DNA from: Sulfurimonas sp.
GTDB lineage: Bacteria; Campylobacterota; Campylobacteria; Campylobacterales; Sulfurimonadaceae
Direction: 5' to 3'
Length of the DNA: 64,000 nt
Assembly: GCA_030949945.1 (NCBI GenBank)
Contig: JAUZRZ010000007.1
Span: 1-64,000 of the forward strand
A program made the translations under genes and the position numbers. Shown piece after piece: positions 1 through 64,000 of the stretch; positions within the stretch are counted from its first letter, which is position 1, and each line of letters starts with the position of its first letter. Under the pieces are notes generated by a model. The model was not told where the DNA came from. It did no database searches and saw only the letters and a program-made list of their open reading frames with translations.

Positions 1-1884
1 GTGCTGTTTTGTCTTTTATGGCAGTAAGAAGCTCAATCCGACGTGACTAAGTTTCTCGGCATCCAGTCTGCACTTGAGATATAAACAGCGGAGGCATCAT
101 TTTTAAAGTAAAAAGTTCTAGGGTGTTCGAGATACTTTCCAAGAATAGATATAACACGAATATTTTCGCTCACCCTTCGATGCCTGGTTTAAGACAGCAA
201 ATACCACGAACTATAAGATCAACTTTTACACCTGCTTGACTCGCCTTATAAAGAGCACGGATAACATCTTCATCAACCTAAAGAGTTTACTTTTGCGATG
301 ATTTGACCCTTTGTACCCTTGTCTTGTTTCATTATGAATAAGTGAGAGTATTTTTGGTTTTATCTGAGAGGGAGCCATATATAACTCGTTAAGTTTCCCT
401 TTTTACTAAAACCAGTTAAAAAAGTGAAAAAATCGTGTTAAATCATTTGTGATAACATCTTTACTTGTCATATAAGACATATCTGTATAAATTTTTGCAG
501 TTGAGGGGTTATAGTTTCCACTGTACCTAAGTGTGCATACTGCTTGAGCTTTCCATTTTTCTACGAGTGATAAGTGTTGCTTTTGCATGAACTTTAAAAC
601 CTTTGATTCCGTAAATAACATGTGCTCCAGATTTCTCAAGTGCTTTTGCCCAGATAAGGTTGTTCTCCTCATCAAAACGAGCTTTAAGTTCAACCATAAC
701 GAGTCACTTGTTTACCACTTTCACTTGCTTCCATAAAGGCTTTTACTATGGGAGAGTTTGTACCTGAACGATAGAGTGTCATCTTAATAGAAACAACATC
801 AGGATCTCTTACTTGCAACTTGAATAAACTTTACCAACAGGCTCAAAACTCTCATAAGGATGGTACATGAGTACATCTTGTTTTTCTAAGAGTGTAAAAA
901 TATCTTCACTTGAATCAAAAGGAGGGTAAAATTCTTTGGTTTAAAGGGGCTGCTAAAAGGTGTGCAAAGTTCTTGTTTGATACTATCTGCCACAAGACTA
1001 GAGAGGTTGAGATAAGTGTGAAACTTATAAATATCATCTTTGTAAACATTTGTATGGCTGTTAAAAAGTTGATGATTTCATCATCTGCATTTGAACCTAC
1101 TTCAAGGCGTACCATCTCACCCTTACGGCGAAGTTTTCAGACCCTCTTCAAGGATTTCCATAAAGTCATCAGCCTCCTCTTCTTCAATGGCTATGTCTGC
1201 ATTTCTTGTAACCTCTAAATGCAGCATACTTTATAAGTGTAAATCCAGGAAAAGAATCTGCTACATGCTGTGCAACTAAAGACTCAATAGGAATATATGT
1301 TCCATTTTCTAGCTCAACAAACCTATCTAAAACACGAGGAATACGGATAAGACCAAAACGTTCAACTGAGTCATCATCAAGATCTTGTAGCTTGACAATA
1401 AGACCAAAACTAAGGTTGTTAAAATGGGGAAAAGGGTGTGTTGAATCAATAGCAATAGGAATAATAACAGGGTAGATATTTTCATTAAAAAACTGTTTGA
1501 GAGTATGCTTTTCTTGATTAGTTACTTCATCATAACTTTTAACACTAACACCCTCACCCTCAAGTTTTTTCAAAACTGAAGTACGACAATGCTCAACTAC
1601 TTGTTGTTCTTGATGTAGATATGTACGAATCTCACGAAGTTGCTTTGTAGGGCGTAGAGCTTATCAGCACCAGAGACTATGATACCTGCTGCAAAAAGTT
1701 TTTTTAAACCTGCCACACGAATCATATAAAACTCATCTAAATTTGTTCCATAAATGGCTAGAAATTTTAAGCGTTCAAGAAGTGGAAGAGACTCATCTTG
1801 TGCTTGTTTTAAAACACGAGTATTGAATTGTAGCCATGAAAGTTCACGGTTGTTGTAAAGATTTGGATTTTTAAGATTTAACAT
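1..1884 (-). CDS. ppk1: Polyphosphate kinase, 3' end outside window, several frameshifts
   Basis: N-term [57 protein letters not shown]; continuation in 1184..1573 ([15 protein letters not shown]); split over several frames. Confidence 0.88.
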
Positions 1885-1938
1885 ACCATAATACCTATTC
1901 TGAATATAAATTTTTCTATTATATCTAATATGAGCTTA

Positions 1939-3148
1939 CTATTTAATAATACCACTCCCTTTATAGTTTGCGGAGTGGTAAATACTCACTCCATTTTTAC
2001 GAGCATAGTATCGTAGCAGTAGGTTTTGAAGTGTAGCTTCAATGGATGGTGCAAACCATGCATTGTTACTGCTTGCTATGACAAAGCTAACATCCCCCTC
2101 ATATATCTCTTGACATGTTGCCTCATAACAGATTGCGTTACGAAACTTTACCCCTTTTATGAGAAAATCTGTTGGCTCTTTTGCGGTAACAAAATCACTA
2201 GCCCCACTAAAAAACATCTCATTAATCAACTTTTGAGCAAATTTTGGAAGGGGAATATACTCGCCAAAGGGAACAAGGACAAGTTTTTTTGCTATTTTAT
2301 ACTCTCCATTTTCAAAGAGATAGGTAACATTATAGTTATGATTATCTTCTCTAAGCAGAGCTCCTGTAACTATACTGATGTCATGAGAGAGAACTGAAAG
2401 TTTATGAATAAGTTCTGGATTGTGGTTCATATAAAGAGGAAAAACTGACTCTGGAAATATAATGAGGTCTTGTTTTTCTTCTATGGCGGTGTTAATTTGT
2501 GAGAAAATCATCTCTAATTGTAGGTTTTAGAGCCTCTCTAGTCCACTTATACTCCTGTTTTATGTCAGTTGTAATGAGTTTTATCTTGAGTGGTGGCAGT
2601 TTTTGAACTAGAGGTGAGTAGTTAAACGTAGCTAGTAAAAGAACTAGAGGTAGGAATTTGTACTTGTTGTCCTCCACTAACTGTGGAAGTGAGAGTGCAA
2701 GGAGCAGAAGAAAAAGTTGGTATTTAAAAATACCGATGTAACTCTCAACAAATATTAACTCAATCTGTAACCAGTTCCAATCAAAAGGCTCAATAAAACT
2801 TAAAGCAAAGAGTAAAATAGCTCGAATATAAGCTTTGTTAGTAAAATAGAGGGGAAGAAAAAAGAGTAGATAGATAAAACCAAACGCAAGGGTTATGATA
2901 GGTGTCATATATCCAACACCCTGATACTCAAAACTATAACCAATCCAGTAAAACCATAGTATACCGATGCTAAAACCTGCAACTAAGATACTTTTTTTAG
3001 GTATATAGAGAAAAAGGGCTAAAGAAGTAACTCCTAAAAGTGTGTTGAGTAGTTTGTTAGTTAGTTCAAAATGTTCTAAGTAAATGAAAGCACTAAAAAA
3101 CAGTGCAGTTAGAAGACCTAAAAAAATAGCTTTGATTATATTATTCAT
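1939..3148 (-). CDS. lnt: Apolipoprotein N-acyltransferase, one frameshift near 2505
   Basis: Hydrophobic N-term ORF followed by nitrilase-like domain (LIIFPESVFPLYMN, VPFGEYIPLP, NAICYEATCQEIYEG). Confidence 0.85.
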
Positions 3149-3233
3149 AATGAAATTGTACTAAATTTAAGAGGATTTTAGTATAAATTTTGTATAATCG
3201 CCATAATTCTACTAAACACAAGGAAACTTTCAT

Positions 3234-3500
3234 ATGGATATAATCTCTCAAATCTTACCTTTCGTATTTTTAATTGCAGTTATGTATTTTGTAATTATTC
3301 GCCCACAACAAAATGAGGCTAAGGCAAAAAAAGCTATGCTCGAAGCACTTAAAAAAGGTGATAAGGTTATCACTAATGGTGGCTTTATCGTAGTTGTGCA
3401 TAAGGTTGAAGAAAACTTTTTAAGTGTGAAGTTAAACGATGACACAATTACAAAAATTACTAAAGATGCAGTAGCAAAGAAGTTCGAGGATGAAGCTTAA
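3234..3500 (+). CDS. yajC: Preprotein translocase subunit YajC
   Basis: Single TM then FVIIRPQQNEAKAKKAMLEALKKGDKVITNGG; upstream of secDF. Confidence 0.95.
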   Translation: MDIISQILPFVFLIAVMYFVIIRPQQNEAKAKKAMLEALKKGDKVITNGGFIVVVHKVEENFLSVKLNDDTITKITKDAVAKKFEDEA

Positions 3501-5056
3501 TTATCGCATAGTTATTTTCGCATTAGCGATAATTTTTGGTATTGTTTTCTCCATACCTTCTCTTACACAAAGTGAAACTGGAAAAAAGATAACCTTAGGT
3601 CTTGACCTTCAAGGTGGTTTGCATATGCTTCTTGGTGTAAAAACTGAGGAGGCTACAAAGAGTCGTATCAAGTCAATTACTGCAAGTATAAAACATTTTT
3701 CAGATAGAAATGATATTTTAATTGATGGTCTGTCATTTGATGAAAATGCAATTAAATTTGAAGTTTTAGATGAGGATGAGATTACAAAATTTGATGAGTT
3801 TCTTAAAAGTATTGAGGGTGTAGTTGTTGTTAAAAATGCTACGAGTTATCTCCCTGTCATTAACGCCAGAAGAGATTGTAAAAACTGAAAAAGAGGCTAT
3901 AAGTCAAGCGATAGAGACTATTAGAAATAGACTTGATCAGTTTGGTCTCTCAGAGCCAGTGGTCGCACGACAGGGTAAAGATAAAATCCTTGTACAACTC
4001 GCAGGTATAAAAACTCAAGAAGAAGAACAGCGTGCTCGTGAGCTTATAAGTCGTGCGGCAAAGCTTGAGCTTATGGCAGTTGATGAAGATAGAAATGCTC
4101 GTGTCTATAATATGAGTGATTCCGATGCAGCTGAGTATGGCGATATTATCCTCTCAGATGCAAAAAATCCACAGATTAAGTATCTTGTTCGTGAGATTCC
4201 TATTTTAGATGGTGGAATGCTAACAGATGCTTCTATGGGATTTGATCAAAACAATCGTCCACTTATCAACTTTAAACTAAACGCAGAGGGTGCTGAGATA
4301 TTTGGTGACTTTACTGGTCGTAGTGTTGGTAAACGTTTAGCCGTTGTTCTTGATGGAAAAGTCTATTCTGCTCCAAATATCAACGAGCGTATCGGTGGTG
4401 GTTCTGGACAGATTAGTGGAAGCTATACTGTTATGGAAGCAAAAGATTTAGCTATTGCCTTGCGTTCAGGTGCACTTTTAGCACCTATATATATGATGGA
4501 AAAACGCTCAGTTGGACCTAGTTTAGGTGCTGATAGTATTAAAGCTTCACTTGTAGCACTTATTGGTGGATTTGTTTTAGTCATCATCTTTATGGTTTTT
4601 TATTATCGTTTAGCAGGTGTTATTGCAAATATTGCACTAATAGCTAACTTCTTTATACTTTTAGCCGTGATGAGCCTTTTTGGTGCAACTCTAACACTCC
4701 CAGGTATGGCAGGTATTGTTCTGACTGTTGGTATGGCAGTGGATGCAAATGTTATTATCTCCGAGCGTATTCGTGAGCTTATTTATGAGGGCAAGTCTAT
4801 GCATAAAGCTATAGAAGAGGGTTATTCAAATGCGATGAGAGCTATTTTAGATGCAAACATTACAACACTTATCGCTTCTGTTGTTCTTTATGCTTATGGA
4901 ACAGGTGCAATTAAAGGTTTTGCTATTACTATGAGTATCGGAATTTTAGCTTCAATGCTTACTGCAATTTTAGGAACACATGGTATTTATCAGATGCTAG
5001 AAAATAAAATCGCTAAAAGTAAAAACAACAAACTTTGGTTTGGGATTAAGGGGTAG
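3490..5056 (+). CDS. secD: Protein translocase subunit SecD, one frameshift ~3860
   Basis: [50 protein letters not shown]. Confidence 0.94.
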
Positions 5057-5058
5057 AG

Positions 5059-6030
5059 ATGGAATTTTTTAGATATACAAGAACTTTCAACTTTATGGGT
5101 AAGTCTAAGATAGCGATGATTTTATCAGTAGTAATAGTGCTGGCTTCATATGCAATTTTACTTACAAAAGGTCTAAACTACGGTGTAGATTTTGCAGGTG
5201 GAACAGTTGTTCAAGTAAAGTACACATCCGAAGCACCGATTAACGAGATGCGCAAAGCACTTAAAGATAATGAACTTTTTGCAAGTGCGAGTATTAGTGA
5301 ATTTGGTACTCCTGAGGAAGTCGTTATCCGTATGAAAACAAGTACAGGTAGTGTGACTAGGGACATCGGAGACATAACAAGAGAGGCACTCAAGGGAACT
5401 GGTGATTTTGTCATTCGTCGTGTAGATATTGTTGGGCCAACAGTAGGTGCAGAGCTCAAAGAAAAAGGTATAATGTCTTTACTTCTAGCAATGCTTGGTA
5501 TCTTGATGTATGTAGCATTTAGATTTGAGTGGCGTTTTGCTGTGGCTTCCATCGTTGCACTTGTGCATGATGTGAGTATAGCATTGGGGATGGTAGCACT
5601 TTTTTCTATAGATGTAAACTTAGATGTTCTTGCAGGACTATTAACAATTTTAGGGTATTCACTTAATGATACTATTATTGTTTTTGATAGAATTCGTGAG
5701 GGTGTAGTTAAGGGAAGAAATGTTGAACTTCGTGAGACTATTAATGAGTCTGTCACAAGAACATTAGCTCGTACAACTCTTACTTCACTCACAACTTTCT
5801 TTGTTGTGTTTACACTCTTTATGTTTGGTGGAGAGATAATCCATCCATTTGCATTTACACTTTTAGTAGGTGTAGTAGTTGGAACATACTCTTCAGTATT
5901 TGTAGCGAGTCCTATTTTACTATGGTTTGGTTTTGATGTAAAAAACTACCATGTAAAACTAGCAGCAAAAGCTAAAAGAGAAGCAGAAAAAAAGAAGATG
6001 CGAGAACAGTTTGATGGTGGGATAGTATAA
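5059..6030 (+). CDS. secF: Protein translocase subunit SecF
   Basis: GVDFAGGTVVQVKY; GYSLNDTIIVFDRIRE. Confidence 0.96.
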   Translation: MEFFRYTRTFNFMGKSKIAMILSVVIVLASYAILLTKGLNYGVDFAGGTVVQVKYTSEAPINEMRKALKDNELFASASISEFGTPEEVVIRMKTSTGSVTRDIGDITREALKGTGDFVIRRVDIVGPTVGAELKEKGIMSLLLAMLGILMYVAFRFEWRFAVASIVALVHDVSIALGMVALFSIDVNLDVLAGLLTILGYSLNDTIIVFDRIREGVVKGRNVELRETINESVTRTLARTTLTSLTTFFVVFTLFMFGGEIIHPFAFTLLVGVVVGTYSSVFVASPILLWFGFDVKNYHVKLAAKAKREAEKKKMREQFDGGIV

Positions 6031-6036
6031 TAACTA

Positions 6037-6136
6037 ATGTTACAGATTTTCTTAAAAAAGCCCCTTTTTTATAGCTTTAGGGGTTGTAGGGACAAATTTT
6101 GTCCCTGCGACTATGAGGGGCTTTGCTCCTTATAGT
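6037..6136 (+). repeat. Dispersed triple-hairpin intergenic element, copy A
   Basis: AAAGCCCCTTTTTTATAGCTTTAGGGGTTGTAGGGACAAATTTTGTCCCTGCGACTATGAGGGGCTTTGCTCCTTATAG; homologous to 28867..28964 (reverse) and 45970..46069. Confidence 0.85.
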
Positions 6137-6170
6137 CCGTGTCATTAGTAATAATTTAAAGGAGATAGCA

Positions 6171-6509
6171 ATGGATTGGGGTAAAGTAGTATACGTATTT
6201 TTTTCATTGATGAGTTTAACATCAATAGCAGGTTTTTTATATGAAAACACTGCAACATCACTTTTTATAGCGGCAAGTGTAAACCTTATTAGTACTATTT
6301 TAAAGATAGGGGTAAGAAACTTACTAGCAGCTGAGCTTTTTGCCTCATCTTTAGTAGCTGATTTACATCTTATTCCTGCATTTATATTTTTAGTTATCGT
6401 AGGTGATGATAACTGGGCTATTGCTTTGGCAATTGGTGCTTTAATTGCAAATATATTTTCAATGGGACTTGTCTATATAGAAAGTTCAAGACAAAAAGAA
6501 GAGTATTAA
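6171..6509 (+). CDS. Small integral membrane protein, conserved hypothetical
   Basis: MDWGKVVYVFFSLMSLTSIAGFLYENTATSLF, several TM segments. Confidence 0.7.
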   Translation: MDWGKVVYVFFSLMSLTSIAGFLYENTATSLFIAASVNLISTILKIGVRNLLAAELFASSLVADLHLIPAFIFLVIVGDDNWAIALAIGALIANIFSMGLVYIESSRQKEEY

Positions 6510-6559
6510 ATTATTAGAGTTCTTAGTGATTACTGCTAAGAATTCGTATAACTTAATAT

Positions 6560-9035
6560 ATGATAGGACTAATTAAATTGGAATACAGTGCACAAAAAAT
6601 AGAAAAAAAATGGCAAGAGTATTGGAAGCAAAACGATAGTTTTGAGCCGAGTGAAGATTTTACATTAGATAAAAAATACATCTTAAGTATGTTTCCATTC
6701 CCTAGTGGAAGACTACATATGGGGCATGTACGTAACTACTCTATAAGTGATGCACTCGCACGTTACCACAGACAACAGGGAAAAAATGTACTTCATCCTA
6801 TTGGTTTTGATAGTTTTGGTATGCCTGCTGAAAACGCAGCTATCAAAAATGGAAGCCACCCTAAAGGCTTGGACATACGACAACATCGACTATATGAAAA
6901 ATGAGTTTTACTCTTTAGGATTTAGTTTTTCTCGTAAACGTGAGATGGCGACAAGTGATGAGCTTTACACAAAGTTTGAGCAGTCTTTCATCATAGATAT
7001 GTATGAAAAGGGTCTGCTTTACCGTGAAAAAGGGATGCTTAACTGGTGCCCAAATGATGAAACAGTATTGGCAAATGAGCAGGTTGTAGATGGTTGCTGC
7101 TGGCGTTGTGATACGCCTATAGTGAAAAAAGATATGAATCAGTACTACTTTAAAATAACTCAGTACTCTGATGAACTTCTTGATGATTTGAAAAAACTTG
7201 AAAATGGTTGGCCAAAACAAGTACTGACTATGCAAGAGAACTGGATAGGAAAGTCTAATGGTTTAGCTTTTGATCTCTTTTTTGATGATGCTTCGTTATC
7301 TATTTTAAATAATAAATTTAACTCCTTTGATGTTTTTACTACTCGACCTGATACTATTTATGGTGTCTCCTACACTGCACTAGCTCCTGAGCATAAAATA
7401 GTTGAGTATATGGTTGAGAATAAGCTTTTAGATGAGGCTACAATAGCTGAGATAAGAAAGATGAAAAACAGTTCATCTATAGAGAGACAAAAAGAGAAAA
7501 AAGGACTTCCTCTTAGGTCTTAATGTAATCCATCCTTTGACTGGAAAAACTGTTCCTGTTTGGATTGCAAACTTTGTACTTATGGACTACGGTTCTGGTG
7601 CTGTTATGGCTGTTCCTGCTCATGATGATAGAGATTATGACTTCGCTAAAAAGTATAACTTAGAGATAAACGCAGTTATCAAGCCAAAAGATGCTGATGT
7701 GGATGTGAGTGAGAAAGCCTTTAGCGATGTAGGTGTTCTTTTTAATAGTGGCGAATTTGATGGAATGAACTCTAAAAAGAGTCAATATAACATCATTAAG
7801 ATGTTTGAAGAGAAAAGAGATAGGAGCAAAGACTACCAACTATAAACTCAAAGATTGGGGAGTTTCGTAGGCAACGCTATTGGGGTGCTCCTATTCCTTT
7901 TATTCATTGTTCTGATTGTGGTTTAGTAATGGAGAAGAAAGAGAATCTTCCTATTGCTCTGCCTGATGATGCTGAGATAAATGGTGAGGGAAGCCCTCTT
8001 GAAAACCATCCGACATGGAAACATTGTAAATGTAGCCAGTGTGGAAAAGATGCGATTCGTGAGACAGATACTATGGATACTTTTGTGCAGTCCTCATGGT
8101 ATTTCCTGCGTTTTTGTGCATCGCCTGCGACTTTAGAAAAAGCTGCATTTACTAAAGAAGAGATTAGTTATTGGATGGGAGTTGACCATTATGTTGGTGG
8201 GATTGAGCATGCGATACTTCACCTTTTATATGCAAGATTTTTCACAAAAGTATTTCGTGATTTAGGCTACTTAGAGTTTGATGAGCCTTTTGATAAGTTA
8301 CTTACTCAAGGTATGGTTCTTAAAGATGGAACAAAAATGTCAAAGTCAAAGGGTAACACTGTTGACCCTGATGCTATTATTGAAAAATATGGTGCAGATA
8401 CAGCACGTTTGTTTATTCTTTTTGCAGCACCACCAACACAAGAGTTAGAGTGGAATGATAGTGCAGTTGAAGGTTCACATAAATTTATAAAACGTTTTTT
8501 TGATAGAACAAGCAACATTGTAAAAACTGATACAAAGCCAAAAATAGACCATAGCGAGCTCTCTAAAGAGGAAAAACTTGCTCGTAAAAAAGTCTATGAA
8601 GCACTTAAACGCAGTGAAGATGTCTTTAGTGAACGTTATACATTTAACACGATGATAGCAGGGGTTATGGAAGCTGTTAATGCTCTAAACTTACAGTCAA
8701 ACGCAGATGTCTGGAGTGAGGGTTACTGGATACTCTCTTCTATTATGGAGCCTGTTATCCCTCATGTCTGTTGGGATCTCTCAAGTGAGTACTTCTCACT
8801 CAACAATCTCTCCAAACAAGAGATACTAGAAGAGGTTTTTGTTGAAGATAGCATCACATTAGGTGTAGCAATTAACGGTAAAAATCGTGGAGAGATAGAA
8901 GTTGAACTTGATGCTACAAAAGATGAGATTTTAGAACTTGCAAAAGCTAAAGTTTCAAAATGGTTAGAGGATAAAACAATAATAAAAGAGATAGTAGTTC
9001 CTAAAAAACTTGTCAACTTAGTGGTAAAAGGTTAA
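6560..9035 (+). CDS. leuS: Leucyl-tRNA synthetase, several 1-nt frameshifts
   Basis: [39 protein letters not shown]; pieces join at ~6870, ~7515, ~7825-7870. Confidence 0.96.
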
Positions 9036-9037
9036 GA

Positions 9038-9559
9038 GTGAAAAAGTATCCACAGTTACTTGCACTTATTTTACTAGGCTTAGTGTTAGTAAATTTAGTG
9101 AGTTGTGGATATAAACCAAGTTCAAAATATGCTCGTGAGATACTAGGAAATAGAGTAAGTACAGAGGTTGTTATCTCTCAAACTGACCCTGAAAATAGTG
9201 TTCTAATAAAAGATGCACTCGATCAAGCTATCATAGAGATTTTTCATGCATCTTTAGTAGAAAAAAGATATGCTCTAACACATTTAAAAATTACAATGAA
9301 AACTCCTTTATATGCACCACTCCAGTATGACAATAATGGTTTTATTATCTCATATCGTGCTACAATTACTTTAGTAATAACTAGAGAGAGTAAAAATTTA
9401 AAAAAGAACTATACTGCAGTAGGTACTTATGATTTTGCTGTTGTTGCTAATTCTGTTCTTACAGATCAAGAGCGTTTTGATGCTATTAAGTATGGTTCGC
9501 TCAAAGCTATTAGAGCTTTTGTCGCACAAGTATCTGCAGAGGGTGCACAAATAAAATAA
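9038..9559 (+). CDS. LPS-assembly lipoprotein LptE-like
   Basis: Lipobox LVNLVSCG; position after leuS. Confidence 0.6.
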   Translation: MKKYPQLLALILLGLVLVNLVSCGYKPSSKYAREILGNRVSTEVVISQTDPENSVLIKDALDQAIIEIFHASLVEKRYALTHLKITMKTPLYAPLQYDNNGFIISYRATITLVITRESKNLKKNYTAVGTYDFAVVANSVLTDQERFDAIKYGSLKAIRAFVAQVSAEGAQIK

Positions 9560-9568
9560 AGGAATACA

Positions 9569-11122
9569 ATGACAATTCAAGCTATTATAAACAATGCTAT
9601 TAAAAGACTTAAGCTAGAGGGTAAACTGCTAACACCAGACTTTTATGCAGAGGCATTTTGTAAAGAAGCAAAAAAAGCAAAAATGAGTGTTGAGGATTGT
9701 AATCATTTAGAAAAATTTACAAAAAATTTAAACCCTGAGTTTCAAAAAGACCTTAAAAATTATCATATAAAAACCGAGCATGAATTTGTTCGTTTTATTA
9801 TCTCAAAACTAAACCGTACGAACCCTACTCAAGCCACAAAAACTATAGAATCCCAAAATCTTCTTCTCAAAAGAGTCCTGCAGGTTGTATCAGTTTTACA
9901 CAATAAAGAAGCCGCCGAGCTTGCTAAAAATACAATAGATATTTTAAATTCGGGTGCAAAATCTGAACAGATAGATGCTTTTAGACAAAGATGGATAAAT
10001 TTTATAACAACATATGATGATACTTTTTTACAAAAGCTAAAAAGTTTAGGGAGTGTTGATAGTGATGATTTAAGAAAGAGTATAGAGGGTTTAAACTGTG
10101 AAGCTAGTAGTACAAGTATGGTTGATAGTGCTCCAGTTTTAGAGAAAATATCTAAGCTGCTTATATCATCTTTTGTACCTTCAATCGCAGCTAGTGTTAA
10201 TGAGACCATTGCAGATATAAGTGAAAAGATACAAAACAATCCTCACTTATTAGAGAGCGATAGTATAGAAAAAGAGATAAAAAAAGTAATTTCACTAAGA
10301 ATAGCACTTGATAAAGAGAGTGTCAAAGAGATGGTTGAGTCCATCGATGGGGTTTTAGATAAGCTTAGTCTGCGTTTAATAGATATTATTGAGAGATCTG
10401 ATAGCTCAAATGAAGAGATACAATCTATTAAAAAAGATTTAGAAGCATATGCTGAAGGTCCTGTTACTAACTTTAAAGAGGCACATAAAAAGCTCTATAC
10501 TATTGCTATAGCATTAGAAGAAAATACACAGCTCTTAAGTAAAGATTTAAAAAGTCATAATGGTGAACTACAAGCGCTCTCAAAAAAAGTTAAAAACTTA
10601 GAACAAGAACTTAAAGCTGTAAAAAAAGAGTCAAAAGAGGATTTTCTTACAAAGCTTTATAATCGCCGTGCTATAGATGATTACTTAGAAGTAAAAGAAG
10701 CTGAGTTTAAACGCTATGGGAGAAACTTTAGTGTTGTTATGTTTGACCTTGACAAGTTTAAAAATGTTAATGATACCTTTGGACATGATGCGGGAGATGC
10801 GGTGCTCGTGGCTTTTGCAAAAATTCTTAAAAAAGAGTGCCGATCCGTAGATATTGTAGGACGTTTTGGTGGAGAAGAGTTTATGGCGATACTTAGTAAT
10901 ACTGATACTAAAGGTGGAGTTGTATTTGCAAATAAAGTGAGAAAGCATGTTGAGAAAGCCCGTTTTATGTATCAGGGTAATCGTATAAATGTGACTGTGA
11001 GTTCTGGTGTGGCTGAGCGAAAAAAACATACTTCACTTAGTGCTACTGTTAATTCTGCTGATGAGTATCTTTATGTGGCTAAAACAAATGGTAGAAATAG
11101 AGTTGAGTATAAGAAAAAATAG
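9569..11122 (+). CDS. GGDEF-domain diguanylate cyclase
   Basis: DFLTKLYNRRAIDDYL ... VDIVGRFGGEEFMAIL. Confidence 0.92.
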   Translation: MTIQAIINNAIKRLKLEGKLLTPDFYAEAFCKEAKKAKMSVEDCNHLEKFTKNLNPEFQKDLKNYHIKTEHEFVRFIISKLNRTNPTQATKTIESQNLLLKRVLQVVSVLHNKEAAELAKNTIDILNSGAKSEQIDAFRQRWINFITTYDDTFLQKLKSLGSVDSDDLRKSIEGLNCEASSTSMVDSAPVLEKISKLLISSFVPSIAASVNETIADISEKIQNNPHLLESDSIEKEIKKVISLRIALDKESVKEMVESIDGVLDKLSLRLIDIIERSDSSNEEIQSIKKDLEAYAEGPVTNFKEAHKKLYTIAIALEENTQLLSKDLKSHNGELQALSKKVKNLEQELKAVKKESKEDFLTKLYNRRAIDDYLEVKEAEFKRYGRNFSVVMFDLDKFKNVNDTFGHDAGDAVLVAFAKILKKECRSVDIVGRFGGEEFMAILSNTDTKGGVVFANKVRKHVEKARFMYQGNRINVTVSSGVAERKKHTSLSATVNSADEYLYVAKTNGRNRVEYKKK

Positions 11123-12267
11123 TGTTAGAGAGCTTTTTAAACAATAAACCGCTTTTTTATGAGACTATAGACTATACTCGTATGCCAAAAGTGTATGAAA
11201 AGATAAAAGAGAGAGTAGTAATTCCAAAAATTATTCATCTCATTGGAACAAATGGTAAAGGAACAACAGGTAGGTTTTTAGCTACAGCACTTCATAATCT
11301 TTCATACAAGGTTGGACACTATACTTCCCCTCACATACTAGAGTTTAACGAACGTATCTGGATGAATGGTTCTTGTGTTAGTTGTGATGTCTTAGAGAGT
11401 GCACATGAAGAACTTTTAAATCTTCTATCAAAAGAAGATGCAGAATCTTTGAGCTATTTTGAATACACAACATTTTTAGCCATGCTTATATATAAAGATA
11501 TGGATTATATCGTTTTAGAAGCGGGTCTTGGTGGGGAGCATGATGCAACGGCAGTATTTCCTAAACTCCTAACTCTCGTTACCCCAATAGATATGGATCA
11601 TGAGGCTTTTTTGGGTTCTACTATAAAAGCTATTGCAAGAACAAAATTAAAAGCTATACAAAGAGATGCAATTATAGCTTTGCAAAAACATAGTGATGTG
11701 GCAGTTGTAGTAAAAGAGTTGTCTCGTAAAAACAGACTCTCTATAAAAAATATCACGAGCTACTTAGAAGATGCAGATCATCAAAAGATTCAAACAGTTG
11801 CACAAAACAATAGACTAGCACCTTATCTACAAGAAAATCTCAGTTTAGCAGTAGCAGCATTGAAATTTTTACAAATTGAGTATAAGGTAGAAGATTTTAA
11901 AAATGCACAACTTTATGGTAGGTTAAGCCAGATAAGTGAAAATGTTTTACTTGATGTTGGGCATAACATTTTAGCAGCAAAAGCAATAGTTGAGAGTTTA
12001 AAAGAGTTTAAATATACTTTAGTCTATAATAGTTACAAAGATAAAAATTATCAAGAGATTTTGACTGTTTTAAAACCAATTATAAATGATGTAGAGATTA
12101 TAAATATTGTAGATGAGAGGAGGGTCCCCATTGAGATACTCAAAAAAGTACTGGATTCGATGCAGATAAAACACTCTCCTTTTACAAAGATTGATAAAGA
12201 TAAAAAGTATTTAGTATTTGGTTCATTTAGTGTGGCAGAAGCTTTCTTAAAGGGGATGGGTGAATAA
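11122..12267 (+). CDS. folC: Folylpolyglutamate synthase / dihydrofolate synthase
   Basis: IHLIGTNGKGTTGRFLATAL; YTSPHILEFNERI. Confidence 0.9.
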   Translation: MLESFLNNKPLFYETIDYTRMPKVYEKIKERVVIPKIIHLIGTNGKGTTGRFLATALHNLSYKVGHYTSPHILEFNERIWMNGSCVSCDVLESAHEELLNLLSKEDAESLSYFEYTTFLAMLIYKDMDYIVLEAGLGGEHDATAVFPKLLTLVTPIDMDHEAFLGSTIKAIARTKLKAIQRDAIIALQKHSDVAVVVKELSRKNRLSIKNITSYLEDADHQKIQTVAQNNRLAPYLQENLSLAVAALKFLQIEYKVEDFKNAQLYGRLSQISENVLLDVGHNILAAKAIVESLKEFKYTLVYNSYKDKNYQEILTVLKPIINDVEIINIVDERRVPIEILKKVLDSMQIKHSPFTKIDKDKKYLVFGSFSVAEAFLKGMGE

Positions 12268-13117
12268 TCATTTTACAGTTACTATTCACGATGACAATGG
12301 TGTAAAGCAGTTTAATGTTCACCGTTTTGTGAAAAAAGCACTTCTATATGCTTCTTTGTTTATACTGAGCATGGTTTTTATTGCTGTAGGAACTATTCTT
12401 TACCTAAACCATAGTGTCGAAGTCATAAAACTTAAACGCGATGGTATCGTGAGTGCTTATGAAGAGATGAAAAAGAAAAATATTGCCTTAGAAGAGAGTA
12501 TACAAATAACAAACAGTTCACTCGATAAAAAAAAGAGAGAGCTTAGCGAACTCTCCGACTCACTTACAGAAATTGAAGTCTTAATCGGTCTCAAACCAAT
12601 GGCAGAATCTTCAATCGAAGATAGGGTAAGTGCAACAAAAATTGACTCACAACATAGAGCAGTTTTAATGCAACTGATTCCAAATGGCTCACCTATTGAG
12701 TACCATGGGATAACAAGTTCGTTATGGCTACCGGACACACCCAACCTTAGGTAAACGCGAGTTTCATCGTGGAACAGATATGAAAGCTGCAATGAATACT
12801 CCAGTTTATGCTCCAGCAGATGCTATAGTTGAGTGGTCAGGCTATCACAAGAAGAGTGGTTTTGGGCGTTTAGTGATACTTGAACACTCTTATGGTTTTA
12901 AAACTTACTACGGTCATTTAAACAAAACTGTGGTAAAATCAGGTACATTTGTAAAAAAAGGCACACTTATAGCATATACGGGCAATACTGGAATGAGTAA
13001 TGGTCCTCATCTGCACTATGAGATACGGTTTATACACAGAAATGTAAATCCATTTTGGTTTATAAAATGGACACAAAAAAATTATGATGAAATATTTCAA
13101 AAGGAGAAGAAAATACC
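12260..13117 (+). CDS. M23-family peptidase, frameshift ~12735; 3' end approximate
   Basis: HRGTDMKAAMNTPVYAPADAIVEWSGYHKKSGFGRLVILEHSYGFKTYYGHL ... GPHLHYEIR. Confidence 0.88.
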
Positions 13118-13506
13118 ATGGCAATCTTTAATAATGGCGACAACACATCTACGGCTTCAGGCAACTCAAACACAACAATTATTACCGCAGGTACAAAAAT
13201 TAATGGAGAGGTAAACCTCTCTTGTAATTTATATATTGATGGTGAATTAGAGGGGAGTATTAAATCCTCTAAGGAAGTAAATGTTGGGAAAAATGGACAT
13301 GTAAAGGGAAGTATTCATACTGAACGTTTAGTTGTTCAAGGCTTTATAGAAGGGACTGTAAATGCTAAAACAGTTGAGATAAGGCTGCTGGACATGTAAG
13401 TGGTGAGATTAACTCTTCTGAGTTAATCATAGAGTCAAAAGGTATTTTTGAGGGTAACTCAATAGTTAAAGACGTAAAACCAGCAATAGCAAAAACTAAA
13501 GTTTAA
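13118..13506 (+). CDS. Bactofilin (polymer-forming cytoskeletal protein), frameshift ~13383
   Basis: TIITAGTKINGEVNLSCNLYIDGELEGSIKSSKEVNVGKNGHVKGSIHTERLVVQGFIEGTV. Confidence 0.88.
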
Positions 13507-16500
13507 TGTCACAAACAGCACTATTTAACTACTTTAAAACACAAACTAAAGAGCCTCTTGAAGTTATAGTATGTGAAGATACTAAGGAGGCAGAGGAGCT
13601 CTTAAGTGTTACAAAGTTCTTTAAACGAGAGACTATTCTTTTTCCAGATTTTCGTGCTAGCTATGGAGATGATTTGCGTTCTTACAAAGAAGAACTTCAT
13701 GAGCTCTTTTTTGCACTTCAAACATACTATAAAGCAAAGAAAAAACCACTTATAATTTCACCCTTAAAGACACTGTTATTTCCTTTACCAAAAGAAGAAC
13801 TCTTTAAAACAACTCGTTTAGAGTTTGGTAGTGAAGTGAATCTAAAATCTTTTAAAGAGCAGATGCTTTTTTGGGGATATACCTTTGTAGATATGGTACA
13901 GGTTGAGGGCGAGATAAGTCATCGTGGGGATATATTAGATATATATATTCCCTCAAGTAAAAACCCTTATCGTATCTCTTTTTTTGATACTGAGATTGAG
14001 CAGATAAAAGAGTTTGAACTTGAATCACAAAGAACACTTGGGGATGAGTTAGATTTTATTGAGATTCGGAGTGCATTTTTTTCACTTGATGAAAACTCAT
14101 TTAACACTTTAAACACTAAAACACAAGAGAGTGAGTTTGATGCTTTAAGTAAAGATATAAGCTTCTTTAGGGTTTTGGCACTTAGACGGTGATGCTCAAA
14201 ATTTCTTAGAAAACAAAAATGTAAAACTTAGTCGAAACCTTGATAATATTTTAAAAGATGCTTATGGAATTAACAATCCAACTATAAGTCGTGAATGTTT
14301 TAACTTAGAACTACTCCCTCAAAATGACGATATAAAAGAGTTAGTTGTAGTAAATGCAGAGCATCTTTTAAATGTTCATCGTGATAAAAAGATAAGTGTC
14401 ATAGCCGCAAATGCAGCGACTATTAAACAAGCTGGAATATATGATACATCAAATATTACGAAGATAACTGCAGGCTATATTTTAAATATTTTAACACCTG
14501 ATGAGATGGTAATATCCCTCAATAAACCTGATAAAAAACGCAGACGTAGAAAAAGTGCTATCCTTTTAGATGACCTTAAAAAAGGTGATTATGTTGTTCA
14601 TGAGGATTATGGTGTTGGAATTTTTGACTGCGATTGAGCAGACTGAAATTCTGGGTGGAGTTAAAGATTTTATTGTCATTCGGTATGTTGGGGATGATAA
14701 AATCCTACTGCCTGTTGAGAATCTTGATTTTATTGACCGTTATATTGCAGGTGGGGGTTCCACTCCTGTTTTAGATAGACTAGGAAAAGGGAACTTTGGA
14801 AAACTAAAAGCAAAAGTACGCAAACGCCTCCTTGAAATTGCAGGACAGATAGTAAATACAGCAGCTGCGAGAGCTCTTATAAAAGCACCAAAAATAAATC
14901 TTTCAAAAGCAGAGTTAAAAGAGTTTCAATCCCTTGCAGGTTTTGAATATACGGATGACCAAACAAACGCAGTAAAAGATATACTCTCTCAGATGTCAAC
15001 GGGAAATATCATGGATAGACTCCTAAGTGGTGATGTTGGTTTTGGAAAAACAGAAATAGCCTTAAATACAATATTTGCAGCCTTTAAGTCTGGTTACCAG
15101 TCTGCGTTTATCGTGCCAACAACACTCCTCTCAGCACAGCACTGGCGTTCTTTAGATGAGCGTTTTAGTAATCTTGGCTTGCGTTATGCAAAACTCGATA
15201 GATTTGTAAGTACAAAAGATAAAAATGCTGTTATAAAAGGTCTGGCATCTGGAGAGATAGATGTCGTAGTGGGAACACATACTCTTTTTGGTTTAGAGTT
15301 TAAAAAACTAGGTGTAGTCATCATAGATGAAGAGCATAAGTTTGGAGTCAAACAAAAAGAGAAGATAAAAGAGTTATATCATAATGTGCATCTTCTCTCA
15401 ATGTCGGCTACTCCTATCCCTCGCTCACTCAACCAAGCACTTAGTTCCATAAAAACGATGAGTCAACTGCTTACTGCTCCTAAGTGAGCGCCAAGGTGTG
15501 AGAACTTTTGTAAAAGAGTATGAAGAGAAACTTATAAAAGAGGTTATCCTTCGTGAACTTCGCCGTGGTGGTCAGGTCTTTTATGTGCATAACTCTATAG
15601 ACCATATGCCAATAAAACTCGGTGAACTTAAAGCTCTTTTACCCGATTTACGTATTGTGATGCTTCACTCAAAAATATCAGCACTTGAGACTGAAAAAGA
15701 GTTACTAAAGTTTGAAGCGGGTGAGTATGACCTTATGATAGCAACCTCCATCATAGAGTCGGGAATTCATATGCCAAAGGTCAATACTATCTTAGTAGAT
15801 GGTGCAGATAGATTTGGAATAGCAGATCTGCATCAACTCCGTGGAAGGGTTGGACGTGGACATGTAGAGGGTTTTGCATACTTTATAGTGAAGAATAAAG
15901 AACTCTTAACAGATGAAGCAAAAAAACGGCTTTTAGCACTAGAGTCGAACTCCTTTTTAGGAAGTGGTAGTGTACTTGCACATCATGACTTAGAGATACG
16001 TGGTGGTGGTAACCTCATAGGTGATGCACAGAGTGGTCATATCAAAAATATCGGGTATTCGCTTTATCTTAGAATGCTTGAAGATGCCATAAAAGAGCTT
16101 AGTAATACACAAGAGGGCGAGAGGGCTAAAGTAGATATAAAACTTACTATCAGTGCTTATATATCTGATGAGGTAGTACGAGAAGATAGGCTGCGTTTAG
16201 ATATATATAGGCGTCTTTCTCAGTGTGAGAATGCTGTGGAGATATATGAAGTCGAAGAAGAGATAATAGACCGTTTTGGGGAGTTAGATATGCCAACAAA
16301 ACAGTTCTTTTGAACTTATGGTTATAAAACTTTTAGCACTAGATAAGAAGATAAAAAGTATCAGTAACTATGGACAAAATGTAACTATTACTTATCTCAA
16401 CGAATCAAAAGAGAGTATAAAGTCAAAGAGTAGAGATGATGATGATATTATAAAAGCTACACTCTTTTATCTACGAAATAATAAGCCAAAAATACCTAAA

Positions 16501-16515
16501 AGTCCTCTTTTTTAG
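13506..16515 (+). CDS. mfd: Transcription-repair coupling factor, several frameshifts
   Basis: GDVGFGKTEIALNTIFAA; IIDEEHKFGVKQKEKIKEL; ADLHQLRGRVGRGHVEGFAYF. Confidence 0.95.
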
Positions 16516-16583
16516 CTCTGTCGTACGGATAAACTGCCTTACGCTATAATATATGCGCAAAGAAATACTTTAAAAGAGAGAAA

Positions 16584-17400
16584 ATGAAAATAGCATTTAT
16601 CGGAGATATTGTCGGTCGTCCTGGTCGTGATATGCTTGGAAAATATTTACCAAAATTACGAGAAGAAGAGGGGCTTGATTTTGTCATTGTAAATTATGAA
16701 AATGCCTCTCATGGTTTTGGACTTACGGCAAAAAACTGTAATGAACTCTTCTCTTATGGTGTAGATGTAATGAGTGGCGGGAATCACTCTTGGGATAAAA
16801 AAGATATTATTCCCTTGTTTGATACCCATGAAATACTACGTCCTCACAACTACCCTGATGAAGTGAGTGGAACTGGTTGTAAAACTTATGAGATAAATGG
16901 TGAGAAGTTAGCAGTGCTAAACCTAATGGGACACTACGGTATGCCTTATGCAGATAATGCTTTTCGTACAGCTCTTAGCGAAGTAGAAAAACTAGAACTT
17001 GAGGGTGTAAAAAATATTTTTATAGATTTTCATGCGGAAGCTACAAGTGAAAAACGCGGGATGATGATGCTTTTACAAGGAAGAGTAAGTGGAATTATTG
17101 GTACACATACACATGTGAGTACAGATGATTTTCAAATATCAAAAGGAACTGCATATCTTACAGATATTGGTCTGACAGGTTGTCGTGATAATGTAATAGG
17201 AATGGATGCTAAAGTTCCTCTCAAACAGTTTTTGACAGGGATGAGGGGGCATTTTGATATTCCAAAAAAATGTAAAAGTATTTTACAGATTGCTATAATG
17301 GAACTTAGAGATGGTAAGTGTACATCGGCTTATAAGATAAAACAGTTTTGCGATGCTAGAGTACTTAAAAGTGAGGCTTGGATAGAGATAGGCATTAAGC
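16584..17400 (+). CDS. TIGR00282/YmdB-like metallophosphoesterase
   Basis: MKIAFIGDIVGRPGRDML; MSGGNHSWDKKDI; VSGIIGTHTHVSTDD. Confidence 0.88.
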
Positions 17401-17859
17401 GGCTGTTACTCTGTAGTAGTTGTCATTTGCTACATAAGTATTAACCATTTTCATTTTTAAAAGAGACTCTTGACTCTCTTGAGCTTTTTGGGGTAGGTTC
17501 TTGTCTAGTTTTGGTGTTTGGCTTAGTGTACCTTTTGGCTTTACAAGAAAAGAGAACATTTTAGAATTCTCTTCATAAGAGACTTTTGAACTGTTCATAG
17601 CACTAAGTTTTGTAAACTTTTTTGAAGTGGCATTTTGTCTGTTTTCTTGTGCATTGATGAGTTGTTTATTGTTGAGTGCTTTATAGTTAGAGATATAATT
17701 TAGAGGAATTTTAGAGTTGGATAAAACATTTGTTGAAGAAGTCTCTAAAAGTTTTGAGGAGAAAGATTCTGCTTTTTTTGCTACTCGAGAAGACTCATCA
17801 GTTCTCTCTTTTTTTGTGAGAGATGTATCAATATATGTACTATATGATGAAACAAACAT
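17395..17859 (-). CDS. Hypothetical protein
   Basis: Single long ORF of 154 aa, Ser/Lys rich. Confidence 0.5.
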   Translation of the reverse strand: MFVSSYSTYIDTSLTKKERTDESSRVAKKAESFSSKLLETSSTNVLSNSKIPLNYISNYKALNNKQLINAQENRQNATSKKFTKLSAMNSSKVSYEENSKMFSFLVKPKGTLSQTPKLDKNLPQKAQESQESLLKMKMVNTYVANDNYYRVTAA

Positions 17860-18005
17860 ACTTTATCCTTTGTATAACACAATTATAAAGGCAATAATGC
17901 TTAAACAATTCTTCCACATTTTGATACAATATGCCTAGATAAAATGAATTATGACATTTATCTTGTCAGGGTAATATAAATGAAAAAACTAAAAAATGAT
18001 ATTTT

Positions 18006-18389
18006 TTGAAAACGATTTTACTATTTGTAGGAGTGTTTCTTGTACTCTTCTTCATATCCTATGTTTTACTAAAACATTTTCTTCTCTCTTTAGATTTAGG
18101 AGAAGCTTATGCAGTCAGTGAAACTTTAGTGGCTTTTAACTTTGTATGGTTGGAAATATCAGTGGCATTTTTTATTTTGATGAGTGCTACTTACTTTATA
18201 CTCAAGAGAATAAACAGTAAAGTTTATGAAGAATTAGACACAATATCCGAGTACATTTATGAAATCTCAGAAAATAAAAATTATGAAAAAACATTAAAGT
18301 CTCAACACTATTTAGAATTTCTTCGTATCTCTGTTGGTTTAAAAAATATAACTAAACGCCTCGCTCAAAAAGATAAAAGAAGTAGATAA
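18006..18389 (+). CDS. Two-TM membrane protein, possible histidine-kinase-like N-terminal region
   Basis: Two hydrophobic segments then coiled region DTISEYIYEISENKNYEKTL. Confidence 0.5.
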   Translation: MKTILLFVGVFLVLFFISYVLLKHFLLSLDLGEAYAVSETLVAFNFVWLEISVAFFILMSATYFILKRINSKVYEELDTISEYIYEISENKNYEKTLKSQHYLEFLRISVGLKNITKRLAQKDKRSR

Positions 18390-18467
18390 AATAGCAAAAT
18401 GCAATATTTTTGTAATAGCTAATTTCTTTATGATATATTTTTACAAATATAAAATAAAGAATAATTT

Positions 18468-18680
18468 ATGAGAGATTTTAGAGCTATTATAGAAAAGTTA
18501 AAAATATATGTATCGGATGATATAAAAAGAAAAGTTTTAGATAAAGATATTTCTAATATATTAAAAATAAATCAAGCAAGATTTGCAACAATGAAAAAAC
18601 GTAATGTTACTCCATATGAAGAGATATTACGATTTTGTGAGGCTGAAAAACTCTCATGTAGTGAAATCTTTTTTGATTAG
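18468..18680 (+). CDS. Small helix-turn-helix DNA-binding protein
   Basis: KDISNILKINQARFATMKKRNVTPYEEILRFCEAEKLSCSEIF, CI-like HTH pattern. Confidence 0.6.
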   Translation: MRDFRAIIEKLKIYVSDDIKRKVLDKDISNILKINQARFATMKKRNVTPYEEILRFCEAEKLSCSEIFFD

Positions 18681-20321
18681 ATTTTTGACTGAACAGTTAC
18701 TTTTTTAGCTTCAAACATTTCAATGGCACGTGCGACCATAGGCTCTTGGGTAATATCAACACCATTTGTCTCATCAAGTGGAGCAGGGTCATCACAAGAA
18801 CTTACACAGCTAGTGTTTCCACCTAGCTCAGCATCTTCTATCATCGATATGCTTTGTGGGTCATTACTTGGACTAGCTGTCTCTTTGGGGGGTTCTGCTT
18901 CTTGTACTTTTTGAGTACAAGCGACACCTTTTATCTGTGTTTGAAAACTAAAAACTTCTCGAACAAGTTGTTTGATAACACCATAGCCATGTTTGAGTGC
19001 TTTTTTACACTCTTCGTTCGCACAACTCTCCCATGTGAGTATATTATTTTCATAAGAGACAAAGCTAATATTTTTTGTAAAACATTCACCTAATTGGGCA
19101 TTTCTATCAGTTATTTTATCTACTAAGGTATTAAATTCTTTTACCCCTTCTTGAACTTTAACTTCTTCTTGAGGGGTTTTGGATGGAGTTGGGACTGGCT
19201 CTTGGACTGGAGTCATCTCAGGTGTTGTTGATTGGATTTTAACAGTTGGTATCCACATCTTTCTCAAATGACTCTATCATCTGGTCTATCTCTCTGATAC
19301 GAAGAGCCTCAACCATTTTAAAGAAGATTAGAGAAAGGACAAAACTTCCATCTGCATTTATACTAAAGAGATATTTTGAGTCACTAAGGATTCTAAAAAA
19401 CCTATCTAAGATTAGTGTTGAAAAAAGCGAATCATAATTGTACATTTTCTCTTTTAAGTAGGCGATAAGTTCATCAACAACCATCTCAGACTCATAATCT
19501 TCTAGTACCTTTGTTTTTGCAACTAAAGCACCGTAGTCTTTAGCAAATACAGCATCAAATAGCTCATCTATAAACTTAGGGTCAACAAGCCCTAACATAT
19601 CTGTAACGGTACGAACATCTACATGATTTTTAGAGTAGATAATAGCCTGATCGAGGAGTGTTAGAGTATCTCGAAGACTACCACTTCCACTACGTGCTAA
19701 AATCTCTAAGGCATCACTCTCATACTCTATTCCCTCTAGTTGTAAGATGTGTGCTAGATGGTCAACTATTTTATTTGTAGCGATACTTTTAAATCTAAAA
19801 TGCTGTGTTCGACTTAAAATTGTGGCAGGAAGTTTAAGTGGGTCAGTAGTTGCTAAGATAAACTTTACATACTCTGGTGGCTCTTCTAGCGTTTTAAGCA
19901 GAGCATTAAAAGCCTCTTTTGTAAGCATATGTACTTCATCAATGATAAATATTTTATACCTTGCAACAGCAGGTTTATACTTTGTCTGCTCAACTAAATC
20001 ACGTATATCATCTATCTTTCGGCTAGAAGCTCCATCCATCTCTATGATGTCCATATGCCGACCCTCTAGTGCCATAACACAGTTTGAACAGATACCACAA
20101 GGATGATGACTCATGCCCTCTTCACAGATAAGTGCCTTAGCAAAGATACGAGCAGTAGAAGTCTTACCACTCCCACGAAGTCCAGAAAAAAGGTAGGCAT
20201 GAGAGAGTCTATTGGAGTCAAGTGCGAGTGAGAGAGTTTGTGTAATTGTATCTTGACCAATTAACTCATCAAAATTTGAAGGACGATATTTTCTAGCTAA
20301 AACTTCTGATGCTGCTTTCAA
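18677..20321 (-). CDS. dnaX: DNA polymerase III subunit gamma/tau, frameshift ~19255
   Basis: SEVLARKYRPSNFDELIGQDTITQTL; LFSGLRGSGKTSTARIFAKAL; EEPPEYVKFILATTDPLKLPATILSR. Confidence 0.95.
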
Positions 20322-20375
20322 GAAATAACTCCATGATTAATTTAAAATCATTTTAGCGTAAGGAAGCTTTTAAAG

Positions 20376-21196
20376 TCATTTATAAATACTCATAAGTGCT
20401 TTTTCAAACACTCCATCACCAAACCATTTTCTTATAAATATAAGCTGTTTTGCGTGTTTTCCACCTGCATATCTTCGTTTTGGTTTTTTGGCGTTTATGG
20501 CTTCCATTACTAAGTCGGTGATAACAGAGGGTTCGCTACCTTCTTTTTGCTCAAACCACTTTTGAAATACATTGGCGACCATATCTGTTGTATCTTGGTA
20601 AACTGTACCTTTTGCTCTTTGCGTCATTGGTTCTAACATAACGCCACCAAACTCAGTGTTAATTGCCCCCGGTTCGATGATAATCACATCAATACCAAAC
20701 TGTTTTAGCTCCAGTCTTAAACAATCCGACCAACCTTCAAGTGCATGTTTTGTAGCATGATACCAAGCACCCAAATAAGAGTATACTTTTCCACCAACGG
20801 ACGAAGTGTTTATAATTTTTCCATAGCCTTGTTTTCGCATAATAGGGATGATGAGTTGCGTCAATCTCGCTAATCCAAAAAGATTCACTTCAAACTGTCG
20901 TCTGGCTGTGTCCAAGTCAATGACTTCAACAGCTCCATACTCTGCATATCCTGCGTTATTCATCAAAACATCAAGTCGTCCAAAAGCCACTTGTATAAGT
21001 TCTACTACCTCTACAATATCTTTTTCTTGAGTGATGTCCATTTTCACGGTCATAGCACCTAATGATTTTAAATCATCCATCTTCTCAATGCTTCGAGCAA
21101 CGGCAATGACCTCATAACCATCTGATAATAATCTCTTAAGCGATGTCTTTGCCCATTCCAGCACTAGCACCGGTAACTAAAGCTACTTCTTTTCAT
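20376..21196 (-). CDS. Short-chain dehydrogenase/reductase, frameshift near N-terminus
   Basis: MNNAGYAEYGAVE; IINTSSVGGKVYSYLGAWYHATKHALEGWSD (YxxxK motif). Confidence 0.88.
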
Positions 21197-21255
21197 AATA
21201 TTTCCTGTTTTTATAATTTGTGTTGATTGTATGTAATATTGAAGTATGAAGGAGT

Positions 21256-21286
21256 ATTCATTCCCATCGTTTTGATGGGAATGAAT
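21256..21286. other. 13-bp perfect stem hairpin, candidate terminator
   Basis: ATTCATTCCCATC-GTTTT-GATGGGAATGAAT immediately beyond the 3' end of the BspA-like gene; no U-tract. Confidence 0.5.
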
Positions 21287-21300
21287 AAAGAGTGTAAGTT

Positions 21301-22954
21301 CTAATTTTTTATACAACGTACTGGGAAGCCAGCCGCACGTATAGGTTCTAGATAGCTGCTCGAAGCGCTCATGAAATAAACAGAAGCTCCATTAGTAGAA
21401 GCAGTAGTATCACTTGACCAAAGATACGCAGCATGTAAACTGACAATAGCATTTGAATCTCGCTCACCAGACTGTGGTATTTTAAGAAAACTATCAAATG
21501 CTAGTGGTGAAGTAGTGATACTTCTGCATTTAATGTATCATTTTGAAGTTCTGCACTTGTTGGTACACGATAACCAATTGGACAAATAGATGTTCCATCA
21601 GTTTTGGACCATAAAGCTGTCCTTAGTGCTCCAATGTCATCAACTCCAGCAGTTAGCCAATCCCCAGCAATTTGGACAAAACTTCCACCAGTTGCACCTG
21701 TTGCTGGGAGTGCACTTAAGCGACTCGCTGTATCTGCATTTGTAATTTTTTCATGTCCATCAGTTATTCTACCCCATTGGTAGTAGTCTCCAAAACAACT
21801 TTCTTGAGAGGTTACATAACTGGCGTCATCAGAAAAATCGGCTCTATTTATGTCACATACTTGAGAAGCACCTAAGTTTCTGTCTAGCCATGTTCTTCCT
21901 GTAGCAGGAGATATTACAGTACCGTATGTTATTCCATTATGAGTTATAGTTATTACTGGCCAAGTTGGTTCTGTTACACCACCTGCATTTAAAGAAAAGT
22001 CAGTATTCAATGTAACATTAGCTACATCCCAAGAACTTAAGTCTTGACTAAACGCAGTAGCTCCAGAAAATGTTTGTGTCATATCTGTAACACTAGAAGT
22101 ATTCCAGTCACTTATGTTTTGGTCAAACGCAGCCGCTCCATAAAACATTTGATACATACTTGTAACACTAGAAGTATCCCAGCCACTTATGTCTAAGTTA
22201 AAAGTAGCAAAACTTCCGCTTCCGCCATTAACAAATAATGTTGACATATTTGTAATAGCTGAAGTGTCTGCGTTTATGATTTGCAGTGCTAGTTCCTCTT
22301 TAGAATAGGATCAAGATCTGATGAATACTCGACGATTAGAGCTTTTAACTCAAGTACAGTAAGTGAATACTCAATATGATCTGGGTAAGTTTGTGTAATA
22401 TAAGTCTTTAGAGTCGTTAGTGCGTCTACTTCGCTTACAGTTTTTGCTGTATAGTTAATATCAGATGCTTGAGCAAAGGCTCTGTCGGCTATAAGCGTCA
22501 TGTTTAAGTCGGCAGAAGAGATGTTTATGTCCGTTCCATCAAAGTTAGCCGCTACATTTGGATTTAGAACTATACTTATGTTCGCATCGGCATTTGTGTT
22601 GAGAGATTGTAAAATTCTCGCTATGTTTGTTGTTTTTTGTGTTGGAGCTATAAAGTTTGTAGTTCCACCTAGGTTATAGGGTGACATGATAGGAGCACAA
22701 AGCATAGAACCAAGTTCTAAATCTCCTATAAGAAAAGTACAAGTTTCTCCAGAGTTATACTCTAGTTTTCCATCTGTATCTGTTACTCCGGAACTTGAGT
22801 TGGTTGTAAAAGCTAAGCCTGCTACGGGAGAGTCTATAAACTGTCCTGTGAGTGTTTGAGTTCCAGCTAAAGTGCTGTTAGAGCCACTGTTAGAACAAGA
22901 GACTATTCCAAGTGATAGCATCGCTATACTTAATGTAGATATGATTTTATTCAT
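21301..22954 (-). CDS. Lipoprotein with BspA-like (DUF285) repeats and a C-terminal FISUMP-like domain, frameshifts
   Basis: Lipobox LGIVSCSN; repeats ISGWDTSSVTSMYQMFYGAAAFDQNISDWNTSSVTDMTQTFSGATAFSQDLSSWDVANV; TGRTWLDRNLGASQVC ... CPIGYRVPTSAE. Confidence 0.82.
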
Positions 22955-22997
22955 CTTTTTTTCCTTGTATAATTTAGGTTCGAATATTATAAACTAT

Positions 22998-23017
22998 TGA
23001 GGTCTTAGCGAGGTTTA
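22998..23017 (-). promoter_or_regulatory. Putative response-regulator operator upstream of BspA-like lipoprotein gene
   Basis: TGAGGTCTTAGCGAGGTTTA; 19/20 match to 25574..25593; TATAAT (minus strand) at 22986..22991. Confidence 0.6.
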
Positions 23018-23690
23018 GAGCTTTACTTTGTATCCAAGTTCAGGGAAAGTTTCAATAAAATCTTTTCCAAATTTTTTTCTTATACGAAAAAGTAGATTTT
23101 TTAAAGCGGAAGCACTCATAGGTTCCAATCCATATACGGCGTCTCCTATCATATCTTTACTGAGAATATATCCTTTTTTTCTATTGCAAGAACTAAAAAT
23201 AGATACTCTCTTGAAGTTAGTGATACCTCTGTATTGTCTTCGTAAAGAAGTTTTTTATCAGTATCAAGATAAAAATTATTCTTTATCTTGTAGATACTAC
23301 TTTTGCGTATGATTTAAATTATCTGTACATCTACTCAGAGCTTCTTCTAGTCTTTGTAAATCCAAAGGTTTCACAATGTAGTCTATTACTCCAAGTTTTA
23401 TGGCTTTAAACAGGTACTTTTCATCTTTAAAAGCCTGAGAGTATTACAATTGGGGTATTGTTCTCATCACTCTTAAGAGTTGTTATAAAATCTAGTCCAT
23501 TCTCTTTTTCTAAGTGTATATCACTCATAATAACATCAATTTTTTTTGTTCTAATTGTTTCAAGTGCATCTTTAATATTTGTTCTAAAATATATTGTTTT
23601 AAAATACAGTTCTAATGTTTCTATAAAAGCAGAGGCAACTTCTTTATCGTCTTCTAGTAATAATACATTGCATTTTTCTAAAATTTTCAT
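23014..23690 (-). CDS. OmpR-family response regulator, frameshifted
   Basis: REC: NVLLLEDDKEVASAF ... DVIMSDIHLEKENGLDFI; winged helix on minus strand: SLTSREYLFLV...LFRIRKKFGKDFIETFPELGYKVKL. Confidence 0.82.
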
Positions 23691-25532
23691 CTAATATCTT
23701 TTAGTGTAACAGTAAATTTCGCACCACCATTTTCATTTTTCACACCAATAGTAGAACTGTAAGTATCTAAAATATTTTTAACCATATATAATCCGATTCC
23801 TGATTGAGAATTTACTCTACCACTTACAAATGGGTCAAAAATATCATTTATTGGTTTCATTTTTACTCCACCTGCATTGTCAATTACTTCTATAATTACA
23901 TCACTGCTTTTTTTATAATAATTTATAATAATTTTTGGTTTTTTTATCTGACGTTCGATAAAAATATGTTTTGCATTTGAAATAAGAGCTAGTATGATTT
24001 GCGATATATCATTTTGTACACCATAAAAGGAAAGCTCTTCATCTCCTTTTATAATAAGATCTATTTGGTAGCTAAGTAAATCTTTATCTATAATCTGTTG
24101 AATACTTTGGATTGCATTTAGAATCTTAAAACTAGTTTTTATCTTTTTAGGATTATAAAATGAAGAAAAATTATCGATGGTTTCAGCCATAAACTTTATG
24201 GCTTGCTTACTCTTTTGCTATATTTGTTTCGATTTGCTCTCTTGGAATCTCTATCCCTTTTTTAGTTTCGCTTCATTTAAAGTTACCAATGATGATAAAG
24301 ATGCTAGAGGTGCTCTCCATTGATGAGTAATGTAAACAAGTAGTTCACCCAAGGCAAGCCTGTTTTTCACTTTGATACATTATGGATTTTTGTAATATAT
24401 TCTCTTTTTTGTATCTGTTTTATATAATAAGAGACTAATATAGAGTAGATAATTATCTCATACATAGAGCCATACATAATGCCGTACCTAGCAATATAGG
24501 AGTACTCTATAAGCCCGAGAAAAAGAGATGACCAAACTATTGTAACTATTACTGGTGGTATAGTAGCTATACTGTAATGGTATATAAAAGGTACGTGTCT
24601 GTAGATTGCCCAAAGAAGTATGGATAGACCAATAATTGACCCATAAATCATTGAGTAGTAAAGAGTTTGCATATATTCATATATAGAAGAGGTCAATAGC
24701 ACATATAAAAAAGTAATTAAAAAGTAATAATTGAAAAATTAAAATATATATGTATGTAAGGCATTGTTTTTTTCGTGTTTAAAATATTTTGAGTTAAGAG
24801 ATAAAAAAATACCATTTTAGTAAAAATAGCATAGTAGAAATATTTATAAAACTCAACACTGCTTGGAAAAAATTCTATAAAAACTCCAGCCTGTGCCATA
24901 GTGAAAATACTAAGACTAAATACCATTATATAATAATAGAGATATTGAATATATCTTAGAGCAAAATATAGGTAAATATTATATATGAAAAGAGCGCCCA
25001 TAACTCCTAAAAAGATTGCAAAAAGTATATGTAAATTTTTTTTAGACTTATAATAATTTTCCTCATCAAAGATATTGATATTTATGATGAATGAGTTTTT
25101 GTTGAGTACTTTGCTAAAAAAGTGTAAGTTTCTCCCTTTTTAACATCCACTTTGAGTAAAGCGTCAAAAGCATTAGTCTCTATGTTTTCAACACCACTTT
25201 TTATCTTTTTTAAGAGTTTTGTATCTTTGAAGAAATAGAGTTCAATATCTGTGACACTTACTGTATCTACATGTTGTATATATAATTTTTTTATATCGCT
25301 ATTAATGGTAATATCTGTTTTAACCCAAATAGTTTTATTTTTGCTGAGTCCAAATGAATGTTTATTTGGAGTGGTTTTGTAAATGCTTGATTTAAAATAG
25401 TATTTATATCGTATTGGTTTTTAGTATCTTCTAGATACTGAAGATTGAAGTCTGTTATGTTTGCATGTTCAGTATTTACCTCTAATGAAAAAAGAGAATA
25501 TGTAAATAATATGATCAAGATTAGTTGTTTCA
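23687..25532 (-). CDS. Sensor histidine kinase with 7TMR-DISM-like sensor region, several frameshifts; start approximate (TTG ~25531)
   Basis: HATPase: IVEVIDNAGGVKMKPINDIFDPFVSGRVNSQSGIGLYMVKNIL; H-box THQWRAPL readable ~24320; multiple TM segments; signal peptide KQLILIILFTYSLFS. Confidence 0.8.
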
Positions 25533-25573
25533 AAAAGAGCCTTAATTTTATAAAATAGTATATCCTAACATAC

Positions 25574-25593
25574 TGAGGTCTTAGCAAGGTTTA
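25574..25593 (-). promoter_or_regulatory. Putative response-regulator operator upstream of histidine kinase/response regulator operon
   Basis: TGAGGTCTTAGCAAGGTTTA; near-identical to 22998..23017 in the same orientation. Confidence 0.55.
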
Positions 25594-25594
25594 T

Positions 25595-25930
25595 TTATAA
25601 ATGTAGAGAAATGCTATATCCATATTCCTTAATAAAATACTTACTTCGCCCAATTTTTATACTATTTAATATTCCGATTTTCTCTATCTCTCTTAGATAA
25701 ATAGATGCACGGTAAAGTTCATCATGTGTCGTAATGATATTCTCTATCTCACTACTATCTTTTGCCTCTTGTAAAACCAAAGAGTTTATCAAAATAGCTT
25801 GATTAGGAATGATTTTGGCAACACCATTGAGTTTTGCTAAAGCACGATTTGCAGAGATAGTTTTTTTAAGTACAGCTCTTGTCTCTATCTCTTGGATGAG
25901 GGGTAAGGGCGATGGGATAAACTCTTTCAT
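25595..25930 (-). pseudogene. Fic-family protein with internal deletion of the catalytic core
   Basis: Fic N-term LQEAKDSSEIENIITTHDELYRAS joined in frame to winged-helix C-term IYLREIEKIGILNSIKIGRSKYFIKE; no HPFxxGNGR motif. Confidence 0.72.
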
Positions 25931-26952
25931 ATTAGGTTTAACTTATCATCTACAATAGTGTTTAGAGCCTTTTTTAAAGCCTTATGAGCTTCTTTACCCT
26001 TAACAGCAAAACGCAGCCAGTTGTTGTTGAGGTAGTCAAAACTTGCACATTTTCTTACAAGTATCTTCTGCTCTAAAAGTTTTTGCCAAAGTTGTTCACC
26101 ATCTGCTGCGTATGTGAGGATAAAGTTAGAGTCACTCTCTACTATTTCTGTGAAGAGCTTTAGACTCTGTGAGTATGTTTACTAGCTCTTCTTTTTGTGT
26201 CTTATGCAGTTCTCTACTCTTTAGTGCAAAGTTCTCATCAGATAAACGCTGTTTTAAAAAGTTTACATCAAGACTTGAGAGGTGCCAAAGTGGGATTGAG
26301 AGTTTTTGGATATTATTTTTGTTTGAAAATATAGCTCCGACTCGCACACCAGCACAAGAGTAAAACTTTGGAGAATGACTGGATGATATAGAGTAGCTTG
26401 TAGCTAGTTATCTCTTCTCGCATTGAATCTAATGCTTCAAACTCTAAAAAACTCTCATCTAAGATGATAGTACAATCAAGCTCTATCCAAGAACGGATAA
26501 GCTCTTTGATATTTTTATAGTAAGTGCCTTCGGGTGTAGAAGGGTTTACGAAAACAACTATGGAGTCTTCAAGAGGTGCCTGCGTCTCATCTTCTATTCG
26601 GTTGATTTTATAGATATTTTTTTTCGTAGCTGAATGCTGCTTTTTCATATTCACCATATAAAGGAGCATACAAAAAGACATTTTTGCGTTTAAGTGAAGA
26701 AAAAAGCTCATATATAGCCGCTGTTGCACCACTAAAGAGTGCTATCTGACTCTTTTTTATTGCATACTTTTGTGCTAAAAATCCACGAAACTCTTTGTAC
26801 TCACTATCTGGGTAGGTAGCGACTTCTTTACTAGATATGGTCAACTCTATCTCTGGTTGATAGAGATTTATGTTTGAAGATAAGTCTATTAAGTCCTCAG
26901 GTTTACACTCAATTCTCTTAGCATATTTATATATGTTGGCACCGTGTTTCAT
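25927..26952 (-). CDS. PLP-dependent class I/II aminotransferase (histidinol-P aminotransferase / threonine-P decarboxylase-like), several frameshifts
   Basis: MKHGANIYKYAKRIECKPEDLIDLSSNINLYQP; YPDSEYKEFRGFLAQKY; SGATAAIYELF; DESFLEFE. Confidence 0.78.
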
Positions 26953-27155
26953 ACTTCTATGTCATCCCAAAACTCATCATAAGAGAGATTTGTCATCGTA
27001 TTTTCATTCTCTATATCTTGTTCTAATAGCTTTTTTTGCTGCGTTTGAAAGTAAAGTTGGAGTGCCTCATTTATCATAGTAGATTCATCTTTTTTAAGAA
27101 TCTCTTTGTAAATATCAAGGTCTTCATAGTTGTCTTGGTTTATGGATATATTCAT
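26949..27155 (-). CDS. Small hypothetical protein, antitoxin-like
   Basis: 68 aa, acidic; overlaps downstream gene start. Confidence 0.45.
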   Translation of the reverse strand: MNISINQDNYEDLDIYKEILKKDESTMINEALQLYFQTQQKKLLEQDIENENTMTNLSYDEFWDDIEV

Positions 27156-27168
27156 AATGGTATTTTAG

Positions 27169-27594
27169 CTAAAGCGGACAGTTTTTCATAGCCTTAGTCC
27201 ACTCTAAGTCAAAGTGCTTCTCAACATAAGTACGATGATGAGGCACTCCACATTTTGAGCAGTCTTGGTGTATTGCATCGCCATAGAGACCTTGACTTCC
27301 ATCTTTGGACTCTATGCTACAAACACTGTACTGGGTATTTTTGTCTATCTTTTGTATGCCAGCATCATCAAAACGAAAATTTGGACAAGCACAGAGGTAG
27401 CAGTTAAGACTCTCCATATCATGACACTTTTTACTCTCTTTATAAAGCGGACAAAACTCAGGTTCTGCACTTAGCATATTTTCAAAGTCAAAGTAGTCTA
27501 TTATTTGCTCTTTTGTGTAGTTTTTAGCCATCAGTTTAGTAACTATGATTTTATGTTTGGCAGCATGTTCTTTGAACCAAGATGTGTAACTCAA
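27169..27594 (-). CDS. Cysteine-rich small domain protein
   Basis: EFCPLYKESKKCHDMESLNCYLCACPNFRF ... HQDCSKCGVPHHRTYVEKHFD. Confidence 0.7.
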   Translation of the reverse strand: MSYTSWFKEHAAKHKIIVTKLMAKNYTKEQIIDYFDFENMLSAEPEFCPLYKESKKCHDMESLNCYLCACPNFRFDDAGIQKIDKNTQYSVCSIESKDGSQGLYGDAIHQDCSKCGVPHHRTYVEKHFDLEWTKAMKNCPL

Positions 27595-27664
27595 GTGATT
27601 CCTTTTTAAAAGTATATCCTAAAAAAAGGTATAATTTTATAATTCTTTCATAAGGCTATATACA

Positions 27665-28045
27665 ATGAAAAAACAAAAATTCTCTTATCACTTTACTCCT
27701 GCTGGGATTACTTCAAACTTCGTACCCTTGCTTGTTATTTTGTATGCTAAAGAAGATATTGACTTGAAAGATTTTGAGTATAAAATGTGGAATGTGCTAC
27801 AGGTATGCTCTTACGATAGAGAAGATAAAGAAAACTTGCAAGAGCTTATCATAGAATACTCTGAGACTTATGAGTGTGAAGAGTATGTTTTTGCTTATGG
27901 AGATATAGGGGCTATTGAGGGTGGTGTTTTAGAGGGGATTATCTCTAAAGAGAACACTCTATATGCAAGTTCATCTGAGCTAAACGATAGAGAAAAGATT
28001 AAAAAAGTTTTAGATGAGTTTGAGAAGATGTCGCCTGAGCTTTAA
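27665..28045 (+). CDS. Hypothetical protein
   Basis: 126-aa ORF with preceding AT-rich promoter-like sequence. Confidence 0.5.
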   Translation: MKKQKFSYHFTPAGITSNFVPLLVILYAKEDIDLKDFEYKMWNVLQVCSYDREDKENLQELIIEYSETYECEEYVFAYGDIGAIEGGVLEGIISKENTLYASSSELNDREKIKKVLDEFEKMSPEL

Positions 28046-28467
28046 ACTACACTCTCTTGTATCTGTTGAAGCTCCTCGTTACTAAGGGCTAGATTACAGA
28101 GTTCTTTGACTAGTAGTAAAAAGTTTTGGGTGTTTTTGTCGGGATTGTAGTCTGTAATTACAATTTTATGATTATAAAAAAACTCTTCAATATCAGAGTC
28201 ACAGGTATAATCCATAAGTGCTTTATAGGCTCTGTAAATAGCATTAGCCTCTAAAGATATATCTTCACAGCCCTCTATAGTAAAAACTCTGCAGGTTTGA
28301 GGGACAATAGATAAGAGAGGGTCATCTTCTATGCGATAAATAGAGTTTTCTGTCTCAATAGAGACTCTTTTTTGGCTCTTTTTTTTGCGATGTTGTTCTT
28401 TTATGAGATTAGCAACGGCATCCTCATCCCAAAAACCACCCTCATCACCACCTTCAAAACCACCCAT
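28042..28467 (-). CDS. Hypothetical protein
   Basis: 141-aa ORF adjacent to NifU-like gene. Confidence 0.5.
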   Translation of the reverse strand: MGGFEGGDEGGFWDEDAVANLIKEQHRKKKSQKRVSIETENSIYRIEDDPLLSIVPQTCRVFTIEGCEDISLEANAIYRAYKALMDYTCDSDIEEFFYNHKIVITDYNPDKNTQNFLLLVKELCNLALSNEELQQIQESVV

Positions 28468-28470
28468 TTT

Positions 28471-28761
28471 TTATACTGCGAAAACTCTTATGTCATTAGT
28501 CTCAAGTTGTCCATTTAAAATTCTTTGAATAGAAGTTAAAGTACCACCAGAACTCTCACATGAACCACAAGCTCCAACATAAGAGATATAAACATCAGTG
28601 AGTCCATTTGCTTCTTTAAGGTCTATGAAGTCTAAATCTCCATTGTCTGCTTGTAAGAATTCTCTAATCTTCTCATCAATGATCGTATCGATTGCATTGA
28701 TTTTTTGGATAGTACTCATACTCTCAAAGTCGACTTTTTTTTCTTCTGTTGTGTTTTCCAT
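28471..28761 (-). CDS. NifU C-terminal-domain Fe-S scaffold protein
   Basis: LKEANGLTDVYISYVGACGSCESSGGTLTSIQRILNGQL. Confidence 0.85.
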   Translation of the reverse strand: MENTTEEKKVDFESMSTIQKINAIDTIIDEKIREFLQADNGDLDFIDLKEANGLTDVYISYVGACGSCESSGGTLTSIQRILNGQLETNDIRVFAV

Positions 28762-28866
28762 AATAATATCTTTGTGTTGAATTTAATTGTATAATTCTAC
28801 ACTATAAATCCTATAAGCTGACTAAGATAGAAATGTTAATTTTAGAAGTTTATGTTTGTGTTTTTT

Positions 28867-28964
28867 ATTACAATGAGCAAAGCCCATTATAATAGCAGGG
28901 ACACTCTGTCCCTACAACCCCCTAAAGCTATAAAAAAAGGGCTTTTTTATAGAAAAGTCAGTAA
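28867..28964 (-). repeat. Dispersed triple-hairpin intergenic element, copy C (reverse)
   Basis: Reverse complement: AAAAAAGCCCTTTTTTTATAGCTTTAGGGGGTTGTAGGGACAGAGTGTCCCTGCTATTATAATGGGCTTTGCTCATTGTAAT. Confidence 0.85.
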
Positions 28965-28996
28965 AATCTATTACTACTTAATAAAAAGGAACTTCT

Positions 28997-30796
28997 ATGT
29001 GTGCAGTATTTGGGATTTTGGGTGAGTATAATGAAAATATTGCCAAAAATGCACTCTCAAAACTCGCACATCGTGGACCTGACTACTGTGGGATTGTACA
29101 AAAGAAGCGACTCTTTTTTGCACATCAACGCCTCAGCATACAAGACACTCATCATCGCTCTCATCAACCTCTAAAACATAAAAATATTCTGCTCTCCTTT
29201 AATGGTGAAATTTATAACTTTAAAGAGTTAAGAAAAGAGTTGGATTATGAGTTTCAAACGCAGAGTGATAGTGAGGTTATCATCGCCGCTTATCTTAAAT
29301 GGGGTGTAGATTTTGTAAGCCATCTTAGAGGGATGTTTGCTATTGCCTTGCTTGATGGGGAGACTCTTTACCTTTTTCGTGATAGGCTTGGAGAAAAACC
29401 GCTCTACTATCTCAATGGTGACTCTTTTATCTTTGCTTCAGAGATAAAAGCACTTGTTCCTTTTTTGAAAAAAGTTCAGATGGATGAAGATGCACTTATG
29501 TCCTATCTCTCGTTTTTAGCACCCACACCTCCTTATACTTTTTTTCAAGATATAAAAACCTTAGCTGCTGGAGAGTATGCTATATACTCTCATAATACTT
29601 TAGTTATTAAAAGATATTATGATATTTTATCTACTAAACCCAGTATCATTACAAGCGAGAGTGAGGCACTGTTAAGTATAGAGAGAGTTTTAGAAGAGTC
29701 TATGAGCTTGCGTTTGCATTGTGAGGCTTCAACTGCTTCTCTACTCTCAGGAGGCATAGATAGTGCAACTATAAACTACTATGCCCGAGAGCAGGGTCTG
29801 AGACTGCCAACTTATACACTGGGTTATAAAGAGTTTGCTAAGTATGATGAGAGAGAAAATGCAAAAGCGACAGCCGATTTTTTAGGAGTACAAAACAGTC
29901 AAGTTGAGATAGATGAGGCGATGTTTATTGAGGCAAGTGATAAGGTTTTAGATGGACTTGACCAACCTTTAAATGACCCTGCTGCAGTGCCTTTGTACCT
30001 TCTGTTTGAGAAGATTAAAGCAGATGGGCATAAGGTTGTTTTGAGTGGAGAGGGGAGTGATGAGCTTTTTTTAGGGTATAGACAGTATTTTGAGTATCTT
30101 GACATTGAGGGAGCAGGTAATTTAGCACATAAAAACTGGCTCAAAAAATACTTCCGTTCAAACTTTTCTATGAACCGAGAATGGGAGTGGTATAAACGTG
30201 TTTTTGATGATACCCTTCTTTTTCGAACGATGGGAGAGAAGTTTACAGACTTACAAAAGAACTCCCTGATGCGAAGAAATGTAAAAGATAATGAGTCTCT
30301 TAAATATATTCAAGAGTATAGAGATAGATTTTTAAGCTCTGAGCATACAGATGAGTCGATATGGTACAGTTACATAGACCTAAATCTTTTTCAAGCTGAA
30401 CACTTTTTAAGTAAACTCGACCGTGTAAGTATGGCTCACTCCATAGAGTCTCGCACTCCATTTTTAGACCATAAGCTTGTCGAGACAGTTTTTAGTATAG
30501 ACCCAAAACTTCGCTACAAAGAAGGTGTGACAAAAGATTTACTTAAAAAAGTGATGTATAAAAAAATCGATGAGAAGATACTCAAACGCAAGAAAAAAGG
30601 TTTTGCTAACCCTTATATGGAGTACCTTATAAACTCTAAAAAAATTGCACTTATCAAAGAAGTAAACAAAGAGACAGGCTTGTTTAAAGAAGAGAAGTTA
30701 GATGAGTATATATCTGGTGCAAGTAAGGGAAGTTTTAAGCAACATGTATGGGGTTTGTATGTCCTTTCTCATTGGATAAAGAAAAATCTATTATAA
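28997..30796 (+). CDS. asnB: Asparagine synthase (glutamine-hydrolysing)
   Basis: MCAVFGILGEYNENIAKNALSKLAHRGPDYCG; ASLLSGGIDSATINYYA; LSGEGSDELFLGYRQY. Confidence 0.93.
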   Translation: MCAVFGILGEYNENIAKNALSKLAHRGPDYCGIVQKKRLFFAHQRLSIQDTHHRSHQPLKHKNILLSFNGEIYNFKELRKELDYEFQTQSDSEVIIAAYLKWGVDFVSHLRGMFAIALLDGETLYLFRDRLGEKPLYYLNGDSFIFASEIKALVPFLKKVQMDEDALMSYLSFLAPTPPYTFFQDIKTLAAGEYAIYSHNTLVIKRYYDILSTKPSIITSESEALLSIERVLEESMSLRLHCEASTASLLSGGIDSATINYYAREQGLRLPTYTLGYKEFAKYDERENAKATADFLGVQNSQVEIDEAMFIEASDKVLDGLDQPLNDPAAVPLYLLFEKIKADGHKVVLSGEGSDELFLGYRQYFEYLDIEGAGNLAHKNWLKKYFRSNFSMNREWEWYKRVFDDTLLFRTMGEKFTDLQKNSLMRRNVKDNESLKYIQEYRDRFLSSEHTDESIWYSYIDLNLFQAEHFLSKLDRVSMAHSIESRTPFLDHKLVETVFSIDPKLRYKEGVTKDLLKKVMYKKIDEKILKRKKKGFANPYMEYLINSKKIALIKEVNKETGLFKEEKLDEYISGASKGSFKQHVWGLYVLSHWIKKNLL

Positions 30797-30818
30797 TACA
30801 CTCTTTAAAGGAACTCAT

Positions 30819-32030
30819 TTGATAAAAAAGATACAAAAATATACAACTACAAATACTCTAGTCATCATAGGAATTGCACTCGGTGTACTTTTTGGACTTT
30901 TTCTTCCAGAACTAGCACTTAAACAGAAGATGATAGGTACTGCGTTTATCTACTTTTTGAAGATGATAGTTGTGCCATTAGTTTTTTCAAGTATCTTTGT
31001 CGCCATCCTCGGCTTAGGCTCGATTGAACATCTTAAACGCCTTGGTATTCGCACTCTTGGCTTGTATATGCTCACCACCGCTCTTGCAACTGCTTTAGCC
31101 ATTATTGCTATGAATATTTTTCCTGTTGGAGAGCATATTAGTAGTGAAGGTTTAGAGTTCGCAAAGGCACATACTATAGCTCCTTTTTCTATAGAAAATA
31201 TGTTACTAAGTTTTATACCAACAAATATTTTTAATGCACTAAGCAGTGGCTCTATGATGCAGATAATAGTATTTGCACTCTTTTTTGGAGTTGCATCCCT
31301 ACATCTATCGCCTAAACGCCAAGAGCCTTTAGTAGACTTTTTTACCTCTATTAGTGAAGCGATGTTAAGAATTTCTGAGTGGATTATCCGTCTTACCCCT
31401 ATCGGTGTTTTTTCTCTTATCTCTTATGTGATAGCCGATCAAGGAATAGATGTGATTTTGGGTCTCTACAAGTATATTTTAGTTGTTATTGGGGTCATCA
31501 TTATTCATGGAATTATCACTCTTCCTTTAGTGCTGAAAATCTTTGCAAAAATAGATCCTTATGCTTATATGTACTCTCTCAGAGAAGCGACTATCATGGC
31601 ATTCTCAACGGCATCTTCAGCAGCGACACTTCCTATAAGTATGAAAATTGTTGAAGAGGTTGGGGGAGTTGATAAAAAAACTGCCTCATTTGTACTGCCT
31701 TTAGGTGCGACAGTTTCTATGGATGGAACGGCGGCATATCTAAGTGTAGCAGTCCTCTACATAGCAAACCTCTCAGGAACAGTTCTCTCTTTTGGCGACC
31801 AAATCCTACTGGGCATAACGGTTGTAGCCCTTAGCATCGGTGTAGCAGCACTACCTAGTGCTTCACTTGTGATGATGGTGGTCATTCTCAACCAACTTGG
31901 ACTCCCTGTTGAGTATATAGCAGTAGTTGTGGCAGTCGATAGAATCTTAGATATGTGTCGTACATCTCTTAATGTTACTTCAGATTTAGTTGTAACAAAG
32001 ATTATAGATGTTTATGAAAAGCGAAGATAA
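30819..32030 (+). CDS. Dicarboxylate/amino acid:cation symporter
   Basis: FSTASSAATLPISM; PLGATVSMDGTAAYLSVAVLYIA. Confidence 0.92.
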   Translation: MIKKIQKYTTTNTLVIIGIALGVLFGLFLPELALKQKMIGTAFIYFLKMIVVPLVFSSIFVAILGLGSIEHLKRLGIRTLGLYMLTTALATALAIIAMNIFPVGEHISSEGLEFAKAHTIAPFSIENMLLSFIPTNIFNALSSGSMMQIIVFALFFGVASLHLSPKRQEPLVDFFTSISEAMLRISEWIIRLTPIGVFSLISYVIADQGIDVILGLYKYILVVIGVIIIHGIITLPLVLKIFAKIDPYAYMYSLREATIMAFSTASSAATLPISMKIVEEVGGVDKKTASFVLPLGATVSMDGTAAYLSVAVLYIANLSGTVLSFGDQILLGITVVALSIGVAALPSASLVMMVVILNQLGLPVEYIAVVVAVDRILDMCRTSLNVTSDLVVTKIIDVYEKRR

Positions 32031-32880
32031 AACATATAAGTGGCTACTTCTTTTAGCGATGCTACTATGGGGTGGAGGCTGGACTGCACTTAAAATTCTC
32101 ACCTACACTCAAAGCATGGAAATCATTGTTTTTTGGCGATTTTTTCTGATGAGTATCTCTTTTATACCTATCTTATATTTTTTCAACAAGCCCATTAGAT
32201 TAAACAAAAATGCTCTCTTATATATAAGCAGTAGTGCTGTTTTAAACATCCTTTTTATGGTATTTGCTTTTATCGGTATTTATGGTGGACTTGCAGGTTC
32301 GGGGAGTGTGATAATCACTACTTTTAGTCCGATTTTAACCTTTATTTTGTTTGCACTTTTATATAAAAAACACTTAACACCGCTACAGTACTTTGCTCTT
32401 TTTTTAGGTCTTGTAGGGGGTTTTATACTCTTAGAACTTGAGAATATATCTCTTTTTTTAGAGAGCTCAAATATCTACTTTTTACTCTGTGCTCTTGTAT
32501 GGGCAGGAGTAACACTGCTCTCACAACACTCAGCAAAATATATACACCCTATCCATTATAGTTTTTTCATCTCACTCATCGCTACTGTCGCTTCATTTAT
32601 CTATGCTTTTGATGCAGACCTGCTTAGTGTGTTTAGTGAGGGTTTAGAGTTTTGGGTAGCACTGATTTATCTCGCAGTATTTGGACAGACTATCGCTACT
32701 ACTATCTTTTTTATGGCATCATCGAAACTGGGGAGTCAAACAACTAGCTCATTTATGTTTTTAGTTCCTATTTTTGCACTTTTGAGTGCTTGGTTTGTTC
32801 TGGATGAGCCGATTGAGACTCATATTATTATCGGTGGATTTGTTAGTATGTTTGCAGTATACTATCTGAATAAAAAGTAG
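32008..32880 (+). CDS. DMT-family (EamA) transporter
   Basis: Ten hydrophobic segments; MLLWGGGWTALKIL. Confidence 0.88.
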   Translation: MFMKSEDKTYKWLLLLAMLLWGGGWTALKILTYTQSMEIIVFWRFFLMSISFIPILYFFNKPIRLNKNALLYISSSAVLNILFMVFAFIGIYGGLAGSGSVIITTFSPILTFILFALLYKKHLTPLQYFALFLGLVGGFILLELENISLFLESSNIYFLLCALVWAGVTLLSQHSAKYIHPIHYSFFISLIATVASFIYAFDADLLSVFSEGLEFWVALIYLAVFGQTIATTIFFMASSKLGSQTTSSFMFLVPIFALLSAWFVLDEPIETHIIIGGFVSMFAVYYLNKK

Positions 32881-32898
32881 ATTGAAGGAGTAGGTGTA

Positions 32899-34080
32899 AT
32901 GAAAAAGATATTAATTTTAGGTGGTGGATTTGCTGGACTTGATGCGGCTATTCATCTTAAAAAACTTCGCTATGATGTGACCTTAGTAAGTGAAAGAGAC
33001 TACTTTTATATCTACCCTACCTCTATATGGGTGCCTACACATGGGAGTGAGTTTGATGATGTCTGCATCGATTTAAATGAACTTCAAACTGTTCATAAGT
33101 TTGAGCTAATTATAGACAGTGTGAAAGAAATTTCTCAAAAAAATAACTCTGTGACATTAGCCTCTCATGGAAATATAGATGATTATGATTATTTGATTGT
33201 AGCCTTAGGTGCTGCAAAGGTAAAACATAAGGGGATACAAAACACTCTCTCTATCTGTGGAAAACCAGAAGACTCTCTTAAAATTCGTGATGCACTAGAT
33301 GCTCTTGTCGAAAAAGGAGAGGGCAGAATCGCTATGGGTTTTGGAGGAAATCCTAAAGATAGCTCTGCTGTTCGTGGTGGTCCTGCGTTTGAGTTACTTT
33401 TTAATGTGCATAATATGCTTAAGAAAAAAGGAATTCGAGATAAGTTTGAACTAACTTTTTTTGCCCCAATGCCTAAACCAGGACAGAAAATGGGACCACA
33501 AGCACTAGCTATGATGGATACTTTTTTTAATAAACTAGGGATAAAAAAACATTTCGGCAGAAAAATCACAGGTTTTTCTCCAGAAGGTATAGACTTTGAA
33601 GATAATACTACTTTAAAATCTGATTTTACTATGTTTATTCCTGCAGGGAGTGGGCATGATATTATTATCAATTCCGACTTGCCTCAAAACGCGGCAGGAT
33701 TTATTAAAACAGATGACTACTCAAATGTACTAAATGCAGATGGATCAGCTACAAATGTATATGCCATTGGTGATGTGGCCGCACTTGAAGGACATGACTG
33801 GAGAGCAAAACAGGGACATATGGCAGAGCTTATGGCTAAAAATGTTGCACATAATATTCATGCTAGAGAAAACAGTAGAGATGACTTTAAAGGTTATGCA
33901 GAGCATATAAATATTATCTGTGTAATGGATACTGGAGATGGTGCATCTTTTGTTTATCGTGATGCTAAACGCTCTTTTATGTTACCAATGCCTTTCATCG
34001 GTCACTGGCTTAAACGTGGTTGGGGTGTTTATTGTAGAAATTCTAAATTAGGAAAAATACCTAGAATTCCAGGGATGTAA
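32899..34080 (+). CDS. FAD/NAD-dependent oxidoreductase (SQR/NDH-2-like)
   Basis: KILILGGGFAGLDAAIHLKKL; VYAIGDVAALEGHDWRAKQGHMAELMAKN. Confidence 0.88.
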   Translation: MKKILILGGGFAGLDAAIHLKKLRYDVTLVSERDYFYIYPTSIWVPTHGSEFDDVCIDLNELQTVHKFELIIDSVKEISQKNNSVTLASHGNIDDYDYLIVALGAAKVKHKGIQNTLSICGKPEDSLKIRDALDALVEKGEGRIAMGFGGNPKDSSAVRGGPAFELLFNVHNMLKKKGIRDKFELTFFAPMPKPGQKMGPQALAMMDTFFNKLGIKKHFGRKITGFSPEGIDFEDNTTLKSDFTMFIPAGSGHDIIINSDLPQNAAGFIKTDDYSNVLNADGSATNVYAIGDVAALEGHDWRAKQGHMAELMAKNVAHNIHARENSRDDFKGYAEHINIICVMDTGDGASFVYRDAKRSFMLPMPFIGHWLKRGWGVYCRNSKLGKIPRIPGM

Positions 34081-34173
34081 TGCATTCACACTTTATTTAC
34101 ATTTGTATCTTATAATACACTTACGAAAAAGAGTAGAACCAATCTTTTTCTCTCCTTGTTCGACACTCGAAGA

Positions 34174-35217
34174 TTAGTCGCTTTGTTTAGCCTTACGTTT
34201 TAATTTCATTTTTCGTTTGGCTAACTCGCGCATGTCTTCTGTTGTATCACTCTCATCCATTATCTCCACACCAAGTATGGTTTCAACACAATCTTCTAAA
34301 GTGATTATTCCATCAGTTTGATCATAATTGTCCATAACTAAAAACATATGATCTTTTTTAGTGATAAACAGATCAAGTGCCTTACTTACGGGTACATTTT
34401 CATTTATGGAAAACATCTCTTTTTTTATCGAACCTAACGTTACACTATCATCACTCAGTGCCTGTTTAAAAATTCTTTTTGTAAGAACTAATCCTGTTAC
34501 ATTTTCAATGCTATCTCTATAAACAGGAATACGAGAAAATTTAAATATTGCTTCTTGAGTCTCTATAACTTCTTTGATACTCATCTTCTCATCAAGGGCA
34601 AACACAACAGAACGCGGTGTTAAAACCTCGCTTACTTTAATGTTGTCAAGGTTTAAAATGTTCTCAATTACATCAGACTCTTTCTCATCTATGACCCCAT
34701 CATCTTCACTCTGCAGCATTGATTCTAAAAGTTCTTCTTTTGTGAGTGAGTTTGCATCATCTTTATCTTTTCCTATTTTATTTGTTACAAAAAGAGTGGA
34801 GAGAATAATAGGATATGTTATCCAGATAAAAATGCGGATAAACTGAGAAGCAACTGGTGCTAATGTCTTCCAATAAACAGCACCAATAGTTTTTGGAATA
34901 ATTTCACTTAAAAAAAGAATCGCAAAAGTTAAAACAACAGAGACAATTACAACAGCATCATTCCCAAAAACCTGAGCTGCTTGTGCACCAACTGCAGCAG
35001 CACCTAAAGTATTTGCGATGGTGTTTAAGATTAAAATTCCAGCAAGAGACTTGTTGATATTCTCTTTTTGTATGCGAAGTAAGTTTCCAACGCTTGGGCG
35101 CTCTTTTTCTAAAACTGCGACATATGACATATTGATTGAGAGCAGTACTGATTCTAAAACTGAGCAGATAAATGAAACACCAACAGATAGAACAAAAAAT
35201 AGTATTAATAGATCCAA
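34174..35217 (-). CDS. CNNM/CorC-type transporter-associated protein
   Basis: Four TM CNNM region then CBS pair (KVSEVLTPRSVVFALDEKMS; DGIITLEDCVETILGVEIMDESD). Confidence 0.88.
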   Translation of the reverse strand: MDLLILFFVLSVGVSFICSVLESVLLSINMSYVAVLEKERPSVGNLLRIQKENINKSLAGILILNTIANTLGAAAVGAQAAQVFGNDAVVIVSVVLTFAILFLSEIIPKTIGAVYWKTLAPVASQFIRIFIWITYPIILSTLFVTNKIGKDKDDANSLTKEELLESMLQSEDDGVIDEKESDVIENILNLDNIKVSEVLTPRSVVFALDEKMSIKEVIETQEAIFKFSRIPVYRDSIENVTGLVLTKRIFKQALSDDSVTLGSIKKEMFSINENVPVSKALDLFITKKDHMFLVMDNYDQTDGIITLEDCVETILGVEIMDESDTTEDMRELAKRKMKLKRKAKQSD

Positions 35218-35231
35218 ATTTTACAAATTCC

Positions 35232-36562
35232 TTAGAGTAATATATATGTTGCAAGTGCTAAAAAGCTAAAAAAGCCTACAACATCGGTTATAGTTGTTAA
35301 AATGACAGTACTTCCAATAGCAGGATCAACATCCATTCTTTTTAAAAGTAGTGGTATACTCGCACCAAAGAGTCCCGCAAAGAGAAGGTTGATAAGCATA
35401 CTTAGAGCAATCACAACACCTAGCATAGAAGTGTGAAACCATAAAGTGGCGATAGTTCCCATAATTATAGCGAATATGAGTCCATTTATAAGGGATATAA
35501 GAACTTCTTTTTTTTATAATACGAATTGCATCACCTTTGGATATGTCTCCAAGGGCAAGTTGACGAACAACAACAGTAAGACTTTGTGTTCCTGCATTTC
35601 CACCCATAGAAGCTACAATAGGCATAAGAACAGCAAGTGCGACCATGCTCTCTAGGGTCTCAGCAAAAAGCCCTATGACAAGAGAGGCAGATATAGCTGT
35701 GAGAAGATTTAGTGCCAGCCATGTTGCACGTTTACGACCAGCGGGTAGTATCTCTTCATCCTCTTCAGCTTCATCATTTACCCCAGCAAGGTTATACATC
35801 TGCTCAGTTGCATGCTCGTTTATAATGTCATAAATATCATCCGAGGTAATACGACCGAGTAAAACACCATAAGCATTTACAATGGCTAAAACAGAGAGAT
35901 CATACTCTTCAAAAAATATGTACAACTTCTTTTATATCATCCGTATCAACCGCTTTTATTGGCTCAAAACTCTCTTGGCTTGCTTCTATATTTTCTATAA
36001 CTGTTTTAGAGAAGTCAAAAATAAGCAGGTCGTCTAAACCTACAGCATATTGTAGTTTATTGTCCTTGTCAATGATAAAAAGGTTTTGAACATTTTCAAC
36101 TTTGTTCTCTTTGCGAAGTTTAGCAAAACGTTTAATGACATCTTGTACTATTTCATCTGCATATGCTGTGAAAAGTTCAAGTTGCATATGTGAACCGGCT
36201 TTATCTTCACCATATGTTTTGAGCTTTTGTATCTCTTCTTGATCATCTTCATGAAGATTCTCAAACACTTGACTGGCAACATCTTCATCGACATCTTCAA
36301 GCTCTTGCATAAACTCAGCTTGATCATCAGACTCTAGTTCTGTAACAGCATGAGAGAGTTCATCTACACTTAGGTTTTCAACTACATCATCAAAGTATCT
36401 ATCAGGAAGAGCAAGTGCTACATCCCCGACTAAGTCTTTAGGAACAAGTTTTATAGCATCAGAAAAATCGTTATCACTTAAACCTTTTAAAATTTTAGCA
36501 ATATCAGTAGGGTGCATATCACCTTTGTCGTGAGCACTTAAGTAGTCTTTTAGTTGATTCAT
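35232..36562 (-). CDS. mgtE: Magnesium transporter MgtE, frameshifts
   Basis: MHPTDIAKILKGL; CBS region; MPIVASMGGNAGTQSLTVVVRQLALGDI. Confidence 0.92.
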
Positions 36563-36614
36563 TTGTGTAATTATATCTGATTTAAGTTAAACATATACAT
36601 GGTTTTTCTTAAAA

Positions 36615-37260
36615 GAGTGTGAAAAGATAGCCACCATTTAAAGTGGTTTTTGTATATCTATAAAGTCCATCCAACTCTATAACTACACGATAGTAGCCCT
36701 TATGATTTCCAACTTTTACTTTTTTGATAATACTTTTACTACTTATCTCTTTCTCGTAACTTCTTATGTCAATATCACGCTCAAAATCACATACAATTCT
36801 ATGAGGCTTTGTGAGAAGAAAGTTTCTTAGCATTTTATCTTTGTAACTAACTTGAAGTCTTTTTACTTGCATAGAGAGATATGAAAGATAAAGAAGCAAT
36901 TTTAGTGAATTTTTCACTTTTTTTAGATAGTTTTTTGGAGAGTTCTTTTGAATCTCTGTTTTTTTCATCTCCACCAATATTTTGAGAAATGAAAATGGGA
37001 AGATGCCAATCTATACTGTTTCCTAGTAACTCTTTTTTACTTACGATTGACCCATCTAAGTTTTTGTAAGTAATTGTTACACTTTCTAATGTTCTAGCAG
37101 TTGAGGGAAGTGTAAGTGTTGCACGTTTTAAGGGCTTTATTTGTGTAGGTCTATTAGAACTAATAGCAATGTCAGTTTCATTTGTTGATGGAAAAAAAGG
37201 ATTCTGTCTCGCATCTAAAGAACTTATTAAGAAAAGAGAAATCAGTAAAACTTTTATCAT
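36615..37260 (-). CDS. AMIN-domain-like protein, frameshifted
   Basis: Signal peptide; KRLQVSYKDKMLRNFLLTKPHRIVCDFERD ... KVGNHKGYYRVVIEL. Confidence 0.65.
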
Positions 37261-37307
37261 AGAGACAAGCCTTATATTATTTATACTATTATAGCAAATT
37301 ATGAAAT

Positions 37308-37586
37308 TTATTGTGCACTTATCTCTTTTAACTCAAAGTATTCACGTTGGAGGTCAGCATTTTCTAGTTTCAGACGACTTACTTCATCTTGTAAATATAC
37401 TTCATAATCTTGTAAACCAAAAAGAATCTCTAAAGAAGATGTACCGTAAAGGAAAATTCCAAGATAAATACCTAGAACTACAACAATTGTAAAGAGAAAA
37501 AAGAACTTTGTAAGGGAGAGACCAAGATGTTTTTGTGTTATGCTCTCACTTACATCTATCCCTTCATATAGCTCTTCATCTCGCAT
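37308..37586 (-). CDS. FtsB/DivIC-like single-TM coiled-coil protein
   Basis: TM then YLQDEVSRLKLENADLQREYFELKE; beside eno. Confidence 0.6.
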   Translation of the reverse strand: MRDEELYEGIDVSESITQKHLGLSLTKFFFLFTIVVVLGIYLGIFLYGTSSLEILFGLQDYEVYLQDEVSRLKLENADLQREYFELKEISAQ

Positions 37587-37602
37587 ATCTTAGCTCATTA
37601 AC

Positions 37603-38871
37603 TTAGTTAAAAAGTACAGAACCTAAGTACTCGCCATAGACAACTTCGTTTTCTATCTCTAATAGGCGGTTATATTTAGCTGTTCTCTCATCACGTGCAG
37701 TTGAACCTGTTTTTATTTGACCACAGTTAAGTGCTACTGCAAAGTCTGCTATAAATGCATCTTCACTCTCACCAGAGCGGTGACTCATAACACAAGTATA
37801 ACCATTTCTTTGTGCTAAACGCACAGTTTGCATAGTCTCAGATACTGAACCAATTTGATTTGGTTTGATTAAAATTGAGTTAGCAATACCTTCACGGATA
37901 CCACGTGAAAGGATATTGGCATTTGTGACAAACAGGTCATCACCAACGATTTGAATTTTATCACCAAGTTTCTCAGTCATTAGTTTAAATCCATCCCAAT
38001 CTTCTTCATTGAGACCATCTTCGATAGAAACAATAGGGTATTTAGCACATAAATCAACATAATAATCTACTAGCTCCGCAGAAGTAACAGTACGGTTTTC
38101 AGACTCGAGTCTATAACCACCACCCTCAGCTAAAATTTCTGAAGCAGCTACATCTAAAGCTATTCCAAACTGTTCGCCTGCTTTATAACCAGCTTTCTCA
38201 ATTGCTTCAATTATAATTTGAATAGGCTCTTCATTTGAAGATAAATCTGGTGCAAAACCACCCTCATCACCTAGTGCAGTATTATGATTTTTAGCTTTTA
38301 AAATGCCTTTTAGAGTATGATACACTTCAGAAGAAGCTCTTAAACCCTCTGCAAAATCTTCAAAACCTACAGGAACAATCATATACTCTTGAAAGTCAAC
38401 TGAATTATCAGCATGTGATCCACCGTTTATGATGTTTAACATTGGTGTAGGAATAGTCATCGCGTTTGCTCCACCAAGGTAACGGTAAAGAGGCATACCA
38501 AGGCTTTTTGCTGCAGCACGAGCTACTGCCATTGAAACACCAAGTACTGCATTTGCACCTAGTTTTGTGTAGTTCTCAGTGCCATCTAGCTCTTTCATAG
38601 CTGCATCAATTACAGCTTGATTAAATGGAGACATACCGATGATAGCATCAGATATTTCATTGTTTACATGTCCTACGGCTTTTAAAACACCCTTACCCAT
38701 ATAACGTTTATCACCATCACGAAGCTCTAATGCCTCACGTTTTCCAGTGCTTGCACCTGAGGGTACTATGGCACTCTCTACTGTTCCATCACTCAACTCT
38801 ACTGTTGCTTTAACTGTTGGATTACCACGTGAATCCATTACTTCTATTGCACTAACATTATCTATAAACAT
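37603..38871 (-). CDS. eno: Enolase
   Basis: [44 protein letters not shown]. Confidence 0.98.
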
Positions 38872-38961
38872 TTATTCGCCTTTATAGTTTGTATATTATT
38901 TTTGGCATTTTATCTTAATTTGACTAAAATTTAGGTTATGGTTCTCTATTTAATATATCTA

Positions 38962-39999
38962 TTAAGCATCAGAATCGTTAATATCTGTTGTATCCATTAT
39001 CATTACATCACTGATTCCCATCGCAACTTTGATTTTTTCTTCAATTTCGGCTGCTAGTTCTGGCTCATCTTTAAACTTTTGTTTAACATTCTCACGACCT
39101 TGACCTAGTTTTGTATCTTCGTATGCAAACCAAGCCCCAGCCTTATCTATGATGTCTAGTTTTACACCGTAATCAACTAGCTCACCCTCTTTAGAGATTC
39201 CCTCTCCAAACATAATGTCAAACTCTGCTTGACGAAATGGAGGTGCAACTTTATTCTTAATTACTTTAGCCTTTACTCTATTTCCAATTACACTCTCACC
39301 CTGTTTAAGTGATGCAATTCTACGTACATCAATACGAACACTTGCATAAAACTTGAGGGCATTACCACCAGTTGTAGTTTCAGGAGAGCCATAACCCATC
39401 ATTCCAATTTTCATACGGAGTTGATTGATAAAGATAACAGTACAGTTCATTTTACTAAGGATACCTGTTAATTTACGAAGTACCTTAGACATCATACGAG
39501 CTTGAACACCGACTTGTTGGTCTGTCATCTCACCTTCTATCTCTACTTTTGGAGTAAGTGCAGCAACAGAGTCAATGACAATTAAATCAATTGCTCCACT
39601 TCTTGCGATAGTCTCAACAATATCAAGTGCTTGTTCACCATAATCAGGTTGTGAAACAAGTAGGTTTTCAACATCAACACCAAGGTTTTTTGCATATCCT
39701 ACATCAAGGGCATGTTCTGCATCTATAAAAGCACATACCCCACCATTTTTTTGACACTGCGCTGTTATTTGAAGTGCTAAAGTTGTTTTACCTGAACTCT
39801 CTGGTCCATATATTTCAACTACACGTCCTTGAGGGACTCCGCCAATACCAAGTGCTAAATCAAGTCCTAAAGAGCCTGTACTAATGGACTGAATTGGTTC
39901 AATATTTTTATCACCAAGACGCATTAAAGCACCTTTACCAAAAGCTTTGTCTATCTGCTTCATCGCTAAGTCTAATGATTTTTGTTTGTTTGCATCCAT
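38962..39999 (-). CDS. recA: Recombinase A
   Basis: [48 protein letters not shown]. Confidence 0.98.
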
Positions 40000-40092
40000 T
40001 TTAAGGGCTCACTTATTTTAAATTTGAGTTATTCTATACTATTTTTAGTAGTATAGTAAAATATATGACAATTTGCCATATATTTTATAAAT

Positions 40093-42357
40093 TTAGAAAC
40101 CTTTTTTAAGAAGAGTTTCAAAATCATCTTTTGATAAAGGCTTAGAATAGAGGTAACCTTGGATATTAACACACTTATTTTCAAGTATAAATTTCTTTTG
40201 CTCCTCAGTCTCTACACCTTCTGCAATTATTTCGAGATTTAAATTTTTTGCAAGAACAATTATAGCTTTGACTATGGCACTATCCTCTTTATCTTCTGGT
40301 AGTTCTTTAATAAAAGACTTGTCTATTTTTAATTTATTTATCGGGAGTCTTTTTAAATATGATAGAGATGAATATCCAGTTCCAAAATCATCAATAGCTA
40401 AAGTTATTCCCAAGTCTCTTATTTCTTTAAGTGTTTCTATGTTCTGCTGTGGATTAAGCATAATCTGCCCCTCTGTAATCTCAAGCTCTATCCACTTAGC
40501 ATTACAATTTGTTTCTTCCATTAAATCTTTAAATTGACTGATAAACTCTTTTTGTTCAAGTTGTTTTATTGTGAGGTTTAAAGCAAGTATGCCTGGATTG
40601 AAACCTTTTTCATACCACTCACTAAGTTGATTCATCGCTGTTTTCATTACATACTTGTCTATCTCTATCATTAAGCCAGTTGACTCTGCTATTGGCATGA
40701 AATTATTTGGAGAAATCATACCACGAGTTGGATGTTCCCATCTAACAAGTGCTTCCATGCCTATTATTTTATTTGTAGCACCATCAACTTGTGCTTGATA
40801 TAAAACTATAAAATCTTTATTTTTTATTGATTCTCTGAGGTCTCTAGCCATTACTAGTCGTTCCAGTGTAAGGGCAGTCATCTCTGCACTATAAAACTGA
40901 AAATTACTTCTTCCCTCAGCCTTTGCCTTATACATTGCAGAATCTGCATATTTTAATAAATCAGATGAAGTTGTACCATCATTTGGATAGATACTAATAC
41001 CAATACTACTCGATATATATAATTTATTTTCTTTAATTAATATTGGTTTATCTAATGCATCGATTATTTTTTGTGCTAATAAAGAAGCATCTTCTTCGTT
41101 GCTAATATTTTCAATCAGAATAACAAACTCATCTCCACCCAATCTTGATACAGTATCCTCTTTTCTGGTGATACTATGAAGAATATGACTAACTGATTTT
41201 AAAATATCATCTCCAATATCATGACCTAAAGTGTCATTAATCTCTTTAAAATGATCAAGGTCTAGGAATAGTAGTGCAATTGAGGTATTGTATCGTTTCG
41301 CTTTTACAAGACCGAGTTCTAATCTGGCATTAAGCAGTTTACGATTTGCTAAACCTGTTAGTTCATCATGGTTGGCTTGATAATCTAACTGCTCTTTATG
41401 TATTTCATTTTCAAGTGCTATTTCACTCTCTTTGGTGATGTCTCTATGTGTACCAATTATCCGAATCACTTTTCCTGTTGCATCATAAAAGAGTTGTGCT
41501 TTTCCTATAATAGAAAGATAAGAACCATTTTTGTGTCTTAGGCGATGTACTGTTTCGAAGTAATCACCTTGATGTTGAATCACTTTTTGAATTTCACCTA
41601 ATACTCTTTTAAAATCATCTTTATGTATTATTCGTCTCCAAATTAAGTACTCATTTATAGTGCTTTTGCTGTTAAGTCCTAGCATCTCTTTCCAGCTTGG
41701 AGAAACATAAGATTTTTGTGTAATATAATCCCATTCTAAAACTGATGTATTGCTTCCTCTTAGGGCTAAGTCAGTTCTTTCTTGAAGTCTTAAATTTTTT
41801 TTATCTAGAATTTCAAGTTGATGTATAGTCTCTTTAGTAAGCTCTCTATCAAGCAGGATTTGGTGAAAGTTTTTAAAATATTTATTGACAAAGAGGGCAT
41901 AAAAGAGCATTCCAAATATAGAGATAAATCCTGCAACTGTGTAAATAAACTGAGTCTGTAAGAACATCCATACTGTAGTTGTTCCCAATACAGAAAGCAT
42001 TAAAGTGTAGTAAACAGATGGGGCAATTCCTAAACTTAAGAGACCAACAGAGACACTACCTATAAGTATAGCAAATATTATAAAGTTATACTCCATGGGT
42101 AAGGTGTCAAAGATAAAATAGACTAAACCCCAAGAAAGACCTGTTAGTAAAATACTAGTTTGATATATTTTTAACCAATTGTCTAATTGTTCTTGTGTTA
42201 AAACATCATCTTTAACTCTATAGTAAGAGATGAGAGAGTAGGCACGCCCTAGCATGATACTCAAATGTAAGATTGCATAAAAAAGTATTAATCCAGTATC
42301 TGCACTACCTGATACTAACAAAAAGATTATGCAAAGCATAAAGAGATTAGCAAACAA
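40093..42357 (-). CDS. Membrane PAS-GGDEF-EAL protein
   Basis: TM region; PAS/PAC; SRLGGDEFVILIENIS; EALVRWEHPTRGMISP. Confidence 0.94.
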   Translation of the reverse strand: MFANLFMLCIIFLLVSGSADTGLILFYAILHLSIMLGRAYSLISYYRVKDDVLTQEQLDNWLKIYQTSILLTGLSWGLVYFIFDTLPMEYNFIIFAILIGSVSVGLLSLGIAPSVYYTLMLSVLGTTTVWMFLQTQFIYTVAGFISIFGMLFYALFVNKYFKNFHQILLDRELTKETIHQLEILDKKNLRLQERTDLALRGSNTSVLEWDYITQKSYVSPSWKEMLGLNSKSTINEYLIWRRIIHKDDFKRVLGEIQKVIQHQGDYFETVHRLRHKNGSYLSIIGKAQLFYDATGKVIRIIGTHRDITKESEIALENEIHKEQLDYQANHDELTGLANRKLLNARLELGLVKAKRYNTSIALLFLDLDHFKEINDTLGHDIGDDILKSVSHILHSITRKEDTVSRLGGDEFVILIENISNEEDASLLAQKIIDALDKPILIKENKLYISSSIGISIYPNDGTTSSDLLKYADSAMYKAKAEGRSNFQFYSAEMTALTLERLVMARDLRESIKNKDFIVLYQAQVDGATNKIIGMEALVRWEHPTRGMISPNNFMPIAESTGLMIEIDKYVMKTAMNQLSEWYEKGFNPGILALNLTIKQLEQKEFISQFKDLMEETNCNAKWIELEITEGQIMLNPQQNIETLKEIRDLGITLAIDDFGTGYSSLSYLKRLPINKLKIDKSFIKELPEDKEDSAIVKAIIVLAKNLNLEIIAEGVETEEQKKFILENKCVNIQGYLYSKPLSKDDFETLLKKGF

Positions 42358-42538
42358 GTTGTATTTTCCCGCTTCATACAGTTGATTTAATATGGCTTTT
42401 TGTGTTCTTTGTTTAATGGATAAATTAATGTCTAATCCTTTTATTTACTCATCATATAACAAGTTTAATTAAAATTTAATTATGTCGTTTGATTATCTCT
42501 ATGGAAAAGTTTTATAAGAATTTTGCTAAAATAACTTT

Positions 42539-43402
42539 ATGAATAAAACACTAATAGCTCACTCTCCGGATGCCGATGATATTTTTATGTACTATGCCAT
42601 TAAATTTGGCTGGGTTGGGATGGATGGGGTTAGCTTTGATAACATCGCTAAAGACATTCAAACACTTAACGAGGATGCTCTTAATGGGGTCTATGACATA
42701 GTTGCTATTAGTTTTGCTCTTTATCCGCATATAAAAAGTGAGTATGCACCTCTTCGTACAGCGGTTAGTTTTGGTGAGGGTTATGGTCCAAAACTCATCA
42801 AACGCAAGGGTGAAAAACTCAAACGAAACTTTAGAGTAGCTTTGAGTGGAAAACACACAACAAATGCTATGCTTTTTCGCATCGCTTATCCTGATGCTCG
42901 CATTACTTATATGAACTTTTTAGAGATAGAACAGGCTGTGATAGATGGGGATGTTCATGCTGGCGTTTTGATTCATGAGTCGATTTTGACTTATGATGAG
43001 AAGTTAGAAGTTGAACGTGAGATGTGGGATATTTGGCAGGAGTTAGCGGGGGATGACTTACCTCTTCCTCTTGGTGGCATGGCTATAAGGCGTTCTCTTC
43101 CACTAAACAAAGCTATCGCTTATGAAGAGACACTCACAAAAGCTGTTCAAGTCGCACGAGACCATAAAGATAGACTCTCTACTATGTTGTTAGAGCGTGA
43201 CTTAGTTCGCATTGATGCCCCAACCTTAGATAAGTATCTTGAACTCTATGCAAATGATGAGTCAATTACTCTAAGCCCTCTGCAGTATAAAGCGATAGAT
43301 AAGCTCTTTGAACTCGGCTATAAACATGGGTTTTATGATGCTCCTGTTGCTATACAAGATTATCTTATTCCTACTGAGTACACTGAGTTAAGGAATTCAT
43401 AA
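42539..43402 (+). CDS. mqnD: MqnA/MqnD-family menaquinone (futalosine pathway) protein
   Basis: IAHSPDADDIFMYYAIKFG; LPLPLGGMAIRRSL. Confidence 0.8.
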   Translation: MNKTLIAHSPDADDIFMYYAIKFGWVGMDGVSFDNIAKDIQTLNEDALNGVYDIVAISFALYPHIKSEYAPLRTAVSFGEGYGPKLIKRKGEKLKRNFRVALSGKHTTNAMLFRIAYPDARITYMNFLEIEQAVIDGDVHAGVLIHESILTYDEKLEVEREMWDIWQELAGDDLPLPLGGMAIRRSLPLNKAIAYEETLTKAVQVARDHKDRLSTMLLERDLVRIDAPTLDKYLELYANDESITLSPLQYKAIDKLFELGYKHGFYDAPVAIQDYLIPTEYTELRNS

Positions 43403-43669
43403 ATGGAAGCAAAACTTGTAGCACTCGGTGTTGAGACTTTTAAAATAGCACTGATGTTAGCACTGCCTGGACTTCTTACAGGTATGTTTATAGGTCTCGC
43501 TGTCTCTATCTTTCAAGCAACTACACAGATAAATGAGATGACACTCTCTTTTATTCCTAAGATTATTGGTGTTGTTATTGTTATTGTACTTACTATGCCA
43601 TGGATGTTGAATGAAATGACAGATTTTGCCCGTCATATTTTTGAAATAATGCCAGAATTTGTTGAGTAA
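43403..43669 (+). CDS. fliQ: Flagellar export protein FliQ
   Basis: ALPGLLTGMFIGLAVSIFQATTQINEMTLSFIPKI. Confidence 0.95.
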   Translation: MEAKLVALGVETFKIALMLALPGLLTGMFIGLAVSIFQATTQINEMTLSFIPKIIGVVIVIVLTMPWMLNEMTDFARHIFEIMPEFVE

Positions 43670-44458
43670 TGAAAACAAAGAGTATTAACTTTAAAAAATA
43701 CTCCTCTTTTAAGATTGGCTCTGAGGTGGCAGTAGCACTTTTAGAGGATGATTTTTCTAGCATCGAGAACTACTATCTTATAGGCTCTTGCAATAATACA
43801 CTTGTGGGAACTAACCCACCACCACTTATGATGCTAAGTAAAATGTATGACTATATAAAAATAGAAGGTAATATGCTCAAAGTTGGAGGTGCCACACCCT
43901 CTGGTAAAAGTAGCTTCGTTTTGTAAAAAAAACAATATAGCAAACCTAGAGTTTCTATCACATCTCCCTGGTAAACTCGGTGGTCTAGTTTTCATGAACG
44001 CAGGGCTAAAAGAGTTTGAAATTTTTAATGTTTTAGTAGATATAACAACTACTGAGGGTGTCTTGAAAAAAGAGAATATAGAGTATGGATATAGATATAC
44101 AAATATAAACAAACCTATACTCGAAGCGAGTTTTACTCTGGAGAGTGGATACGATGTGAGCAGGGTAGAGATGTTTAAAAAGATGCGCTCAAACCAACCA
44201 TCAACACCAAGTGCAGGGAGCTGTTTTAAAAATCCTAAAGATGATTATGCTGGTCGTTTAATAGAAGCAGTTGGACTCAAAGGAGTCATGCGAGGGAGTA
44301 TGTGTTTTAGTAGTGAGCATGCCAACTTTCTTGTAAACCATGGAGATGGAAAATTTGAAGATGCCATGTGGCTCATAAATGAAGCCAAAAAAAGAGTCCA
44401 AGAGAAGTTTAATATTCTCTTAGAATGCGAGATAGTTATACTAGAAACGCAGCATTAA
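43669..44458 (+). CDS. murB: UDP-N-acetylenolpyruvoylglucosamine reductase, frameshift ~43908
   Basis: FLSHLPGKLGGLVFMNAG; PSTPSAGSCFKNPKDDYAGRLIEAVGLKG. Confidence 0.92.
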
Positions 44459-45219
44459 ACCTGCATAAAGACCAGAATAGTTTAAATCAATCTGAGTAGC
44501 ACCATCATCAACTCTAAGTTGTTGTGTTCTATACCCAACTTCTAAACCAGGCTGAATAAGAGGAGTGATATTAAAAGTATAATCTACCTTAGCTCTAGCA
44601 TCATACATAGTATTTGTACCATCAGATATAGCTTTGGCATCTACTTCAAAACCTATACCTGTAAATGGAATTTCAACACGAGTTCGTGCATAAAGTAAAG
44701 GAATGGGTGTTGTGTCTGATGAAGAGTATCCATCAAATGGTGTGAATCCTACAACAGTAACTTTCCCTACATTAACATCTGTCTGAATTATTTTTATATC
44801 TAATCCTAAGTCTATAGTTGTCCAAAAAGTATTATCTAAAATATTGTAATAAGGCACAATGTCAAACTGTGTCATATCCATAGTTGTAGGAGCTTCAGAT
44901 CCAGTTGGAATTGCTAATCCTCCAACACTTCCTGATGTTTTTCCTTCATCTGTAACTGTTACATACTCTAAACGCAGGTTTGGAATAATAGGGATAGGAT
45001 GTTTTACTAAAGCCCATACATATATATCTGATGTAGCTGTTTCATTACTGGTATATGTACCATTGAGACTGAGTGACCCATCACCATCTGTTCTCAGTAT
45101 GCATACCCGCTTGGTGTCTGCATCCATGATCCAGCACCCATCTCAACTCTTGCAAAATCTGCACTCAATGTTGATGCTAAAACACCAACCACCGTTAAAC
45201 TTGTTAATATTTTTCTCAT
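44441..45219 (-). CDS. Outer-membrane beta-barrel protein (TIGR04219-like), frameshifted
   Basis: Alternating beta pattern ending YSGLYAGLMLRF; signal peptide at N-term. Confidence 0.75.
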
Positions 45220-45369
45220 TTGTAGCTCCATTTTTATAATGCATAATTATATCAGAGAAATATGTTTGATTTCTTAAAGGGATTTGGAAGTTAGAGAGGG
45301 ATGTGAGACTTTAGTTAAAAAGTCTCACATCTAAGTTTTGAAAAAAGGTTTAGACTCACTGCATAGTAA

Positions 45370-45861
45370 TCAGATTGCAGCGTCGTAGTTAGGCTCTTCT
45401 GTGATTTCTGGAACGATTTCTTTGTAAGTTACAACACCTTCTTCGTTTACTACGAAGATTGCACGACATGTAACACCAGCAAGAACAGAACCACCTAGAA
45501 GTACTCCGTAAGCATTTGCAAAGTCTTTGTTTCTAAAGTCAGAAGTAACAACTAAATCTTGAATACCTTCAGCTTGACAAAAACGTCCAGAAGCAAATGG
45601 AAGGTCAAGAGAAACGATAGTAGCAGTTACATCATTAAGTCCAGCAACTTTTTGGTTAAAGTTACGAGTTTCAGTAGCACATACACCTGTGTCTAAAGAA
45701 GGAACAACAATGATAAGTTGTTTTTTCCCAGTAGATCCACCAACTACTACATCACCTAAACCATCTGAGTTTACAACAGTTACTGCTGGTGCTTTATCTC
45801 CAACATTTACTTCATTTCCTAATAACTCTACGTCTGTACCTTTGAATTTAGTTGTTGCCAT
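45370..45861 (-). CDS. tpx: Thiol peroxidase
   Basis: VVPSLDTGVCATETRNFNQKV. Confidence 0.94.
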   Translation of the reverse strand: MATTKFKGTDVELLGNEVNVGDKAPAVTVVNSDGLGDVVVGGSTGKKQLIIVVPSLDTGVCATETRNFNQKVAGLNDVTATIVSLDLPFASGRFCQAEGIQDLVVTSDFRNKDFANAYGVLLGGSVLAGVTCRAIFVVNEEGVVTYKEIVPEITEEPNYDAAI

Positions 45862-45969
45862 ATTCAATTTCCTTATTTTAATATTTCGGAAGTATATTTG
45901 AAATAGGTTAATAGAAATCTTATTTTGCGATGAACTAGATTAGTATAATCTTATATTAAGTTTATAAGT

Positions 45970-46069
45970 GATGTTACAGACTTTTCTTAAAAAACCCTTT
46001 TTTTATAGCTTTAGGGGGTTGTAGGGACAATCTGTCCCTGCCATTATAATGGGCTTTGCTCATTATAAT
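45970..46069 (+). repeat. Dispersed triple-hairpin intergenic element, copy B
   Basis: TTTTATAGCTTTAGGGGGTTGTAGGGACAATCTGTCCCTGCCATTATAATGGGCTTTGCTCATTATAAT. Confidence 0.85.
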
Positions 46070-46081
46070 GTATATGATGTC

Positions 46082-47064
46082 TTATAATAGACTTCTAGGT
46101 GCAATGTCTAACTCTTTTAAGGAGGTAAAGAGCTTTTTCTCATACATCTCAACTGCTACACGCCCTATCATTGCGGCATTATCTGAACAGTATTTAAGCT
46201 CACTCAAAATCAACTCTGCATTATGTGGCTTGAGAAGTTTTCTATCTGAGAACGCAGGTAAAGATTCGCTGAGGCTCCTCCAACTATTGCAAAGGTTTTA
46301 GGAGGAACAGTTTTAAAGTACTTCTTTAATTTCATAACTAAATGTTTTGTGGCAATATGCTCAAAAGATGCAGCTATATCTTTGTACTTTGACTTATCCC
46401 CATCTGCTTCTAGCACTGCTAAACGCACAGCATTTTTAAGCCCAGAGTATGAAAATGCAATGAGAGGTGACTGATGCAGTGGCAGTGTAAAGTTATGTTT
46501 GAGTCTATCTCCACCAGAGGCTAGTTCTTGAATGAGTGGTCCACCAGGATACCCAAGCCCCATCATCTTAGCGACCTTATCAAAACTCTCTCCAAAACTA
46601 TCATCCATGCTCTTTGCAACTGTCTCTATCTCTGTAAGGCTTTTTACTTCCATCACTTGAGTGTGTCCACCTGAAACAAGTAAGCATGTGAGAGGAAACT
46701 GTGTCTCTTTTTCTATAAAAAGAGAGTAGATATGACCTATAAGATGATTTACTCCGATAAGAGGAATATCTAGTGCAACTGCAATAGCCTTAGCCATAGT
46801 TACACCCTCAACGAGTGTTACAGCAAGACCAGGTGTTGCTGTAACTGCTACAGCTTTTAAGTCTTTAAAGTAGGGTTTACACTGTTCTAGTATCTTTGGA
46901 AGTGCCTCTGCATGAAGGCGAGCTGCTAGTTCAGGAACAACACCTCCATATATAGAATGCTCAATCTCTTGAGAAATCTTCTTATGAAAAAGCAGTTTTT
47001 TTGTTTTTATCTCTGTAATAGATATTGCACTATCGTCACATGAACTCTCTATACTTAGTATCAT
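46082..47064 (-). CDS. tsaD: tRNA N6-threonylcarbamoyladenosine synthase subunit, frameshift ~46240
   Basis: [41 protein letters not shown]-term [17 protein letters not shown] in another frame. Confidence 0.95.
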
Positions 47065-48133
47065 TTTTCTCTCACAAAAGTTCTAATTTCTTCATCTATC
47101 ATAAAAACATCATCTATAGTTTTTGCACCTTGAGTAAACTTCTCATAAGCATTTATTATATTTTTAGAAATATCCATAAAACCTATCTTTTGAGCTGATA
47201 AACAGTCTCGTATTGCTGCCTCATTTGGCTGCGTTTACAATGAGACCTCGCTCTGGATTTTGCAACAACTCATCTCTTATCTCCCAAATAGGGTATCTAT
47301 CACATGTGATTTCTCTAAACTCTAGAGAGCCTGTTTTAACTAAATCAACATGCTCTAAAATGTTCTCATCCATTTTTTTATTTAGAGCAAAAGCTATAGG
47401 GAGCTGCATACTTGCATTTGCAAAATGTGCAGTAGTTGATGCCATCCTTAAAGTCTATAAGTGCATGAATAAGTGACTTTGTCTCTATAATGGCGTCGTA
47501 TTTACCCTCACCAAAAAGCCAACGAGCTTCTAATAGCTCAAACATTTTATTGACCATGGTTGCGGAGTCTATTGTTATTTTTTGTCCCATTGACCAGTTT
47601 GGATGTTTTTGAGTATCTGCCAATGTTGCATTTTGAAGTTTTTTTATATCCCAGTCACGAAAGGCACCGCCTGAAGCAGTTATTATCATTTTTTTGACGG
47701 GTCTGTCTTGAAGGAGGTACCATAAACCAAAATGTTCACTATCTATGGGCTGAATTTTTGACATATCTATAAAAGAGCCAGCTGCCACAAGGGATTCTTT
47801 GTTTGCTAAGGCTATTTGTTTACCACAAGAGAGAGCTTTAAGAGTTGGGCGAAGTCCTAAAAATCCCACAAGAGCATTCACAACTAAGTCGCTTTGTGAA
47901 TCTTCTATTACTTGAAGAATAGCCTCTTCTCCTGCATAAACGCAGGGGTGATTTACTTTTGGTATATCTTGTGTATCTGCTACAACCACTACTTTTGGAG
48001 AGTGCTCTAATATCTGCTCGTTTAATATTTTAATGTTTCTTCCAGCTACTAAAACTTCGACATCTATGCCAAACCTTTTAGCAACTTTAAGACTATTTAC
48101 CCCGATAGAGCCAGTTGAGCCTAAAAGTACCAA
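47061..48133 (-). CDS. dxr: 1-deoxy-D-xylulose 5-phosphate reductoisomerase, frameshifted
   Basis: [54 protein letters not shown]. Confidence 0.94.
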
Positions 48134-48889
48134 CTAGACTAATCCTCGAAGTAGTACAAGCATAACGATTCCACCAAAGAGATAACCATCTATTCGGTCG
48201 AGTATGCCTCCATGTCCAGGGAGTAAGTCACCGCTGTCTTTTACACCAGCACTGCGTTTGAGTGAAGACTCAAACAGGTCGCCAAATATTGAACTCACTG
48301 CTACGGCAAAACTCACAAAAAATCCAACCATAAAATCAACTACCCCAAGACCAAAAAATGCACCACCGATAGTTGCAATAGCAATACCACCAACTACACC
48401 CTCCATAGTCTTGTTTGGGCTTGTCTCGCAAAACTGAGTTTTTCCTATGCTTTTACCTACTGCATATGCACCTACATCTGTTAAAGCAACAACTGCGAGT
48501 AGCCATAAAGGGAGAAAAACACCATACTCTTGATAAAGAGTAAATATAAAAAGTATACCAGCAGTTGGATATATGAAAGGGAAGAAATCCCTCCACTCTA
48601 TTTCTTTGTTAAATGCAACGGCACTAGCATAAGCCACACCTGCTAAAACAAATAAATCATCACCATATGGATAAACTCCTGCAACTAACCAGAGTCCAGC
48701 GGCAAATGGAAGTAGTCCATCATTCTCAACTCCAAAAAGCTTTATGGCTTCTTTAAACGCAAGGAAATAAACCCCACCAAAGACTAACCACATAAGAAAA
48801 AAGTTATCAATTAGTCCTATTATAAAAACAGCTGCTAAAAGTGCAAAACCTGTTACTATTCGCTCTTTGTGCTCTTCAAACATACTCAT
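48134..48889 (-). CDS. cdsA: Phosphatidate cytidylyltransferase
   Basis: SSIFGDLFESSLKRSAGVKDSGDLLPGHGGILDRIDGYLFG. Confidence 0.96.
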   Translation of the reverse strand: MSMFEEHKERIVTGFALLAAVFIIGLIDNFFLMWLVFGGVYFLAFKEAIKLFGVENDGLLPFAAGLWLVAGVYPYGDDLFVLAGVAYASAVAFNKEIEWRDFFPFIYPTAGILFIFTLYQEYGVFLPLWLLAVVALTDVGAYAVGKSIGKTQFCETSPNKTMEGVVGGIAIATIGGAFFGLGVVDFMVGFFVSFAVAVSSIFGDLFESSLKRSAGVKDSGDLLPGHGGILDRIDGYLFGGIVMLVLLRGLV

Positions 48890-48948
48890 AAAACTTCCTA
48901 GATATAATTTATAAAATTATTATACCCTTTTGAGAGTATAAAGAAACT

Positions 48949-49395
48949 TTACTCTTTATCATCCTTGCAGTGTTCTGCAAATCGTGAGAGTAAAAAATCA
49001 ACACTCTCTAAAATCTCACTATCAAGTTCATCTAAATCTACATCTATAAAGTCATTATCTGCATAAGTAAGTGCAAAAGTAGCACTCTTGTCCGCTCGAA
49101 ATGTCTGTACCTCTTCACCAAGAGCTAGTTTTACATAGACATAATGTGTCCCATCATCATCTAACTCTTCAAGTGCGACCATAAGAGTTGGGCTATCTTG
49201 TGCCTCTGTGTTGATACCTAAACCTTTAAGTGTTTCATACATTTTCTTTTTTATCTCTTGAAGAGTCTCAGGTTTTAAAAGGGAAACATCATTTTTAACA
49301 TATACATTTGCTTTTTCTAAACCTGTAAGTGTCCAAAAACCTGCTGCGTTTAAACTGACTACTGCTACAAATATGAGTATAAAAAATGTTTTCAT
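48949..49395 (-). CDS. Exported hypothetical protein
   Basis: Signal peptide, 148 aa. Confidence 0.55.
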   Translation of the reverse strand: MKTFFILIFVAVVSLNAAGFWTLTGLEKANVYVKNDVSLLKPETLQEIKKKMYETLKGLGINTEAQDSPTLMVALEELDDDGTHYVYVKLALGEEVQTFRADKSATFALTYADNDFIDVDLDELDSEILESVDFLLSRFAEHCKDDKE

Positions 49396-49822
49396 TCTTT
49401 CTCTCCATACAAAGCAATAGCATTATCTAAATTTTCAGCAAAATGTTTCTTTTTTATGTAGCCAGTTGTATCTAAGATAATACTCTCATCTTTAGGGTTG
49501 ATAAAAAATACTTTTGGAGTGAACTGTGTTTGAAACTTACTTGGGAAAGTCTTTATATCAAACTTTTTATCTACAACAAGTGTTACCACCTCTGTTTGGA
49601 GGCGTGATTTTAGGAGTGAAGAGTTGAGTGTTTTTCTCTCAAATTTACGACACCATGGACAGTAGTCAGCACCTAAAACCATCATAAGCAGTTTATTTTC
49701 TTTTTTTGCTTTACTTAAAGCTGTATTATAGTCTCTCTCAAAACCCATCTCTTTGGCAAATTCATCAACATTTGCACCAAAAAGTGTAAGGCTTAAAAGT
49801 AGTAAAATTATTATCTTTTTCA
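49392..49822 (-). CDS. Periplasmic thioredoxin-fold protein
   Basis: Signal peptide; LMMVLGADYCPWCRKFERKTL. Confidence 0.8.
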
Positions 49823-49863
49823 TATTGTTCTCCATTTGTTTAATTTTAAGTATATCTAAATAT

Positions 49864-50052
49864 TTATTTCTTGGGTGATTGGACTTTATTTGCTCTATAG
49901 ACTGTATAGTTTGGTTTTTTAGTATTTGGTCCTCGTAGCATTGGGTCAATTTTGTCAAGGTCAAGTTTCTCTGCTTGTTTTTCATAAGGCATTCCAAAGA
50001 AAAAGAAAAAAAAGTCCCAAATACCTACAAAAAACATACGAATATATTTCAT
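49864..50052 (-). CDS. Small hypothetical protein
   Basis: 62 aa MKYIRMFFVGIWDFFFFFFGMPYEKQAEKLDLDKIDPMLRGPNTKK. Confidence 0.55.
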   Translation of the reverse strand: MKYIRMFFVGIWDFFFFFFGMPYEKQAEKLDLDKIDPMLRGPNTKKPNYTVYRANKVQSPKK

Positions 50053-50066
50053 AATTAATACACCTT

Positions 50067-50516
50067 TTATTTAAATGTCATAAGAGCATAGCCATCATTC
50101 TGGTATCTAATGGTATCCAAAAAACTATTTGGCGAAATATGGATAAAGGGAAGTACATCCTCTTTTGAAATCGCATTTTTAGCTAAAGACATAGCACAAA
50201 CAGTAATAGCTACATTTTTTCTTTTGCTAAGTAAAAGAAGATACTCTTGTGCTTTCTTAATCTCTTGCATCTCTTCATCAGGGACTATTAACTCATAGTT
50301 CTCTGAACTCATAGCGACACATGAACCATGAAGAGTAAGTGCGACATCAACACTCTCCCCATTTTTTTCAAACATATCTATAGTTTTGCCAACAAGCCAC
50401 ATACGAGTTTTTATGTACTCAGCATCACTCGCACTACAATCAAAAACAACCTTGTGATCTTTTGCTTGAAGCATAAGGACAGATAATATACTAAGGAGTA
50501 AGATGATTTTTTTCAT
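50067..50516 (-). CDS. Exported DsrE-family-like protein
   Basis: Signal peptide; HKVVFDCSASDAEYIKTRMWLVGKTIDMFEKNGESVDVALTLHGSC. Confidence 0.65.
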   Translation of the reverse strand: MKKIILLLSILSVLMLQAKDHKVVFDCSASDAEYIKTRMWLVGKTIDMFEKNGESVDVALTLHGSCVAMSSENYELIVPDEEMQEIKKAQEYLLLLSKRKNVAITVCAMSLAKNAISKEDVLPFIHISPNSFLDTIRYQNDGYALMTFK

Positions 50517-50633
50517 TGGATTATTCCTGCTTTCTTTTAAGTTTTTTTAAAATATAAAAGTGTAAAGTAACACTTAACGATTGTTATTATATGATATAAT
50601 TCTTAAAATTAAATAATTTTCTAAGGTGAGTGT

Positions 50634-51308
50634 ATGGAGTATAAAATATCGGAACTTGTTGCAAAGACAGGTGTGCCAAAGTCGACTATTCTTTATTATA
50701 TAAAAGAGGGCTTGCTCCCTGAAGCGAAAAAAGTAAAAGCAAATGTGCATAAGTATAGTGATGAACACCTAGAGCTTATTAAATATATAAAATATATGCA
50801 AGAGAATATGGGAAGTACAAATGAAGAATTAAAATCTATTTTGACAAAGAAAAATGCCTCTTTTTCTAGCTCTTATACTATGCTTGCACCTCTGATGAAT
50901 ACACTTAGCGGTGAGATTAGTGGCATGAAATATTATACACAAGAGGAGTTTAGTAAGCATTTTGATATAGATAAGAAAAGGCTTGAGGGTTTAATGCAAG
51001 AGGGCATCGTTATCCCTATACAAAAAAATAGACTAACAGATAAAGATGCCGCACTTGTTCATCTTGTAGAAGAATTTTTATCCCTTGGTTTAGACTACTC
51101 CATACTTAAAGAGTATGTAAAACAAGCAAGGGTTCTTTCTAGACTTGAACAAGAAATGCAGGAGCAGCTGTGTGGTATGAGGAATGAAGAAAACTTCTCT
51201 ACTCTGTGGAGGCTTATGTTTGAGACACTCTTTAATGCAAAAGAGTATATTTTTAATCGTAGTACATATAAAACACTTGTTGAGTCAATAAAAAAAGAGT
51301 TAATCTAA
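50634..51308 (+). CDS. MerR-family transcriptional regulator
   Basis: YKISELVAKTGVPKSTILYYIKEGLLPEAKK. Confidence 0.9.
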   Translation: MEYKISELVAKTGVPKSTILYYIKEGLLPEAKKVKANVHKYSDEHLELIKYIKYMQENMGSTNEELKSILTKKNASFSSSYTMLAPLMNTLSGEISGMKYYTQEEFSKHFDIDKKRLEGLMQEGIVIPIQKNRLTDKDAALVHLVEEFLSLGLDYSILKEYVKQARVLSRLEQEMQEQLCGMRNEENFSTLWRLMFETLFNAKEYIFNRSTYKTLVESIKKELI

Positions 51309-51613
51309 ACTTTAATATCGAGCTTATGAATAGGTTCTTCTTCTTTGTTCTCCTCGTCCTCTTCTTCAGGCTTAGGACTTCTCTGATTTTCCCTATCTGC
51401 TTCATCCCGAGTATGCTCTTTGTCTTCATCTACCTCTCTATTCTCTTCAGTTGGGCGAACCTTTAGTACTTTTTCATCTTTTTCTTGTACTTGTGCTTGA
51501 GCGACCATATTTTGAAAATCGACACGGTTTTGATTTGCATTTTGAGTAGAAGCTACCGCTGGTGTCATTTGATTTGTAAAGATTGTGCTTGCGACGGGTC
51601 CAATAGATGCCAT
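51305..51613 (-). CDS. Acidic hypothetical protein
   Basis: 102-aa ORF with Glu-rich C-terminus. Confidence 0.5.
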   Translation of the reverse strand: MASIGPVASTIFTNQMTPAVASTQNANQNRVDFQNMVAQAQVQEKDEKVLKVRPTEENREVDEDKEHTRDEADRENQRSPKPEEEDEENKEEEPIHKLDIKV

Positions 51614-51615
51614 AA

Positions 51616-52944
51616 CTAACTCCTTGTGTCTATCTCAATTGTTTTATATTTATTGTAAAGTACATTTGCACCATGCTGGATGGTTACTTCTCTACGAGGA
51701 GTATAATCGACCAAATACTTATCTTGTGAAGTTGTTGTAAAATCTACACAGAGTCTTGCTGCTGATTGGATGATGTTTTGAGGTAGACTTTGCTTGTCTG
51801 TTGTGATGATGACATGGCATGAAGGGCGATCTTTTAAGTGTAACCAAATATCTTTGGCTCTTGCATTTTTAAGTAAGGCGATATTTCCTTTTTCATTTTT
51901 CCCTAGTTGTACTTTATAACCCTCTATCCAAAAACTCTCAATGCTATCATTTACTTGTATCTTTTTTGTTTGTACTTTTTTTGGGAAGAGAAGTTCTATC
52001 TTTGCCACATCTGTTGCCATTTCTACTGTGTGTATAAAAAGTTTGAGGTGTTGTATCTTAGAAGAGAGTGACTCCTCTTCTATATGTAAGTGTTTAGCTT
52101 TTTGTTTGGCTTTTTTACTTCGGCTAAAGAACATATGACTCACAACAAACGCAGTAGGACAAGCCTTGTCTATATGTAACTCTATTTTTTCTCCATCATA
52201 GTCTTCTAAAAGGAGTTTTTTTGAGTAGGGCTTGAAATTTTCTACATTTGAGAGCATGAGATTTCCATAATGCTCATTTTTTTTGGCTAGTTCTTCTAGA
52301 CTCTCTTGTGAGTCTAACTTCTCATAAAGTTTTTGAAGTTTTTTGAGTTTTTTATTTAAGAGGGCTACTTTTTGCTTTTTAAGGTTTGCGAGTTGTGCGT
52401 TTTGCTCATTTGTATAGACAGAGTATAAAAACTCCTCAACACTCTCTAGTGGATACTCTTTTGCAACAAAAGGAGCATTTGGCACATCAAGAAGTTTTTG
52501 CCCTACTCGTACCTCACGAAATGATGAGTAAAGGTCAACATGACGCAGAGCTTCTAGGACAATATTTTGCTCATCAAGAATGATAACATTTGTGTACTTT
52601 CCTGTAAATTCTATCTGCAAGTACGTAATTTCTTCTTTATAAGCAGAAGCCATAGAAGTTTTCATACGGATGATTTTATCATCGTTAAGGAGTTCTATAT
52701 GTAAAATATTTGAACGATTAAAATGTTTAGCGATAAGAACATCAAAAGGAGCATTGTAAATTTTTGAACGAGGATACTCTTCACACTTAAACATACTAGA
52801 GTTTGAACGAGACATATTAAAGTAAATAGCATCTCTTTTGTCAAAAACAATTTTTAAAATAGTATCGCTGACTCTATGCACGGCAGATATTTTGTTAAAC
52901 TGCTGTAAATAAGTAGTAATTTGGCGAAGATGGGATAGTTTCAT
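51616..52944 (-). CDS. NFACT/RqcH-family protein
   Basis: LIAKHFNRSNI; NARAKDIWLHLKDRPSCHVIITTDKQ. Confidence 0.88.
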   Translation of the reverse strand: MKLSHLRQITTYLQQFNKISAVHRVSDTILKIVFDKRDAIYFNMSRSNSSMFKCEEYPRSKIYNAPFDVLIAKHFNRSNILHIELLNDDKIIRMKTSMASAYKEEITYLQIEFTGKYTNVIILDEQNIVLEALRHVDLYSSFREVRVGQKLLDVPNAPFVAKEYPLESVEEFLYSVYTNEQNAQLANLKKQKVALLNKKLKKLQKLYEKLDSQESLEELAKKNEHYGNLMLSNVENFKPYSKKLLLEDYDGEKIELHIDKACPTAFVVSHMFFSRSKKAKQKAKHLHIEEESLSSKIQHLKLFIHTVEMATDVAKIELLFPKKVQTKKIQVNDSIESFWIEGYKVQLGKNEKGNIALLKNARAKDIWLHLKDRPSCHVIITTDKQSLPQNIIQSAARLCVDFTTTSQDKYLVDYTPRREVTIQHGANVLYNKYKTIEIDTRS

Positions 52945-52995
52945 GTTTTTATTATATCATAGAGAATTAGATTTAATACAAAGGAAGCAAAGGCT

Positions 52996-53883
52996 ATGTC
53001 ACATGATCATCAGCATACGGTAGGTAAAGATATAAAACTCAAGCGCCTAGTTTGGGCAATCAGTATTAATGTTCTCTTGACTGTTGCACAGATTATAGGA
53101 GGAGTGCTCTCTGGTAGTCTTGCACTCATCGCAGATGCATTACATAACCTTAGTGATGCCATCTCTTTAGTCATCGCATTGATTGCGAGAAAAATCTCAA
53201 CTAAAGAGAATGATGCCTTTATGACCTTTGGTTATAAACGAGCTGAAACATTAGCTGCATTTACAAACCTTATAACCTTAGTTTTGGTAGGCTTATATCT
53301 TATATATGAAGCTTTTTGGCGTTTACATGAACCTCAGGTTATAGAAGGTTGGATGGTTGTAATTGTAGCAGCAATAGCACTTGTTATAGATATTGCAACA
53401 GCATTTCTTACATACTCTATTTCTAAAGACAATATGAATATAAAAGTAGCATTTTTGCATAATGTTTCTGATGCACTTGCATCTTTAGCTGTGATGATAG
53501 CCGGTGCACTTATCATTTTGTATCAGTGGTACTTTGTAGATACCTTACTTACACTTCTCATCGCCTCCTATGTACTTTATCAAGCATATACTATGTTACC
53601 AAGTGTCATAAACATACTAATGCAAGGGACACCAAAAGAGATAAAAATACAAGATGTTATAGATAGACTTGAAGGACTTGATGGGGTGCAAAATGTTCAC
53701 CATTTACATATTTGGCAACTAGATGAGCATCAAAATGCACTTGAAGCTCATATAGTACTAGAAGATATAAACGAGTTGGAAAAGCTCAAAGCCATTATCA
53801 AAGCAGAGCTATATTCTCTTTATAAAGTGCAACACTCTTCTTTGGAGTTTGAGACTAACTTTTGTAATGTTGAGCATTGTTAA
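52996..53883 (+). CDS. Cation diffusion facilitator transporter
   Basis: GSLALIADALHNLSDAISLVIALIARK; NVSDALASLAVMIAG; VQNVHHLHIWQLDEHQNALEAHI. Confidence 0.93.
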   Translation: MSHDHQHTVGKDIKLKRLVWAISINVLLTVAQIIGGVLSGSLALIADALHNLSDAISLVIALIARKISTKENDAFMTFGYKRAETLAAFTNLITLVLVGLYLIYEAFWRLHEPQVIEGWMVVIVAAIALVIDIATAFLTYSISKDNMNIKVAFLHNVSDALASLAVMIAGALIILYQWYFVDTLLTLLIASYVLYQAYTMLPSVINILMQGTPKEIKIQDVIDRLEGLDGVQNVHHLHIWQLDEHQNALEAHIVLEDINELEKLKAIIKAELYSLYKVQHSSLEFETNFCNVEHC

Positions 53884-54437
53884 TTTTGTACTTTTTTTAA
53901 TGTTGGTATGTTTTTAGAACAGTGAATATAGGCCTCTTCAACCTCGACTAGAACCCATGTTACTTGTACTTGAGGAAGTGAACTTATGGACTCAGTTACC
54001 TGAAGAGACTCTTCTTTAGTGAGATGTTTATCAAAATCTTTAGCATCAATTATTGTTGCTTTTCCATTTATATGTAGACCAGTTTGAGTCTCAAAAAAAT
54101 CAATAAAAAGCATACCTATATGCCCGTTTTCTGAAATGTTTCCAAGCGAAGCCATTACACCGTTACCGTTGAACTCAGGATAAATGAGTTTTTCTTTACT
54201 AAGCACTGTAACAAATCCCTCTTGTCCAGCTCGAAAAGAGCTGTCGCTCTCTCCGTTTTTATCGGCAGTAGCTATAAAGAGCATAGTCTGTTTTTTAATA
54301 AAGTTTTTCATAATATCAGTGATATATGAATAGACCTCTCTCTTGTAAAAACCTTTAGCATTCTCTTGTGTATCATATTTTTTTTGGAGTAAATGTTCTC
54401 CTTGGCATCCTGGTAGTTGTTGTGAGTTTTTTATCAT
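53880..54437 (-). CDS. Pyridoxamine 5'-phosphate oxidase-family protein
   Basis: TMLFIATADKNGESDSSFRAG; GHIGMLFIDFFETQTGLHINGKATI. Confidence 0.82.
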   Translation of the reverse strand: MIKNSQQLPGCQGEHLLQKKYDTQENAKGFYKREVYSYITDIMKNFIKKQTMLFIATADKNGESDSSFRAGQEGFVTVLSKEKLIYPEFNGNGVMASLGNISENGHIGMLFIDFFETQTGLHINGKATIIDAKDFDKHLTKEESLQVTESISSLPQVQVTWVLVEVEEAYIHCSKNIPTLKKVQN

Positions 54438-54493
54438 ATATAGCCTTTTGATAAGGGAAAATTAAATTTATCTAATTATGCCCTTTTAGCTAT

Positions 54494-54925
54494 TTACTCT
54501 TCTTTCATTCTTTGTGCTAGATAGTCTGCTGTTGGAGCATCTACGGAGTTTACATGTAAAACAATCCACTCTGGTGTTTTACGTATAAAGTTGAGAATCT
54601 TTTTAAAATCTCCATATTTTTTCCACTCTCTACTACTATGTTCAAGGTCTGATAAAAAAATATCGTGAGCTGTTTTGTGCATCTCATACTTTGGAAAATT
54701 ATACTTTAGCATTAAACGTTCTTCATTTGCAAAATGCTTTTTTACATGCTCAACATACTCGAGAAGTTTTGCTTCAAGGGCATCTGTTGGTGTCTTTTGT
54801 ATTTGACATTGTGTTGCAAGTTTATCAATTTCATTTAAAATTTTTATCTCACTCTCATGTGTTTTTTGCATCTCTTCAACACTCATCTCTTCCACTTGTT
54901 CTGCATAGATTAGACCCATCTTCAC
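54494..54925 (-). CDS. Bacteriohemerythrin-like protein
   Basis: YVEHVKKHFANEERLMLKYNFPKYEMHKTAHDIFL ... EWIVLHVNSVD. Confidence 0.85.
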   Translation of the reverse strand: MKMGLIYAEQVEEMSVEEMQKTHESEIKILNEIDKLATQCQIQKTPTDALEAKLLEYVEHVKKHFANEERLMLKYNFPKYEMHKTAHDIFLSDLEHSSREWKKYGDFKKILNFIRKTPEWIVLHVNSVDAPTADYLAQRMKEE

Positions 54926-55016
54926 CCCTTTGTTTTTTATAGTTTAGCACAAGATTAGAATTTTATCGGTGATATATGTCAAGAAACTGGATATAATTTA
55001 GAATAAAGGGAAAAAT

Positions 55017-56228
55017 ATGAATAAAATATATATTTTAAAACAGAAAATATTTGATAATCAAAATAAAATATTTGCATATGAACTTGTTTTTAAAGATAGT
55101 GAAAACAAAACCACAAAACTCTCAAGTAAAGTAACAGATACTTCTAAACTTATTATGAGTTCTATCACAAGTACCGAGTTAGATAAACTTTTAGGGAAAA
55201 AAGTTGTGGCACTGATTAATGTAGATGAAACTATTTTAACTAAAGGTATCTTAGATGTACTAGACAAAGATAGGTTTATTTTAAATATCCTTGAAGACAT
55301 CATCCTTACAGAAGAAGTCATTGGAAAAATTGTACAGTATAGGAAAAGAGGCTTTAAACTTTCTATAGAAAATTTTGACTCAAGTGCAAAAATGATAATA
55401 AAATTTAAGAGGCTCTTTAACTATATAGACATTATCAAAATGGATGTCTTAAGTTCTGAGGAGAAAAATCTTCAAAAAGTTATGAAAAAATTTAAAGGAA
55501 CTAGGATTAAGCTTCTTGCCCAAAATATTGAAACAAGAGAAGAATTTCACAAATATTTTGAGATGGGATTTGATTATTTTCAAGGATATTTTTTAGATAA
55601 ACCTGAAGTTATTGAGATAGAATCCATCAAAGAACCTGCCCAATTTATAATATTACAGTTAATTAAAATTATAAAAGCTAACGACACAACCGAAGAATTG
55701 GAATTTTTCATAAAACAGCAACCTGACCTCTCTTTTAAACTTGTTCAGTTTTTTAATAATGCTAAAAATATGGATGTGAAGATAGAATCAATAACTCAAG
55801 TCATTACACTTATGGGAAGAAATAAACTCTTACGATGGCTTATGGTCTATCTATATTCAGAAGTATCAACAAATCCAGCTTCACAAACACTACTTGAACT
55901 TGCGATAAAAAGAGCGGAGAGAATGGAGAGCGAAGCAGATGCAAAACATAAGGATAAGGCTTACCTAGCAGGTATGTTCTCTATGCTAAGTTCAATTTTT
56001 GAGACAAATATTCAAGAGCTTATGCAACGTGTAAATATGGATCAATCTATCACATCTTTAGTTTTGGAGAAAAAAGGTATTTTTGCATCTTCACTAATGA
56101 GAGCAGAGGAGGCTGAAAAAATTTACCTCAAAAAAATAATGATGGCAAACTTTGAAAGACTTAGTACTTCTGACTTAGTTTACACTCTCGAAGATGGTGG
56201 AATTCATATAGATAAGGATGGGTTTTAA
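55017..56228 (+). CDS. EAL-HDOD (YuxH-like) signalling protein
   Basis: Degenerate EAL then HDOD region SFKLVQFFNNAKNMDVKIESITQVITLMGRNKLLRWL. Confidence 0.85.
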   Translation: MNKIYILKQKIFDNQNKIFAYELVFKDSENKTTKLSSKVTDTSKLIMSSITSTELDKLLGKKVVALINVDETILTKGILDVLDKDRFILNILEDIILTEEVIGKIVQYRKRGFKLSIENFDSSAKMIIKFKRLFNYIDIIKMDVLSSEEKNLQKVMKKFKGTRIKLLAQNIETREEFHKYFEMGFDYFQGYFLDKPEVIEIESIKEPAQFIILQLIKIIKANDTTEELEFFIKQQPDLSFKLVQFFNNAKNMDVKIESITQVITLMGRNKLLRWLMVYLYSEVSTNPASQTLLELAIKRAERMESEADAKHKDKAYLAGMFSMLSSIFETNIQELMQRVNMDQSITSLVLEKKGIFASSLMRAEEAEKIYLKKIMMANFERLSTSDLVYTLEDGGIHIDKDGF

Positions 56229-56241
56229 CACGAAGTTTGAT

Positions 56242-58197
56242 TCAAAAAGATTTTACTTTGTATCTACCTAACTTTTTTTGATGTGTATCAATAATATGAA
56301 CAGCACATGCTAAACAGGGGTCAAAAGAGTGCAGTACCCTCAACACTTCGAGAGGTTTAGATCTGTCTTGGATTTTTAACCCTATAAGTGCTTCTTCATA
56401 AGAACCTCTTTTTCCATCAAAGTTTTTTGGAGTGGCATTCCATGTGGTGGGTGCGATGACTGAAAAGTTTTCTATTTTTGCATTTTTTATATTTATGAAA
56501 TGAGAAAGTACACCTCGTGGAACTTCAAAAAAGGCTCTTCCTTTTGCTTCTTTTTGCAAAGAATTAAAGTCATACTTGACACAAGTGTCTGTGTCGTAGT
56601 ACTTTACATTTTGAATCAAATTTGACATAAGTTTAAAGATATACTCGCATACATATTGAGTCTCTATCGCTCTAGCGGCATTTCTCCCAATAGAAGTTGA
56701 TAAATCTATAAGTTCTAAATCGCTCTTTTTCAAAAACTCATCTACAAATGATTTTATCAAAGAATTTTTGTTGCTGTAAGTGATTAAAAGTCTTGCAAGA
56801 GGTCCAGTTTCCATAGTATTTCCATCGTAACGCGGTGCTTTTATCCAAGAGTATTTATCATCATTTTTATCTGTTTTTAAACTACCATCATCATTTAAAT
56901 CAGTATAACAGATTTCGTTTTCTTCTCCATCACCACTATAGGTACCTGGTCAAAAGAATGCCAACCATCAGAAACCTAAAGATGACTAATGCAAGGCAAA
57001 AGTGCAGAAGGAGCTACTAGTAGCTTCGAGTACTTTTAACGAAGTCAGTAGTTGTCTTGCCAGCTTTTAGGTTTCTCCTACGGGCGAATAGAGAAATATC
57101 CTATTGTGTCGTTAGATTTCCCTTGAATTAGCCAGCCAGTTCTGCGAAAAATCTGCCTAACACTAGAAACATTTCTCTATTCGCTGATGAACGGTGATGG
57201 CATTCTTTGACCAGGATACTTTCTGCCATAGGTCTATCTCTTCAAAGTTATTTTACTCTCATCAAAATTCTCTATATTTTGAAAGTCGTGATTGTAAATT
57301 ACCCCAGAACTAAAAAGGTTTTCCTCTCCCTCGAACTCATAACCGCCAACTGCTAAAAAGTTCCCATTTGCACGACCCATACCTGCTTTAATCTCATCTC
57401 TATATGCCATTGTTAAAAGTAGGGCATCTGGAATATAAGCACGGTCAATAAACTCTTTTGCCTCTTTGATGATAAAAAGGTAATCGTTTAATCTTTGAGG
57501 GTTTAGCATATCCACTACACTTGTGACACCTCCTACAACTATGCTTTGAGGGTGTGGTGTCTTTCCTCCAAAAATAGCTACAGCCTTACTAATATTTGTC
57601 TGAAATTTTAGAGCTTCAAGATAGTGAGAAATCATAATCAAGTTTTGTTCAGGTGTCAACTTGTACTCACCATGTCCCCAGTAGCCATTGGAAAATGGTC
57701 CTAGTTTCCCTGCTTTTACAAAGTTGCCCACTTTTTGTAAAACAGCTTCATAGTGAGCCTCAGAATTTCTAAAGGGGTGTGCATGGTATTTATAAGCTTC
57801 TTCTTGTGTTGATTTTGGATTCGCTTTTAAAGCACTTGTCACATCCACATAATCAAAAGAGTGAAGATGATAAAAGTGGACAACATGGTCTTGAATAAAG
57901 AGTGCCATTGCCATCAAGTTTCTAATGATCTCCGCATTTTTAGGTAGTTGTAGAGAGTAAGCATCTTCAACACTAGAGACTGCTGCTCTAAAATGCGAGT
58001 TTGTACAAACACCACAAATTCCTACCAGCTAACAGCCCAGCATCTCGTGGATCTCGACCTTTTAAAATTATCTCTATTCCTCGAAATAGTTGTCCACTTA
58101 CCCAAGCTTCTTGTACTACACCATCTTCATCCACTTCAATCTCAGCTCTTAAATGCCCTTCTATTCTTGTAATAGGGTCTATGACTATCTTTTTCAT
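56242..58197 (-). pseudogene. [NiFe] hydrogenase large subunit, interrupted by a 271-bp element and carrying 1-nt frameshifts
   Basis: N-term IDPITRIEGHLRAEIEVDEDGVVQEAWVSGQLFRGIEIILKGRDPRDAGLLAGR; frameshifted RICGVCTNSH; C-term FDPCLACAVHIID. Confidence 0.93.
56945..57215. mobile_element. 271-bp MITE-like element inserted in hydrogenase large-subunit gene
   Basis: Terminal inverted repeats CCTGGTCAAAAGAATGCCA / TGGCATTCTTTGACCAGG; inner stems GAAACCTAAA/TTTAGGTTTC and GCGAATAGAGAAAT/ATTTCTCTATTCGC; no ORF. Confidence 0.85.
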
Positions 58198-59839
58198 ATT
58201 TTTCTCTCATTTGCATATTTATCAAAAAAACCGACTTCGGTACAACCCATACATCCATGTCCCGCTTGAACAGGCCAACTCGTGCCATCGTTAAACTTCA
58301 TTGAGGGACAGTTTGCATAAGCATAAGGACCTTTACATCCCATTTCAAAAAGACAATATCCCTTTTTAGCACCATCATCTCCCCACTCTTTAACAAACTC
58401 CCCAAGTTCAAAATGACCGCGTCTTTCACAGTTGTCATGTATTCTAGTTGAGTATGCCCATAAAGGTCGATTAAACTTATCTAAAGCTGGTAACTCCTCA
58501 AACATAATGTAAGATAATAGAGTCCCTACAATATTGACAGGATTAGTAGGACATCCTGAAATATTAATGACATCGTCTCGCTCCAAAGCCGTTGCAACAC
58601 CAACTGCACCAGTTGGATTTGGAGAGGCTGCTACCACCCCTCCATCAAAAGCACAACTACCAACTGCCATAACAAACGCAGCATCTTTAGCACACCTTCT
58701 TAAAAGTTCTATGCCCGTCTCGCCTTTGGCTCCAATACGAAGAAATTTACCATCCATAGCCATTGGAACTGCACCCTCTACTATGAGAACATACTCTCCT
58801 TTTTGATTTTTGATTATCTCTTCTAAGACTGTTTCACTTTGATCTCCACTAGCACTCATAAGAAGTTCATGGTAATCAAGCGAAATATAATCAAATATCA
58901 AATCTTCTATAGCAGGGTTTGTTGATTTTATAAATGCTTCAGGGTTCCCACTACAGTCAGCAAGTTCTAGCCAAATTATTGGTACTTTATTTAGACTTAA
59001 AACTCCCTTTCCAACGAGCTCCTCAAACTTTGGATGTAAATGCATACTTGCAGTTACCATCGATACCCAGCTGTTTACTTCAGATTTTGCTATTTCTAAA
59101 GATTCCATCGCATTTGTTAGGTTATCCGCACTGAGACTGTTTCTTGGGTGTAGTTTATTGAATTTATCTAGTCGTTTTTGAACTTTTTGTATCTCTTGCT
59201 CTCTTTGAAGTTCTTCCTCAGTTATCTTGAGAATACTCGGGTCAATAAGAGACTGCGAATTTTTAATAATTTCTTGAACCATTGGCTTACATTTTCCACA
59301 GACACGACCAGCTTGAGTAAAGTTTGACAACTCACTAAATGTTCTTACTCCATTTTGAACAACTATCTCAGTCAAGTCTTGAGTGTAAACATTCTCACAA
59401 CTACATACGAGTTTTCCTCTATCCCCAACTACTCGGTTTTCATACAGAGAGTTTAAGTCAACTTTTTGCCCACTCTCAATAAGTGTTTGCAAATACCCAA
59501 TATCTAAGTTTGAATTTATTCCTATAAACCTAGTGAGTCTGTTCTCGTTTAAAAAATACTCATCTATGCGATTATCTTTTTTTGAAGAGATAAGAACTTT
59601 TTCATACTTTGATGTAAATTTTGGAGAACAAACTTCAACCAGATCAAACTTTCCAACTTTTAGCATATCGACACTGACTTCTAGCGCAAACTCTTTGATA
59701 TTCAAGCCCATTATGTGCGATATCGCAACATCTGCTTGTGTTGCACACTCTTTGACATGTCCCGCTACAAAACTAAATGTTTCAACTTCTGCACACTCAC
59801 CAACTGAATAAATATTCACATCATCTGTCTGCATATTTA

Positions 59840-61486
59840 GTCAGTCCTGAAAAACCAAACAAACCCCTATTTTAAGTACTTTAAAGCCATAAAATGATAT
59901 AATTTCAACAGCTAAAAAACATCAAAATAGTGTAAAAACTGCAAAAATCTTCAAAAAAGTGGTCGAAATGGTTCAAAAATCTCTCTTCAGTGGAACATTT
60001 ATGGAAATGCTCGATACTAATGACCCTCTCATAGTATTAGCCAATAATTACCCTTGGTCGAAACTCGAGGATTATCTACAGAAGTTCTATTCTGGAATAG
60101 GTAGACCTCCTAAACCTATTCGTCTAATGGTAGGACTTCTCTTACTCAAGCAGATGGAGAACCTGAGTGATGAGAATCTTATATTGCAATATAAAAGAAA
60201 CCCATACTATCAATACTTTTGTGGCAGTAGTGACTATGAACCAAAAGAGCCTTGCCACTCCACCGAACTTGTAAAGTTTAGAAACCGTATTGGTAAAGAT
60301 GGATTTGAGTATATCTTTAAACTCAGCGTAGAGATGCACGGAGAGAGTGCAGAGGAAGAACAAGTTATTATTGACTCTACTGTTCAAGAGAGTAATCTTA
60401 CTTTCCCTACAGATGGAAAGTTGGCATTAAAGATTATAATTCATCTACTTCGTATTGCAAAAAAAGAGAATGTAAAACTCAGAAGAAGCTATGTTAAAGA
60501 ACTCAAACAACTCCGTATACTATTACGATTTTATAGACACCCTCGTAAGCTTAAAAAAGCACTTGGTGCTATGAAACGCATACGAGCCATTGCAAAGATA
60601 CTTATGCGAGATATAGAGAATAAAATGGATGATGATATTCAATTACTCTACAAAGAGAAATTTGAGTTTTATCTCAAAGTCTTGTCACAAGAGAAGAGTG
60701 ATAAAAATAAAGTGTATTCTCTTCATGAAGTAGATGCATATGCCATCAATAAAGGTAAGGATCATAAGGGTTATGAGTTTGGAACTAAAGCTTCTATTGC
60801 TACTACAAAAGAGAGTGGTATCATTGTTGGTGCTGTTGCACATAAAGAGAATATTCATGACTCTAAAACACTACCATCTGTTTTAGATAATGTCCATAAA
60901 AATAGAAAGACTCCTGTAATAGAAAGTATCTGAGACAGAGGATATGTTGGAGTTAAAGAGGTCTCTAACAATTATGATGCTCTTTATGCCTTTCTTTATC
61001 TTTTTGCATTTTACATGAAATATTATCAAAAAGAGTTTATTTTACTACCTCTGCTTCAAGCTATAGAAATGCTGCCTATTGCTTACACAACTACAATATC
61101 AATACCCTCGACAGTTAGAAAAAAAGATAGTAAAAAAGAGCTTGAAATAAAACGACAAAAGTTTCGAAGACGCGCTGCTATTGAACCTGTAATAGGTCAT
61201 CTAAAATCAGACCACAGAATGGCTAGAAACTTTCTCAAAGGCTTTAAAGGTGATGAAGCAAACTTACTTCTAGCTGCTAGTGCATTTAATCTTAAAAAGT
61301 GGATGAGAATCTACTTTTTTGCTCTTTATTTGGGAGATTATGCTTTACTAGAAGTGATAGTCACTGAAATCAAGAGGCTACTTTCACACCAGAATCAAAT
61401 TAATAATTATAGTGCTACTCAGAATCATAAAAAGTCTATGTTTAGGTAGTATTAAGGTTTGTGGAATCGGGTTTTTCAGGACTGAC
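59840..61486 (+). mobile_element. IS element (IS5-like, DUF772-type transposase), 1647 bp
   Basis: 17-bp perfect TIR GTCAGTCCTGAAAAACC at both ends; flanking direct repeat TATTTA (59834..59839 and 61487..61492). Confidence 0.92.
59959..61449 (+). pseudogene. IS transposase with in-frame TGA at 60931
   Basis: GRPPKPIRLMVGLLLLKQMENLSDENLILQYKRNPYYQYFCG; RRRAAIEPVIGHLKSDHRMARNFLKG; both ORFs in the same frame separated by one TGA. Confidence 0.88.
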
Positions 61487-62306
61487 TATTTAAGTTCGTT
61501 AAAAATTCCTTTATTGCATTTCAAAGTTTCTCTAAAGGGTGCTATATTTGGTTTTATACCTGTAGCAAAAATTAAAAATGGATTTTTTATATTGAGTTTT
61601 TTTGTTTGAAGAGAGTGTATTTCACCATTTTTAACTACCTTATCAACTATCTCATCTTTATAAGATATTTTGATTTTTCCACTTTTAGTATAACACTCTT
61701 CTATGGTTTTAATGGAGTCTGTTGAGAGCTCTTTGCTGTAGAGGTGTTTCAGCACGAAGAAGGAGTGTTATACTTTTAATATGAGGCATTTCATTAAGAG
61801 TTTCGAGTAGTTCAAGCCCTATCGGTCCACCTCCAACTATCACAATTTTTCGAGCATTTAGAGTATTTTTAATAAGTTCACAATCATTAGCACTTCTAAA
61901 AACTGCGGCATTGCTAATATCACTAATATCAAAGAGGGGAGTCGGCAGAGAACCTGTTGCAATTATAAGTTTGTCATAGCTAAACATAGAGTTTTTTGAA
62001 AATACTCTTTTACTCTTTTTATCAATTTTTTCTATAAATTGATTCAGTTGGATTTTGACTGTTGGGTCTATCTGTAATGCAATACCATCAAGGTTTTCGG
62101 ATGCATCAAGTAGGTGGCATAAGTGTATTCTATCATAGGGAGGATGGCTCTCATCACTAAGAATTAGCACTTCTAAAAAAGAATCCTCTTTTTTTAACTT
62201 ATTAGCTAAATAAGCCGCAGATATTCCACCACCAATAATTACTACTCTCATACCAAACCTACCTATGCAAAATTTCCTCTTTGTTTTGAGACATATCTTG
62301 TCATTA

Positions 62307-62638
62307 TTATATATAAAATTTCCCTAATTGGAATGAGTAAAAAAGTGGGTGTAGTTGGTTTGATAGGTAGTTATGAAAAAGAAGAGTGCCCCAAAGAGAG
62401 ATAAGAGTAATTCCTATTACTATACCTACATATAAGTAGATTGGTTTGTCCGCTTTGGAGTGCTTTTTGGCTTTTCATATTTCACATGAAGAAAAAAATG
62501 TTCTAAGTTATTACTATCTTTAGCTAGTTCTTCTCTTAGTACAGATTCAAGACCATATTTCTGTGCATCTCCATGAGCAGATCTTATTTTACCTTTGTAT
62601 CTTCTCTTCCTCAGATCTTTGGTTAGCTTTGTATTCAT
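62307..62638 (-). CDS. Small protein with C-terminal TM segment, frameshift ~62450
   Basis: ORF 62426..62638 continues in another frame as KPIYLYVGIVIGITLISLWGTLLFHNYLSNQLHPLFYSFQLGKFYI*. Confidence 0.55.
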
Positions 62639-62739
62639 TCATTTTTAGTAATCCCTTTCAGAAAGGTTAAAGTGCCAGCAACTGCAAAATACGACTAACT
62701 ATTGTTTCGTAGAGTCGATCGTGCTTGTGTAATAACTTC

Positions 62740-63027
62740 TTATAATCTTTTAACTGTTGAGTTTGGATTTTGTCTACAATCTAATATTGCATAAATATAA
62801 ATGACATCATCTTTAATTTTATAATATATTGAAAATGGAAACCGCTTTGAAAGAAGCCTATAATATTCTGAGATAACTATATGTATTCCTGCATAAATAT
62901 GCAAAGATTCTATATCAGATAAAATTGAATCTAAAAAATATTTACCAAGACCATCTTTTTGAGCTTCGTAAAAAGATATTCCAATTGCTATATCTTTTTC
63001 AGCCTCATCTAGAATCTTTATATGCAC
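62740..63027 (-). CDS. RelE/ParE-family toxin
   Basis: ILDEAEKDIAIGISFYEAQKDGLGKYFLDSILSDIESL ... RFPFSIYYKIKDDVIYIYAILDCRQNP. Confidence 0.85.
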   Translation of the reverse strand: MHIKILDEAEKDIAIGISFYEAQKDGLGKYFLDSILSDIESLHIYAGIHIVISEYYRLLSKRFPFSIYYKIKDDVIYIYAILDCRQNPNSTVKRL

Positions 63028-63245
63028 TAAGTTAACTTTTGTAATCTTCTTTTAGCACTCTCTAAATCACTAAAGCTTGACTCAGAGTTTTTAATATTCT
63101 TTTCACGATTAACTAATACATCAAGGTGCCATTGAGGAGTAAATCCATTATCTTCTGCATTATGAGTCATGTTCTCCCATAATTCTTCCATAATAATGAA
63201 TTTTTCTTGCATAGGAATTTCATCATATTTTATAGGTGCTGTCAT
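63027..63245 (-). CDS. Addiction-module component antitoxin
   Basis: IPMQEKFIIMEELWENMTHNAEDNGFTPQWHLDVLVNRE; overlaps toxin start. Confidence 0.8.
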   Translation of the reverse strand: MTAPIKYDEIPMQEKFIIMEELWENMTHNAEDNGFTPQWHLDVLVNREKNIKNSESSFSDLESAKRRLQKLT

Positions 63246-63399
63246 TATATACTCCTAGTTTGTAAGTTCATAGTGTATTATAACAAAAAGTAGAAAACTA
63301 AGCACCCATTTTTTTCATTGAGTCTTTTTTCTTGATATGTTTTTATAAACTAATTGTATCATTTTTTGATACAGTAATCTACTGGAGTGGTAACTTAAA

Positions 63400-63585
63400 T
63401 TCATACATTCTGCAAGTATTATGCTGCAGAAAGGTGAAGAGTTAGCTTGGGTTAGTAATGTAATGCTAGGGACATAGTGAATTAGCAACGACATTAAGTT
63501 TTATGCTAAATATATTTCAGATGATGGTAGAAAAAGAGGCTGCTTTTTTAGATGGTGAGCATACAAAATATAAATTTAAAGTGTA
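63400..63585 (+). pseudogene. Tyrosine recombinase (integrase) C-terminal remnant
   Basis: Conceptual translation over frames: HSASIMLQKGEELAWVSN-MLG...FYAKYISDDGRKR...FLDGEHTKYKFKV*. Confidence 0.78.
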
Positions 63586-63611
63586 AAGGTGCTTAGTATA
63601 GGGGATATAAG

Positions 63612-63635
63612 TGGTGGACCATCAGGAATTGAACA
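63612..63635 (-). other. tRNA 3'-end fragment, probable integration (att) scar
   Basis: Minus strand TGTTCAATTCCTGATGGTCCACCA (T-loop TTCAATT to CCA); no T-stem partner or rest of tRNA on the 5' side. Confidence 0.65.
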
Positions 63636-63861
63636 CACCCTATTTATAGATATTAGAATGGAATATAATTTGTAAGCCCCTAAAATAGCCCCTAAAAAAC
63701 AAAGTGTCCTACATACGTGACAACTTATAGATGAATTTATGAGTTGTAAGTATATCATATATCAATTTTCTAGTAGAGCATCTTTTGAATTAGGGGAACA
63801 ATACATTGTATAAAATAATATTAAGTATTAATATATACAAATATTAGTAGTTAATTTATTA

Positions 63862-63934
63862 TATTAATACTTTAGTATATAATAATTGACTTTCTCTCCT
63901 ACTTCTCAGCTATAATAATACTAAAGTATTAATA
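63862..63934 (+). promoter_or_regulatory. Promoter bracketed by a 17-bp perfect inverted repeat
   Basis: TATTAATACTTTAGTAT (63862..63878) and ATACTAAAGTATTAATA (63918..63934); TTGACT and TATAAT between them. Confidence 0.65.
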
Positions 63935-63947
63935 AAAGGCTGTTCTC

Positions 63948-64000
63948 ATGGCAAAAGGTAAAAAAGTTGTACCGACCGAAAAGGTTACATTTACTCATAT
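63948..64000 (+). CDS. Start of an unidentified CDS truncated by the window end
   Basis: ATG then MAKGKKVVPTEKVTFTH open to the window end, promoter directly upstream. Confidence 0.55.
   Translation, partial: MAKGKKVVPTEKVTFTH

Follow-up and report, generated by a model that had tools for sequence, protein, structure and literature searches.

A probable family of miniature transposons with a covarying hairpin cassette in Sulfurimonas and other Campylobacterales

MITEs are usually short-lived and confined to few species. The closest described intergenic repeats are the ERIC, Correia (CREE) and RUP elements, which resemble the element reported here in a length of about 100–150 bp, an intergenic location, tens of copies and terminal repeats, as well as in foldable transcripts, the lack of coding capacity and a copy number that varies among species (PMC10969869). 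The present element differs from them in its sequence and ends, in a 7-bp target duplication, and in a covarying cassette whose linker is invariant and which recurs across at least nine families of one order and is kept in copies without terminal inverted repeats (TIRs). The GTAG/CGTC-tagged REPs, which are 20–40 bp long, carry an unpaired tag and are reported in the campylobacterotal Sulfurovum sp. NBC37-1, are likewise short palindromic intergenic repeats; compared by description, the present element differs from them in its long terminal repeats, its 7-bp duplication and the lack of a RAYT association (PMC3733652). With regard to insertion sequences (IS), the IS701 family is defined by a 4-bp target duplication, and the YREK motif is incomplete in most of its members; the ISPepr1 subgroup of IS4 comprises elements of 1.5–1.6 kb that have CT ends and the YREK motif and duplicate 7–8 bp of AT-rich targets (PMC2266710). 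In our literature search, which covered few subscription papers, no Sulfurimonas MITE was found to have been described previously.

The window analysed is a stretch of 64,000 nucleotides from a Sulfurimonas sp. contig, in which an initial annotation had recognized three copies of a dispersed intergenic element. All three are present at the places indicated, with E values of 2.1e-15, 3.9e-16 and 1.2e-17 under a covariance model built on 57 sequences, home-genome copies included, and copies 1 and 3 fold more stably than their dinucleotide shuffles (z = -8.1 and z = -4.7, respectively). The loci had been placed correctly, but the ends had been set too far inward and cut off the TIRs: when 40 copies were aligned with their flanks, the full element was found to be about 115 bp long, starting with CTGATGTTACGGACTTTTCTTAAAAAAG and finishing with CTCCTTATAGTCCGTAACATCAG, with CTGATGTTACGGACT repeated in inverted form at the opposite end, and full copies are bounded by the inverted repeats CTGATGTTACGGAC...GTCCGTAACATCAG. 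The features of the three copies in the window are as follows.

6034..6148, + strand: copy 1, complete at 115 bp and located between secF and a conserved small gene, which we take, by reading, to be DUF6394-like
6028..6033, + strand: left target duplication of copy 1, TAATAA, one base short of the expected seven
6034..6046, + strand: left TIR of copy 1, CTAATGTTACAGA (family consensus CTGATGTTACGGA)
6054..6070, + strand: first family hairpin of copy 1 from the alignment, A-tract/T-tract stem with a variable loop (here GCCCC)
6072..6093, + strand: conserved core of copy 1, TAGCTTTAGGGG(G)TTGTAGGGAC
6086..6108, + strand: second hairpin of copy 1, GTAGGGAC / GTCCCTGC, near-invariant in sequence, with a conserved T.G pair
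6109..6137, + strand: third hairpin of copy 1, GACTATGAGGGGC-TTT-GCTCCTTATAGTC, the arms of which covary between copies and species
6136..6148, + strand: right TIR of copy 1, TCCGTGTCATTAG, complementary to the left one at 10 of 13 positions
6149..6154, + strand: right target duplication of copy 1, TAATAA
28862..28955, - strand: copy 2, hairpin cassette intact, TIRs decayed
45962..45967, + strand: left target duplication of copy 3, TTATAA
45968..46081, + strand: copy 3, 114 bp long, with the left end GTGATGTTACAGAC retained and a decayed right end
46082..46087, + strand: right target duplication of copy 3, TTATAA

The expectation of many copies genome-wide was borne out in the home genome assembly (2.33 Mb in 90 contigs, 83% complete), where a DNA search returned 40 copies with 84–100% identity and the covariance model 42. 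According to rough ORF-based gene calls, none of the 40 copies lies inside an ORF and the flanking genes occur in all four arrangements (12 +-, 11 --, 9 -+ and 7 ++), in agreement with the initial description of the element as intergenic and not consistently located at gene 3' ends.

The dominant order of the cassette is an A/T hairpin, the TAGCTTTAGGGGGTTG linker, the invariant GTAGGGAC hairpin and a covarying hairpin. The second and third of the hairpins proposed initially are confirmed throughout the family; the first one, CCC(C)T paired with AGGGG, is a local alternative, since the pairing of the GCCCC loop with AGGGG is possible in 24 of the 36 parsed home copies and the loops of other species are not C-rich, and the first hairpin that the family preserves is the A-tract/T-tract one immediately 5' of TAGCTTTA. 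In the 57-sequence alignment, standard pairs occupy 92.8% of the positions in the three hairpins, versus 82% in shuffles, and double-sided changes are seen in 174 cells, versus 49; 11 of the 13 pairs of the last hairpin vary on both sides, and the middle hairpin shows little variation. Many of these sequences were found through an exact 23-base core, so that the conservation of the core is partly by construction, the arms being unselected. Strand-specific folding was considered as proof of an RNA role and discarded, since most of the asymmetry reappears in composition-matched shuffles; that one strand folds more strongly is largely accounted for by its G+T-rich composition. No Rfam family matches the cassette at gathering score, the hit to NsiR9 at 13.8 bits being a chance one; the element is absent from Rfam.

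With the ends fixed at CTGA/TCAG, the comparison of flanks over all offsets gives one sharp peak, at seven bases. Once wrongly bounded copies had been dropped, perfect 7-bp target duplications were counted in 16 of 63 copies, with a mean of 0.73 and a maximum of 5 in 2000 permutations, and duplications with at least six of seven matches in 29 of 63, versus 4.4 in permutations; in the home genome alone, 8 of 30 copies are perfectly duplicated, versus 0.47 expected. The flanking target consensus is AT-rich, approximately TTAATAA, and copies 1 and 3 retain six of the seven bases. The search for empty sites in relatives, suggested at the outset, was positive at the secF site: the interval from secF to the next gene is 141 bp in the home genome versus 16–40 bp in most congeners inspected, and in one of them (G003) the two flank matches overlap by seven bases, which is the pattern expected of a single unduplicated target. 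At the same intergenic site, another congener (G009, L302) holds a different hairpin-rich insert. Taken on their sequences, these repeats are very probably a MITE family, that is, non-autonomous DDE transposons, moved by a transposase of the IS4/IS701 superfamily.

When solitary terminal repeats were sought in congeners, some ends were found to run into antisense C-termini of transposases, relatives of which form an IS of about 1.2 kb in G108 and G105, with an intact gene also in G003. The IS of G108 is 1201–1244 bp long, has the TIR CTGATGTTACGATAATC and ends closely similar to those of the MITE, and shows a perfect 7-bp duplication in five of the seven copies with two clear ends; the intact IS of G105 shows no visible duplication (two of seven bases). 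Remnants occur in G016, G018 and G093, and two deletion derivatives link the IS with the MITE: L239 in G018, where a 20-base left end identical to that of the MITE is combined with an IS-type right end, and a 364-bp element in G093, which is an IS that has lost internal sequence and is flanked by the duplication TTAATAA. The home assembly, 83% complete, yielded no matching transposase gene, its IS4-type hits lacking these ends and belonging to other elements, and no intact IS with ends equal to the CTGACCTTACGCAC form was found in the genomes searched, which yielded relatives and remnants only. The transposase passes the NCBIfam IS701_2 model (NF049921), scoring 252 and 345 bits where the cut-off is 250, in common with the IS701 family; the classic members of that family, however, make 4-bp duplications and the related IS 7-bp ones. 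With the ISPepr1 subgroup of IS4 it shares CT ends, AT-rich targets, 7-bp duplications and a complete YREK motif, Y-(2)-R-(3)-E-(6)-K, read by eye as IYKRRWKIEEYHKSLK in the G105 protein, but at about 1.2 kb it falls outside the tabulated 1500–1600 bp. The label IS4/IS701 superfamily is used because the IS fits ISPepr1 in these features and not in size, and differs from IS701 in duplication length.

In the mechanism proposed, an IS4/IS701-superfamily transposase, made by a ~1.2-kb IS with closely similar ends, would recognize terminal repeats of the form CTGAnnTTACG(C/G)AC; the element would be moved as double-stranded DNA and inserted into AT-rich 7-bp targets (about TTAATAA), each of which would then be duplicated, and any interior could travel between such ends. 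The ends, duplications, empty sites, spread, matching IS and covariation are seen in the sequences themselves. We infer that this transposase family mobilised the copies described here and, less certainly, that the cassette was retained after insertion because it has a function, which would most probably be that of a folded piece of transcript acting on the processing or stability of flanking mRNAs. The mobile forms found comprise hairpin-only elements of 39 bp, forms of ~60–70 bp, ~115 bp and ~143 bp (the latter with an extra left hairpin), IS-deletion forms and still longer forms whose hairpin loops hold nested inserts; this modular interior fits a system in which transposition depends on the ends only. 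The 39-bp hairpin-only element at L164:5149-5187 (CTGATATTACGCACTTTTTATAAAAGTGTGTAAAGTCAG), with six of seven duplicated bases, is possibly the smallest mobile form of the family. Second-order palindromic inserts of ~40–60 bp were observed within the hairpin loops of the element, the same insert appearing in different hairpins, both in the home genome (L036, L039, L044, L058 and L071) and in congeners (L138, L144, L146, L160, L168, L183 and L187).

Model-based searches, in which changes in the core were allowed, detected the cassette in 68 of 101 genomes of the genus, with 1–42 copies each. Of 200 genomes sampled across the order, 38 carried it, and these represent nine families and 16 of 70 genera. 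Copies that have these ends and perfect 7-bp duplications also occur outside the home family (L375-L377, L394); the copies read in one family (f4) carry the cassette without these ends. These f4 loci are L387-L391, and at L387 and L388 a second, partial cassette lies directly upstream, as if in tandem. Spread through a plasmid, phage or viral contig was looked for and none was found. On the sequence evidence, one hairpin cassette recurs in at least nine families, inside transposable ends and as old end-less copies.

Between the genes for DUF3972 and DUF89, nine species share a cassette in the same place and orientation, the site being empty in the other eleven inspected; the ends of these copies are mostly lost, and core and hairpins are retained, with some paired changes. 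In G032, a one-contig genome, the copy at this site is the sole one. Among 19 copies taken from few-copy genomes, the 22-base core is unaltered in 15 and carries no more than one change in 18, and in most of them the right terminal repeat does not exceed the random level. Both patterns of conservation argue for a constraint on the cassette independent of mobility. Further TIR-less cassettes were observed at L373 (G115), L374 (G088), and L361 and L371 (G077, G034), their sites, named from translations, being the rpsN–rpsH interval and the regions upstream of rpsL and of metE. A purifying constraint on the cassette apart from mobility is plausible, and is placed no higher since copies were found through the cassette itself, gene conversion may act in multi-copy genomes and orientation in the home genome is random.

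The association with a RAYT-like TnpA transposase (Y1, IS200/IS605-type) that had been suggested initially, which would make the element a REP-like repeat, did not hold and is very improbable as an explanation. The GTAG found where the second hairpin begins its stem fits it superficially, but in this element the GTAG is paired, and the one RAYT-like gene of the home genome is flanked by an unrelated repeat (GGGTCAGGTGATGAAAATCC); REPs, moreover, are not known to make 7-bp duplications. No Y1 match was found in two copy-rich congeners, G021 (99% complete, 19 copies) and G035 (24 copies), and it is this, together with the other ends of the home RAYT, that decides for a MITE over a REP/RAYT repeat. 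The RAYT-like gene itself (L047:1380-2260, home contig C64) is frameshifted and lies between its own repeats, GGGTCAGGTGATGAAAATCC and GGATATTCATCACCTGACCC. That the copies are intrinsic transcription terminators similar by chance is less credible still, in spite of stems that are intergenic and GC-richer, given the terminal repeats, target duplications, empty sites, positions between divergent genes and the absence of a T-run after the last hairpin; the initial view that they are not simple terminators thus stands.

The weightiest rival, less probable than the MITE reading yet a serious one, takes the hairpin cassette itself as the primary unit: it would be a structured RNA, or a DNA site that folds, maintained by purifying selection in Campylobacterales, and the IS ends would simply have picked it up and spread it. 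The strong covariation points in this direction, as do the old orthologous TIR-less copies of the DUF3972-DUF89 site, the core of the few-copy genomes next to a random right terminal repeat, and the occurrence in nine families with end-less copies in f4; the spread across the order and the TIR-less copies exceed what mobility alone explains for a MITE. Against it, copies were found by core or model, so that lost cores are under-counted, the random orientation to genes in the home genome is ill-suited to one cis-regulatory role, most congeners examined have no element at any given site, the one-strand fold strength is largely compositional, and template-switch repair can also keep hairpin arms alike. 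The narrower proposal that the cassette is an uncatalogued structured RNA of Campylobacterales, seeded by an IS4/IS701-type transposase and kept under purifying selection without the ends, is tentative and somewhat less likely again.

Under the MITE reading, the family appears to be distinct from known MITEs in its taxonomic breadth and in the conserved, covarying cassette of its TIR-less copies. It accounts for a large group of intergenic repeats that are left unannotated in Sulfurimonas and its relatives. If selection on the cassette is real, the MITE would serve to deliver a functional module that folds. The occurrence of the cassette with and without transposon ends offers a natural experiment for asking whether mobile repeats turn into useful modules of RNA or DNA.
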